Source: Cavenderia fasciculata (taxonomy: Eukaryota > Evosea > Eumycetozoa > Acytosteliales > Cavenderiaceae). Taken from it: DNA of 64,000 bases. Under the pieces are notes generated by a model that did not search any database, was not told where the DNA came from, and saw only the letters and a program-made list of their open reading frames with translations. Location of the stretch: contig NW_004457639.1 of the NCBI RefSeq assembly GCF_000203815.1, positions 806,001 to 870,000 of the forward strand, in the 5' to 3' direction. Of the stretch, positions 1 to 64,000 are shown piece after piece; the stretch's first letter is position 1, and every line of letters begins with the position of its first letter. Position numbers and translations under genes: made by a program.

Positions 1-844
1 GGAGTTCCATTCCAATTGGGTGGTCGGTCTTCATTCATTATTTCAAGTGAATGACCTCGCATATACAACAATTCTAGTGCTTGTGCAGGAATCAAATATA
101 TTTCCTTCATTTGAACCATAAATCGAGTAGGCTGAGAGAGATGTGGACGATTGAACAACAATTCTATGGATTTTGGGTCTTTAGGGAATATGGCGAGTTC
201 GATATCGATGAAAGCAAAGGAATCGAGTGAAAGAATGTACTCTAGAATGTCTGGATGATCGATTGATGAATGCATCAACAAATAAGAATCGAATTGGATG
301 TTTGGGTTATTGACCAATCTTTGAACGAGATCTAATGACACGATCGACGAATTGATGAGACCACATTCAGCGACTTGGTCAGGTTGTGCATATTGAGAGA
401 TAGCATCAATTATAAAATTGGCGCATTCCAACTGTCCCTTTTCCAATGCCGTATCGAGATGTGACTCTTGAAATAGATATAGGTTACTATGGTTCACCAT
501 ATATCTGAGGTAATCTAGATTACCAACAGATGATGATGACCAACTTGAGCGACTTGGTATTTTTGGTTCTCGGTAATCAATCAACTTTAGAGTATCCATC
601 GACGCAAATCTCTCTATCCATCGATTTGATTGATCGTAAAAGTCGACAAACATATCGAAACTATCAAAACTATTCTTTATCCATTTTAATATCTCTTGAT
701 TGTTTGAACATTTCATTGCATTGATAAATAATGGTCCTCTTAAATCTATTCCAAGATTTAATAATCTTTTAACCATATGAAATATAATACTATTATTATT
801 ATTATTATTATTGTCGGACATATTGTTGTTGTTAATAATCTTAC

Positions 845-913
<69 letters not shown>

Positions 914-1726
914 CTATATTATTATTGTTATTATTATTTAGTTTGTTGATGATATTTATAAATATATCATTATAGGCACGTGTATAATTGATATTAAATA
1001 GTGATTTGATTGGTTCGAGACAATCTATACAAAACTGGTCAAATATTGAAATGTTACCAGAGTTGATGACACAAATCACCAGATTGTTGACGTACCCTAT
1101 TGAAACCCCAACGTTGATATCTTTGGTCAAAGTGATGGTGAGGTAATTGTATCGCTTCAATACTTGATACACCTCTGTCGCTATTGGTTTATCGGGGTGA
1201 GATGCAGATTGTATAATGGTTTGAAGAGTAAATTTGAATCTCTTCAACATAAACTCTAATGCAATCGAATCATTATTCTCCATAATCACAACAAATAAAT
1301 TTTTGATTACAGCATCATGATCCTTTAATAGAGAGTAAGTAAAAGAGTATGAATGAACAAACGTTATTAATTACATACCAATTTGACAACACCATCACCA
1401 CCATCTTTACAACAATGCTTTATTGTATCATATACTCTATCGAAATGATCGATAAACAAGTCAGTTCTATTGATTCTGATAAACTCTTGTAATGATATCA
1501 CTTGAGGTATCTTTACTATCAATGTCCATTCTTTTTGATATTCACGTCCAATGAAATGGCGATCAACTATTGCTTGGTGAATATGGTTGACATGATTGAA
1601 TATCTTTGTTCTAAGATACCGATTATTTATAATACTCTTGAACTGTAGTGATGATTCCCTCTTCTTCTTGGTATCTAGATAGTTATCACCATCTCCATTA
1701 TTATTTATATCTATATCTTTGATCAT
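1..1726 (-). CDS. Ankyrin-like repeat protein (dictyostelid family), C-terminus beyond window
   Basis: Two exons were joined: 1726-1379 (116 codons from the first true ATG) and 1322 leftwards to the window edge. The intron 1378-1323 runs GTATGT...AAAG and preserves phase (KL|DHDAVI). The conceptual protein is a long series of helix-turn-helix-like units typical of divergent ankyrin proteins expanded in dictyostelids, for example LECANFIIDAISQ and VQRLVNNPNIQF. A long Asn run interrupts it at about 790-912. No catalytic motif is visible and the C-terminus is missing. The first exon is closely duplicated at 2752-2438. The function is unknown; a protein-interaction role is only inferred from the fold. 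The upstream in-frame TTG is not a credible start. Confidence 0.72.
840..913. repeat. TTA/AAT trinucleotide microsatellite inside coding sequence
   Basis: An almost pure TTA run of about 70 nt lies inside the ankyrin-like gene and reads as consecutive Asn codons (AAT) on the minus strand. In-frame Asn tracts of this kind are common in dictyostelid proteins and probably vary in length between strains. Confidence 0.9.
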
Positions 1727-2031
1727 TGTGTTTGTTGGCAAAAAGAGTGAGTGAAGGTCTTCACCAATTTTATTTTATTTTCTTTTTGAAAGGTTATTTA
1801 TTATTTAAACGTTAACGTTTATAGAAAGAAGGGGGAATTATTATAATGGGCATAATTATGATTATATTTATATTTATAAAATACATAATAATCAAATGAT
1901 TTAATAACAGGAATAATACATATTGCTAAAGCCAAGAGGATTGTTAAAAGATAGGTGAAAGGCCTCCTTGATCGAATAGTTGTAGTGTCTCATCCATCAT
2001 CATCCTCATCATAGACTGTTCATATCTATCG

Positions 2032-2065
<34 letters not shown>

Positions 2066-2124
2066 ATCTACATGCTTTTTAAAACCGATAACATAAATCA
2101 TTATTATTTTAAGAATAATAATAT
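1727..2124. other. Intergenic spacer with TATC tetranucleotide repeat
   Basis: This is AT-rich spacer between the ankyrin-like gene and its truncated copy. The only notable structure is a (TATC)n tract at about 2030-2064. No ORF or RNA gene is apparent. Confidence 0.7.
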
Positions 2125-2752
2125 TTATAAATATTCTTTTCGATCAATCGTGATTGTTGTTGTTGTTGTTGATGTTGATGTTGATGTTAATGTCGGGAGG
2201 AAATTGTTGGAAAATGGTAACCAGATTATAATAGTTTGAAGAGTAAATGAGAATCTATTCAACATAAACTCCAATGAAATCGAATCATTATTATCAATAA
2301 TCACACCCAATAAATCTCTAAATACAATATCATGATCCTACAATGGTATATGGAAGAGTTTAGTAAGTATAATGATTATAGAACGAAAAGGTAATAAAGG
2401 AGTTAACTTTATATTTTATTACATTTTAATTACATACCAATATGACATTATCATCTTTACAACCAAGTTTGATTGTATCATATACTCTATCGAAATGATC
2501 AATAAACAAGTCAGATCTATTGATTCTAATAAACTCTTGTAATGATATCACTTGAGATATCTTTACTATCAATGTTAATCCCTTTTGATGTTTACGTCCA
2601 ATGAAATATCTATCAACTATTGCTTGATGAATATGGTTGACATGATTGAATATCTTTGTTCGGAGATACCGATTATTTATAATACTCTTGAACTGTAGTG
2701 ATGATTCACTGTTCTTCTTCTTTTGGTTATCTATATAGCCACCACCCACCAT
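2125..2752 (-). CDS. Truncated tandem copy of the ankyrin-like gene
   Basis: Exons 2752-2438 and 2337-2125 give a 175-residue protein. Exon 1 is near-identical to exon 1 of the neighbouring gene (shared blocks such as SIINNRYLRTKIFNHVNHIH and VISLQEFIRINR). The intron sits at the same place and phase (L|DHD), and exon 2 matches for about 35 codons (NNDSISLEFMLNRFSFTLQT). After that the homology stops and the frame runs into a short Thr/Ser tail and a stop. The copy therefore carries about the first 145 residues of a much longer protein. It is a partial tandem duplication; it may be a pseudogene or a short expressed protein. There is no stop or frameshift within the retained part. Confidence 0.6.
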
Positions 2753-2918
2753 CGTTTATATGTACATGCGAGAGAGCGACAAATGAACTAATACATTTGG
2801 AAATAAATTGACCTCTCTATTTCAATATGAAAAAATAATAGTAAAATCGGTTGATATATATATAATGTTGTACAATATAAATTTATTAAATGTATATGCT
2901 TAGACTGCAAGATCTCTC

Positions 2919-3323
2919 TTATTTGAAACCCTTGAAGCCCTTCTTGAAACCTTTCTTAAAACCCTTGAAGCCTTTCTTGAAACCCTTGAAGCCCTTGTGC
3001 TTGTAGCCCTTGTGCTTGTAACCCTTGTGTTTGTATCCTTTATGCTTGCCGTGATGACCATAGGCAACGTGAGCACCGTGTGATGGGTAGGCACCTGGAG
3101 GGTAGGCACCTGGTGGATAAGCACCTGGTGGGTAGGCACCTGGAACGGCACCTGGTGGGTAGGCACCTGGAGGGTAGCCAGTTGGTGGATAAGCACCTGG
3201 TGGGTAAGCACCTGGAACAGCTCCTGGAGGGTAGGCACCTGGTGGGTAACCTTGTTGTGGGTAGGCAGCGCCTGGTGGATAAGCTCCTGGTGGGTAACCT
3301 CCTGGTGGTGGGTAGTGGCTCAT
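2919..3323 (-). CDS. XYPPX-repeat, glycine/proline-rich protein with Lys-rich tail (GPRP-like)
   Basis: A single exon encodes 134 residues. Residues 1-82 are built of [16 protein letters not shown] repeats (XYPPX type). A short linker, [16 protein letters not shown], leads to a C-terminal tail of [11 protein letters not shown] and GFKKGFK units made almost only of G, K, Y, F and H. This order resembles plant glycine/proline-rich proteins (GPRPs) and the XYPPX tails of other amoebal proteins. There is no signal peptide or membrane helix. The basic tail could bind nucleic acids or acidic lipids, and the N-terminal repeats are low-complexity and may favour condensation; both ideas are inference. 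The codon use is strongly biased (GGT, CCA, AAG), unlike its neighbours, which suggests high expression. Confidence 0.75.
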
Positions 3324-4288
3324 TCTTTAATCTAAATAATATTGGTAAAATTCAAATTGTAGTGTTAGTGATGATATAGAGGAGTATGAGTCGGAGTAGT
3401 AGTAGTAGTATAGTAGTAATAATACTACTTTAAGACTTTTCTTATTTTCAAATAAACAGAGGGAGGTAGAGGTGAGAAACAGTAGTAGTCGTAGTTGTCG
3501 ATTTGAAAGCTCATCACCAACCATTGAACCACCACGTCATCTTCATCATGTGACACATATTCTCATTGAGCTGTCAATGTCACCTACTCTTTTTTGTTTG
3601 TTTTGAGATAGAATAGAGAGAGAGATATATATAATTAATTAATATACTTACAATTATTATGTGAAAGGTAAAATATAATGAAAATAAATCATCTCTTGGA
3701 GCTTCTATATATCACCAAATGTTTGATGTCATCAACCGACCTTGTCTGATTTTTATTTTTTTAACAAACCTCAAACTTCAAGTAAAAATCTTGAGTCAAA
3801 CCCATCCGCAGGTGACAGAGAGAGAGCGGCAGCAGGTCACACAAAAACATCCACCCACCATTTTGCACCTCCTAGGATAAAAAAGGAAGGAATCAATCCT
3901 CGTCCTCCCAATGATTCGGGTGATCTAAGAACTAGTGACACCAATTCGCAAGAATCAAACAAACAAACAAACAGAGAGACCTAAATAAATATCACCATCT
4001 TTCCTCCACACAACGACGCGGCATGGATCTATAATACAACCACCCAAAACAAACTAAACACAAACATGAATGTTATGTACCCACAAGCTGGATAGTCGGC
4101 AGATCTACTTCAACTTGAACAAACTTCAAAAAATGATTTCTTTTTATTTTAATTTTCGACCTCTTCACTCTTCAATATTTTAAATTAAATTGAAGTACTC
4201 TCTGTCTCTGTCTCTGCACTAGTTTTAGTTTTGTACATTATTAAGCAAAAGAGATAGATATAGAATAAGAATATAAGAATAATATAAT
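3324..4288. other. Divergent intergenic region
   Basis: About 960 nt lie between the minus-strand GPRP-like gene and the plus-strand JmjC gene, so the region should hold both promoters. It contains TAG/AGT repeats near 3400, a GA-rich stretch near 3620 and an AT-rich tract just before the JmjC start. The ORF at 3742-3984 is low-complexity and was rejected. Confidence 0.6.
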
Positions 4289-6998
4289 ATGGTAGTAAAA
4301 CAAAAGAAAGTTGATGTTGCTACAACAACAACACCGACTACTACACCTACCACAACTGCTACTACTCCAGCTGTAGTGTTAAGAGAGACACTTGGAGACT
4401 TTGATAGATTGACAGACAAGATGGTGATGGAGGATATCTTTTTCCAATTGACTGTAGAGGATTTATTGGTGTGTCAAGGTGTTAGTAGTGCATTCTATGT
4501 CATGTTGAATGACGATCGTTTGTGGAAGGATGTATTTCTACGTCAGATCAAGGGAACCAAGAAACAAGTACAATTTGTAAAGTCGAGTTGGAAGTTGACT
4601 GCATTGTCGTTCTTGTTTGGAGAGAACAAGACTATCGAGTCATTCCCACACCGTCCATTACACTTTTCAACATTCCAATCGATGGAGATTTACACTAGAT
4701 GGTTGAGACGTCACACAGCAGTCTCCAACTACTTTACCGAAGAGATGAGCAAGGTGGTGGATAGACGTGACGTGTCAGAGTTGTCGTTGCAAGAGTTTAT
4801 CGATCGCTACGAACGTCCAGTTGTGCCAGTCATCTTTACAGGCGTGCAAAAGGAATGGCCCGCACAAAAAGAGTGGACCAAGGAACGTCTGGTCGAACGA
4901 TTCGGAGACATAACATTCAAGATTACACATCAAGATCATAAACGTATACCTATGACATTCAGAGACTATGCACGTTACATGTCTGAGCAATGTGATGAAG
5001 AACCACTCTATGTATTCGACGACGCCTTTGGTGAAAAGGCACCAGACATGTTGTCCGAATACTCTGTACCACCTTACTTTCCAGAAGACCTGTTTGCATG
5101 CAGTGGTGAAAAGGAGCGTCCTCATTTCAGATGGATTGTCATTGGTCCCCCGAGAAGTGGTGCACCATGGCACATTGACCCCGCCGGTACAAGTGCTTGG
5201 AACTCGTTGATCAGTGGTCGCAAGCGTTGGCTCATGTACCCACCCCAAATCACACCCATCGGTGTCTCTATGGAAGACATTGACGAAAAGTTTTACGGGT
5301 CTCCTCCCTCACTCCTCTGGTTGCTCGAAGTCTACCCATACCTTCCACCCGATCAAAAACCAATTGAATGTATTCAAAATCCAGGTGAAACTATATTTGT
5401 TCCAGGTGGTTGGTGGCATATGGTCCTCAACCTCGAAGAATCAATCGCCGTCACTCAAAACTTTTGTGATTCTCAAAATTTTGAACAAGTTTGTCAAGAG
5501 TTACAGTAAGGAGAAAAGAAAAAAAGAAAGAAATAACAAAAGAATAATATAATATATATATATTAACTATTACTTTCTATTTAGTTCTGACGGTAAAGAA
5601 TATGGTAATTTTAAGAAATCATTATTAGAATCGAAACCAGAATTTCAAAAAAGATTTGATGATTTTGAATTGATGGAATCACAAGTTAGACATGGTTTTG
5701 ATAATTTAGAGTATTGGACACCGATGATTAAAGAATTGTTCCGTCGTCATCTTCCCAATCAACCACTGGATGACAATACATTCAAGGTAGAGTCACCAAT
5801 TTCTGGACAGAGTCCAGTGTTTATTGTAAATAGTCAGTATGTTGTAAAGTTTTATTGTACCGAGTTTGGAGGTGAGAAATCCTATCTTCACGAATCACAT
5901 CTCTACACTGTCATTCGTCAAGATGATGTACTTCAATCAGTCTTTCCAAGACTCCTTGGTAATGGTTATTATGTCGATGGTGTCAATATCAACTATTGTG
6001 ACAATTTGAAATGGAAATGGCCATACATTGTTACTTCATTTATTAAAGGTGTAAATTTACAAGAAGTTCAAATTGTCCCCGAACAATTGGAATATCCATA
6101 TCCTCCTCCAGCAGTAGTCGAAGAAGATGATGACGATGAAGATGAAGAGGATGAAGAAGAAGATATTCCACCAGTTGTCGATGAAAAGAATTTAATTAAT
6201 CTTACAGCCGATACATTGGTTCGTTTACATTCAATTGAACCTGTTATTCCAACCACCGATGACAACAACTTGGTTACCAATCCATTCATAACTGACAAGT
6301 CAGATTTATGGGTATCATGGAAAGAGGAATTAAAGAATCTTTACGACAAGCATATTGGTAACCATTGGAATTGGGGAGGTATGCCACAACACCTTCGTTC
6401 ATCAATGGCTCCATATCTTCCCAAAGATCTAAACACCATCATCGATACTCGTCTTCCACCATGCTACCTACACACTGATTTGACCGATGAAAATGTGTTG
6501 GGTGAGGTTATCCACGACCAACCAACCAATGCCGACGATAAAAAGAAAAAGAAACAATTGTCATTGATTAGATTCCTCAAAAAGGGATTACACATGGAAG
6601 AGAAACGTTCGTCACCACATCCATCAGGTCTTTGGGTACCAAAATACATGATTGACTTTGGAGACAGCAAATTTGGTGATCGTTGGTACGAACTCATCTC
6701 TTTGCACTTGTCAGTGTTTGCAGGTGACAAACAACGTTTCAAGCAATTCCTCTCCTCTTACACCTTTTCCAAACGTGATGGTGATTCATTGGCTGGCAAG
6801 ACATGGCTATGGCTCTACCAACAAGACCCACAAGCCTTTATTTACCGTTGTATGTGTTATACTATTATTCACCATTGCGATGCCATGACCACCATCACTA
6901 GACATTTCCCAACCTATAGAAATGCAAAAACAATCCAAGAAATTGCTAAATTAATGTATGACCTTGATTATAATCCTGATCCATCAACTATTATCTAA
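4289..6998 (+). CDS. F-box/JmjC/APH-kinase-fold protein (Arabidopsis JMJ21-type)
   Basis: Exons 4289-5505 and 5585-6998 join in frame (ELH|SDGKEYGNF) to give 876 residues. Residues about 41-85 resemble an F-box (LTVEDLLVCQGVSSAF). A JmjC domain follows, with the Fe(II) triad His295-x-Asp297 (APWHIDPAGTSAW) and a distal His near 377 (GGWWHMVLN). The C-terminal half has an aminoglycoside-phosphotransferase/choline-kinase-like fold with the catalytic loop LHTDLTDENV and the metal-binding motif MIDFGDSKFG. An acidic insert (about 6120-6180) interrupts it. Plants have the same three-domain order in At1g78280/JMJ21. Predicted roles are 2-oxoglutarate-dependent hydroxylation or demethylation, SCF ubiquitin-ligase recruitment and a small-molecule or protein kinase activity; substrates are unknown. 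The second exon could be mistaken for a separate gene, but phase and homology support the fusion. Confidence 0.88.
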
Positions 6999-7175
6999 AA
7001 TAAATAAATAAATCAAAGAATTTAATTCATCCAAAAAAAAAAAAAAAAAACATCAAATTAACTGTTTTTGTAAAAAATCATTGCATTTGTTTTATTTGTA
7101 CAGTAGCAGGAGGTATTTATTATATATAAATAGAGACATACTATATACTATATAGGGGGATAGAATCTATCTAGA

Positions 7176-8749
7176 ATGTTTCAATCAAAAAGAGGAGGGT
7201 TACAAATCAAAGTAGATAATAGAGCTGATACTTCTGCAAATAACAATAACAATAACAATAATAATGGTAATCCACAACAAAATATAAACTCTATAGCTCC
7301 AACTGGTAACAATAATATTGTAGATGAAAAGTCTACCTTTTCTTTGTATGTTATAACATATCAATCAATCTCATTAGATCAGTAAGATTAATATCTTTTG
7401 TCTCTTATCTCTCACTCTTCTCTCTCTTTACAGAACAAATAGTGGTACATTTAGAGAAGGTGATTTGGCAATCAACAAGAAAGGATTATTAATATGTGGA
7501 GAATCACCAAAGAATAGTCCTTTGAATTTTGTAGATAGAAAAAGACCAATCATTCAAAGAAGTTATAATAATTATCAACAACAACAACAACAACAAACAA
7601 ATGAACAACAACAAAATAATAATAATAATAACTATACAACAACAACTACTAATAATATAATGAGTAATCAACCACAAGTATGTTTTTTATATCTTTCTTG
7701 GATTGCCTACCTACTAGTAGATATTAATATCTCCTCTTTTTTAATTTATTTTACTATAGTATGAAAATATATTATCATTAGAATTAAAAGATTTAAAGAT
7801 TATAAAGATATTGGGTAGAGGAGAAGGAGGAGTAGTGAAATTGGCATATCATGAATCTAGCAAGACATCTATTGCATTAAAGGTGATTCCATTGGATGTA
7901 CAAGAGAATATTCGTAAACAAATCATTTTAGAGTTGAAAACACTACATCGAACACATTGTCCCTACATTGTATCATTTTACGATGCCTTTTATACCGAAG
8001 GGTCGATTCATATTGCATTAGAGTATATGGAGGGTGGGTCATTATCAGATTTGATGAAATTGATTCGTGGACCAATCCCCGAAAACATATTGGGTCGTAT
8101 CACATTCCAAGTGTTGGAGGGACTGCACTATCTCCATCGTCAACTACATCTTATCCATCGTGACATCAAACCATCAAACATTCTAATCAACAAACTTGGA
8201 CAGGCAAAGATATCAGACTTTGGTGTAAGTAGTCAACGTCAAGACACTCTTTCCAAGGCTGTTACATGGGTTGGAACAGTTGTCTACATGTCACCAGAAA
8301 GAATATCTGGAATGTCTTATTCCTACGACTCTGATATCTGGTCACTTGGTCTAACTCTTTTAGAATGTGCTCTTGGCTATTTCCCATACTCTCCACCAAA
8401 ATCGGCCAATACCGATGATTCTGGTATTGGATTCTGGACACTAATGGATACTATTGTTAAAACTCCAGTTCCAACTTTACCAATTGATAAATATTCAAAA
8501 GAATTTTGTTCATTTATTAGTGATTGGTAAGAAACAAAACAGAAAAAGAACAAATAATAATAACAATTATTATTTGATCAATATCTCTAATATCTTTTAT
8601 CTTTTTTTTATTTATATAGTTTACAAAAAGAACCAGAAGAAAGACCATCATCATCAAAAATATTAAATCATCCATTTATTAAAAAATATAAAGATGAAAA
8701 GGCTGATGAATGGATTGCCAGTCAATTAAAACAACATCAAAGTAGCTAA
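7176..8749 (+). CDS. mekA: MAP kinase kinase (MEK)
   Basis: Four exons (7176-7345, 7434-7677, 7760-8526, 8620-8749) encode 436 residues. The N-terminus is Asn/Gln-rich. The kinase domain shows the P-loop GRGEGGVV, the Lys in IALKVI, the catalytic loop HRDIKPSNIL, DFGVSSQ, and APE as SPERI. The activation segment has Ser and Thr four residues apart (LSKAVTWVGT), the MEK dual phosphorylation pattern, matching D. discoideum MekA, the MEK that acts in chemotaxis and aggregation. The last exon holds subdomain XI (EERPSSSKILNHPFI). All introns keep phase. Kinase type is certain; orthology to mekA rests on the activation-loop spacing and the N-terminal layout. Confidence 0.9.
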
Positions 8750-8884
8750 GTACAACAATTCAAATAAATGATCAAATGTAATACTACAATTCTAAAATAA
8801 TAATATTTGATTGGTTTGGAGAGGAGAATAATTATAGAATGTTCATTATTATTATTATTATTTATTTATTGGGTTATAAATATT

Positions 8885-10715
8885 TTAAACAGTGGTGGCA
8901 GTAGCATCTGAAGTGACTTGTGGATCAGTTGAGATACTATTGTCGGATTGTTCACCTGGAGGAGTTTGTGGAAGAGTATTGGATAACGTGTCAGTTGATT
9001 CATCCATTCCATCTCCTTGTTGTTGTTGTTGTCTTTCTGGATGTTGAAATATACATGATGCATTGGTGCAATCCTTTCCATACTAGAAAAAATAAAAGAA
9101 AAAAGGAAATTAATAAATTGCCTATTGAATCTATTTTGTTTTTTTTTACTTACTCTACAATCAACTGGAATACTATTTGGTGGAGTAGTTGAACCATCAA
9201 CATGATGAGCAAAGGTACAACTTGGAGTTTTACATGAGGCACCATACATACAAGCTTTACCATGACCAAAAGCACATCTTGGAGCCTTTGTACAAGCTTC
9301 TCCATACTTGCAAGCAATGGGTGGATGTCCAAATGAACAAAACTTTTTGTTGGCACAAGCAAAACCGTTACGACAGGGTGGAACGGATGGGATATCATAG
9401 GCAGCTGGTCTTTGTGGGTGATTAAAGGCACAGTTTGGATTAGTACATCCTACACCATATTTGCATGGTATCGATGGGTGAATATATAAACATTTCTCTC
9501 CATATGGACATTTTGGGAATAAACTAAATATTAAATAATTTTATATCAATACTGTGTTTTTTTCTATTTCTTTTCTAATATTGTCTATTATTTTCTATTT
9601 TGATTTACATACTTGCATTGAGTAGTTGGATGGAAATAAGAACAAGTATCTTGATTTTTACACATTGGCCAAAATTGACATCTTTCTTTCTTGTCTGATT
9701 TCTTGGTTGATCTCATACTTTCTTGTTGTTCGTCATCATCTTCCTCTTCGTCGATAATGTGTTGGTCTTCAGTTCCTTCGTTTGATTGGTCAATCGAATC
9801 TTCATCTTCGTCATCGTTCATACCATTGTTAATTTTTCTCTTTCTAGAAGAACTATCCAAAGTAGTAAAAGTAACCTTAAAGTTTGGTGTGTTTTGTCTA
9901 TTGTTGTTGTTTCCGTGTGAATTGGTGTGACCTCCTCTATTGTTATTGTTGTTATTATTGTTATGATTACCAACTCTCTTGTTATTGTTGTTATTGTTGT
10001 TATTGTTGTTATCTCTTGTATTAAATTTCTTTTTGTTGTTGTATTTGCTGTCTTGAGCCAATCTATCGTCAAGAGACATTGACAAGGAGGGATGAGCCTT
10101 TACATCTTCGGCTGCAGCTCTTGCAGCGTTCAACACGAGCTTGCTAGATGGTGGGCCTCGCTTTGGCACATCACCACGTCCGACGGTGCCTGCAGAGGGA
10201 CTGTCCACCATGGCAGCCGACGATGATGTCGATGACGACAGTGACATGGCCGACGATGATGGTTCCCTCTTGATCTCCATATATGATACAACAAATGTCC
10301 ACAACCAATCTACAAAACGTTGTGGATCGATTGGTATAAACTCACTTAAATCATGCATAACATCTCCTTTTGTTTTGTTATTTCTAACCATAACAACAAT
10401 ATATTCCTGAAAAAAAGGAAAAGGAAGAGGATGAAGAATGGAGGTTGGTTGATTTGATTGATGAAAAGGGGGGATGAAAGATAATATATTCTTTGATTAA
10501 AACCTTGTTGATTTGATTTGATTTGATTCATTATAATGATGATTATGACCAATGATCATTCATTCAGTCATTCATCTTCATTCTAAATTCATTGTTAAAA
10601 CTTTCTACAAACATACTGCCAATATATCATCACAATCTAAATGATTTTTAATTTCACTTTGTATAAATGCTACAGCCTCTGGTGTATATTCGAAACTACC
10701 TAGTGTCTCCAACAT
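8885..10715 (-). CDS. zc3h14: Nab2/ZC3H14-type nuclear poly(A)-binding protein with seven CCCH fingers
   Basis: Exons 10715-10617, 10406-9613, 9523-9154 and 9082-8885 encode 486 residues. The first about 70 residues (YTPEAVAFIQSEI, then PIDPQRFVDWLWTFV) form the Nab2-type N-terminal helical domain. A long Asn/basic linker and an acidic stretch follow. Seven tandem fingers of the pattern C-x5-C-x4/5-C-x3-H begin at CQFWPMCKNQDTCSYFH; the last spans the final splice junction (VDCR|YGKDCTNASCIFQH). This spacing defines the Nab2/ZC3H14 family, which binds polyadenosine RNA and controls poly(A) length and mRNA export in the nucleus. Yeast Nab2 also has seven fingers, animal ZC3H14 five. The 33-codon first exon was found by splice phase and domain homology. 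Confidence 0.9.
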
Positions 10716-11179
10716 GTTTTATATCTATCTATCTGTGTAATGTATATATATATATAAATAAATATTGTACAACAAATAATGAAAAATGAAGATCAAAAAT
10801 TCGAACTTTTGAAACTTGTTCATGAAAAAAAATTAAAGAAAAATAATAAAAAAAAAAAGTCACCCCATCCAGATTACTCTGGATAATAATATAATAAATA
10901 ATAATAATAGATAATAATCCTTTGCTTATTAATATTATGATTATCATTATTATTATTGTTGTAAAGTAATCAATGAAAATGATAATTTGAGTTGTGTTGT
11001 GTTTCCTCCACAAACTAAATTCAACCGACTGACCAAACCAAGATTGAAATCTATGTAATGAAAAGTTGACTATATCGATCGATCAATCGGACCGTATCAA
11101 TTATCCATATCCACAACAAAATGACTAATTATCGTTTAAAGTATAAGTTATATTATTATTATATTATATTGTTTTATGT
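10716..11179. other. Intergenic, AT-rich
   Basis: This region lies between two minus-strand genes and holds the presumed promoter of the Nab2-like gene. It has TA and TAA repeats and a poly-A/T stretch around 10830-10860. No supported ORF was seen; the 94-codon minus-strand frame is Ile/Phe low-complexity. Confidence 0.6.
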
Positions 11180-11649
11180 TTACAAGGCAACCTTATTAAA
11201 GTTCATTTGATATTTCTCGCATTCTGGTTGATTCTCCAAGAAACCTCTTAATCTAAGATTAACCTTTTGGAATGAAACACCATACATTGCTGGGAAGGCT
11301 AAACCTGCAGCAACAACGGTTGATGATGCATGACGATCTATAGAGCAATAGAAATTGATTAGTCTACTGTGTGTGTGACAAGTCTATTGAATGATAGTGC
11401 TTTATCTAGTAGCTATCACATGTGTGTCTGTCTATGTAGATTCTTACAAGTCTTGTAATAGTAAAAAGATACGAGAACTGATGGTACAGCCAACATATAC
11501 AAGTAATCTGAAGCTCTAAAGTTCTTGTTGACTTGAGAGAATGTTGGTTCTTTGCTAATGACTGGGTACTCTGGTAAGACTACACGATCAATCGATGATT
11601 GACCTGCAAGTTGTCCTACTGTAAGTGTATCTTTTTGTCTTGGTTCCAT
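11180..11649 (-). CDS. Probable mitochondrial complex I 21-kDa accessory subunit (NUXM-like)
   Basis: Exons 11649-11448 and 11337-11180 encode 119 residues (KT|YRHAS). The segment PEYPVISKEPTFSQVNKNFR-ASDY, followed by a hydrophobic stretch (LYMLAVPSVLVSFYYY), resembles the conserved N-terminal motif of fungal and plant complex I 21-kDa subunits (YPxIxxxPxFxxVxxxxxxxDY). A second hydrophobic segment (STVVAAGLAFPAMYG) precedes LRLRGFLENQPEC, similar to the ENxxE region of the family. Two membrane-associated helices fit an inner-membrane accessory subunit. Assignment is from memory of the family motif, so it is moderate; that the protein is small and conserved is safer than the exact name. Confidence 0.65.
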
Positions 11650-12164
11650 TTCTTCTCTCTATATATTCTTCTTGTAAAGGGGCTCTTTAGATTGAGCAGT
11701 TTGATTAATCATCGACCTCACTCACAGTCAATGATCGCACTCAGAGACGAATGATGATTTTTTTCAATTTTTTTTTACTTTTTATAATATTATACATCTT
11801 AACAATAAATTTATACAAAAGGAAGGAAGGTCAAGGTAAGGTGACAGTCACCAAGATATTTTATTATGATGAATAATATTTATTACTTGTAAAATGGTTT
11901 TCAAAGGAATAGAATTTACTACTTTACTTTTTTTTATTTTTATGATGAAAGACTCTTCAAAGAAACCTTTATGACATGATAAATAAAATAAAATTTAATA
12001 AAGTCATTTCACCCTTTTCAAATTATTTGATTCATTTTGTTTTGTTTTCTTCTCCTCCACTCAAACACATTTTGTATTAATATTAATAATCCTATTTATC
12101 TCTTTTAACATACATATATATTTATACTTACTAATAATAATAATAATAAATAAATAAAAATAAT
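11650..12164. other. Divergent intergenic region
   Basis: AT-rich promoter region shared by the complex I-like gene (minus) and AAGAB (plus). It contains T-runs near 11760 and TAA repeats before the AAGAB ATG. No other feature was seen. Confidence 0.6.
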
Positions 12165-13312
12165 ATGAGTCAAGTCAATGATGTTTCAATTGTATCAAGT
12201 GATAATCATATAAATACATTTTTAAATGGTATACAATTATCTAAAATCAATATGATCTATAAACAATGTATACTGATCATATTGTTATAATCTATACAAC
12301 ATCACATCTCGTTTAGGTTTAAAATGTAAAGAAGATAATCTTTATGAAATTGATAACAAATACTATAATTGTAAAATACAATTCAAACCAGTACATTTGG
12401 CAACCAATGTAGACAAGAATGCCAAGGAAAAGAGTGGTATTGCTGCTGATGCAACTTCATACTTTGCTGGTGAATTGGTTGTATTAGTATTTGATCAATC
12501 AAATGTAAGGAATAATAGAAAAATAGAATGAAAAGGAATGAGAAGAAGAGATTGATCTCTAATTGGTTATTTCATCATCGTAGGAAAAATCATTCAATTC
12601 AATTAAATCATATCATAGTAAATTGGTTGGAGAATCTGATGGAAATGAATCGATTGTATTGGTAGATGTAAATAATGGTAAAGAGATATCGACCGGTGGA
12701 TCATCGGTAGATATCACTGTAATAGAGGAATGGTGTATAGAGAATGCAATCGAATTGATCATACTCGAAGAAGAGAAACACAAGAAATATGATCAACAAA
12801 AGGGTGATACAGACGATGACCAAAGAATCAAATATGGTGTTGAAAGAATCAAAGAATTGTTAGAAACTACCATGTGGTCAAACATGGATTATAAAACTTC
12901 AAATCGTCCAACCGCTGCTGCATCAAATGATTTATCAGACGATGATGAAGATAATCAACAACAACAAAAATCATCTTCTTCTTTATCAAATGGAGATGGA
13001 AGTAACAAACAACAAATGGATTTAATAACTGAATCATTAAAAAGAGTGGAAATCTATTTTGATGAAGGAAACAAGCCACCAACCAAAAAGACTACTACAG
13101 GTAGTGGAGGTGTCGAATCAACAGAGGATGAAGAAGTGGCAGAGGAATTTGACCAAGTGGCATTATTTGAAAAGACATTTAGCCAACTCCAAGACATTAG
13201 ACAACAAATGCAAACAATGAATGATCAAGATAGACGTGATATGGCGGCTAAAATTGCTCTCATGTTTGCTTCCAAACTTGATGGTGGTAATGATGATGAT
13301 GATGATTTGTAA
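12165..13312 (+). CDS. aagab: Alpha/gamma-adaptin-binding protein p34 (AAGAB) homologue
   Basis: Exons 12165-12228, 12317-12504 and 12584-13312 encode 326 residues. The hallmark is the block EEWCIENAIELIILEEEK, then YGVERIKELLETTMWSNM, matching the animal p34 pattern of a Cys-Glu/Asp motif before ELVEL and a later 'R-Ixx-L-x-xxxWSN' block. The C-terminus (FEKTFSQLQDIRQQMQTM..DRRDMAAKIALMF) matches the p34 C-terminal helical region. The N-terminus should be the small pseudo-GTPase-like domain (GELVVLVFDQSN). In animals p34 is a chaperone that stabilises AP-1 and AP-2 subunits during complex assembly. A poly-Gln/Ser insert in the middle is a dictyostelid feature. Exon 1 encodes only 21 residues and was assigned by phase. 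Confidence 0.85.
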
Positions 13313-13559
13313 AAAAAACATAAACATAAACAACATATATATACAACAATATTAAAAGTAAAAAAGACAAGATATATAAAGTAAAGTATTTTTCTAAACA
13401 ACCACAATAATAATAATAATAAATCGACCAATCCTTTTTTTTCCAAAATCTTTGTAACTTGTATGCTTTTTGGTCATCTATTTTAAAATACCTCTTTTTT
13501 TTTTTTCTTTTAATTTATTTTGATTTATATCCAAAAAAGGTTTAAATGTATGTGTGTAT

Positions 13560-14391
13560 CTAATCTACAGAGTTGATGTTGGTTCCCTTTTTTCCCTTTG
13601 GTTCTTCTTCTTCATCATCGTCCATCTTGGAATCACCTTCTTCTTGAATCTTGGTATCCTTTTCGAGGTCATCGAGATCATCTTCATCCCATTGGTCTTC
13701 TTCGCCGCCCATGCCGCCCATGCCGCCAAAGCCGCCCATACCGCCAAAGCCACCCATGCCGCCCATGGCACCGAGCTTGGAAGCATCAAAGTTACCGAAA
13801 TTAGAGTGGTTTTCGTCTTCTCCCTCTCCTTCACTGTCATCTTCATCCTTCCAGGTATTCCAATCGGCCTTGACAAATGAGCTCTTGGCCTTATTATTTA
13901 ACAAATAGTTCCAATATCCGCTTTCCTTCTTCTTGATAAGGAACTTTGGATTTCTTGATGTGAAATCGTGTGATGATTCCTAATATTAGAAGATAAGATA
14001 AGATAGATAGAGGGGGATTGATAAGAAAGAAAAAAAAAAAAAAAGTAAATAAGATATGATATTTCAAATTATCTATATGACTATATGTATCAGAACATAC
14101 AGATGGGATGATTTCACCAAAGAATTCAATGCTTGCAGAGTAGGTCTTGTTTTCAGCAACGCAAGAGAAAGAGAATGACTTTTCTTGGAGATCAAACTTG
14201 ACGTCCTTGACGTTTGATACGACAACATCTACGGTCAAGTAGATGTGATCTTGTCTTTCGGCCCATAAAAGAGTAGCTGTAGCTTTTTCACTTTAAAGTA
14301 GAGATAGATTAGATAGAGAGATAGATAGATAGAAAACAAGTTAATAAGTAATCGATATACACATATCTGTACAGAGATATAATTACCTCAT
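13560..14391 (-). CDS. Hsp90 co-chaperone p23
   Basis: Exons 14391-14387 (ATGAG only), 14290-14101 and 13979-13560 encode 204 residues. A CS-domain beta-sandwich starts at ATLLWAERQDHIYLTVDV and includes SFSFSCVAENKTYSASIEFFGEI. The signature p23 segment follows (KKKESGYWNYLLNNKAKSSFVKADWNTWKDED), including the WNxL and DWxxWxDED motifs. A Gly-Met-rich linker (GGMGGFGGMGG) and an acidic tail complete it, as in fungal and plant p23/Sba1. It binds the ATP-bound Hsp90 N-terminal domain and stabilises client complexes in cytosol and nucleus. The first coding exon is just five nucleotides, a structural oddity supported because it supplies the only suitable ATG in phase. Confidence 0.9.
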
Positions 14392-14776
14392 TTTAAAAAA
14401 ACTATATTATTAAACAATGAATGTTCAAAGGGGTGCGATGAACTTGACAACATCCTTGATAAAATTCAATTTTTTTCAAAAAGGAAACAAAGAAATCTAA
14501 AATAATAATATAAATAATAATAATAAATAATGTATTAATTGTCTGTATACATATTTTATAGGGAATCCACAAAAATTAAATCATCATCAATCATTTTTAA
14601 TAAAAGCTTTTTTATTTATATTAAGATCTTTTAACTTTAAATCAAAAAAGTATACTTTTTTGGGAGAGAGAGTACTTGGTTTGTTTTTTACTTTTTGTTT
14701 ATATTTTTGATTCAAGAAAATTACAGATAAACAGATAATTGAGACGATAGAGATATTGAATAGAGTGTAAGATGAA
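14392..14776. other. Divergent promoter region
   Basis: About 385 nt between p23 (minus) and the SS18-Myb gene (plus). It is AT-rich with TAA repeats near 14505-14535. An ATG at 14772 opens a nine-codon frame (ending 14798) that overlaps the main ATG at 14777 out of frame. Confidence 0.55.
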
Positions 14777-17220
14777 ATGTCTACATCAACAGCAGTGAAA
14801 CCAAACATTACTCTACTACAACCACAATCTGTAGTCATTACGAGTCAAGATCAAATTAAAAGTGTACGTTTGAGTAATCGTTATAGTCATCATCATCATC
14901 ATCATAATATACACTAGAACTAACCCTAATCCTAACCTCTTATTCAATGTCAATGTCTATATGATATAATAGAAATTAGAAGAGAATCAAATATTAATAC
15001 AATCAATCTTTGAGAATCAAAATGCATCTAGATTACAAGATTGTTTACAATATCAGTCACAGCTACATGGTAATTTGTTAGCACTTATTGGTATTATTGA
15101 TATTCAAACCTCTCAACTTGTATGTTAAACAATATATATATATATATATTGTAAATAGATGATGATAGATTGAATGATTAACTTTGTTATTTTGATAATT
15201 ATAGAACCGACAACATGCAATGCTTAAAACACCACAGCAACAACAGCAACAACAACAACAACAACCACCAGTTGGTATGCCGATAACTACAGATTCTACA
15301 ACTACAAATGCTAATTCTCCTTTGGGATCTACTACTATTGTTGGTGCTGCTAATAATAATAATAATAATAATACTACAGCTGCAACGACGACTACTACGA
15401 CGATAACAACACCAAACATGGCTATTCCCGAAACTCAAACACAACCGATATCACAAGCTACACAAAGACCAATGGGAACGATCGTACATCCTCCTCAACA
15501 ACCTCAACCACAACAACAACAACAACAACCGACCACCATTGTTTCACCACCTGTTTATTCATCACCTGTACAAAATCAACAACTACCAAACCAACAGACC
15601 AATAATGTTAATACTCCACAACAACAACAACCTATTACACCTCAACAACAAACTTCCTCCAACTTGGCAGCTGCTACCAATGTAGCTGCTGCTACCGCGG
15701 TAGGACAACCAACACGACAACCATCACAACCACAAATCAAGCCACCTGCACAGACACAACCGGCGACAGGCTCTACTGGGGCTGCCCCAACCAATTTTGC
15801 AGCGATGAACACCCAACAACTGTTGCACACGGGTCAGCAACTAAACATCTACATTCAGCAATACCAGGCACAGATGACCCAGACTACGCAGCAGATGCAG
15901 ATGCAATCTGGCAATCCCGTCGCACAAGCACAGCTACAACAACAATACACTCAACTTTCAAACACACTCGCAGCACTTCAACAACAATTCAATCAGTTGA
16001 AAGCGTACTTGCAAAGACAACAACAGGCAATCCAACAACAACAGCAACAGCAACAACAACAACAACAACAACAACAGCAACAGCAACAATTACAACAAAC
16101 TCAACAACAGCCTGTCCAACAACAACAACAACCACAGATACAACAACAACAACAAACTCAAATACAACAGCAACCTGTCCAACAACAACAACCACAGGTA
16201 CAACAACAACAACCAACACAACAACAAGTACAACAACCAATACAACAGGTTCAACAACCAATACAACAACAACAAAATACATTTGCTACTCCACAACAAC
16301 CACAACAACAACCATCACTAACTCAACAACAAGTAGCAGCATTGCAGTTACAAATCAAGGCCTATAGAGAGCAGCACACTGCATTGACGGTCCAGATTCA
16401 ACAGCATCGGGCATTGTTGGCGCAGTTGCAGGCACTCCCTACCAACACACTGACACCACAACAGCAGCAGCAACAACAATACTGTATTTCCACCGTCCAA
16501 ACATTGGAGAACAATGCCCACTATTTACACCAAATAACAACCAACCCATCCTCCTATTTACAACTCCTACTTCAACAACAACCTCAGTTTTTGGCCCAAC
16601 AACAAGCTCAACAATTGGCATTACAACAAGCTCTGCAACAACAACAACAACAACAGCAACAATTACAACAAAATCAACAATTACAACCACCTGTTGCAAT
16701 GCAACAACAACAACCAGTCGCAGTACAACAACCATTGGCACCACCAATAACACCACAACAACAATTTCAAAATCCATCATCACCTCCATTGTCAAACTCC
16801 ACTTCAAGTGTAGCAGCTTCGCCCTCAAAAGAACCCAGCAGGAAAAAATCAAAATCATCATCTTCAACCTCATCGGAATCATCTCACACCAAACAAGCGT
16901 CATCACATTGGACACCAGATGAACATACACTCTTTTTAGAGGCATTATCAAAATATGCAGTTAAAGATTACCAAGGTATCTCCTCTCATGTTAAAACGAG
17001 AACACCCAATCAGGTGAGAACTCATCTCAACACTCATATGCGAAATCAAAAGAAAAAGGAACAAACCCAAGTATTGGCTGCATCGGGCGGTGTCGAGTCA
17101 TTCTCATCGCCACTTTCAGTTCAAACGCCAAGTTCACCTCCACAATCATCTCCTCCTATTCCAAGTGAATTGGCTTCTTCAACAACTTCAATGGGTGTTC
17201 CTCCTTTTAAAAGAAAATGA
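14777..17220 (+). CDS. SS18/SSXT (SNH) domain fused to a Myb/SANT domain, polyQ transcription regulator
   Basis: Exons 14777-14863, 14973-15119 and 15205-17220 encode 749 residues. Residues about 27-78 (SKLEENQILIQSIFENQNAS..CLQYQSQLHGNLLALIGIID) match the SNH/SSXT domain of SS18 and plant GIF/AN3 coactivators, which contacts SWI/SNF complexes. Several hundred residues of Gln-rich sequence follow, with two helical Gln-rich islands (NFAAMNTQQLLHTGQQLNIY and QVAALQLQIKAYREQHTALT). Near residues 610-660 a SANT/Myb repeat occurs (HWTPDEHTLFLEALSKYAVKDYQGISSHVKTRTP..VRTHLNTHM), close to the plant-type SHAQKY single-Myb class. The protein is thus a predicted DNA-binding factor carrying its own chromatin-coactivator domain. 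The two N-terminal exons would be lost if annotation began at the first long ORF. Confidence 0.85.
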
Positions 17221-17728
17221 AAAATAAACAAATAAATTGTAAAAAGAAAAAGTATAGGTTTGGGGGTTTTTAAAATGTTATTGGATTTGTTTACCAAATT
17301 TGGCCAATTGGTATGTATATCATCACATTAAACATATATGTTTGTTTAATTGGTGTATGATGACATTTTAGTTGGGGAATGATAGTTTATTATTACTACA
17401 TGGTTGTGTTGTTGGGGTGGAAGGGGAAGGGGAAAGGGGAAGGGGAAAGGGAAAGGGATTGAATGAATATATATATCAAAATATATTTTTGTACATTGTA
17501 AATTCATTTACTATCAAACTAGATCGATCGTTTTGTCATCATTGTCAACCAAAATACAATACACATTGTTATAATGTGAGAGTGATATTCCAATTGAGGC
17601 GGCCAAAAATGTTATATATATAATCCAAAAACAACGTATTTATAAATAAGAAAGGGTATGGGAAGGGGAGTGGAGTGGAGTGGAGGTGAGAGAAGTAAAT
17701 TTGGTGGATTGTATCGAGTCCATCAAAT
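17221..17728. other. Convergent 3' spacer with G-rich tract
   Basis: This lies between the SS18-Myb gene and SERF, which converge. Apart from the G-rich tract at 17414-17458 and a GGA/GTG-rich stretch at about 17654-17690, nothing is recognisable. Confidence 0.6.
17414..17458 (+). other. G-run tract with G-quadruplex potential
   Basis: Seven runs of three or four G separated by mostly AA/AAA spacers lie in the 3' region between convergent genes. This is a strong sequence-level G4 motif in an otherwise AT-rich spacer. Confidence 0.75.
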
Positions 17729-18137
17729 CTATTTCTTGGCTGCAGCAGCTCTCTTTGCAGCAAGAGCAGCCTCTTCTTCTGCTTGTTTTTTATCATTAAA
17801 TGCCTTTTGTTTATCTAAAAGTGCCTTGTTATCTCTAAAATAAGAAGATGCATTTGTTTGGATAAGATCAATATGTTTTTTGAAACACTCACTTACTTCT
17901 TCTTCTTCATTGTTCTTCATTCTTCTTTTGTTCTTACACTTACCTTTCTTTTCTAACATTGAAATCTTCTTGTTTGCCTTGTGGACCTTGAGCTTTTCTA
18001 GCTTCAGCTCTCTTTCTATCGATTTCTCTTTGATTGCCTCCTATATATACACACAAAAAAGAATATCAAGTCAGCGATCGACCAATCAATCCATCTATCT
18101 ATCAATCTAAATCTATCCTATCATACTTACTCGTCAT
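17729..18137 (-). CDS. serf: SERF/4F5 family small EDRK-rich protein
   Basis: Exons 18137-18131 (7 nt), 18040-17944 and 17834-17729 encode 69 residues. The N-terminus MTRGNQREIDRKRAEARKAQ is the conserved SERF/MOAG-4 signature (MTRGNQRE). The rest is a Lys/Ala/Glu-rich helix (LLDKQKAFNDKKQAEEEAAL..) ending in alanines and lysines. SERF proteins are small basic factors that bind RNA and promote nucleation of aggregation-prone proteins. That is noteworthy in an organism with many polyQ and polyN proteins. All three exons are needed for the signature: the ATG and the first two and a third codons are on a 7-nt exon. The longer minus-strand frame through 17959 is only intron read-through. Confidence 0.88.
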
Positions 18138-19953
18138 TGTTTAAAACTCTGTGAAATAAAGAAGATATATAAATACTATATATGAAGATGTGATGTGATA
18201 AATAGTTATAGTGCTTGATGGACTAAAGATCTTGAATGATGAACCAACTTCAAAAAAATTAAAATAAAAAAAAAGAAAAACAAAAGAAGGCAGACTGACC
18301 CATCCACCCCTCTCAATTGGTGCCATTGTGGGGGTTTACATATATAACATATATATATATATGTATACACACTGTTACCAACTTACTAAAGTATTACTTT
18401 GAAAACTATGATTGGGGGTCTTATTTGTATCTACAAATAAACTATCAAACAAAAAGGAGAATATTCAATTACCTCCTGTTACATGTCCTCACAGAGATAA
18501 ATATGTATCTCAGCCAACATTCATTACACACAACAACATTGAATTGAATGAATCTTTGCCTGTTTTCGAATTTAACCTCTGTGTTACGGTCTTTGCATAA
18601 TTGTTAGTATCTGCTGGTTTGCGCAAGGTATGGTGCAGGACTTTACCGAAAAGCCATCACGTGTGTCATTTTTCAAATAATTTTGAGACTCTTGTCACGA
18701 GGTTTCACCACCCGTAGCATATTCATTTTTTGTCCCTCTCTCTTTGTGTTTATAATTTTAACTTTTCCTTATTCCTTTTTCTTCTTGTTATCTATCTATC
18801 TATATATCTAAACTTTAAACTTGTGTTTGTTTATTTATATAATTTATATTTATTATTTATTTTAAAAGAGAGAAGGTTTTGATTTTATCTCAACAATAAC
18901 AGGTATGCAATCAATACAGAATTGACTTCAACTATACTGCAATTCTATACTCTTCAGCAGCTGAGTAGAACGAATACATCATTACACAAACAACAAGTTA
19001 AAATCAAACCAACCAGTCTACAGTTACATATGACAAGGCGCGATATAGATTGAACAGTGTGTGGATTGGGTGTGTGGCGACCACATTACAACAATCATAT
19101 ATGTCTCCGTCGTTTATTATTGTTTTTATCTCGTTGTTGGATTATTGTTGAGTAAACCGATAATAATATTATTATGTTTTTGTTTTAAACAACAACAACA
19201 ACAACAGAGACATTGACATTGACAACGGTTGTCCAAACCAACAACCAACATTACAACAACAACAACAACAAGGTTGAAATCATCTAATTATATCGACTAT
19301 AGTAGTAGTTAGGAGAAGGAGTACGAGTCACATTCCAAATTTAAATCATAAACAACTCACATCAAACCCAATCCCTATCACCTCTCACTATATCACTATC
19401 ACTATCATTACCTACCCAATCACCTCTTCACAATGTGTGTGTCCCCAATTCCCACACTCACACACCACCCACAAAAACACTCCCACCACCAATTTGTTTA
19501 AACAATCACTAACCCTAACCATCAACATGTTATCACTTGGTCGGTTCTCTCCTCCATGCTGCTCCTCTTTTAAAATAATATAATTTCATTCAAATTAACA
19601 AAAATTAATCAATCATTCTCTTTTTTTACCTTCAAACAATATCATAGGATATTTGTGTACACAAAGCAATATTATTATCATAGACCATTCATTCATTATA
19701 ATCACTTATTTGCGATTACCGGGTTACATTTTAATTCATCCATCCATCCATCCATCAGATTAGATTGTTTTTTTGTGTAGAATCTACTATTTCAATCCAT
19801 CTTAAACAACAACATTCATTAGAACTTATTCCAAATAATAATAATAGTACCAAAAGTAGTAGTATTTATAAAGATCATTTAATTTATTTATTTAATCATA
19901 TATAGTTTATTTATTACATTATATACATATATATACAATATATTGATTAAAAT
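18138..19953. other. Long intergenic region upstream of the CH-domain gene
   Basis: About 1.8 kb without a supported gene. It contains (TA)n near 18340-18362, TATC repeats near 18790, CAA repeats near 19190-19270, a CCATCCAT repeat near 19738 and short CCCTAACC telomere-like words near 19510. A coding-like frame at 18412-18600 has no ATG and was not accepted. The length and CA-rich composition close to 19200-19500 suggest a long 5' regulatory region, which is inference. Confidence 0.5.
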
Positions 19954-22466
19954 ATGTCAGTCAAAACTGGTCAAGAAGCTCTATTACTATGGGCACAAGT
20001 TAGAACAGCCGGATATGCTGGTGTCAAAGTCCAAAATTTCTCAGAGAGTTGGGGTGATGGTAATGTATACATTACTCAAAATTGCATTATGTATGGTTGG
20101 ATACTAACATGATATTTGTATTATTTATAGGATTGGCATTTTGTGCATTGGTTCATTCATACGAAGGTGATAAATTATTTAAATATGATGGATTGTCTGC
20201 GATCAACAAAAGAGATAATTTAGATTTAGCATTTAAAATGGCTACTTCAATTGGTGTACCTGATTTATTGGATCCCGACTTTTTATTGGTTCCAGGTGGT
20301 TTAGATCGTAGAAGTATTATGACTTATGTATCAGAGTATGTTTGTTTAAAACAAAAGAAAAGAAACAAAAAAAGAAACAAAAAAAGAAACAAAAAGAAAG
20401 AAAGAAAGAAAGAGTATATATTAATTTTTAATTTAAATTGTTTATTTAGATTATATCATCATTTTAAAAAGATGTATCCAGTGTCACCGGAAACATCACA
20501 TACAAAGGCACAAGGAATATCAATTAGTTTACAGGAATTGTCAAGTGAACAATTGACACAACTATTGATCAAAGAGAGAGAAAAGAAGGGTCTAAAGACC
20601 AACATCCAAACGAAACCAACTGCATCGACCACTGCCAACGCCAACACCAAACCCTCGAGAAAGCAGGTTGGTCCAGACCCCGAATTAGCCAAGAAACGTG
20701 CCGAAGAGGAAAAGGAACGTGCAGAGAGAAGAAAACAAATTGAAGAAGAAGCTCGTCAACGTAGACGTCTTGAAGAGGAAGAAGACAAGAGAAAAAAGGA
20801 TGAGATTTATAGATTCAGACAATTAAACTCTGGTATTGCTGGTTCGTCCGGTGCATCAGATTCATCGTCCGGTGGTGACAATGACCTTAAAAAGAGAATT
20901 AAAGAAATGGAAGAACAAGAAAAGAAACGTAAACAAGAAGAAGATGATAAAAAGGAAAAGAAACATTTGGAGAGAGTTGGTGGGAACCATGGAAAACGTG
21001 CAAGTGGTCAAATACTCGCCTCTGATATTAACAAGTTCAACCAACAAGAAGATGATGCATCTGCACGTGTTGAAGCTCAAAGAAAGGAAAGAGAACAAAG
21101 AGAACAACAAGAAAGAGATGCTGAAAGAGAAAGAGTTGCTGAAAAGGAGAGAGTTATAGCTGCCGCTTCCGCAACTGCTGCTGCTGCCGCTATTGCTCAA
21201 CAAAAAGAAAAAGAACAAGAAGAACAAGAAAAGGAAAAGGAAAGAGTACAAAAGGAACAACAACAACAACAACAACAAGAACAAGAACAAGAAAAAGAAA
21301 AGGAAAGATTGGAAAAAGAACAACAATTGGAAAAGGAGAGATTGGTGGAAAAGGAAAGATTGGAAAAATTGGAAGCTGCCAAAAAGGAAGAGGTTGCAGC
21401 TGCTGTTGCACCAGTATCACCACCATCAGGTGCAGATATTAGAAGAACAGAGAGAGAGATGGAAAGAGAACGTATTAGACTTGAGTTGGAGGAACAAGAA
21501 AGAGAACTTGAAAAACGTAGAAAAGAAAGAGAAGAGAGAAAGAAAAAAGAACAAGAAGAAAGAGAAAATAAGAACAAGACACCAACTCCAACTTCATCTT
21601 CTCCAGCATCTTCACCATCATCTGTGTCTGTATCACCAGTAGAGTCAAAGTCTCCAAGTCCATCTGTATCCTCACCCTCTCCTTCACCCTCTGTATCATC
21701 TCCATTGTCACCTGCATCTCCACGTGAGAATTTGCAAGAAAGTGTATCCCCACAAAAAATATCAACTTCAACTTCTCCAGCTGCCAGCGTTGGCAAGGAT
21801 GATGTTGTACAAGGTGAGATGGTTGCAGACGCTAGAGAACAAAAACGAATTGAACGTGAGAAACGTCTAAAAGAGGAACAGGAAAAGGAAGAGAGAGAAA
21901 GACAACAACGTGATGCTGAACGTGAAAAACGTCGTATTGAACGTGAACAAAAGGCCAAGGAAGAGGCTGACAAGGAGGAAAGAGAAAGACAAAGTCGTGA
22001 AAACGAGCGTGAGAAACGTCGTATCGAGCGTGAACAAAGAATGAAGGAGGAACAGGACAGGGAAGAAAAGGACAGACTTGGTCGTGAATCTGAACGTGAC
22101 AAGCGTCGTCTCGAACGTGAACAACGACAAAAGGAGGAACAAGACAAGGAAGAAAAGGAAAAATTACAACGTGAACAAGAACTCAAACAACGTCGTCTCG
22201 AGCGTGAACAACGACAAAAGGAAGAACATGAAAAGGAGGCATCGGAGCGACAAAATCGTGAAGCCTCTCTACTCAAAGACCGTGAACAACGTCGTCGTGA
22301 CCTCGAAGAAGAGGAACGTCGTATCGAAGAAGAACGTAAAAAGAGAGCTGAAGAGAGACGTTTGGAAAGAGAAAGAAAGGAAAAGGAATTAATCGAAGAA
22401 GCAAAGAGAATTGAAGAACAAAGAGAAGAAAGAAGAAGAAAAAGAGAGGCAGCTAAAAATCAATAA
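19954..22466 (+). CDS. Calponin-homology domain protein with long charged coiled coil
   Basis: Exons 19954-20059, 20131-20335 and 20450-22466 encode 775 residues. Residues 1-113 are a single CH domain (EALLLWAQVRTAGYAGVKVQ, then SWGDGLAFCALVHSYEGD, then NLDLAFKMATSIGVPDLLDP). The next about 250 residues are Glu/Arg/Lys-rich coiled coil with Ala and Gln patches. A Ser/Pro-rich stretch follows, then an extended R-E-x-R-x-x-R-E helix to the C-terminus with repeats such as REKRRIEREQ. It resembles dictyostelid CH-domain/caldesmon-like proteins that associate with actin or microtubules. A single CH domain alone often does not bind actin, so the partner is uncertain. The second intron is open in frame and easy to miss; removing it restores a normal CH end (YVSELYHHFKKMYP). 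Confidence 0.85.
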
Positions 22467-23164
22467 GATAAGATGGAAAGAAATCCAAATCTAATCCAAC
22501 CAAATCAAATCAAATCAAATATATAGACAAATAATAATAATAATAATAATATTTTGTATTTTCCATTAATCCAATCCAGTCAATTTTTTCAACCCAACCC
22601 AACCAATCCAATCAATCAATCATCAAAGAAGAATAAGAAAAGAATTTATACCTATTCATTTGGGTACAACCAATCAAATATCAAATCAAATCAAATCAAA
22701 TCCCTAAACTTAATTAATTCAATTTAATTGTAATATCATACCCTTACTATACCATATATACACCACACAACCATAATAAATTATTATACTTTATCAAAGT
22801 ACGAAACATATAAAAAAAAGACTTACGATTTAAATTTTGGAATGATAGAGTTGTTCTATCTATCATAGATCTATCTATGAGAGTTGATCACCGTGTCAAC
22901 TATTCAATCTTGGAATTAACCCCCCCCCCCCCCCCACAAATTACCATCAATCATTTTGTGTTTTGGGTTTGGATTGCATTCAATCAATATCACACTAATC
23001 TCGATATTACTACATTAAAAATTATTTTTAGATTACATGGGTATAAAATAGGAACTAGTTGAAAATTATAGTGATTTGTATACATACACATCATATTACC
23101 ATATAATCATTTGTAAATTGTATTATTTGTTTGTAAAAAATATTATTATTTAATTTGTTTTAGA
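22467..23164. other. Intergenic with poly-C tract
   Basis: AT-rich spacer with repeats of the word AATCAAATC (22500-22700) and a run of 16 C at 22920-22935. No gene is supported apart from the small ORF that starts at 23165. Confidence 0.6.
22920..22935 (+). repeat. Homopolymer C tract
   Basis: Sixteen consecutive C residues, flanked by AA and ACAAATT. It is unusual in this base composition and liable to sequencing length error. Confidence 0.9.
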
Positions 23165-23392
23165 ATGTCAAAGAAATTCACTTATACTAAAATAACAGAA
23201 CAAAATAATAATGATAATAATAATAATAGAACCACTAGAAAAAATAGTACGCGTACTACATCATCTTTGAAACTTAAATTTCAAAGTATGATCCCATACC
23301 ATTTTAATAATATTCAATCCAAATCACAATGGTGGTTTTATACTTCAATAATGGTATCTTCAACTGTAGCTGCTTCCTATAGAGCTTATTAA
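23165..23392 (+). CDS. Small hypothetical protein with C-terminal hydrophobic segment
   Basis: A 75-residue ORF begins directly after a T-rich AG (TTTTAG|A-ATG), which suggests a 5'-UTR intron. The N-terminus is Asn/Thr/Arg-rich and the C-terminus holds one possible membrane helix (QWWFYTSIMVSSTVAASYRAY). I do not recognise the family. A small mitochondrial or ER tail-anchored protein is possible but unproven. Confidence 0.45.
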   Translation: MSKKFTYTKITEQNNNDNNNNRTTRKNSTRTTSSLKLKFQSMIPYHFNNIQSKSQWWFYTSIMVSSTVAASYRAY

Positions 23393-23526
23393 TCACATCC
23401 ATCACATCCATCACATCCATCAATTATTATTATTATTTGTTGTATTATAAATTATTATTATTTATTATTATTATTATTATAACATTTGTTCAAAAAAAGA
23501 ATCTTACTTTTTTGATTATCTTTTGC

Positions 23527-24486
<960 letters not shown>

Positions 24487-24814
24487 TCTCTCTATCTATC
24501 TCTTTATATTATATTCTATTATACAAATGTTTACTATATTATACTCTACTATACTCTACTATATATGCTTTGTCGTCTAACTAACTATTTAAAGATTCGT
24601 GAACTAGCAGCTCTTTGAATGTCTTGTGAAATCAAAAGTTTTATGAAGAGGGACAGAGTAAAAAAAAAGTTTTATTTTGGACTTGTGAATGTAATAAACT
24701 CTTTTTTGGTGACTCACAACCATAATACATATATTAATAATAAAAGGTAATTGTTTTTTTTAAAAATAAATATATGTTACAATTTATTAAATAAATAAAT
24801 AAAATTAAATAGAA

Positions 24815-24845
<31 letters not shown>

Positions 24846-24884
24846 AACCATTTCATTTAACTATCATATTTCTTTCTTTCTCTT
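24487..24884. other. Intergenic, AT-rich
   Basis: Spacer between two minus-strand genes. It contains a TAAA/TAAATAAA tract near 24780-24845. No gene is seen. Confidence 0.6.
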
Positions 24885-26117
24885 TTAAAGTTTTGAAATA
24901 TTGTTGTTAATATTAGTTTCAGGATATAACATTAAAATTCCATAATCACGAGGATCATTCCAAATTGGTAATTGAGATTGAGATTTGAATTGATTGAGCT
25001 CCGAGGTGGTTGAGAAACGACCGATAGAGGTGAATTCCAATGTTTTGATACCTGGCAACAACGGGAAATGGCATCGGATGGGATCGGTCATTGAGAAACC
25101 TGCAAAAACATAGTTGATGCCTTGAGAATAGAGTTCATTATGAACATGTTGTAAAAGGAATTGAAAGAGTGTGTCACTCTGCTCCTTGTCTTGACCAATC
25201 GAATAGCAACAAAAGAGTTGACGATGTCTTTGTACCTGTTGCAAACGATTCTTGAGTGTAAAGATTAGGTCTTGATTCCAAACTGATATCGATGCTTCGT
25301 ATAAATATCCATCTACAGTGGTGGCAGTGGCTACATAGGTCGACTCTAAATACTTTTCATTGTCTTGAAGGATATGTCCAAAATCAGAGGGAATAAAGTT
25401 GTACTGTTGGAATGCATTGGTCCAACGTTCTTTAATCTCTTGATTGTGATAGATCTTGGTGACACGTGGTGCTTGCAAATAAGTGTTGGAGTTCAATGGA
25501 ATGACACGAACTTGATGATCAAGTTTCCATGCCATTTGGCATTGATCGTATTGAGGATACATTTCAAAGTTTGATGTTGCCTTTGTGATGGGTACGTTGT
25601 TCTTGGAGGTTGATAGTACCAATAGGTTGGGGCGTTGGTCTTGCACAACCATCTGATGCATGTTTCTAAAAAACATGTTGGAAATGGAGTGACCGCGGTA
25701 CTCGGGATGCACATTAATGTCAAACATATAGTAGAGAGTCTTGATCTGGCCACACACAATCACATCCTTGATGTTGCAGGCGTAGGCCCCAATAGTCTGA
25801 CGACGGTCTCGGTCTTCGGCTACCACCACCTTGGAAAACTTGGTCAACGACGGACGGATGGAATAATCGATGGGGTGAGACATCCCCTCCAACAAATTGA
25901 AATTATAAGATTGTGGTAATCTTGGAATTGTTGTAATTGCTTCCATATCTTGTTCACTTTTAAATTCTCTTAATATAAATCTATTAAGATTAAGATTAAG
26001 ATTATTATTCTTATTATTATTATTAATAATAGTATTACTATTTTTAGATGGAATTATAATATTATTACTAGCAACTGATGTTGAAATGATTGGTTGTTGA
26101 TTTGAAAACATCATCAT
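24885..26117 (-). CDS. GNAT-family N-acetyltransferase, HOOKLESS1-like
   Basis: A single 410-codon exon. After an Asn-rich start, residues about 47-200 form a GNAT domain: LREFKSEQDMEAI opens it, and motif A is FDINVHPEYRGHSISNMFFR, with R-G-H-S in place of the usual R/Q-x-x-G-x-G/A. The C-terminal half (SDFGHILQDNEKYLESTYVA ... DPRDYGILMLYP) contains a second, degenerate GNAT-like unit, as in plant HOOKLESS1 and its relatives. The substrate is unknown; HLS1 proteins are proposed histone acetyltransferases. The gene is intron-free and codon use changes sharply near 25690-25870, where it is richer in G and C. Confidence 0.75.
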   Translation of the reverse strand: MMMFSNQQPIISTSVASNNIIIPSKNSNTIINNNNKNNNLNLNLNRFILREFKSEQDMEAITTIPRLPQSYNFNLLEGMSHPIDYSIRPSLTKFSKVVVAEDRDRRQTIGAYACNIKDVIVCGQIKTLYYMFDINVHPEYRGHSISNMFFRNMHQMVVQDQRPNLLVLSTSKNNVPITKATSNFEMYPQYDQCQMAWKLDHQVRVIPLNSNTYLQAPRVTKIYHNQEIKERWTNAFQQYNFIPSDFGHILQDNEKYLESTYVATATTVDGYLYEASISVWNQDLIFTLKNRLQQVQRHRQLFCCYSIGQDKEQSDTLFQFLLQHVHNELYSQGINYVFAGFSMTDPIRCHFPLLPGIKTLEFTSIGRFSTTSELNQFKSQSQLPIWNDPRDYGILMLYPETNINNNISKL

Positions 26118-27069
26118 TGTAATAAGATATATACTATAGGTTATATACTATATTATTTGGTTGGTGATTAGATGGAGATAAAGATATCAAATGATTGTGC
26201 ACTGTACTGTTTGTCGACAATACTACTACTACTATAGCAGTCATAGGAAGGTATGGTCCTACCATCACCCACCCTCGGTGTCCAATATGGCATACCTTTA
26301 AATTAGCCGGGTTGGGTGCATCGACGTCGAGCACCTGTAATTATCCAATAAACATGTAGTAGTGTGACTACTAAGTATTATACTTATTCTCCAATGAATG
26401 TAGTCTAGCGAAGCGCGTGTAGATAGGTAATAAAGAGAGGGGTGGGGAGGGTCCCTCTATTGATGCGAGTGTATACATTGTTTCTTCTCTCCAACCGTTG
26501 ACCATCCCCCATTATTATTCCCCAAGCAACCCTTTTTAATTGAATAAACAAGTTGCTTGATAGATAAGCATAGTCTCGTCTCATCTAGACGCCCTATCCC
26601 ATCCTATGAATGAACCAAACCATCTGATGAAATCATTCATTTCATTTCAAATAAACCACTTTTAAATATATATATATCTACATCTTTAGTGTCGCTACTA
26701 CGATAATAGTAAACATATTAATGTTTAAAAGAGGGGGGAATATGAAGAGACAGAGATACAATCTCCTCTAACACATGAATGAAAAGTAAATAATGAATGA
26801 TGGTTCCCAAACAGACCACCAACATTAATAAGCGACTTTTAACTTTGAAAAACACACTAAAAATTAAAAACCTTGTGATGAATGAATGAAGTACTTGACT
26901 GTGAGTGTTAAATTCTTTCATTATTGTCTCTTCATTGTTGAACCTGCAGATTGATCATCATCATCATCATCACCATCATTCACTACTACACCACCTACTA
27001 CAGTTCATTTCATAGTAGGAATTATAGCGACAAACGATTAGTATAGATTCGATTGATTGATAGAGCAAG
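26118..27069. other. Divergent intergenic region
   Basis: About 950 nt between the HLS1-like gene (minus) and CPSF2 (plus). It contains a GC-richer block at about 26270-26480 and a CATCAT run at about 26955-26985. A 67-codon minus frame at 26718-26921 is not convincing. No gene is supported. Confidence 0.55.
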
Positions 27070-29769
27070 ATGACATCAGTGATCAAGTTTACACCACTGT
27101 GTGGCGGAGCAGGACAAATAACTCCACCATGTTATCTACTAGAGATTGATAACTTTTGTATACTATTAGATTGTGGATGGAATGCAAAGTTGGATATATC
27201 ACTATTAGATGAATTGAAAAAGTATGTAAAACAAACAAAGATAGATAAGTATGACGATCATTGACGCTAATGTATATTATATTACTTTTAGAGTGGCAAA
27301 TAAAGTAGATGCAATATTATTAACTTATCCAGATACAGAACATATTGGAGCGTTACCATATGCAATTGGCAAGTTGGGATTGACAGGAAAGATATATGGG
27401 ACTACACCAATTCACAAGATGGGTCAAATCTTTATGTATGACTTGTACACGAGTAGAATGGCACAAGAGGAATTTGATCGATTCGATCTTGACGAGGTCG
27501 ATATGTGCTTTGATCAATCTCGATTCAAAGAACTCTCCTATTCACAGCACTACGAGATACCCGATAGCGACGGCATCATTATCACCCCGTATCTAGCCGG
27601 TCATATGGTGGGTGGGTCGGTATGGCGTATTGCCAAAGAGAGCGATGTCATTGTCTATGCCGTCGATATTAACCATCGTCGTGAATCCCATCTTGAAGGG
27701 TTCCTTCAGAATGGTCTTCTTTCACCCGAGTTGGCCAAGCCCACTCATTTGATCACCGACGCACTTCACATTTTGGATCCTCCACCTCAGAAAAAGGCAG
27801 ACAAGGATACAGCCATGTTGGCACAGCTACGCAAGTCGCTTCGAGACGGTGGCAACATTTTGGTGGCTACCGATACTGCCGGACGTGTTCTCGAGCTCCT
27901 CCTCACCATCGACCAGTACTGGTCGCAGCATAGACTGGGGTCGGCCTATTCAGTCGTATTTTTCAACAGTGTCACCTACTATGTAAGAGAGTTTGCAAAG
28001 TCTCAATTAGAATTCATGTCTACTGCTGCATCTAGTAAATTTGAACAAAAAAATGAAAATATATTTAATTTTAGGTAAATAGATAAAGAACAAAAGAACA
28101 AAAGAAAAAGAGATAAATAACATTTATTAATTTTTTTCTTTCTTTTTAATTTGTAGAAATATTAAAATTTGTAATTCATTTAAACAATTGGAAGAATTAC
28201 CAAATTTAACAAGAAATTATGTTGTTTTGGCAAGTTCAAAAGATTTGGAAACTGGATTTGCAAAAGATTTATTTATTCAATGGGCAAATGATCCCAAAAA
28301 TATGGTCATGTTGACCGACAACATGGACGAGGGAACATTGGGAGACCAACTATCAAAATGTCAATCTGGCATTGACTCTATACAAGTGACACATGGAAAA
28401 CGTGTGGAATTGGAGGGCGAGGAACTTCGAGAATACGAAGAAACCATCCAAAGAAAAAAAGATGAAGAAAAAAGATTGGAAGAAGAAAAACGTTTACAAG
28501 AGGAAAAAGCAAATCGAAAAGAAAGAATGGATGTTGATGATCAAGAAGAATTAATTACAAAAAAAAATCCTCTCCTAAATAGATTTGATATGCATGTAAG
28601 TAAACAAACAAATATTAAAAACAAAAATATAAATACTAAAATACATTATTTATTTATATTTAGAGATCAGATTTTATAAATGAACATTATATTCCAATGT
28701 TTCCATTTACAGAACCAATTGTAAAATGGGATGAATATGGTGAACAAGATGAAGAATTATTAAACATTGCCAAGGAATTAAAGGATCAAAAAGACAAGGA
28801 AATGAAGGATGATGTAGTAATGGAAGAAGAAAATAAACAAGAAGAAGAAGAAACAAAACCAAAGAAAATAGTCACTTTTAATACAATGGTAAAGAAAAGA
28901 AAAGAAAGAAATATGAATCATATTATTTCAAAATACTTATTTATTTATTTATTATTATATATTTTTAGGTAAAAGTTAATTGTTCAGTAACAAGATTTGA
29001 TTATCAAGGATGTTCTGATGGTCAATCATTAAAAACAATTATTCAAAAAATTGCACCAACCAATTTGATTCTGGTTAGAGGTAATCAACAATGTGTCGAT
29101 GAATTGTTGGATTTTGCTAAAAAGAGTTTGCGTGTCAAAGGATTATTTTCACCAGCAATCAGTAATCAAATCGATCTTACCTCTGAAACTCATGTATATA
29201 AAATTATATTAAAGGATTCTTTAATTAAATCATTAAATACTTCAAAAGTATGTAGAAACAAAAAATAGATCAAACAGAAATCATTATAATTATTGACATT
29301 AATATTATTATTATTTTAGCTTATGGATTATGAAATTGCATATATTGAAGCTAAAGTTCATATTGAAGATATAATATTAAATGGAGCAACTAATGCAGCT
29401 ACTCCACTTGCTATTACTAGCCCAACTACATCAACAGCGATTACTACAACAAATGATAGCAAGGCATTGACAGTTGTACAACCAAAGGAAAAGAAAATCA
29501 TACCATTGTTGGATATTATGCCAGTGGAAGAATCAAAAGGACACAATGTATCGTTTGTTGGTGATGTCAAATTATCAGAGTTTAAGGATGTATTGACACG
29601 AGAAGGATTCCAAGTTCAATTCGATAAGGGTATCCTTTCATGTAATGGTTTGGTTTATCTGTGGCGTGAAGAGGTCGATGGAAATTCTTGTATAAATATC
29701 GATGGTGTCATGTCTGAAGAATATTATTTGGTCAAGGAATTATTATATAGTCAATTCAAGATATTATAA
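27070..29769 (+). CDS. cpsf2: Cleavage and polyadenylation specificity factor subunit 2 (CPSF100)
   Basis: Six exons (27070-27221, 27292-28074, 28157-28595, 28664-28888, 28969-29247, 29320-29769) encode 775 residues. The N-terminus [33 protein letters not shown] is the CPSF2 opening. The metallo-beta-lactamase region has lost the zinc ligands: the HxHxDH motif position reads PDTEHIGAL, as expected for the inactive CPSF100 paralogue of the CPSF73 endonuclease. The beta-CASP domain includes [20 protein letters not shown]-type sequence and [20 protein letters not shown]. The C-terminal part ([20 protein letters not shown], then [10 protein letters not shown], then [20 protein letters not shown]) is the RMMBL and dimerisation region. 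It acts in 3'-end processing of mRNA. The central acidic Lys/Glu linker is long. Confidence 0.93.
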
Positions 29770-29973
29770 AGCATCCAAGATGTCCAACCAACCAAAAATA
29801 ATAATAATGATATAATAATAAATCAACCAAGTGAATATTATTATTATATTGCTCCTCCTACTACTACTACTATTATAATGTTGTTTTTTGAAAAAGTGTT
29901 TATATAATCGTTTTATTCCTCTTAGGGTAAGGACATCGAATCATCATCATATTAAAAGTGATTCCACCCTTCA

Positions 29974-30356
29974 TTATGTACCATCATCGTCCCCTAAACT
30001 CGCTAAATAAATGTGAATAATGATAATTAATATGATTCCCTTGTTTTATATCTCTCTCTTTTCGTCGTTTTAGAGTTTCTCATACCAAAACATTCAAACA
30101 AGAATGGTAAAGAGTTGATTGTTCTATTATTGGTTCTTTTAATATTTGAATTGTTGTTTCCACCATTTGTCAATGCAGCTGTAGATGATGATAATAACGA
30201 TGGTAACGATGTTGTCGATGTAAATGTCGATGATGTCGTGTTGTTGTTGAAACTATTGCTATTTATACATGATGTGCTAAACGTTGCTCTCGTGATACAA
30301 CCGCTGCTACTATTTTTCGATATCGTTCTAAATATTGCTCTACTAATATTGTTCAT
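29974..30356 (-). CDS. Small protein with mitochondrial presequence, unknown
   Basis: The first ATG is at 30356. Exon 1 (30356-30086) and a proposed exon 2 (30002-29974) encode 99 residues. The N-terminus MNNISRAIFRTISKNSSSG has Arg and Ser with no acidic residue, a classic mitochondrial targeting sequence. The middle is Ser/Thr/Asn-rich. The end reads TINSLPFLFECF|ASLGDDDGT after splicing; without splicing, the frame continues for 19 residues to a stop at 30027. The intron option uses GTATGA and TTTATTTAG. I do not recognise the family. It converges with CPSF2. Confidence 0.5.
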
Positions 30357-30627
30357 TTTATTTATGTCTATTGTTATTAAGGAAAAAAAAGACCTATGCA
30401 ATGAATGATCAGCAATCTTTCGTCTGATCAAACACTTTCGCTTTGAAAAGTACAAATCGATTTTTTGATATTTTTTGTTTTTCTCAACCAGAAAAGAATA
30501 ACAATATTAGTGGAAGGTGTAACATGGATCAATCAGTAGATTCATTCATTCATTAATTATTATACAAGTAATAAATAGCGCATCAAGAAGTAAATCCCAT
30601 TTATTATAATTATTAATATTATTAATA

Positions 30628-31633
30628 TTATTTAAGTGATCTCTTTTTTGTACAATCTGGGCAATACCATTTACCTTTGGGTGGTTGAGTAAGTCCAACA
30701 CATTCAAAATGGAACCATTCAATCTTACACTAATAAAATAGAAATTATTAATAAGGTTTGTTTTTGGATGGCTTATCATTTGTTTGATACATACTCCAGA
30801 ACTTTCACATTCAATCATTTCACCAAAAGATACACGTCCACAAATACAATAAGTTGGTTCATTTGGATCGATTGCCATGTCCAACTCACTTGAACTTGCC
30901 ATCTTTGGATCTGGAATAACAATTTCTGCTTGTGATTTTTTACGGCTAAGCGTAGAAGATGATTTTCCTTTCTTTGGAGTATCTGCTGTAATAGATGATT
31001 TTTTCTCTATTTTTAAACATGAATAAATAGATTGGTTAATAATAATTATATTCACCATCTTTTCAGCAGATATATATTTTGATACAAACTTTTCTTATCA
31101 TCTTCAGCTTCTTCAATCTCTGTTTCAAATTTTTTAAGTTCTGTATCCAATTTTCTAATATATCTATCAATCTTTTAATAATCAAACATTCCGCATTAGT
31201 ATACATTGTTTCACATGTAGTTATATTTATTCCACACCAATACTTACAAGTTCATATGACTGATTTGATAATTCCACTTTTTCATCTGCATACTCTAGTA
31301 TCATCTTTATATCATTCTTTAGAGACTTTGAACTCTTTTCATTCAATAGTTCTTGTGCTGCTTTTCGACCTGAAGGTGTTGTTGCCAATAGATTTGCTTT
31401 TAATGTCTCTATCTTGTCTACGACCTCTATTGAATCGAATTCATCAACAACATCGAAATAGTAATAGTATGTCTGTGTTAGTTAATGTAATGGTTTTTTT
31501 GAAAGATAAGATTCAACATACCTCCTGATCTATAATCTAGTTCTTTTATTAATGCTAAAGATCTATTTAATTCTGTTGGAGCTGTAGAGATACTCTCCAA
31601 ATAGTTTTCAAGATATGTTCCCTGACCTTGCAT
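30628..31633 (-). CDS. ING-family PHD-finger protein
   Basis: Exons 31633-31522, 31426-31248, 31171-31090, 31006-30795 and 30729-30628 encode 228 residues. The N-terminus ([31 protein letters not shown]) is the ING dimerisation helix, and the central coiled region leads to a basic linker. The C-terminal PHD finger shows [35 protein letters not shown] and WYCPDC, with the Cys4-His-Cys3 ligands and the ING-type aromatic residues. ING PHD fingers read H3K4me3 and recruit HAT or HDAC complexes. The exon 3 donor is GTTTGT, non-consensus, chosen because it alone keeps phase with the next exon. The acceptor of exon 2 was likewise chosen by phase. Confidence 0.85.
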
Positions 31634-32139
31634 TTTGTATGTATGTATATATGTATATTATATTGTTTTGTTATTATTTACAGGTAAAAGTATATTATAT
31701 TGAATACTTTTATTATTATTATATCATATTAATATTAGTAAAGATAATGATTCTTCTCATTCATTAAAGAGAACAAGTACTTAAAATTCATTAATTTAAT
31801 TCTTTTTTTTTTTTTTTCCCTCCCAACTGATCTTCAAAACTTCAATGTTTACCATTCATTAGTATTACTACTACTACTACATTTTATACATTTCTTAAAA
31901 GTTTATCACCGATGGAATAGAATATATTCTAAAGAAAGATATTATATACATGATAAAAGATCAAAATAAATTTATGTTGTTGCTCTTATTCCAAAAAATT
32001 TCGCAATGATAATAATATCCTGACATCATCAAGATATCAATTAAATTAGGTCTATTCTTATTAATATTTCATTCATTCATATTATCACAAACAAATAGAA
32101 CATTATAACAGTGTAATTATATACATTTAAAAAAAGATA
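31634..32139. other. Divergent intergenic region
   Basis: AT-rich spacer between the ING gene (minus) and the acetyltransferase (plus), with a T-run at about 31801-31818. No other feature is visible. Confidence 0.6.
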
Positions 32140-32781
32140 ATGTTTCAATCATACGCAAATCAAAATCAAACAACTCCAACATTCAAAACAAAGAGACTTT
32201 TGTTGGAACCATTCACCTTTGATGCAACCAAAGCTTTGAATCAAGAAGAAGATGGTACGACGAAGACATCTTGGAGGGACGAATCATTTAATAAAGAGGA
32301 ATGGGAGACAATAGAAGAATTGGCTGGTGATGCAAAGGTGGCAATGACTACTCAATTTATTCCTCATCCTTATCCAACAGGTGCTTCAAAAAGTTGGATT
32401 GCATCACAACAAAAGGCATGGTCAACAGGTACAGATATGACATTGGCCATTAAATTAATTGAACAAGGTCCAACAAAAAGTAAAATAATAGGTGTAATAT
32501 CAATAATGAGTGATATTTATAATGGTACAAATATATTAAAGTTGGGGTATTGGATTGGTTCACCCTATTGGAACAATGGGTATGCCACCGAGGCATCATT
32601 GGTCATTGTCGACTTTGTATTCAACACACTCAATATTTCTTGTTTGTGGGCTTCTTGTATGAGCCACAATATTGGATCGGAAAGAGTATTCCAAAAGATT
32701 GGAATGAAATATCAATACTCTCAACCTTTGGTCATTAGAGGTCAACCAATCGATTGTAAATTTTATAATATAACTAAATAA
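32140..32781 (+). CDS. RimJ/RimL-like GNAT acetyltransferase
   Basis: A single exon encodes 213 residues. It opens with TKRLLLEPFTFDAT, typical of the Acetyltransf_3/RimJ family, continues with FIPHPYPTGASKSWIASQ, and motif A is LGYWIGSPYWNNGYATEASL, with the N-N-G-Y-A turn that binds acetyl-CoA. NIGSERVFQKIGMKYQYS is motif B. Such enzymes acetylate ribosomal protein N-termini or small molecules in bacteria, and the family is scattered in fungi and amoebae. The substrate is unknown. The gene has no introns and no targeting signal, which is compatible with a bacterial origin but not proof. Confidence 0.85.
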   Translation: MFQSYANQNQTTPTFKTKRLLLEPFTFDATKALNQEEDGTTKTSWRDESFNKEEWETIEELAGDAKVAMTTQFIPHPYPTGASKSWIASQQKAWSTGTDMTLAIKLIEQGPTKSKIIGVISIMSDIYNGTNILKLGYWIGSPYWNNGYATEASLVIVDFVFNTLNISCLWASCMSHNIGSERVFQKIGMKYQYSQPLVIRGQPIDCKFYNITK

Positions 32782-32822
32782 AAAGATAATAATATCTTTT
32801 TTCAATGTATTAATCTAATCTA

Positions 32823-33397
32823 CTATAGTTGAACAAATAAAGTTTGACCATTAAAATATTCCAAATACTTTTTTGAATTTTTCAGATAGAGATGAATCAA
32901 GTATTCTTTGTTGACAAGGGAATAATCTGTAATTTGAGAAGTATCAAAGAAGTAAATCCAAGGTCTATTAAATCTATAAATTCTTGATGTACATTCATAT
33001 TCCAATTGATTTGTTTTTTTAATGTTTCCCATTCCAACATTTGTTTTGGTTCAAATTCAAAACCATCCAAGAATAATAAACTCAAGTTGTGGAGTCTTGT
33101 ATCCTTTCCAAATATAAATCTAAAAACTGCTTTTTCAAATTGAAATGATACCTCTGACAATATTGATAGTTCCCTTTTCTTGATTCTCCTTTCAATTATA
33201 TTGACATCTTCATAAAGGTGATTCAAAGTTTCTTTGCATTTGGGTACCGCCAATTTATACTTTAATTCCTTTAAATCTTTTAGTTTTGTCAATTTTTGAT
33301 GCAATGCATTAATTTCCATCATCAATAATTCAATCCAAGTCATATCGAAACCATTCATTTGATTGTCAATTGGATAAATTTGATTGGCAGAGTTCAT
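32823..33397 (-). CDS. Orphan coiled-coil protein with probable frameshift
   Basis: The frame from 33397 encodes a helical protein (ALHQKLTKLKDLKELKYKLA, KETLNHLYEDVNIIERRIKK). At the run of seven T (33014-33020, A on the coding strand) a second frame takes over that is more coding-like to its stop at 32823 (RPWIYFFDTSQITDYSLV, EYLIHLYLKNSKKYLEYFNG). No GT-AG intron is available between them. I infer one continuous gene of about 190 residues broken by a one-base indel in the homopolymer, either a real mutation or an assembly error. Without the shift, the protein ends at 32897 with 166 residues. The family is not recognised. Confidence 0.5.
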
Positions 33398-33436
33398 GAT
33401 TGATAGATTGTTTACTGGAGCTATTACTATTACTGG

Positions 33437-35098
33437 CTATTTATTTAGAATGATTAAACTAACAACTACACCTATACTACCAAATAATTTTAATAAAAGG
33501 TTGACTGGATAGAATGTCTTTCTTCGTTCTTCATAAGTAGCTTTAATAAACTTTGGAATGACCAAGTTTAATACAAAAGCACCCAACCAATTTAATACTA
33601 CACGTGTCAATGTTAACTCTAAATATACAAGTGTTAAATCATACTGTATAGCCAAATAAAAATAAATCTATAATAGAGAGAGAAAAGATTAGATTTTGAT
33701 TTGATTAAAATAAAATAAATAATCTTTGATTTATATTTCTCTATTATAATTTACATACAATTGCACGAGCATTAATAAGTAAACGATAAAAGAATAATGT
33801 TACAAGATTAGTTTCTTTCCAAGTGGCTTTAACAGCTTCCCAGAGTGTTTCTTTGGAATCTTGTTCTGGGAGTAAGAGGTGTTTGAGAGGTTTGATAAGA
33901 TCAATGACCAACATGAAAAAGAATAAATAGAATGGAAGGAGAATTTGATCGATTGAATTGTAACCATATGCATTGACACGGAATTGATTGTCATAATATA
34001 AAGAGGTTTCCATCCACAATCCATTAGCAACTGATAATAGAATCATTGGTATAAATACTCTTAAACTTCTTGCAAATAATGGTATAACTTTTGTTTTCCA
34101 ATCTTGTTTGTTGTTTTGATTCGACTCTTCTTCTTCTTCTTTTGGAATAAGATGATCTTTTTCTTGTTGTTGTAGTATTGGTGAAATCATTGTGTCTGGA
34201 CTATCAATACTACTAGTATCACTTTCATTTATACGATGATTTAATTTGTTTCCACCTCTTATATTATTATTATTATTATTTTGATTATTACTGTCATATT
34301 GATTGATTTGATTTTCTTCATCTATTAATTTCTTATCTTCTGCAATTTCACCTTCTTTTTGTTGTTGATCCTCTATTTGTTCATGTTGATCCTTTTTTCC
34401 ATAGAGAAAGCTAAACCATTCCTTTTTGCCAGCTACCTCTTTCTTGGGTGTCACTTCAATGACGCTTAGTAGAGATCCAGCAATACCAAATAAATAGATG
34501 AGTGGTGGAATAGGTTGATTAATAGGCTCACCAAACAACTTGTTCAAAGGATTAATTAAAAACGTTGATGATAATGCCGATATGACAAGGAATAATAATC
34601 CTAATGGTTCTTTATACAACATTACTTCTCCATTATAATAAACTAGAAAAATTCAAAAAAGAAAACTAAGTATTGATACATTCTTCTTATTCTTGATCAA
34701 ATTTTGTTCTTACTAATATTAACTAAACCATTAACAAGCAGAAATGGATGTAAAGCAATTGATTGAAACATTGAGAATGGTCCTTGTGATTTACATTCGA
34801 CGACTGTGCAATTGGCAGGTGTACAGTTTTCAATCTTTCCTTGTATATCGGTCTCTTTGTAGCAAGGTACCTTTAGATTGTCGATATAGATGGCACCTGA
34901 TATCGATGTAGGCAATGCTAGTTGTAGTATACCCATAATGATAAACATCTGCAGTGCAGTCATCAGACACAACCCTATCATCATGTGTCTAGGGCTGTGC
35001 TTAAAGTTGACTCTGCTACATCTCTGTCCAAAGCTATCACCAACCACAGACATTCCTTGTGCTAATAGCACAATCCCGAAATTTGGTTTACTTGACAT
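33437..35098 (-). CDS. Multi-pass membrane protein, unknown function
   Basis: Exons 35098-34714, 34642-33759 and 33667-33437 encode 499 residues. Hydrophobic segments include LMTALQMFIIMGILQLALPT, EPLGLLFLVISALSSTFLI, PLIYLFGIAGSLLSV, SLRVFIPMILLSVANGL, ILLPFYLFFFMLVIDLI, VVLNWLGAFVLNLVIPKFI and LFGSIGVVVSLIIL, so at least seven membrane helices are likely. Four Cys between helices one and two (VPCYKET..ENCTPANCTVVECK) suggest a disulphide-bonded loop outside the cytosol. A long charged Asn/Glu/Gln loop lies between helices three and four. It looks like a transporter, but I cannot name the family. Confidence 0.7.
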
Positions 35099-35737
35099 TA
35101 TAATCTATCTATCTATCTAGCTATCAACTACTACTATGTATATAAAATGACTAATAACTTTTTAGAATATAAGAATAATAAACATAAACTTTATTATTTT
35201 TAGAGGGAGAGGGGTTGTTGTTTAAATTAAATTTTTGTTGTTTCAATTTTGGTATTACCGATTCCTTTTCGGGAATTCATTCCTATGATTGTTCTTCCAT
35301 TATTTTAGTGCTCATCTTGTGAAAATTTAAGGTGCTTTTAGTTGTGACGATTCCGATAATAAAAATGGAGTATTATCATGATTGTATAATTTACTGTTAT
35401 AATGTGCACACAAAATAATATATAAACATTTTCGTGCACCTTGGAAATATTTAATTATTATTTCTATATACAAAGATTTATTTTGTAATATGTTGTTTTT
35501 CTTTTTAAAAATAGTCTGAGTGTGATAAGAAGGAGATTATCAATCTGCTCATCTTATTTCTTCCTTTTTTGCCCTCAAAGGGAATCGGCCGCCAAACCAC
35601 GTGGCTCTCTCGTTCAAAGCCCTTTGCGATTTTTTTTTAAAGAAATTCATTTTTTTTTTGATGGAGAGCCTCTCTTGGGCATATGGATAACAGCACGATG
35701 TGTGGCCACATTCATTGCCAATACAAATTTTGAGGAG
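35099..35737. other. Divergent intergenic region
   Basis: Spacer between the membrane-protein gene (minus) and the DNase II-like gene (plus). A GC-richer block at about 35570-35630 reads open in frame with the DNase start but lacks a signal-peptide logic, so the ATG at 35738 is preferred. A TATA/T-rich stretch lies near 35420-35510. Confidence 0.5.
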
Positions 35738-37866
35738 ATGAAATTGATAAACATAATTTTTATTTATCTGTTTTTAACCTTTAAATTGGTGGCTGGTAAC
35801 TCTTGTTTATCTTTACCAAGAAAAGTAGGAACAGTACTTCAGCCTTCAACCAATGTCAATTGGTGGGTAGTATTAACAGATGCCACAGATTCAGCAGATG
35901 CAATGTACTCTACAGGTGTTTACATTGATAGTACAATGGCTGATGTCGAAAGTTTGTATTCAAAAGAAAGAAAATAAGTTGTTTTTCTCTACAGAGTTCC
36001 AGACAGGAAAAAATTTCTCATTCTGGAACTATATATATAGTTTATAACCAAAAAATTTCATTTCATTTTCTACTTTTTTTTAGGTTTTACTGATGGTCAA
36101 TTCAAAGAGCTTATTACTAGACAAATTAAAGTTGCAAGTGATAGAAACAAAGTTTTTGTAGACGCTTTATTAGCTGCTGGTGAGAGACCCGATTGTGGTG
36201 ACCTCGCAACCAAAGGTCTAGTACATCAAAATGGTTCCATGAAATTAAAGCTGATAGAGGAGGAAATGGTTTCACAAAATACGCTCTTGGACAAGAGTAT
36301 AATGAAGCACATGCAAAGGTAAATCCTATGATTTAATATTTCAAAATGTTTTTCTTATATTAATTCAAATTTAAAATAGTTTTTATTATCAGTTGATATA
36401 GATGCCAAGACTGGATATTTTATATCCCACTCGATGAGAATTCCTGGTAATACTGGTAGAGAACTTGGAAAAGTTTATGATCCCTTTTTACTCAACAAAG
36501 GCAAAGGAACGACACCAAACCATTCTCAACACTCGATTTGTATCAACGTTAACGCAGACGAGCTTAAATCAATGCTTAAAATGTGGACCCTTACTCGTCC
36601 ACAACTTATAAACTCTAATCTTTTATGCCTTCTTTTTCCAATGGATGATGAATCAGCAGAGTCACAAGGATGTGACACACAATGGAGAGCTTACGTAAAT
36701 ACAAAAGGAGCTGGTAAAACCTTGACCGATATTAAAACAATGTTGGCTGATAGTAAAGCATATGAAATTACAAAAAAACACTGTATGTATAATGAGGGAA
36801 CAAATGCTTGGAAAGAACTTACCAGTGCTGGACTAAGCTTTAAAGTTCATGGATTTTGTATGTATAATAAATATATAAAAAAAATATTAAAAAAATATAC
36901 TCTTTATTAATGTTAACATTTTAACACTATACTATAGTATCAAGATCTTTAAATGGTTGTAATATTGGTACCCCATATCAATATATGAAACATCTAATGT
37001 CACAGAAAGATTCAAAAATATCTAAATGCTTAGAAAATTCCGCGAACCGTGACTATTGTCATCCAGCAGAGCTTATTGATAACAAAGGAAAAAAGAGGGT
37101 CATGTCAAATACACTGGACGACAATTTCAACCAGATTTGCACTTTAAAAGATGTTGGATTGGATCAATATTTGGTTCTGGCTCAAGATTATAATGAGAAA
37201 TTTATTGTTTCAACTGATGTAAGTAATAAATATAATAATCTTTTGGATTTCAATTTATGAATTAACCATAATTCTTTTTTTTTTTTTTTTTCTCTACAGC
37301 AAACACATTTTCCAACTTTATCTGGTCCAGGTTATGGTGTTTATAGATTTGAAGCATGGAAGACAAAATTTAGTTTTACTCTTGCTACAAATGGCATAGA
37401 TAAGAATTTCAAACCACGTGCAAACGCAGCAACACATGAGAAATTAGCAATTAGTACCACCTCTGATCGAATTTGTTTTGGTGATTCAAACAGAGACTTT
37501 AAACAAATTGATCATGCAGGAATAGCTGTAAGTACTAACAATAGAGGGGAACCCAATCTAATTGATTTATTTATTAATCATTATTTCTTAATTTAGATAT
37601 GCTTTGAACATCCAGTTTTACATGCATTCTTGTTGGATAGAGTAGAAAGTGTGGATATTAAAAACCATGTGGTATTTGGTAAACATCCAACTTTGGATAT
37701 TACTACAAGTCCAAACAAGTTGAGAAATTTGGACGTAAATTGGGTAATCACAAAAGATAGTTCCTCTGTTTACTGGCCAGGTGCTCCCACAATAGCTGAA
37801 AAAAAAGCTAAAGTATCTACGTATGATACTACAAAAAAGAGAGCCAAGACCAACAAACATTTTTAG
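35738..37866 (+). CDS. DNase II-like secreted/lysosomal nuclease gene with an internal frameshift
   Basis: Exons 35738-35951, 36084-36318, 36380-36857, 36938-37218, 37300-37527 and 37597-37866 total 1706 nt, not a multiple of three. The protein starts with a signal peptide (MKLINIIFIYLFLTFKLVAG) and a DNase II-like entry (NVNWWVVLTDAT). After a frame change near 36214-36220 it continues SSTSKWFHEIKADRGGNGFT, then EAHAKFLLSVDIDAKTGYFI-SHSMRIPG, equivalent to the family's HTKG and HSxP motifs. The second catalytic region is THEKLAISTTSDRICFGDSN (family HxK). DNase II cleaves DNA in acid endosomes and could digest phagocytosed bacterial DNA. One missing base in exon 2 breaks the frame; an assembly error or a recent pseudogene are both possible. 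The exon 1 donor is GTTTGT. Confidence 0.7.
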
Positions 37867-38526
37867 TAGTTTAATTTTTACTTTAATTTTTTGTAGTGAA
37901 ATAAACAATCAGAGTTACCTCTAAAATTATCCGATACACCAAGTCTTCAAGTCGATTGCAATCACAACTACTTGCCAAAATAGAAAGATGTAAAAAGATT
38001 GCATAAAAAAGCAGACAGATCTATGAACAATTCATTTTTCCAACCTCTACTTAAGTGTCAGAGTGAATCCAGTTGGCAGTATCTTAATCAACCAGGCATT
38101 TGATTATAAATTTCACCAGTAATAATATTCAAAGAAATAAATAACCAAAATTAAATCAAAATTAATTAAATAAAAAAAAAAACAATTTTTATTTCCCAAC
38201 ACACCACAGACATTAGAAAAAACAAACAATAGATGTGATAGGGTACAAATGTGTTAATTTATTTTAATATATCTTGTTTCAGTCCATGTTTTGATGGTAA
38301 AGATAATCATAAAGACCATCATCCAAAAACTATCCACCTCATCTTGAAATACTCAACATCATTGATATCATCGCATCCAAAACTGGTGGTGCCACTATAA
38401 CTATCCAATCAATTCAATTAGTTCGAGTATATATAATAAGCAATTGTCACACAAAAATACAATTTAAATTTAATGATCTTCTTTCTTCTTTGTCTTTCGC
38501 TCATTGAATTTTAGAATCAAATATCA
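37867..38526. other. Spacer with a degenerate coding-like remnant
   Basis: At about 37918-38103 one plus frame reads as ordinary protein with a single internal TAG (SDTPSLQVDCNHNYLPK, stop, KDVKRLHKKADRSMNNSFFQ, ending QYLNQPGI). It has no ATG and no recognised family. The remainder is AT-rich, with the promoter side of the decayed LRR-like copy. Confidence 0.4.
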
Positions 38527-40153
38527 ATGTCTACTTTAGTAAATTTATCTAATCTATTACTATCACAAATCATATCAGATATTCAAGATAATGTAGATAT
38601 AATATGTTTGTTGTTGACTTGTAAACAGTTTTATCAAAATAGTTTAAAAAGCTTGACCACCTTTAAACAAGTCAATGTTATCGATACAGATAAAAGAGAG
38701 ACAATAGCTTAGCAGATCAACATATAATAGTACCTTAACATGACCGCCATTATCAAGATGAGCATTGGATAGGAGATTCGAATCTATTCAACCAAATTCG
38801 CAGATAAAAGTCAAATTAAAACAGCATTGATCATAGTTGAATATGGTGTATCACTAGATTTAGCTTACAAGATACCATCAATCGAAACACTATACATTGA
38901 CAACAGTCACCAAGACACGGCCATCTAACTTGCCTCGGTGTCACAGTTCTTACCCAATCTCCAACGACTATCAGTTTGTTTAGGTGAATTTAAAAGAGGT
39001 CAACAACAACAGTACTCATCGCTCAAATATCAGTATTTAAAGTTGGATATTAAAAGTGTGTTCGATCTAAGTGACTTGGGACTCGAAAACTTTGAAGAGC
39101 TTACAGAGTTGTGGGTCAAGAGTTATTGTTTGACAAATATCGGAATCTTTCCAAACAGTCTGACATCACTTACTTTGGGAAAGATATATATGCCTCCACC
39201 AGACATATTCGCTTCATTGACATCACTTGTGACTCTCAAGATCTATCTCATTTTGGACGAAGATATGGAGTCATGTATTGACCTTGAAGCTCTAGAGACA
39301 TTCGAGTTGGGTGGAGAGTGCTGGGAATGTATCGAGATTAAAGTACCTCGTTCAATCAAGATTCTAAACATCTTGGTCTACATTGTACAAAGAGCATCCA
39401 CATATCCAATGCCACGATTGGAGAGATTAAAAGTGCCACAAAGCGTATTGATCGATGGAAGAGTCATTCTGTCGTCGTCACCATTACTCAAAAAACTAGT
39501 TATAACTAATTGTTATCTCATTTTGCCAGCCAACATCGTCCCGTTGAGTCGAAAAGCTGACAATCAATCAAATTGAAAATGGTATACTTGGACAAATTGT
39601 ATTCCCTCCATCACTCACTCATCTAACCATCGTTGGAAATTGATGCGAGTCTGTCAGATTACCAGAATCACTCATCAAATTAAAGCAGGTTGTCAATCAA
39701 TCATTCTTTTCCACCACACTTCCTAGACATTTGAAAAAACTCAACCTCATAGATATGATTGGTGAGGAGGGTGACTTTACAATCAATGTGCAACCAACCA
39801 TCAAATATCTGTCGATTCCATTGAACCCTATCATCCCAACAACTAAAACTAGTAATCCAATCTATTCAATCAGTTCTAGGATCACCATCACTGACCAATC
39901 ACAACAACAATGGTTACCAACAAATACAACACATCTAACTTGTTACCTCAAAGATCATCTTCAAAAACCTTTGACATTTAGATTAGATGAAATAATCAAT
40001 CACACCAATGTTAGATATTTAACACTTATTGTTATGATTGACGATTATTCACTCCACAACAATAACCTCATTTCTTTCGGTTTTGGTTTCAGAACCAAGC
40101 TTGGTCCATTTAAATTTGATTGGAGATTTGATTCTTCACGAATTCGTCAATAA
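38527..40153 (+). pseudogene. Decayed copy of the LRR-like gene at 40246-42210
   Basis: Three separate plus-strand frames (38527-38712, 38938-39576, 39731-40153) match successive parts of the intact minus-strand paralogue. The start aligns (SDIQDNVDIICLLLTCKQFY versus KDIQDNVDIVCLLFTCKQLY), as do the middle (FPNSLTSLTLGKIYMPPPDI versus the ISLTSLTLRLREIPPRDS region) and the C-terminus (QWLPTNTTHLTCYLKDHLQK, identical). Stops at 38710 and 39574 and frame changes between the blocks leave no continuous frame, and no splice sites repair it. It is a convergently oriented relic of a gene duplication. Confidence 0.8.
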
Positions 40154-40245
40154 TTAATTAGAAATAATACAAATAAATGATCAAATTTCGATCCAAAATG
40201 CTGGTCAGAGAGAGAGAATTCTCTCCTGTATTTGTCTATTTATTA

Positions 40246-40809
40246 TTAATTCATTTTATCATTAAAACTCCAATGAAATTCAAAGGGAGAGTTGCCATCA
40301 AAATATAAATAAATAGGATCATATTGTTTTTGTTTGTTATTTTTTCTTTGAGTGATTATTCCACCTGTAAGTGACTGTCTTTCCAATACCAATACATTGT
40401 TATTGTCAGAGTCCAATCTATGAATTGAAAATTGTAAATTTACTTCATCGTCAAAATTTACTTCATCGTCGTCAATCGTAACAATAAGTGTTAAATATCT
40501 AACATTGGTGTGATTGATTATTTCATCTAATCTAAATGTCAAAGGTTTTTGAAGATGATCTTTGAGGTAACAAGTTAGATGTGTTGTATTTGTTGGTAAC
40601 CATTGTTGTTGTTTTGATTGTTGAGTGGTGATGGATTTATCTATCCTTGAACTGATAGAGTAGATTGGATTTTCAAGTTTATCATTCATTTTTAAAAGTT
40701 TGTGTTGTTGGTGTCGTAAAACTATTGATAGATTTTTTATGGTTGGTGGTACATCGATTGTATAGTCACCTTGCTTCAGCAGATTGAGTGTTTCAAGATG
40801 AGGTGGATA

Positions 40810-40846
<37 letters not shown>

Positions 40847-42210
40847 TTGTCGTCCAATTCATCATTAATATACAAGGTAAGCTTTTTTAAATGTTGTGGA
40901 AGTGTGGGGACTGGAGACGTGCTTTCTGTTTGTTGTAGTTTTACAAGTGATTCTGGGAGCTGTTGAACAGCTTCATAGCAGCCACCCTTGACGGTTAGAT
41001 GAAGAAGTGATGACGGCAATTTAACTTGTCCAAGTATATCGTCTTTTGTTTCTTTAATGATTCTAAGTCTTTTGACAGTCGGTGGGATGACTATATTGTC
41101 TGGCATTGGTTGATTGCAATGGTCAATAACCAGTTTCTTGATGGATGGTGATTGCGACAGACTGATCTTGTCATTAATCAACAGTGACTGAGAGACATTC
41201 AATGTCTCCAACAGTGGCATTGTAGATTGTGGTGCAATTCGTATGTAATCAGACAAAAGAGTGAGAATCTTGATTGAAGGTGGCACACTAATCTCGGTAC
41301 ATAGGTATTCTGGTGGTGGACTCTCACCACATTCTTTAAGCTTGAATGTCTTGAGGTTGGGCAGGCCATCTAGATCGAGTATTTCATCTTCACCATCACC
41401 TTGTATTTCACAACTATTCATGTCTATCGCCAAGTAAACTAGCGATACCAATGGACTGAATGAATCTCTGGGTGGTATCTCTCTCAGTCTAAGAGTGAGT
41501 GACGTTAGACTGATTGGCAAGAGGTCCAGCTCGATATAATCGATATCAATAAACATCTTGAATGTAAGCTCTGTCAGTGATACGAATTCGTTTATATAAT
41601 AGCTGAGTAGAGGGTATCCATACCCTACGTTTCCTTCATCATATTGGACGTCGATTACAAGAGACTTTAGTGATTCGTGTTTATCAAGATCCAACCTCCA
41701 TGCAGAAACTTCAAGTCGTTGAAGATTGGGTAACCTTGAGATAGCGAGATTCATTGCATTACTTTCGTTGTATGTGATGTATAGTGTCTCTATTGATGGT
41801 ATATCGTATAGAGACTCTATCGTTTTAGAGTCATGTAACACAATAGCTGTTGTAATGTTACTTTTATCGACTATGTTGCCTGAATAGAGGTGATCCTGTA
41901 TCCATTTTGGATAGCGTTTGTAATAAAGATCATGCAAAACAACATGTTGATATGATATACTATTGTCTAATATATCTTTAAAAGAGTTGAGGTTGAATCT
42001 ACTGATTGTTGCTATAAACTGTTTTGATATCTCTGCGGGTTCTTCTTTGTTATCTATCACATCTATTCCTTTAAACTTGATTGATCTTCTAATACTATTA
42101 TTATGATACAACTGTTTACAAGTGAACAATAAACATACTATATCTACATTATCTTGAATATCTTTTATAATATGTAATAGTATTAGAGTAGATAACTGTA
42201 ATATAGACAT
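40246..42210 (-). CDS. Dictyostelid F-box-like/leucine-rich-repeat-like protein
   Basis: A single 654-codon exon. Residues 1-45 (LSTLILLHIIKDIQDNVDIV-CLLFTCKQLYHN) look like the F-box-like cap shared by many FNIP/LRR proteins of dictyostelids. The rest is irregular leucine-rich units, such as LPNLQRLEVSAWRLDLDKHE, PISLTSLTLRLREIPP, SPSIKKLVIDHC and PTVKRLRIIKET, ending with LTCYLKDHLQKPLTF. A substrate-adaptor role in ubiquitination is inferred only from this architecture. The gene family is expanded in group 2 dictyostelids (general knowledge). Its broken twin lies tail-to-tail at 38527-40153. Confidence 0.75.
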
Positions 42211-42310
42211 TGATTTATGAGTAAATCAAAGATTGACTGTAATGAAAGAATAAATTTTTCGAGGTTTCAAAAAAAATATTCTAAAACATATTTGATTTTA
42301 TTATATATTA

Positions 42311-43429
42311 TTATTTTGTCTTGGTTGTTGGTAAAAACCTTGCTAATCTTTCAAGTTTTTTACTACTTTCTACTAGTTGTTGCATACGATCGTGTCTAGT
42401 CTCTTCTCTTTTAGCACTCATGACCCATCGTTTAGTGTATTTTTGGTAGGTTGCACTTTGCTCATTAAAAAATGTCAATGCCTTTTTATGTGCTTTTAGT
42501 AATGCCATGCATTCGTCATCAAACTCTGGGTTCTCTGCTGATATGGCGTCTTCAAGAGTACGGTTTTCTCGCTTGTCAAAGGCAGCCAGTCCAGCGGGCT
42601 TCATGCGACCCTCTGCCTGCAGCTTTTGTACTTTGGCAATATTGACAGCCGACCAATTTGATCTACCATCTGTACGTCTTGGTGTAAATCGTTGCAAGTA
42701 GTATTCCGTTGTACCCTTTTTTCTAACACCATCTATCCAACCAAAACACAATGATTCATCAATTGCCTCCATATAACTAACACAATCCAATCCAGTTGCC
42801 TTGTAATAAAATCCCATATACACTTCTGTCATTGTTTTATGATTCGTTTTATACCAATCATTTAAATCTTTAGTTGTATCAAATATTATAGTTAATGGAT
42901 CTTTTGATTTAATTGTATATCCAAAATTTGTTGTTGTTGTTGTTGTTGATTTTGACGTTGTTGAAGGTTTTGAATTCTTCTTTACTTTTACATTATTATC
43001 ATCTGATGAAGATGTAATATCACTATTATCACTATCATAATCACTCTCACTCGGACTGCTTTCACTTTCACTTTCAATACTTTCAACAACAACAATCTTT
43101 TTGGTCTTTTTAGTTGTATTTAATTTAGCTTGTTTCTTTGTTGAAGTTGATACATTTGATAGTATGGTTGCTGATGTTGATGCTTTCTTGACCATGTTTG
43201 AAGTACAAGTTGTAGTAGTAGTATCAGTTGATGACGGTATTGGTATATTTACAAAGTTGGTTGATTGATGACTTGGTAAAGTTGAATAGAAACTATTTGT
43301 TTTAAATGTTCTAATCAATGATGTTGTTGTTGAAGCGGTTGACAAGTTGTTTATAATTAATGTTGATGATACAAATTGACTATTATTGAATATTAGATTA
43401 AATGTAGTCTTGTATTTAAATAAATTCAT
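42311..43429 (-). CDS. YdeI/OmdA-domain protein with mitochondrial presequence
   Basis: The ATG at 43429 is chosen; the longer frame to 43468 starts at TTG. This gives 372 residues. The N-terminus MNLFKYKTTFNLIFNNSQF and a following Ser/Thr/Arg stretch look like a mitochondrial targeting peptide. A Thr/Lys and acidic Ser/Asp linker leads to a YdeI/OmpD-associated domain: EVYMGFYYKATGLDCVSYME, AIDESLCFGWIDGVRKK, YYLQRFTPRRTDGRSNWSAV-NIAKVQKL, GRMKPAGLAAFD, and the C-terminal helix RWVMSAKREETRHDRMQQLV. This family is common in bacteria, where its molecular function is poorly defined. Its presence with a long eukaryotic N-terminus suggests old transfer from bacteria. There are no introns. Confidence 0.82.
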   Translation of the reverse strand: MNLFKYKTTFNLIFNNSQFVSSTLIINNLSTASTTTSLIRTFKTNSFYSTLPSHQSTNFVNIPIPSSTDTTTTTCTSNMVKKASTSATILSNVSTSTKKQAKLNTTKKTKKIVVVESIESESESSPSESDYDSDNSDITSSSDDNNVKVKKNSKPSTTSKSTTTTTTNFGYTIKSKDPLTIIFDTTKDLNDWYKTNHKTMTEVYMGFYYKATGLDCVSYMEAIDESLCFGWIDGVRKKGTTEYYLQRFTPRRTDGRSNWSAVNIAKVQKLQAEGRMKPAGLAAFDKRENRTLEDAISAENPEFDDECMALLKAHKKALTFFNEQSATYQKYTKRWVMSAKREETRHDRMQQLVESSKKLERLARFLPTTKTK

Positions 43430-43654
43430 ATTACAAGCTGTGAAACGAAGTGAGATACATCTAAACAAGTCGACTGGTTGTGAGTGCTTTTAAAAAAGAG
43501 TGTGGTGGATGGTTTTTTTCTTGGAAATTGATTGTCATCACTTCTTTTTCTATTTTTAATTTTATTTATTTTTTTTGTCAAACATGTAATGTAACCAAAG
43601 AATGTGTTCCAAGGGTTACATTAAAAATAATATTATTTATTATTTATTATTTAT

Positions 43655-45421
43655 TTATTTAATTATTCTGTTTGTACATTTTTGACAATGACATTTAAAT
43701 TTATATTTATCAATTAATTCTGATTGTCTGGTTTGTGATGGTTGGTCTTCTTCAATGTATGATATTTCAATTTGATTGCCATTGGGAATATCAGTGATGG
43801 AACGTATGGTTGCCGAGAAATTAGTTGATTCATTGGTGATGGCTGCATTTGGTGAACATGAGTGATTACAACTGTTGGCATAGACGTACAATCCACTACC
43901 ATGTACACAACAATCCGATAATGACTCCAACAAGTTTAGCAGTGGCTCACCAAATGGTACTTTGGGACCATCCTCTACCAATTGTATATAGTCTTGTAGA
44001 GCAGGTGACTCTATCGTATTCTTTTCAATCAACATATGAATTCGTGACAATGGATTGATTTTTGATGCATTACATTGAATAATTGAATTAAATTGTCTAT
44101 ATCTTTCAATTGTTAAAACTATAAAAAAATATAAAAAAAAATTAATACATAATAATATTATTTCATTATATTATATTACATACCTTGATCCAATTGACTT
44201 TCATTTTTAAAAATAGATTTTAAAATAGATAATACTTTTTCATCACCTTTACTTTGCCATTGACCATTTGAAATGAAAAAGGTAAATGGAATGATTGATT
44301 CTGTAAACTCTTTTTGTTGATATATGATTGATTGTAATACCATTGCAAACATTCTTGAAATGATTAATGGATTGGTTTGTTCATTTTCACTAAATTTAAA
44401 TTAAATAAGTATACATGTAGTTTGGTATTCTTTTGGTTAAAACATACATGCAATGAGGATATAATTGTTGTTTAATGATTGACATGTGTGGACATTGAAT
44501 TTGATGGTATTGTGACCAAGCAAGTTGTTGACAAGACTCTGAACAATAATATTCCACTTTACAATGACCACATACAATATACTCTTTAGAGTTGGGGTAG
44601 AGTGACGAGTAGATTTCACGATACGGTTGATCACCCAACAACTTTGATAATATAGTTGGATCTCTAATACGATTCTCCATACAATGCGAACATGTTTGAT
44701 ACCATGTCGACGACTTGTTGTTGTTGTTGTTGTTGTTGGTACCTTGATCCAAATACTGACCAAGATATTTACAAGATATGTGTGATACCAATGGATACTC
44801 TACTGTGACTGCCGTGTTTGCTTGGATTCCAGTTTGTGTAAATACACCTTTTCCCAAATCACCTCCAATCATCTTGATATCTACTTTATCTACTTGTTGA
44901 TGTTGTTTTGTAGTAGTTTTCTCATCTTGTTGCAATGTCATATAATCAATGATTGATTTAGTGATTGTATCTATTTCATTGATGAATAACTTGGTATCTG
45001 TCAAATGAATGGTACCCTTCAAGACGGGACTCTTTATAGCATAGTCTAAAGTATCAATTGCATCTCTATATCTTTTCAATTGTTTCAAAGCTATTGCTTT
45101 TCGATAGTATCCCTACAAATCATAAGCAAGTTAATAATCATTCATATTTATTCATTCATTCATTCATTTAATTTACCTTACCTTTACCCAAGATTGATTT
45201 ATATTGATTGAAGCTTGTGCATCAACTAGAGATGATTGCCATTTCGACTGCAAGAAATACACCCAACTACGATTAGTAAGTGCCGCATAATCACTTGGGT
45301 TGAGTCGGATTGCCTGTGTATACGATTCGAGTGCACTATCATACTCTTTCACCGACACTTGTTTATTTCCCTTTTCTCTCCATATCTTTCCTTCTTCTAC
45401 TACTTGTCTAGTATCACTCAT
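43655..45421 (-). CDS. TPR-SET/MYND (SMYD-type) protein lysine methyltransferase
   Basis: Exons 45421-45182, 45112-44448, 44389-44184 and 44118-43655 encode 524 residues. The N-terminus holds TPR units (GNKQVSVKEYDSALESYTQA-IRLNPSDYAAL). A SET domain begins near DIKMIGGDLGKGVFTQTGI. It is interrupted by a MYND zinc finger (TCSHCMENR ... CGHCKVEYYCSESCQQLAWSQYHQIQC). SET resumes with NSCNHSCSPNAAITNESTNF and ISYIEE, and ends with the post-SET cysteines (YKFKCHCQKC). This split-SET layout defines SMYD enzymes; the leading TPR is like SMYD4. It should methylate lysines using S-adenosylmethionine. The NHSC motif is intact, so activity is likely. Confidence 0.88.
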
Positions 45422-45937
45422 TTGAATGATAATAATGTCTGTTTGTGTATATATTAATATGATGATGAAGTGTAGTGAAAGAGTGTAGGTGCAGAGTGTG
45501 CAAGTCTGTTCTGATCGTCGAAAATTGGGAGTCGCTCATTGAGTATTTGCGCGAGTGTAGTTTCATGGGTTGGGTTTAACACACAAGATGATAAACAAGA
45601 GTGTGGCAAAGTGGTGCAAAGTGCAAAGGTGTGAAAACACAGCAGTCTGCTGGAGAGAGGGAAGAGAAAAAACCTTTTGATTGATCTTTTCTCTTTTTTT
45701 ATTAAATTAAATTAGTTTATTTTTATTCTCTTTTAGAATCTCTAACACCTCACTTTATATCACCTCACTTCACCTCACCCCCACCTCATTCTACTCTGCA
45801 TTCTACCTGTATATCTCTGGTTTAGTTTAGTTTCGTTAGTTTTATATATCTTTATTTATTTATTTATTTATTTGTTTGTTTGGAAGAAAGATAGAGACAG
45901 AGAGATAAAGAGAGACAGAGAGAGAGAGAGAGAGAGG
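45422..45937. other. Divergent promoter region
   Basis: Spacer between the SMYD gene (minus) and the RhoGEF (plus). It contains CACCTCAC repeats at about 45745-45785, a TTTA run at about 45850-45875 and an AGAG-rich 5' leader next to the RhoGEF ATG. No other feature is seen. Confidence 0.6.
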
Positions 45938-48900
45938 ATGGATCCATATTACTATGCGTTGTACCAACAACAGCAACAACAAGCAGCAGCAGCAGCGGCG
46001 GCACAACAACAACAAATGGGGGGATATGTCGACCCGCAACAATCTACCTATGACCCACACTACGGACCGTCCTACGTCGATCCTACCTACTCGACGACCG
46101 GTCAGCAAGTTGCACAGCCAACACCAACCTCCAATGTAGACCCATACAACTATTCCTATGGTAATACCAGTGCCACTACAAATACATCATCATACGACTC
46201 TTCTGCAGGAGTGTCCTCTCAATCAACATCATATTATGATCCAAATGCTACTTCTTCATATAGTCAACACCAAGGATATGATCAAAATGCAAATGCCAAT
46301 TATTACCAACAACAGACAACACCAACCCAAACATCACCAGGATCAGATCCATATGGGTATAATCAACAACAACAACAAGGAGGATATGGTAATACATCAC
46401 CAAGTGGTAATACTAGTCCAAATTCAGTTGCACATCAAGCTACTTCTTATGAACAGTCATTTGGAACTCAATCAAGGGCATCTGCAAAACGTAATGCCAT
46501 GTTGAACAACAATAATGTCAATAATATTAATTATTCTGCTTCCACTCCGGCATTATCTTATGATCAACAACAGAGTTATGATCAACAACAACAACAACAA
46601 CAAACCTATCAACAACCACAACAGCAACAAACTAATAATTATTCATCAACTCCAACATTATCTTATGATCAACAACAGAGTTATGATCAACAACAACAAC
46701 AAACCACAAGACAACAAAATAGATTATCACAACAATATCAATATCCACCTACTACTACTACTACCTCAACACCAACTAGTTTAACTACTTCTGCTACTAA
46801 TCAATATGATAATTACTATCAACAACCATTGGATCAATCTCAAACTCAATCAAGTCAATCAAATTATCTAAATCCATCACCAACATTGACAAGAACCAAT
46901 TCAAATAGAATCTCGACAGAATATACTCAACAACAATTGGATCAATACAATGAATACTGGAGACACTATTATGAACAACAAAGACAACAAGAAGTGGACC
47001 AAGAGAAACAACGTGACCAAGAGAGAGAGAGAATCGAGCAACAACAACGAGACGAATACAACCGTTTGCAAAGTGAACTGGCCAAACAACGTGACGAGGT
47101 GGAGCGAATGAAGCAACAACTTCAACAACAACAACAAGCTCAAATGGCCAAGGGAGAGGAATCCAAGAAACAACTCGAAGCTGAACGTCAACGTATTATC
47201 GACTGGCAACAAGAGGAAATGAAGAGACAAATGTATGAAGTACAAAAGGAACGAGAGTTGGCTAGAAAGCACGAGGAGGAAGTCCGTGCATCACTGGCAG
47301 AGGAGCAAAGACAGTCGCAAGAAAAGTTGACCACCCAACGATACCAATTGCAACAACAACAAACTCAAATCGAACAAAAGATGAGAGACGACGAGTCGCG
47401 TAGACAAGACTATGAAAAGAGACAGTATGAAGAGACGAGAAAGCGTGAGCAAATGATCGACCAACACCATCAAGAACTCGCGCAACAAATCAAGCGATCT
47501 GAAGAACTGTCAAAGAGCAAGCAACGTGAAGAGTACCAAAAACAACAAGAAGAGATCAAGAAAAGACAAGAAGAGATTGAAAAGGAGAAACAATCACTCG
47601 AAGATAAAAAGAAAAAAGAGGAACAAGAACGTGAAGAGAAACGTAAAGAAGCTGAAAAGGGTAGACTACTCGAACAAAAGAGATTAAAGGATCAAGAGGA
47701 AATGCTTCGTCGTGAACAAGAACTATTGGATATTCAAAAAAAGGATTTAAAGATTCAACAACAAGAAGCAAAATCTCAAATAGATTCTTTACAACCAATG
47801 AGAGATATGTTAAATTCTTTACAATTACAACAACAAACAGGACAAGGACAAGGAGTAGTGAAACCAGCTTTACCATTATCACCACCTCCAACAGTTCAAC
47901 CAGTTGCGTCTACTCCAACACTCCCACCAAGACCAGCAAATAATTGGGATAAACCTGTTGCTCCACTTAATCGTCCACCTTCAATGATGGGATTAAAGTC
48001 GCCACCTGCCAAATCAGCACCAAAGCCACCTGCCAAATCACCACCTCCCCCACCTAGATTCCCAAACCTCGATATGAATGCTATTGTCGATGGTTATAGA
48101 ATCGGTGATGTAGTAAGAGCTCAAAGAGCATCTCGTAAATGGTTAAGTAGAAGAAAGTTTAGACAAATCGTCGAATTAAAACTTAGAGCTACCGATCCAG
48201 AAACTGAAACACTTAGAAAGAGATACAAAGCAGTTAATGAAGTTTATTCAACTGAAGTATCTTATTTAAATTCTTTATTAGTTTTACAAAATGTAAGAGA
48301 GGAGGAAAAATAATAATAATCAACCAATTTGTATCTCTTGACTAACTTATTATTTCTCTTTTCTTTTATAGTTTTATTTTATTCCAATGGAAGTAGAGGC
48401 AAAAGTTACAAAAGCATTCAAATCTGAAGAGATTCAAAAGATCTTTTCAAATCTACGTAGTTTAATTACTCTTAGTAATAATTTCCTTCATGAATTTGAA
48501 GCTAGACTTTCACATTTTCCCATTACCGTTGGTGATGTTTTCGTTAAATATGCTCCACTCTTTAAGCTCTATGTCGAATATGTCAACAACTTTGACACTG
48601 TCACTCCAAAAGTTAAACTCATCCAGGAAACCCCTCAAGGCTCTAAATTCTTTACCGAACAGAAAAAGAAATCAAGAGCTACCGCTGACATTAATAGTTT
48701 ATTAATTATGCCAGTTCAAAGAATTCCAAGATATGAATTATTATTAAGAGTACGAATTTATTATTTACATATATTTATTTATTTATTTATTTATTAATTA
48801 TTTATTTATTATTTTTTTGTTTTTAGGAAATTTTAAAAAATACTCATGAAGATCATGTTGAATATAAAAGTATTGATTCAGCTTATCAATCAATGAAAAA

Positions 48901-49332
48901 TATAACCAAATATATTAATGATAGAAAGAAGAATGTTGATAATAGATCTAAATTATCTGAAATTCAAAAGGAAATGAAAAATGCTCCTGTATGTAAAAAA
49001 AAGAGAAAAAAAGAATTATTTAATTTAATCAATCTATTTATTAATTTTAATTTTAATTTATTATTATTTTAGGAATTGCTTGCATCACATAGATATTTTG
49101 TTAGAGAAGGTCAATGTGTAGTTTCATCAACTAAAAAACATGAATCTGGTAACTTTAGTCTTATGTTTTTCAATGATATGATTATTGCTACCAAAAAGAC
49201 TAGTATCTTTTCATCTTACAAGTATGAATATCTTTATACTATTAGTTTAATGAACTCTGAAATCAAAGATATTGAATCAACTGATGGTATGTAAACAAAA
49301 AAGAAAAACAACCCAAAAAATGAATTATTAAT

Positions 49333-49363
<31 letters not shown>

Positions 49364-49524
49364 TAATTTTAGCAATGATCCGTATTGTTAGAGGTAAATT
49401 AGATTCAATTGATGTAGTTATGTATACTCTTTGTTTCAATAGTAAAAAGGAAAAGGATCAATGGTATGATGACCTCACCAATGAAGTATCATTGAAACAG
49501 AATATGATCAAAATCCAAAATTAA
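45938..49524 (+). CDS. RhoGEF with Q-rich N-terminus, coiled coil, IQ motif and DH-PH
   Basis: Exons 45938-48292, 48372-48749, 48827-48988, 49073-49286 and 49373-49524 encode 1086 residues. Residues 1-340 are Gln/Tyr/Ser-rich, and about 355-635 are a long Glu/Gln/Arg coiled coil. A Pro-rich segment with PxxP motifs follows (PLSPPPTVQPVASTP; PPAKSPPPPPRFP). An IQ-like motif (VVRAQRASRKWLSRRKFRQI) precedes the DH domain (EVYSTEVSYLNSLLVLQN|FYFIP to NSLLIMPVQRIPRYELLLR|EIL), which has the conserved LIxPVQRIPRYxLLL helix. A PH domain ends the protein. It should exchange nucleotide on Rac/Rho GTPases, with calmodulin or myosin light-chain binding through IQ. The ATG at 45938 is the first in frame. 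Confidence 0.88.
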
Positions 49525-49898
49525 TCTGACCCAGACATTTAAACCATAAATCAATAATTAATTAATAATAACCTAACAATAATAATCATAATAATAATAA
49601 TAATAAAAATAAATAATTGTATTTTAAAATTGGTCGGTGTGTCTCTATCTCTACCCAGGGTGCCACATACATACAGACCAATTAGTTATCTCTCTCCCAC
49701 TTTAAACCAAAAAAACCTAAAACCAAAACCAATCTTTCAATTTCCAAGAAATGAGACACCCTCGAACGCTGTTCTATAACAACACCGACCATCTTAATCT
49801 ATGACAGCTGGACACGCATGGCCATCTCTGTCCTGGACACACAATTTTTACCATTCATAAATAATAATTAATAATTATTATTATTATTTAATTGTGTA
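49525..49898. other. Intergenic spacer
   Basis: About 370 nt between two plus-strand genes. It holds TAA repeats near 49580-49620 and an ATT/TTA tract before the next ATG. No gene is seen. Confidence 0.6.
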
Positions 49899-50977
49899 AT
49901 GATCAAATATTCTTATACAAGAGCGACCATTCATTTTTGTTTAAACAACTATAACTACAACGGTCCCTTCTTTCTCTACCAATCAAATAAATTGTTTTCT
50001 ACTACTGCCACCACCGCTTCCACTATTACAACAATGTCGACCAAAAGAAAGATTACAACCAATCTTCAAACAAATAAAAAAGATTTAGATATAATGTCGA
50101 CAACACCAGTCGACGACAACCATCAAAATGTAACATTGAAACAAAATACAAGATCGAAAAAGAAAGTAAAACAAGAGATAGAAAAAGATACAGAATCATC
50201 ATCTGATGAGTCAGAACAAGTAGATAAAGAAGATGAAGAATCTGATGTAGAAGAATCTGAAGAAGAAGAGGAAGAAGAAGAATCATCTGACGAAAAAGTA
50301 GTGAAGAGATGTGGATGGGTTCCAAAAGGTGACACAGAATCTGCTAAATTGTATCAAGAGTATCATGATAATGAATGGGGTACTCCACAAGTATGTATTA
50401 CTACAATCTACTAGCATACCATATGATATATATATATTTATTGATATTAATCCATTTATATATATATATAATTTAGTATGACTCTGATAGATTATTTGAA
50501 AAGGTATTGTTGGAAGGACAACATTGTGGATTGTCATGGTTGACAGTACTATTAAAGAGAAAGCATTATAAAGAGGTGTTTCACAACTTTGATGCAGAGT
50601 GGATTTCAAAGTTGACAGACAAGGATATCGACCGATTAATGAATGACCAACGACTCATACGAAACCGTCTAAAACTAAAGTCGATCGTGTCAAATGCCAA
50701 AGCCTATTTGAAGATCAAAGAGGCCGGTGTTGACTTTTCGTCGTTTATGTGGTCGTTTGTTGGTGGCAAACCAAACATCAACCATCGTAAAGAAGGCGCC
50801 GCTCCACTCACCAAAAATGAACAGAGTGATGCGATGTCCAAAGCACTGAAAAGCAAGGGATTCTCTTTTATAGGTACAACTACTTGTTATGCTTTAATGC
50901 AATCATGTGGAATGATTGATGATCATTCAACACAATGTTTTAGACATTCCGATAATTTAAAAAAGAAATCTAAATAA
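49899..50977 (+). CDS. tag: DNA-3-methyladenine glycosylase I (Tag family)
   Basis: Exons 49899-50390 and 50477-50977 encode 330 residues. The catalytic part starts at RCGWVPKGDTESAKLYQEYH-DNEWGTPQ, includes GLSWLTVLLKRKHYKEVFHN, and continues to FMWSFVGGKPNINHR and FSFIGTTTCYALMQSCGMID-DH, all Tag signatures, with zinc-ligand type Cys and His at the ends. Tag excises 3-methyladenine from alkylated DNA. The first 45 residues are basic and Ser/Thr-rich and may target mitochondria. A second ATG at 50031 (STKRKITTNLQ) would give a protein without it, so dual targeting is possible. A Lys-rich then acidic linker precedes the enzyme. The family is mainly bacterial and plant, so ancient transfer is plausible. 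Confidence 0.9.
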
Positions 50978-51722
50978 TAACAAATAATAAATGTGATTAA
51001 TATTATTTATTTATTATATTATCTACACACATCCACATATATATAATCGCGTAATATCAATGATGACGATGATGGGAATCCATGAGCCCATTCCACAAAC
51101 AACAACGTATTCAAAGATTCGGTCTTGGTTCCACTACTCTCCATCGACGAAACGGTCTAACTAGTTGTGGTTGGTGTGTTGTTGACACCGAAAATATTTA
51201 TAAATATCTTTGTGGTACATGCGTGACTTTTGACCACTGAAACGAATCCATTTTTCCCTAAAAAGTAGATTGTGTGAGAGCGAGGGATGTTCACTTGAAT
51301 CAAAGGAGGAGATGGGTGGGGCGACATTCGCATCCTTCCCCACGCGTTCTACCAAACACTTTGATGTGAATGGCCCACACCCACACTATCTTTGACGCTC
51401 TTTTTTCTATCGATAAAGGTTCTAATCGATATTTATTTCAGATTATTTATTATATTATTATTGCGATCTTCTTCTTCTTCCTCTGTCTCTTCTTCAAGCA
51501 CAATCAACATGTATATTTCTTTTTATTATTATTATTTATATTTATACAATTTAACGACGACTCTAGTGTTTTAGAGCTAGTACCGAAGACGACAACATCA
51601 CACGTGTTCAACTTTTCACACACATCACATTGTTTAAATTAAGGTACATTAAACTTTAAACTACTTTTATGATTTAAACAAGTTGACTATTTAAACAGTA
51701 GAGACAGATATATAAAAAGAAA
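50978..51722. other. Intergenic region
   Basis: About 745 nt between Tag and the first 7-TM gene. It has TAT repeats, a mildly GC-richer block at 51050-51370 with a short minus-strand frame that lacks an ATG, and a pyrimidine-rich stretch at 51470-51510. No supported gene is seen. Confidence 0.55.
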
Positions 51723-53350
51723 ATGTATTTTGGACCGACGATTACAAACGATTCTTGGGCAGGAGGAAACTCTGTCTTGGAAGGCTTAGTTATAACATAC
51801 TTGTCATTTAGGTATGTATTTAATCAATCAAAAAAGTTAACAACTTATATTGAATATATAAGAGGTCTAATACCTCTCTTTTTTTTATTTATTATTTATT
51901 ATTTATAGAATTGCAGTATGTGTTTTTATTTCTGTTTTGGCAGCCACTCAATTATACTTTGAAATCAAATATCAAACCAAAAGAACAATGCTCAATGCTA
52001 GACTTTTAACTTTTGTTGGTGTCATTTTATATCCACTTTGTAAGATATCTATATCCCCCTCATCTCTTTCTTACTCTTTTATGTATCCATAATATTAATA
52101 TTAATTGATTATAGTTAGAGTATTTTATACTGCATTTTATTGGAAAGAAAGAAATGAAGATGTAGGAACAGTATGTGATTTTACATCTTTATTTTCTATT
52201 TTCTTTCAAATGTGGTCTTGGACTTGGGTAGGAGCTTATTGTAAGATCTATTAAATATTATAAAATATTATTTAAATACTATTATCGTTATTTATTAATT
52301 TATTCTTATTTATTAATTTTAGGGTGTAGATTATTATTAGCATTATTTTCAGTCAATATATCATATAATCAAAAAGTATTTAAATTGTCTTGGTCAATTA
52401 TTGGAGTGTTTTTTACATTTATTGTAATGTACATTGTATTTTCATTGGCAGTGCCATCGATTGCATCAATGTTCTTTACAGGTGGATTCCTCGTATTGTT
52501 GGTTGGATTTGGTTCGGTTTGTGTAGGGTTTGGATTCTTTTTATACCGACAGATCTACCATCACAAGGGTGACCTCTTGACAGACAGAGTCAAAGCAATC
52601 ATCAAACGTATTCGAAATTTGGCCATTGTCATGACCTGTTCCATCATTGTCACGGTGGTTAGAGATTTATTCTATTATGTGGTTTTCAAGGTACCACTTG
52701 ATTCATCTTTAAAACATGCATCTAATGTCATTACAATGACTGTTGAATTTGTTTTGGCAGCCTGTAAGTTAAACCTAATTCATCATCATTATATATTATT
52801 TAATATTTATTAATTAATTATATTTATTTATTTTAATTTATATTTATTTATTTTAGGTATTATTATATCAGTTTCAGAAGAACCGATGAATTATTTGAAA
52901 TTCAAATGTGTTAATCCTAGTTTGGTGCCAAGATTCCCAACTGATGAGACAAAGGATCATTCATTTAATTCGGCAACAAGCAGTCTTTCACAAAAGTCAA
53001 CGTCCTTGTCTATTGGATCGTCACGTACTACATCATCATCAGTTTCGTCTTCATCATCAAGTGGACCCATTTTACAGAGTCCCAAGGCTAGATCTTCAAC
53101 CCACGCACATAAACATAAAAGTATTCAACTTTCAACATTAAATATTAGTAGTAGTATTCAACATCAATCCAACAATAATAATACAATTAATAATAATACA
53201 ATTAATAATAATAATGTAAATCATACAGCTGATCAGGGTACTAGTATAATAACTATTCAAAATGATGATTCAACAAGTATTTCCAATTTAGACGATCGTT
53301 TGGAAAGTAGCGATAATCAGAATAGTAATAATAATGATGAAACTGTTTAG
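51723..53350 (+). CDS. 7-TM protein, tandem paralogue A
   Basis: Exons 51723-51811, 51909-52039, 52115-52240, 52323-52763 and 52857-53350 encode 426 residues. Hydrophobic segments occur in the order AVCVFISVLAATQLYF, LLTFVGVILYPLFRVFY, FFQMWSWTWVGAYWCRLLLA, SWSIIGVFFTFIVMYIVFSL, FFTGGFLVLLVGFGSVCVGF, IRNLAIVMTCSIIVTVVRDL and a last one ending VEFVLAACIIISVS, consistent with seven helices. The N-terminus GPTITNDSWAGG is shared in pattern with its paralogues (GPNIT..S-x-GG). The conserved cytosolic loop LYRQIYHHKGDLLTDRVKAI precedes helix six. The tail is Ser/Asn-rich. Distant resemblance to the THH1/TOM1/TOM3 or TPRA1 class is possible but unproven; an orphan receptor or membrane scaffold is inferred. 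Confidence 0.8.
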
Positions 53351-53597
53351 TCATTCACCATTTTTCCAGACAATTAAGAGCTGAAATAATTATCACTCTT
53401 GCGAATTCATGTATATTTTCAAAAAGTATTAATAGTTTCCAAAACAAACTATTAACGAGGAATAAAACAACACAAATCACCTTTTTATTTATTTATTTTA
53501 GAAAAGAATAATTATTATATTGGTCTCTTGTTAAATTCAATCTTTTTCGGTATGGTTTCACGGATCCAATTAGGTTTAATATCTCTAGAATCATCTT

Positions 53598-56500
53598 TTA
53601 TTTGTTATCTTTTTCTCTCTCTCTCTCTCTGTCTTTTATTAATATAGATAATAATGATTGAATATTATTAGATGTTTGTTGATTTGATTGATAAATAGCC
53701 AATTCATCAAAATCGAGTCGAAAGAAACCGTACTTTTGAAGCCTGGGATTCAATCTTGTATCAAATTCGGATATAATCGATTTAATTTGGTCGACAATTG
53801 GATGATAATTATCATCATCTTCACCAAGACACTCGTTTGGATATAATTGCATGATATGATAGAAGTTTTCGATACATTGTGTGTTTTTGATGTGATGATT
53901 GATTGGAAGTTTCTCTAACCACTCTGGAATGACTTTACGTACCAATGGAGACAATTGAGGTACATGTCTAATTAACTTTCCAATTGCTGAAATGGCATCG
54001 ACAGTTGCCTCAACCATTTCCTTTCCCTTGTCTTCTTTTCGAGATACGAGGTCTTTGAGTTGTCTGAGTGTTGTAAATAGGTATGGTGCAAATTGCTCCT
54101 TGGCATTGGCTGCAGCCACACCCAATCCAAATGCTGCATTTTGTGCAGACTCGTCACAGTCTGATGAAAGATATTCAATCATGACTGGAATGATTTGAGG
54201 ATACAATGCAATACTTGGTTGACCACCAAATTCACAAATATCTGAAAACATTTGTAGTATTGATTGCTTGATATAATTGTCTACTTTTCGGTTATTGATA
54301 AATTGCAAAGTATCTGATAAAATATCCATTACTATGATGACACGGATCGCAACCTCTTTTGTTTTTTTGACAAAATGACCAACCAATTTGTAGAGATTTG
54401 CCAGTAGTTCAATATTAGAGTCTTGATCCACCTCGTAGTCTTCATCTCTGTCGTCCACTAAAAGAAGACCAAACACCTTATTTTTGATAATCCACAATTT
54501 TGAAATGGCATTTGTGATTTGTTCGGAGGTCATGAAATAGTCTGCCATCATTTCTGTCAAGTTTCTTGCAACAAACAACTTTTTACTGAACAAATCGATA
54601 TCTTGGTCACTCCACGAACCAATCCACGAATCCAAGATACATGATAGTAATCTAGAGTATAGTGTTGTGGCTTGTTGACTATGGTTTCCATATTTATCGT
54701 TGCTTACACAGAGTAATGGATAGAAATTATTAATGGCACGATAACAAATATCAGTAGCATCATAAATATCTTGGTCATCTGCAACTTGGGTGATTGAGAG
54801 TCTTGTACAAACATTGACCAATGTCTCGAGATATGGAATAATGCTAGAATCGGTCCAGTCTAAAAAGTATCTGAGGCCTTTTAATGCACGGACCATCAGT
54901 CGTGCAATAGGCTCGCGAGTTCGACCGACCGATTGATTGAGAATATCCAAAATGATTTTCATTGTTGGTGCAATGTAGATTGAATAATCTTTTCCAAGAG
55001 TCTCTGATGCCTCCATACATATTTTGATATAATCTGAAAATATACCATATTCGACACCACACTTCATCTCGTTGAAATGTTCAAGAAAAGCTTTAAATTG
55101 CTTTGAGAATCGTTTACCATTTCTTTTTGCAAATTCGCGAATCGCTTCCAAGGCTAAATGACCAATTTTAGAATAATATAGTTCGGAAATTAAAATAATC
55201 TTGATAAAAATTGTATTTGAAAAGAAAAACTATAAATATAAAGATAATTAATTAATTGTTTTCAAAAACAATTTAGATATAATAGACATAAAATTAACCA
55301 AAACTTTTATGTCTAAAAATTCTTATTTATAAATATGTTTTTTCTAATTCTTTTTTTTTTCTCTAGGGTGTGATTTTATTAATGTATTTTTAAATAATTG
55401 TCAAAAGGACTGTTTAGAATCAATTTCACCAAATAATTTATTTATTACACTTGAAAATTTATTAGAAACACCACGTATTTCTATTTTAAAAAGTACTTTA
55501 TATGCAATTACCTCTATATTTTTAGTTGCTGGAAAAACAAATACTTCTGTTTGTATTATTAGCATAATAATAAATTAACCAAAAACATATTTATAAATAA
55601 GAATTTTTAGTAAATACTTGCAAGCCAAGTTTACACGATCGTTTGAATCTTGATTTACTATTTCAATGGTATAGGGTAAGAGTTGATTGACAAGACTAAT
55701 CGAAAAATGTGGGCCATCCCTAAATACCTCTGAAAGAAAAGTAAAAAATGCGCATCCAACTCGAGGATTGGTATCAATGGCAGTTGACATAAAAACCTTG
55801 ATAATTTTCTCCATTTCTTGTCCAATAGACTCTGATTGGTCATAATGTTCAGTCAAATAGGGAACCATTTTAGTATAGAGTAACAATGAGACATATCTAT
55901 CTTTCCAAAATGTTGAGACCACTCTTCTTTTGCATTCCTCTAGAATGATATTTGATAGAACTGGATTTGCTAAAAACTGTGCAAATTCTTTAATCGTTTG
56001 TTCATCTGAATAATCTAAAACCTCTTTTGAATACCCTGAGTACTCGTCTGAATCATCAGAATCTTCCAAATCCGAATCATCAGAGTCGTCTGAATCATGG
56101 TTTTTTTTTTTTTCATCAATATCATTATTCCAAATGTCTAGATCTATTTCTTTAACTTTACAAGAAACATTTGAATAGATTAATGATACAAATTGTTCGG
56201 GTTGTTGTTGTTGTTGATCCCATTCTACGAGGTCATCACTTGAAACTGATAATAACATTTTGAGTGTCATTCCTATGACTGGTAATTCCAAAGACGTTTC
56301 TGGTTGTTTTAAAATGGGCATGAATGTTTCAATGGTGATTCTAGCATGGTGATTGGTAAACCAGTCTGATGAAGCATTTGATAATCTTTGGATGGCGTAA
56401 CTGACGTATTCCATTTCACCTGCACGAAAAGCTTGACCAATAAGTGACATGATCCATGGAATGACTTCATCACGAATAGAATCAAAATCGATAAAATTTA

Positions 56501-57187
56501 ATAGCTCCAACGATTCCCATCGAATTCTCTTACTACTATTAATACTATTATTGTTCTTTAGTCTGGTTACCACGATGACCATTTCTATCGATGAATCAAT
56601 ATTAATACCACGCATCCTGTCCAACAACCGCATTCCTGTATATATTGAAGACTCGTTTTCATTTTCGATCAGTTCTATCAATACAGTTTTAATATAATCT
56701 CTTCTTTTATCTATAGATTCAAATTAATTTTATAAGATATTCAAAATATTGGTTATTCTAAATATCATTATTCTGTTGGATAAAGTAAATTAGATGCTGA
56801 TTGAATTGATGCAACAATCATGTCCATATTCTTGTTTGACTTTGCTTGTTTGGTTGATTCTATGATTTTTGATTTTAATAGATCAACTAGTAAAGCTTTG
56901 TTTGATGTTTGTTCCATTACAACACTTAACAATCTATTTGAATTTGATAGAATCTATAATAGTTGGGAAAAGGTATTTAAGTAGATTGATCGATAGAGGA
57001 GGAGGACTAGATAGATATCTATTATAATTACAGTTTCATCTTGACTATTGCTTAAAAGATAGAATAACCATGAAATAACATCTTCAATTTGTTTATCAAT
57101 GTATTTTTGTATTTGTATTTGTATTGTTTTATCATCCTCTTGTTCAACGAGTTGAATAAATTCTAATGGAGGCGAACCATTCATCAT
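53598..57187 (-). CDS. Importin-5-like (karyopherin beta) gene with irregular splice sites
   Basis: Pieces 57187-57032, 56953-56773, 56710-55622 and 55153-53598 join in phase to 993 residues of HEAT-like helices. The C-terminal part is diagnostic of importin-5/Kap121 (SDCDESAQNAAFGLGVAAAN, then VEATVDAISAIGKLIRH), as is the middle part (LEKLPINHH). An acidic insert at about 56040-56110 is dictyostelid-like. Importin-5 carries ribosomal proteins and histones into the nucleus with Ran-GTP. Two joins are abnormal: after exon 2 the sequence has no GT donor (ACAG|AATAATG) and the frame otherwise stops at 56768, and exon 3 uses a GC donor (GCAAGT). The third intron is about 470 nt, long for this genome, and holds an inverted repeat. 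It may be a decaying paralogue or a gene with rare splice sites. Confidence 0.7.
55313..55610. repeat. 30-bp perfect inverted repeat flanking a plus-strand exon
   Basis: The arms are at 55313-55342 and 55581-55610 and are exactly complementary over 30 bp, starting CTAAAAATTC on the left. A 13-bp direct repeat (AAATTAACCAAAA) also occurs at 55291 and 55572. The 238-bp core carries a spliced-looking ORF. The structure lies inside the third intron of the importin-like gene. Confidence 0.85.
55367..55578 (+). other. Isolated coding-like exon nested in the importin intron
   Basis: A T-run and CTCTAG acceptor at 55351-55366 lead into 69 open codons plus TAA (CDFINVFLNNCQKDCLESIS, then FITLENLLETPRISILKSTL). 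It is on the strand opposite to the host gene. No upstream exon or ATG in frame was found; the nearest ATG (55310) is followed by a stop after seven codons. It could be the last exon of a captured or displaced gene. The family is not recognised. Confidence 0.4.
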
Positions 57188-57510
57188 TAAATAGTATGTA
57201 AAAATAAATACACAAAAGAAGATTAGGGTGTGAAAAAAATGAATAAGATTGTTTGTCTATACGTATTCTCTCTTTATTATTTTCGATGCTCCTAAAAGAG
57301 CACCCATATATGTTTAGAATAGACTTGAAAAAAATTACCCATGGTTGATATTTAATTAAGAGAGAGAAATTATCTCTAATTCTTTAGAAGTCCATATGCG
57401 TATTTATTACTTTTAATTTTGTAAACAAACTAAAAATATTGGGCATTTCATTCAGCTCATTTTCTTTCTTTAAATAAATAAATAATTAATAATAAATTAA
57501 AGTTTAATAC

Positions 57511-57567
<57 letters not shown>

Positions 57568-58432
57568 TTAAGTGTCATTGAATAATAATAATAATAAATA
57601 AAACGATTGTATATTATAAAAGGTTGAATAAATTAATCATTTCTTTGTTTTTTTTTTTGTCATGATCAATCAAATCTTTGCTTTAATATCTGATCAATAT
57701 TAATGATGATGAAGATGATGATGATGATCGATTAGTGGTAGTAGTGTTCATTGGACAGACACCAATTTTTGGTAAACAAGTCTCATTATCTAACACCCCA
57801 CCCCACCATTGTCACAAAACAGTGTATTAATTTCTATTTAATTTTTGGTGATCCACTGCTATACCCACCACCACCACCCCATATTTATCGATCTCTCCTT
57901 CTCTCCTCATCTTTTTTTCCTCTTGTTCGATACCACACCATATTGATTTTAGATCATTAAGCATTATGATAATAATCATGATGATAATAGAAAATTAACA
58001 TTACAATTAGCCAAGGATTCAATTTGATCATTTCTATTTATATTTCTATTAATAATTTTATTTATTTATTCCTTAAACTTTTAAACCATTCATTGCATCG
58101 AACCCACACCCTCTCACCCACTCACCATATATATACATATAAATTTATAATATTAGTATTATTTAAACACCAGTCATAATTTAATTCGTATAACTTTTTT
58201 CCCTCCTCCTCCAACTACAACTTGTTAATTTTCTATTAATGGTTCTTCAACAAACAAAATATATTTTTAAATTCATTGTTGTTGCTTGTGTTTGTTGTTT
58301 GTCTATACTATATCTTGTTTCGTAAGAGTTAAGCTATACTTGTTAATACCAAAAAAAATTAATTAAGTTTTGATCAAAAAAGTAGCAAGTTAAACATATT
58401 TAATATTAATCACAGATTCCATCACCATCATC
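57188..58432. other. Divergent intergenic region with TA microsatellite and 5'-UTR intron
   Basis: About 1.2 kb. It includes (TA)n at about 57513-57561, a GAT/ATG run near 57703-57729 and a C-rich (CCACC) stretch near 57870. Near the right end an ATG at 58239 opens a hydrophobic 28-codon frame, and a GTAAGA...CACAG pair (58322-58415) marks a likely 5'-UTR intron of the next gene. No other gene is seen. Confidence 0.6.
57513..57561. repeat. (TA)n microsatellite
   Basis: About 24 uninterrupted TA units in the spacer upstream of the second 7-TM paralogue. Confidence 0.9.
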
Positions 58433-59779
58433 ATGTATTATGGACCAAATATAACAGCAGAGTCTTTGGGAGGGGGTCCTATATATAATGATTTAGCCAT
58501 AACATATATGATCATTCGTATTATAGTTTGTACATACATCATTATAATTTGTTTTACCCAAGTTGTTTTGGAATACAAATATCAGATATCACTTAAAAGT
58601 TTTATCAATCCTAGAATTTATACTTATTTTGGTGTTATTATGTATTTATTTTGTATGTAAATTAAATAAATAAATTAATCAATATTCCCTTTATATATAT
58701 ATTTTATTTAAATATCAATACTAATACTAAATATATTTAAATAGTTAGAATATTATATACAATTACATTTTTTGTTACGGGGAGTGAAACAGTTGGAACA
58801 GTACCAGATTTACTATCATTTTGGTCATTATTCTTTCAATTTTATAGTTGGACTTGGGTAGGTGCTTATTGGGGTAGATTGGTCTTGGCATTGTTTTCAG
58901 TCAATATCTTAAAGTATGACAAGTTGGTATGGATATCTTCATGGATTATGATTGGTACATCGCTGATGTATGTTGTCATCTACCACATACTAGCCTTCAA
59001 ATACCCGAGTCAAGCATCAAACTTTTTCGTCGGTGGATTCCTGGCTATCGCAGCACTCTATGGTGGACTGTGTATTCTGACAGGCACAGTATTGTATAGA
59101 CAAATTAAAAAAAAGGAAGAACTTTTCACAGATCGAATCAATTCGATTATTGGTCGTATTAGAATATTGGCTATCATCTTGACTGCCAGTATTGCCATTA
59201 TCCTAGTACGTGATTTAATATTTTATGTTATCCTTGGTATACCAATCTATTCAGTATTGAAACATATATCAAATGTCATAACAATGATCATTGAATTTGC
59301 TGTTGCTTTTTGTAAGTATCAAATTACAATTAATAATCAATCAATCAGTCAATCAATTCCTAATACTTATTTATATCTCTTTCTATCTATCTATCTATTT
59401 AGGTATAATGGTATCGATTGCAGAGAAACCATATAATTATTTAACATTTAAATGTGTTAATCCAAGTATGAACAAACCATTACATGAAAAAGAGTCTAGT
59501 GCAAGTGGCCGTCGTATGACTATATCTTCGAGGTGTTCAAATGATGCTTTATCCAGTACAAGCTCATCATCGAGTAATACTACCAATGTCTTGCCACCAA
59601 AATCAAAATCTAAATCACAAATTCAAATGAATCGATTATCCATTGTTGATGTTCAATCAATACTCTCCACCCATCAACCAAATGTTGATGCCAACAACAA
59701 CAGCATCCCAATAACCCAAGAACCTAATAATAATAATAATGAAAAGGTAAATAGTAATAGTGGTGACGGTAATGTTTAA
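58433..59779 (+). CDS. 7-TM protein, tandem paralogue B
   Basis: Exons 58433-58652, 58745-59311 and 59403-59779 encode 387 residues. It shares the N-terminus (GPNITAESLGGGPIYND), the FRILYTIT segment, SWTWVGAYWGRLVLALFSVN, FFVGGFLAIAALYGG, LYRQIKKKEELFTDRINSII-GRIRILAI and SNVITMIIEFAVAFC with paralogues A and C. Compared with paralogue A, introns one and three are absent. The tail is shorter and lacks the Ser block common to A and C. A spliced leader is likely (intron 58322-58415). Function as for paralogue A; unknown. Confidence 0.8.
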
Positions 59780-60493
59780 ATGAAATTTCAAATGGAACCC
59801 CTCGAGTACAGGTGCTCTTCAAAAAAGAAATAAATTCTAAAAAACTAACGATTTGTTTGAAGGATAAATATCCTTTCAATTATTAAAAAAAGAATAAAGA
59901 GATCTTTTGTTCGGGACTTGAAAGAGAGTCTAGTTTTTAGACCCGGTGTACAGGGGACTGTCCCCTCCTATCCATCCCATTCTTCTTTCATAAGCACAAC
60001 ACTGAATAAATTTTAAGAAGAAGGCGACGACGACATTACAATGATCGTTGGAAATTGAAAAAACTAATCGTGAAGAAGGGTGGGAGGGAGGGAGGGGGAT
60101 GTGAGCAAATAGGGGGTGCTCTAAAAGCCCCAAAAGGCAATAAGTTTTGCCTATGAACACCAATCATTGAATATTTGGTTTTCAGGGTAGAGTTTTTCGT
60201 GCATTAGAGTGTTCATCTTTTATCTTGATGCTCCAGCAAAAAAGAGATCAAAACCACATCTGTCTGTGGTTGCGCGCCTTCACTAATTGTGATGCACCTC
60301 CTGTGCAGAGGGGGTAGGTCTTTCATTCTGTTGGTTGTTGAAGGTAGGAAGGAACCCCTTTCATCTATTATTATTATTATTTATTATTATTTATTATTAG
60401 TTTTAGTAGAGTAGAGTAGTGTTCAACAAGGTTTAGGTTGATTGGTTTACAACAACAAAACAAGATAGAAAGAAAATAACACTACTATTTGTT

Positions 60494-60531
<38 letters not shown>

Positions 60532-60666
60532 AAGAAGAAGAGTTGGATAGAAGTTTGATCAATGGTTAAATAGCAATAATAATAATAATAGTTATTAATA
60601 ACCAACCAACCAACCAACCAACCAATCAACCAATCAATCAACTAATTTTATAATAGAAGCCAAAAA
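59780..60666. other. Intergenic region with hairpins and a G4 motif
   Basis: About 890 nt between paralogues B and C. It contains a short inverted repeat around AGGGGACTGTCCCCT (about 59952-59967), the G-tract at 60078-60098, a hairpin ACCACA/TGTGGT near 60254-60271, (TA)n near 60500-60525 and CCAA repeats at 60601-60630. No ORF is credible. Confidence 0.6.
60078..60098 (+). other. G-quadruplex motif
   Basis: Five G-runs of three or more, separated by single bases, within 21 nt. This is a textbook short-loop G4 pattern and very unusual in this AT-rich setting. Confidence 0.75.
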
Positions 60667-62095
60667 ATGGAAACATGGGGACCAAATATAACAAGAGAAT
60701 CACTTGGAGGAACAGAAGCTTTTACGGCATTAGCATATTCTTATATGATCATACGTATTCTTGTTAGTGCAATCATAACAATCTTGGTATCGGTTCAAAT
60801 GTACTTTGAAATTAGATATTCTCATTCGCGACAGAGTTTGATTAACCCGAGATTTTTGTCAATGATCGGAGTTGCCATTTATCCAATTTGTAAGTAATAA
60901 ATAGAAGTTATATATATAACTTGTCTTGTTGAATCCACTCACTTACATTTGATTTTTCTTTTCATCTACATAGTCAGAGTATTATATACAGCAGTTTATT
61001 TTTATACATTGACTGAAGAGGTTGGTACTGTTTGTGACTATATTTCAATTTGGGCACTTTACTTTCAATTATTTAGTTGGACTTGGGTTGCTGCTTATTG
61101 TAAGTTGTATATTTTGAAATTATGAATGATAAATGAATCAATGATTATGATGATTAACAAAACTTTTGGTCATTTTAATATTTTAGGGGGTCGATTATTA
61201 TTAGCATTATTTTCAGTTATATTGACCTATGATAGAAAGGTATGGGTTTTTGCATGGGGCATTATAGGAGTATCGATGGTATTTGTAATTGTATATCATG
61301 TGGTTGCCAAGGTAGCTCCGTCGGTAGGTCTCTATTTATTTAGTGCCGGATTTCTAACGATCCTGGCCATCTTTGGAACGATCTGTGTCAATTGCGGATT
61401 CTTTTTATATCGACAAGTGTACCAATACAAAGGACAACTATTAACAGATAGAGTCAAAGGTATTCTCAGGCGTATTCGTATATTAGCCATCATCATGACA
61501 TGTGCTATCATCGTTACACTTATTCGAGATTTACTCTATTACATTGTATTGAAAATACCTGTTACCAGTGTTTACAAACATGCATCCAATGTAATTACAA
61601 TGTCTGTTGAGTTTGTTTTGGCTGGCTGTAAGTAACCTCTAGTGTTAAATAAGAATTGTATAATTCTTTAATTTATATTAATTTTTATTTATTTAATTTG
61701 TTGTAATAGGTGTAATGATATCAGTTTCAGAAGAACCAATTAATTATTTTAAATTTCAATGTATTAATCCTAGTTTGGTGCCAAAGGTTCAATATGAAAA
61801 GGATCATTCATTTAATTCAGCAACTAGTAGTCTTTCACAAAAGTCTACATCATTGTCTATTGGATCCAATAGAACGACCACCTCGGGTGTTTCCAGTCCT
61901 AGTAAATCTAGGGCACAATCTAATATACAAATACAAAGACCAAAAGGATCAATCATTTTATCAAAACAATCTAGTAGTAGTAGTAATAGCGGTACTAGTA
62001 CTAGTATAAATAGTAGTGTTAGTAGTAGTAATGAAAATAATTGTATCGATAGTAGTAATAATAATAGTAATGTCAATTTGGACCAACCATCTTCC

Positions 62096-62146
<51 letters not shown>

Positions 62147-62275
62147 GATATTATTCCAAATGTTAATAATAATATACCAAATAGTAATAGTAATAATAAT
62201 AATAATAATAATAATGTACCAATAGTTGAAACCAATATCCGAAGAGATGAAGATGATGGTGATCACAATGTTTAA
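60667..62275 (+). CDS. 7-TM protein, tandem paralogue C
   Basis: Exons 60667-60889, 60974-61099, 61187-61627 and 61710-62275 encode 451 residues. It shares the paralogue A core: GPNITRESLGGTEAFTALAY, IGVAIYPIFRVLYTAVYF, LFSWTWVAAYWGRLLLALFS, LYRQVYQYKGQLLTDRVKGI and SNVITMSVEFVLAGC. Exons 60974-61099 and 61187-61627 have exactly the lengths of their A counterparts (126 and 441 nt). The intron inside exon 1 of paralogue A is absent here. The tail repeats the A motif DHSFNSATSSLSQKSTSLSI, then becomes Asn-rich. Function unknown. Confidence 0.82.
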
Positions 62276-62551
62276 TTAATTAAAAATATTCATAGATAGA
62301 TAGATAGATAGATAGATAATATAATAAATTATCGATCTGTCATCACCACTATGATCGATCAAACAAAGAGGAATTGATTTCCATTCCATTCCGCTCAACG
62401 TTTATTCAATACACCACAAATTTGATTTAATTAATTCTTTTTGTTTTTTATTGCATCGTCACACCCCCATTATGCATTCTTATTTCGCATTGAAACATTG
62501 TCTACATACATACATACATACATATATTTCAAGTCTTATTTATATATAAAC

Positions 62552-63244
62552 ATGTCTTCAAGGACTTACATCTCACGTATGATACTTGTAGCATGCTTGC
62601 TTACAACAACACCGCGTTATACTAACATCATACAATTTTTTTAGAGGATGGGTCAGTTGGGAACAAGAATACAAGTATTTGGAGAGTATCAGCGATACCA
62701 GAATTCTTTTGGTACCTACTTAATCAAATCACTTGTTTGTAAGTACCACACTACTACTTTTATTAAAGTTATCAAGAACATTACATTGATTGATTAATTA
62801 ACCATTTCCTATATCATTACATCTATATTAGCTTTCACACTTTAGTTTCAGTAGGTTCATCTTTTTACACAGATAGAGAGAGAGATAGATAAAGAGAGTA
62901 GAATAGAATAGAATATACTAACAATGTTACATTATAAGGACCCAGCAACAGATAAATACAAGAAAACAGGTAGATCTCATTCCGGTGGCGGAGGAGGTGG
63001 TGGATATGGTGGAGGTGGAGGTGGAGGTGGTGGAAACCATAGAGCTGGAGGATTTGGCAGAGTAGCTACAATGCAAAATGTTTGTATGTATCATAAACAT
63101 AAACGTAGTGCTTGGTTGAAAAGATAAAACAACAATCAACAAAAATGGATCCTATTTATTTATTTATTATTCATTATTAATTATTTTTAATCTATATTTA
63201 TTATAGCAAATTGTGATCTTCCACAAGGAGGGTGATCTAGATAA
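62552..63244 (+). CDS. selK: Selenoprotein K, TGA at 63233 read as selenocysteine
   Basis: Five exons join in phase: 62552-62576, 62645-62738, 62832-62850 (19-nt microexon), 62939-63083 and 63207-63244, giving 106 residues. The N-terminus SSRTYISQDGS..NTSIWRVSAIPEFFWYLLNQ is the SelK/SelG block (SRSxWRLSxIxEFFW) and the helix continues ITCFFHTLVS. A cytosolic tail follows (DPATDKYKKTGRSHS, a Gly run, then AGGFGRV). The end is CDLPQGG-TGA-Ser-Arg-TAA: GGUSR matches the invariant GGU-x-R terminus of SelK, so the TGA is selenocysteine (residue 104). A SECIS lies 3' at 63577-63646. SelK is a single-pass ER membrane protein linked to ERAD and to DHHC6-dependent palmitoylation. A standard gene finder would stop at TGA or miss the small exons. 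Confidence 0.9.
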
Positions 63245-63576
63245 ATGCATTTAAATCCAATCTAAATGTGTACCTCTGTTACATTCTTTTTTTTTTTTTC
63301 AAGAAGAACTGGTATGGATGGACGGACGATAAATCGATTGAAATCATTCACACTCTACTACCAGCAATTCTACAAGTAGACGCACAGCACCAATTTAAAT
63401 TATTCTTAAATTGGTTATTTTATTGTTGGAAAAAAAAGAAATGGTTAAATAGTTTCACAAAGAGGTAGATTTAAATGCATTAATATCCTTTGGAAACATT
63501 CAATTTGGGGAATGGTTGATGTAACGAAATATGTATTGTACAAAAAGTATTTATTGTATAAACAATATATTATATT
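63245..63576 (+). other. selK 3' untranslated region up to the SECIS
   Basis: About 330 nt between the selK TAA and the SECIS. A T/C-run with CAAG at about 63284-63301 precedes a 55-codon coding-like frame (NWYGWTDDKSIEIIHTLLPA ...) ending at 63468, with no ATG. It may be chance or a gene remnant; the selenoprotein model needs no coding here. Confidence 0.5.
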
Positions 63577-63646
63577 ATTGTTGTGATGACTGGAACTACC
63601 CTAACCTTTGATCAAGGAGGTAGTTTCATGAAAAATGGTCAACAAT
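63577..63646 (+). promoter_or_regulatory. SECIS element (form II) of selK
   Basis: Hand folding gives helix I (ATTGTTG at 63577-63583 with CAACAAT at 63640-63646), an internal loop, the non-Watson-Crick quartet TGAC (63587-63590) against TGAA (63629-63632), a 10-bp helix II (TGGAACTACC at 63591-63600 with GGTAGTTTCA at 63619-63628, one G-T pair), the AA of the apical bulge (63603-63604), and a CCTT/AAGG mini-stem (63605-63617) typical of form II. All invariant SECIS parts are present in the right order, directing selenocysteine insertion at the upstream UGA. Confidence 0.88.
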
Positions 63647-63901
63647 TCCCTTTTTTGATATTTCCAATTAATCAATTATTACAAATCAAATAAAATGTAT
63701 ATAAAATATAAATATAAAATAATCCCTGGTTTGATTTGGTTTGATTTACAAGTCAGAAGATTCGAACTATAATTGGTTAGGAAATCTCGATCCCGGAATT
63801 GTTCCTTTTTTTTGGAATTCTGAGGGAGGAAGAAGAGACACTTTCAAATTCATCAGCTCTTGTTATTCTTTTACTGTTTATTTTAACTAGTAACGAAAAA
63901 G

Positions 63902-64000
63902 ATGAAGTCACTCGTCGTTGCTATAACTATTCTCTTCTTTGTAGCTTTGACTTCTTCAATAAATCTTTCTCCTGAAGGTATATAAATATTTAAATATATA
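63902..64000 (+). CDS. Secreted protein, first exon only (cut by window edge)
   Basis: The ATG at 63902 begins MKSLVVAITILFFVALTSSI-NLSPEG, a clear signal peptide with a probable cleavage after TSS or SSI. A donor GTATAT follows at 63978 after the G of the last codon, so the gene continues past the window. The product cannot be identified from 25 residues. Confidence 0.65.

Follow-up and report, generated by a model that had tools for sequence, protein, structure and literature searches.

A probable selenoprotein K gene with an in-frame UGA and a form II SECIS element in the social amoeba Cavenderia fasciculata

Introduction

A short spliced reading frame of Cavenderia fasciculata is interrupted, close to its end, by a TGA triplet, and the question raised by this locus is whether the triplet stops translation or is read as selenocysteine (Sec). 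The locus lies near the end of a 64,000-nucleotide stretch of genomic DNA (assembly GCF_000203815.1, contig NW_004457639.1, positions 806,001 to 870,000, forward strand; G+C 32.6%), which is called the window here and whose numbering is used unless another contig or locus is named. An earlier note, made from the sequence alone, had proposed that the window carries a selenoprotein K (SelK) gene with its SECIS element and that the organism uses selenocysteine. SelK acts in the ER membrane in other organisms, and the motif GGU.R is a trait of the SelK family. The selenoprotein set described for Dictyostelium discoideum comprises SelK, Sep15, SPS2, a deiodinase and MSP, a membrane selenoprotein with two Sec residues (PMC2375036), so that the note's statement that SelK is known in dictyostelids holds for this species. 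In the main texts covered by a partial literature search, selenoproteins of dictyostelids other than D. discoideum were not found treated.

Results

Gene structure and protein

The spliced SelK frame, read from the sequence, extends over 62552-63244 (+) and encodes 106 residues in five exons separated by four GT..AG introns (Table 1), with the splice sites placed manually from the GT..AG dinucleotides and the frame, without a gene finder. This agrees with the complete four-intron gene of the earlier note, as the start, the end and the SelK motifs are all found in the sequence. The spliced product reads MSSRTYISQDGSV...SIWRVSAIPEFFWYLL...PQGG-U-SR, and the sole interruption of its frame is the TGA at 63233-63235, the third-last codon ahead of the TAA. 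In the spliced frame this TGA falls within GG-U-S-R, as had been claimed, with GG directly before it near the C terminus (...PQGG-TGA-SR-TAA).

Analysis with Pfam indicated that the spliced protein matches SelK_SelG (PF10961) over residues 5-83 with 63.8 bits (E 2.3e-17, cut-off 23.3), and the product cut at the TGA obtains the identical score. The highest 19-residue hydropathy, at residues 23-41, is only 1.08. Among the PDB matches shown for the SelK query (60 of 135), most fall on the glycine-rich tail and none is SelK. A six-frame profile search with PF10961 gave no match anywhere in the whole genome or the control genomes; since the spliced protein passes, we attribute this genome-wide miss to the shortness of the exons and regard it as a false negative, and SelK paralogues may therefore exist.

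Human SELENOK is a small protein with an FFW region and a Sec near its end, directly after GG. C. fasciculata SelK appears alike in all three respects, whereas its tail is strongly glycine-rich and its proposed Sec is followed by SR.

Table 1. Coordinates of the SelK gene and its SECIS element in the window
Feature	Position	Strand	Remarks
SelK exon 1, coding part	62552..62576	+	ATG start, MSSRTYIS
SelK intron 1	62577..62644	+	GT..AG, 68 nt, TACTAAC near end
SelK exon 2	62645..62738	+	encodes QDGSVGNKNTSIWRVSAIPEFFWYLLNQITC..; Pfam match
SelK intron 2	62739..62831	+	GT..AG, 93 nt
SelK exon 3	62832..62850	+	19 nt; end of hydrophobic segment; frame kept between exons 2 and 4
SelK intron 3	62851..62938	+	GT..AG, 88 nt, TACTAAC near end
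SelK exon 4	62939..63083	+	tail rich in glycine
SelK intron 4	63084..63206	+	GT..AG, 123 nt
SelK exon 5, coding part	63207..63244	+	NCDLPQGG-U-SR-stop
SelK in-frame TGA, proposed selenocysteine codon	63233..63235	+	
SelK TAA stop	63242..63244	+	
Form II SECIS	63577..63646	+	7-bp outer helix at both ends
5' SECIS core AUGAC	63586..63590	+	AUGA quartet 63586-63589
Helix II, 5' strand	63591..63600	+	pairs with 63619-63628
Apical bulge AA	63603..63604	+	bulge is CUAA
Mini-stem CCUU/AAGG (4 bp), loop UGAUC (5 nt)	63605..63617	+	followed by 1-nt 3' bulge
Helix II, 3' strand	63619..63628	+	pairs with 63591-63600
3' SECIS core UGAAA	63629..63633	+	
AATAAA, candidate poly(A) signal	63689..63694	+	42 nt separate AATAAA and SECIS

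The SECIS element

A form II SECIS with quartet, 10-bp stem, AA bulge and mini-stem had been placed 342 nt after the TGA. The element was borne out in all these parts, and the distance holds for the outer helix (from the end of the TGA at 63235 to 63577), while the AUGA quartet itself lies 350 nt downstream. All features of a eukaryotic form II SECIS are present, namely the AUGA..UGA core, helix II with 10/10 pairs, the AA bulge and the mini-stem, and 63577-63583 (ATTGTTG) can pair with 63640-63646 (CAACAAT) as an outer helix of 7 bp.

A descriptor composed of ATGA, at least 9/10 helix pairs, AA and TGA matched a single place on both strands of the 64-kb window, the SelK element. In 100 dinucleotide shuffles, the mean number of matches per window was 0.55 at 9/10 pairs or more and 0.01 at 10/10, and no shuffled window held a match at or below -13.3 kcal/mol. 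The full descriptor, AA included, has no second match in the window and seldom fits shuffled sequence, and chance was rejected as the origin of the SelK hairpin. The AA counts for this specificity, because two further window sites reach 10/10 pairs when it is dropped. These sites, at 17037 (-) and 19681 (-), are ATGA..TGA hairpins without the AA bulge, the first with -18.6 kcal/mol, and are probably chance.

Rfam did not report a SECIS in the window, and none even at E 10 in 62500-64000. Over the genome at E 10, RF00031 (SECIS_1) listed one place, off every SECIS of the genome, in a loose first look that may drop some. SECIS_1 and the SelK element belong to the same functional class of RNA element, but the element is not listed, which may be a property of the model rather than of the element. 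We also built a covariance model from the deiodinase and Sep15 SECIS of C. fasciculata only, with SelK left out (these genes are described below). With filters off, this two-SECIS model recovered the SelK element from 54000-64000 at 35.8 bits (E 3.5e-6), the runner-up scoring 11.7. The SPS2 SECIS, also with filters off, reached no more than 12.2 bits and stood fourth among the five places listed. Under default filters and across 46 sources, both SelK and SPS2 were missed. The Infernal check that the earlier note had proposed is thus positive for the two-SECIS model with filters off, and negative for this model with default filters and for the Rfam models.

The four SECIS of SelK, deiodinase, Sep15 and SPS2 were aligned by structure, with two loops shortened; in this arrangement, which itself favours structure, 52/56 cells are paired and changes on both sides occur at 14/14 pairs, against 47.8% in shuffles and at most 46.4% for slid structures.

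Other selenoprotein genes

The genome searched comprises 31.0 Mb (30,995,898 bases in 21 contigs). Sep15, deiodinase and selD were located first by protein family, and the hairpins after them were then spotted by eye. The protein family search revealed an in-frame TGA in the Sep15 gene, while the match of the deiodinase homologue covers only the last part of the domain. By eye, the deiodinase DNA reads ..GSYTUMPF.. and the SPS2 DNA reads ..LKGUGCKIPQ... A scan for ATGA, TGA and pairing, with AA in two of three settings, recovered hairpins with 9/10 pairs and AA for the deiodinase, 8/10 pairs and AA for Sep15, and 10/10 pairs for SPS2 only without AA. Looser settings also list chance-like places in the selenoprotein loci and in the window, and the Sep15 and SPS2 SECIS therefore rest on their 3'UTR position and their likeness to the others. 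At the SPS2 locus (L010), the SECIS at 2662-2720 (-) has UCAC in place of the AA-bearing bulge found in the other four SECIS. On the same strand of this locus, about 5280-5230 compared with 4320-4240 appears by eye to be a partial upstream copy of the SPS2 start region without the Sec-codon stretch, perhaps a broken tandem duplication.

The pattern GTGATGACN{36,46}TGAAA fits 46 places in the genome, and its reversed control pattern fits 10. At least 8/10 helix pairs are formed at four of the 46, which are SelK, deiodinase, Sep15 and an element at C14:1093691-1093742 (-). The latter scored 38.8 bits in a four-SECIS model built without it, ranking first among 57 fetched loci, with the runner-up at 18.7. 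About 265 nt upstream of this SECIS ends a single-exon frame of 247 residues (L082:1508-2251, -) with two in-frame TGA codons (U20 and U94) and, by eye, several hydrophobic stretches; Pfam gives no match for it. As the two Sec residues and the hydrophobic stretches fit, the frame is probably an MSP selenoprotein, a name given by fit and without an alignment.

The wider pattern RTRATGACN{34,48}TGAAA fits 345 genome places, compared with 158 for the reversed control pattern; of the 345, 100 were listed and 30 fetched, and helix pairs never exceeded 7/10 in these 30. The other 70 listed places were looked at only where the narrower 46-place pattern also fits, and 245 were unlisted; the genome may hold further SECIS elements.

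The SECIS core

Past the core, the SECIS of SelK, deiodinase, Sep15 and SPS2 share AUGAC/UGAAA, in which a C faces a U, and the scans did not require this C-U. The MSP-like SECIS also fits AUGAC/UGAAA, but it was found with that pattern. AA occurs in the bulge of four of the five SECIS, SPS2 being the one without it.

In the published description, all D. discoideum SECIS have UGUA ahead of the core, a U-U mismatch behind it and AAA in the bulge, with the U-U mismatches of the deiodinase-like SECIS farther from the core (PMC2375036). Compared by this description, the C. fasciculata SelK SECIS has UGUG instead of UGUA, C facing U instead of U-U, and AA instead of AAA.

Decoding machinery

The earlier note had named tRNA-Sec, SBP2, EFSec and SPS2 as genes to look for, and all were found, SBP2 as an SBP2-like protein. 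The tRNA-Sec has a TCA anticodon and scores 61.4 bits (cut-off 47); two more matches of 37.9 bits, under the cut-off, were discarded, as the same search gives matches in 14/14 control genomes, in 5 of them over the cut-off. EFSec domain III (82.4 bits) lies downstream of a GTP_EFTU domain, SepSecS reaches 407 bits at its main match and 22.4 bits at another place, and selD (SPS2) reaches 130.4 bits. SPS2 has been reported in Amoebozoa, in a main text that does not give Dictyostelium by name (PMC4561486). The SBP2-like L7Ae protein at C5:3052991 scores 28.7 bits (cut-off 22.1), the weakest among seven L7Ae matches, and at E 0.001 SBP2 is the one protein in the PDB that it matches (6.5e-19). At its locus (L080:916-1806, -), the ORF has the L7Ae domain towards its N terminus, with a long tail behind it that is charged and rich in glutamine. 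The PSTK candidate is a weak match (34.2 bits, cut-off 382). Together with the SelK match and the SECIS, the tRNA-Sec, EFSec, SBP2-like, SepSecS and selD genes support the use of selenocysteine by this organism.

Discussion

The locus is almost certainly a working selenoprotein K gene. After splicing, its mRNA would encode a protein of small size, in which a single, weakly hydrophobic segment is combined with a tail rich in glycine. SBP2 would bind the SECIS in the 3'UTR and recruit EFSec with Sec-tRNA, so that the UGA would be read as selenocysteine to give the C terminus ...PQGG-U-SR. The membrane location and role of SelK in C. fasciculata are suggested by analogy with other organisms.

Were the TGA instead a true stop, the gene would be a SelK homologue that has lost its Sec, with SR-stop and the hairpin as leftovers. 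In keeping with such a loss, the Pfam score does not depend on the last three residues, and the 75Se labelling of D. discoideum described in PMC2375036 did not reveal SelK. However, the SECIS is intact down to its 10/10 pairs, AA bulge and mini-stem, and the decoding genes are present in the genome, which makes this explanation very improbable. A pseudogene or an assembly artefact, which no positive tool result supports, is less probable still, given the four GT..AG introns, the frame kept across a 19-nt exon, the intact SECIS and the AATAAA. Both explanations were rejected.

As a most likely working selenoprotein gene, SelK of C. fasciculata is a further member of a published family: in both social amoebae SelK belongs to the same family and has a type II SECIS, and the five selenoprotein kinds match the set known from D. 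discoideum, with MSP assigned by fit (PMC2375036). Each dictyostelid species may even have its own SECIS code, common to unrelated genes, in which C-U or U-U at the core changed in step, a proposal that we advance tentatively and hold to be somewhat less than even in likelihood. Were it true, a single trans factor, either SBP2 or the ribosome, would dictate the same exact core sequence to every SECIS within a species. Whether SECIS cores co-evolve with SBP2 can be examined directly through the common C-U core.

If decoding failed, the product would terminate at ...PQGG. In human cells KLHDC2 targets diglycine ends of this kind for destruction, and a similar fate here is conceivable. When human SelK terminates at its UGA, the diglycine end is laid open as a degron for KLHDC2, and the human C-terminal peptide ends in MAGG (PMC12169847). 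A gene set that reads UGA as stop would truncate SelK at this same diglycine end. Such selenoprotein genes are easily missed, because Rfam SECIS_1 listed none of these SECIS in the searches made. With the SelK gene of C. fasciculata, likely UGA recoding is clearly seen in a second dictyostelid besides D. discoideum, and the five kinds of selenoprotein are the same in both.
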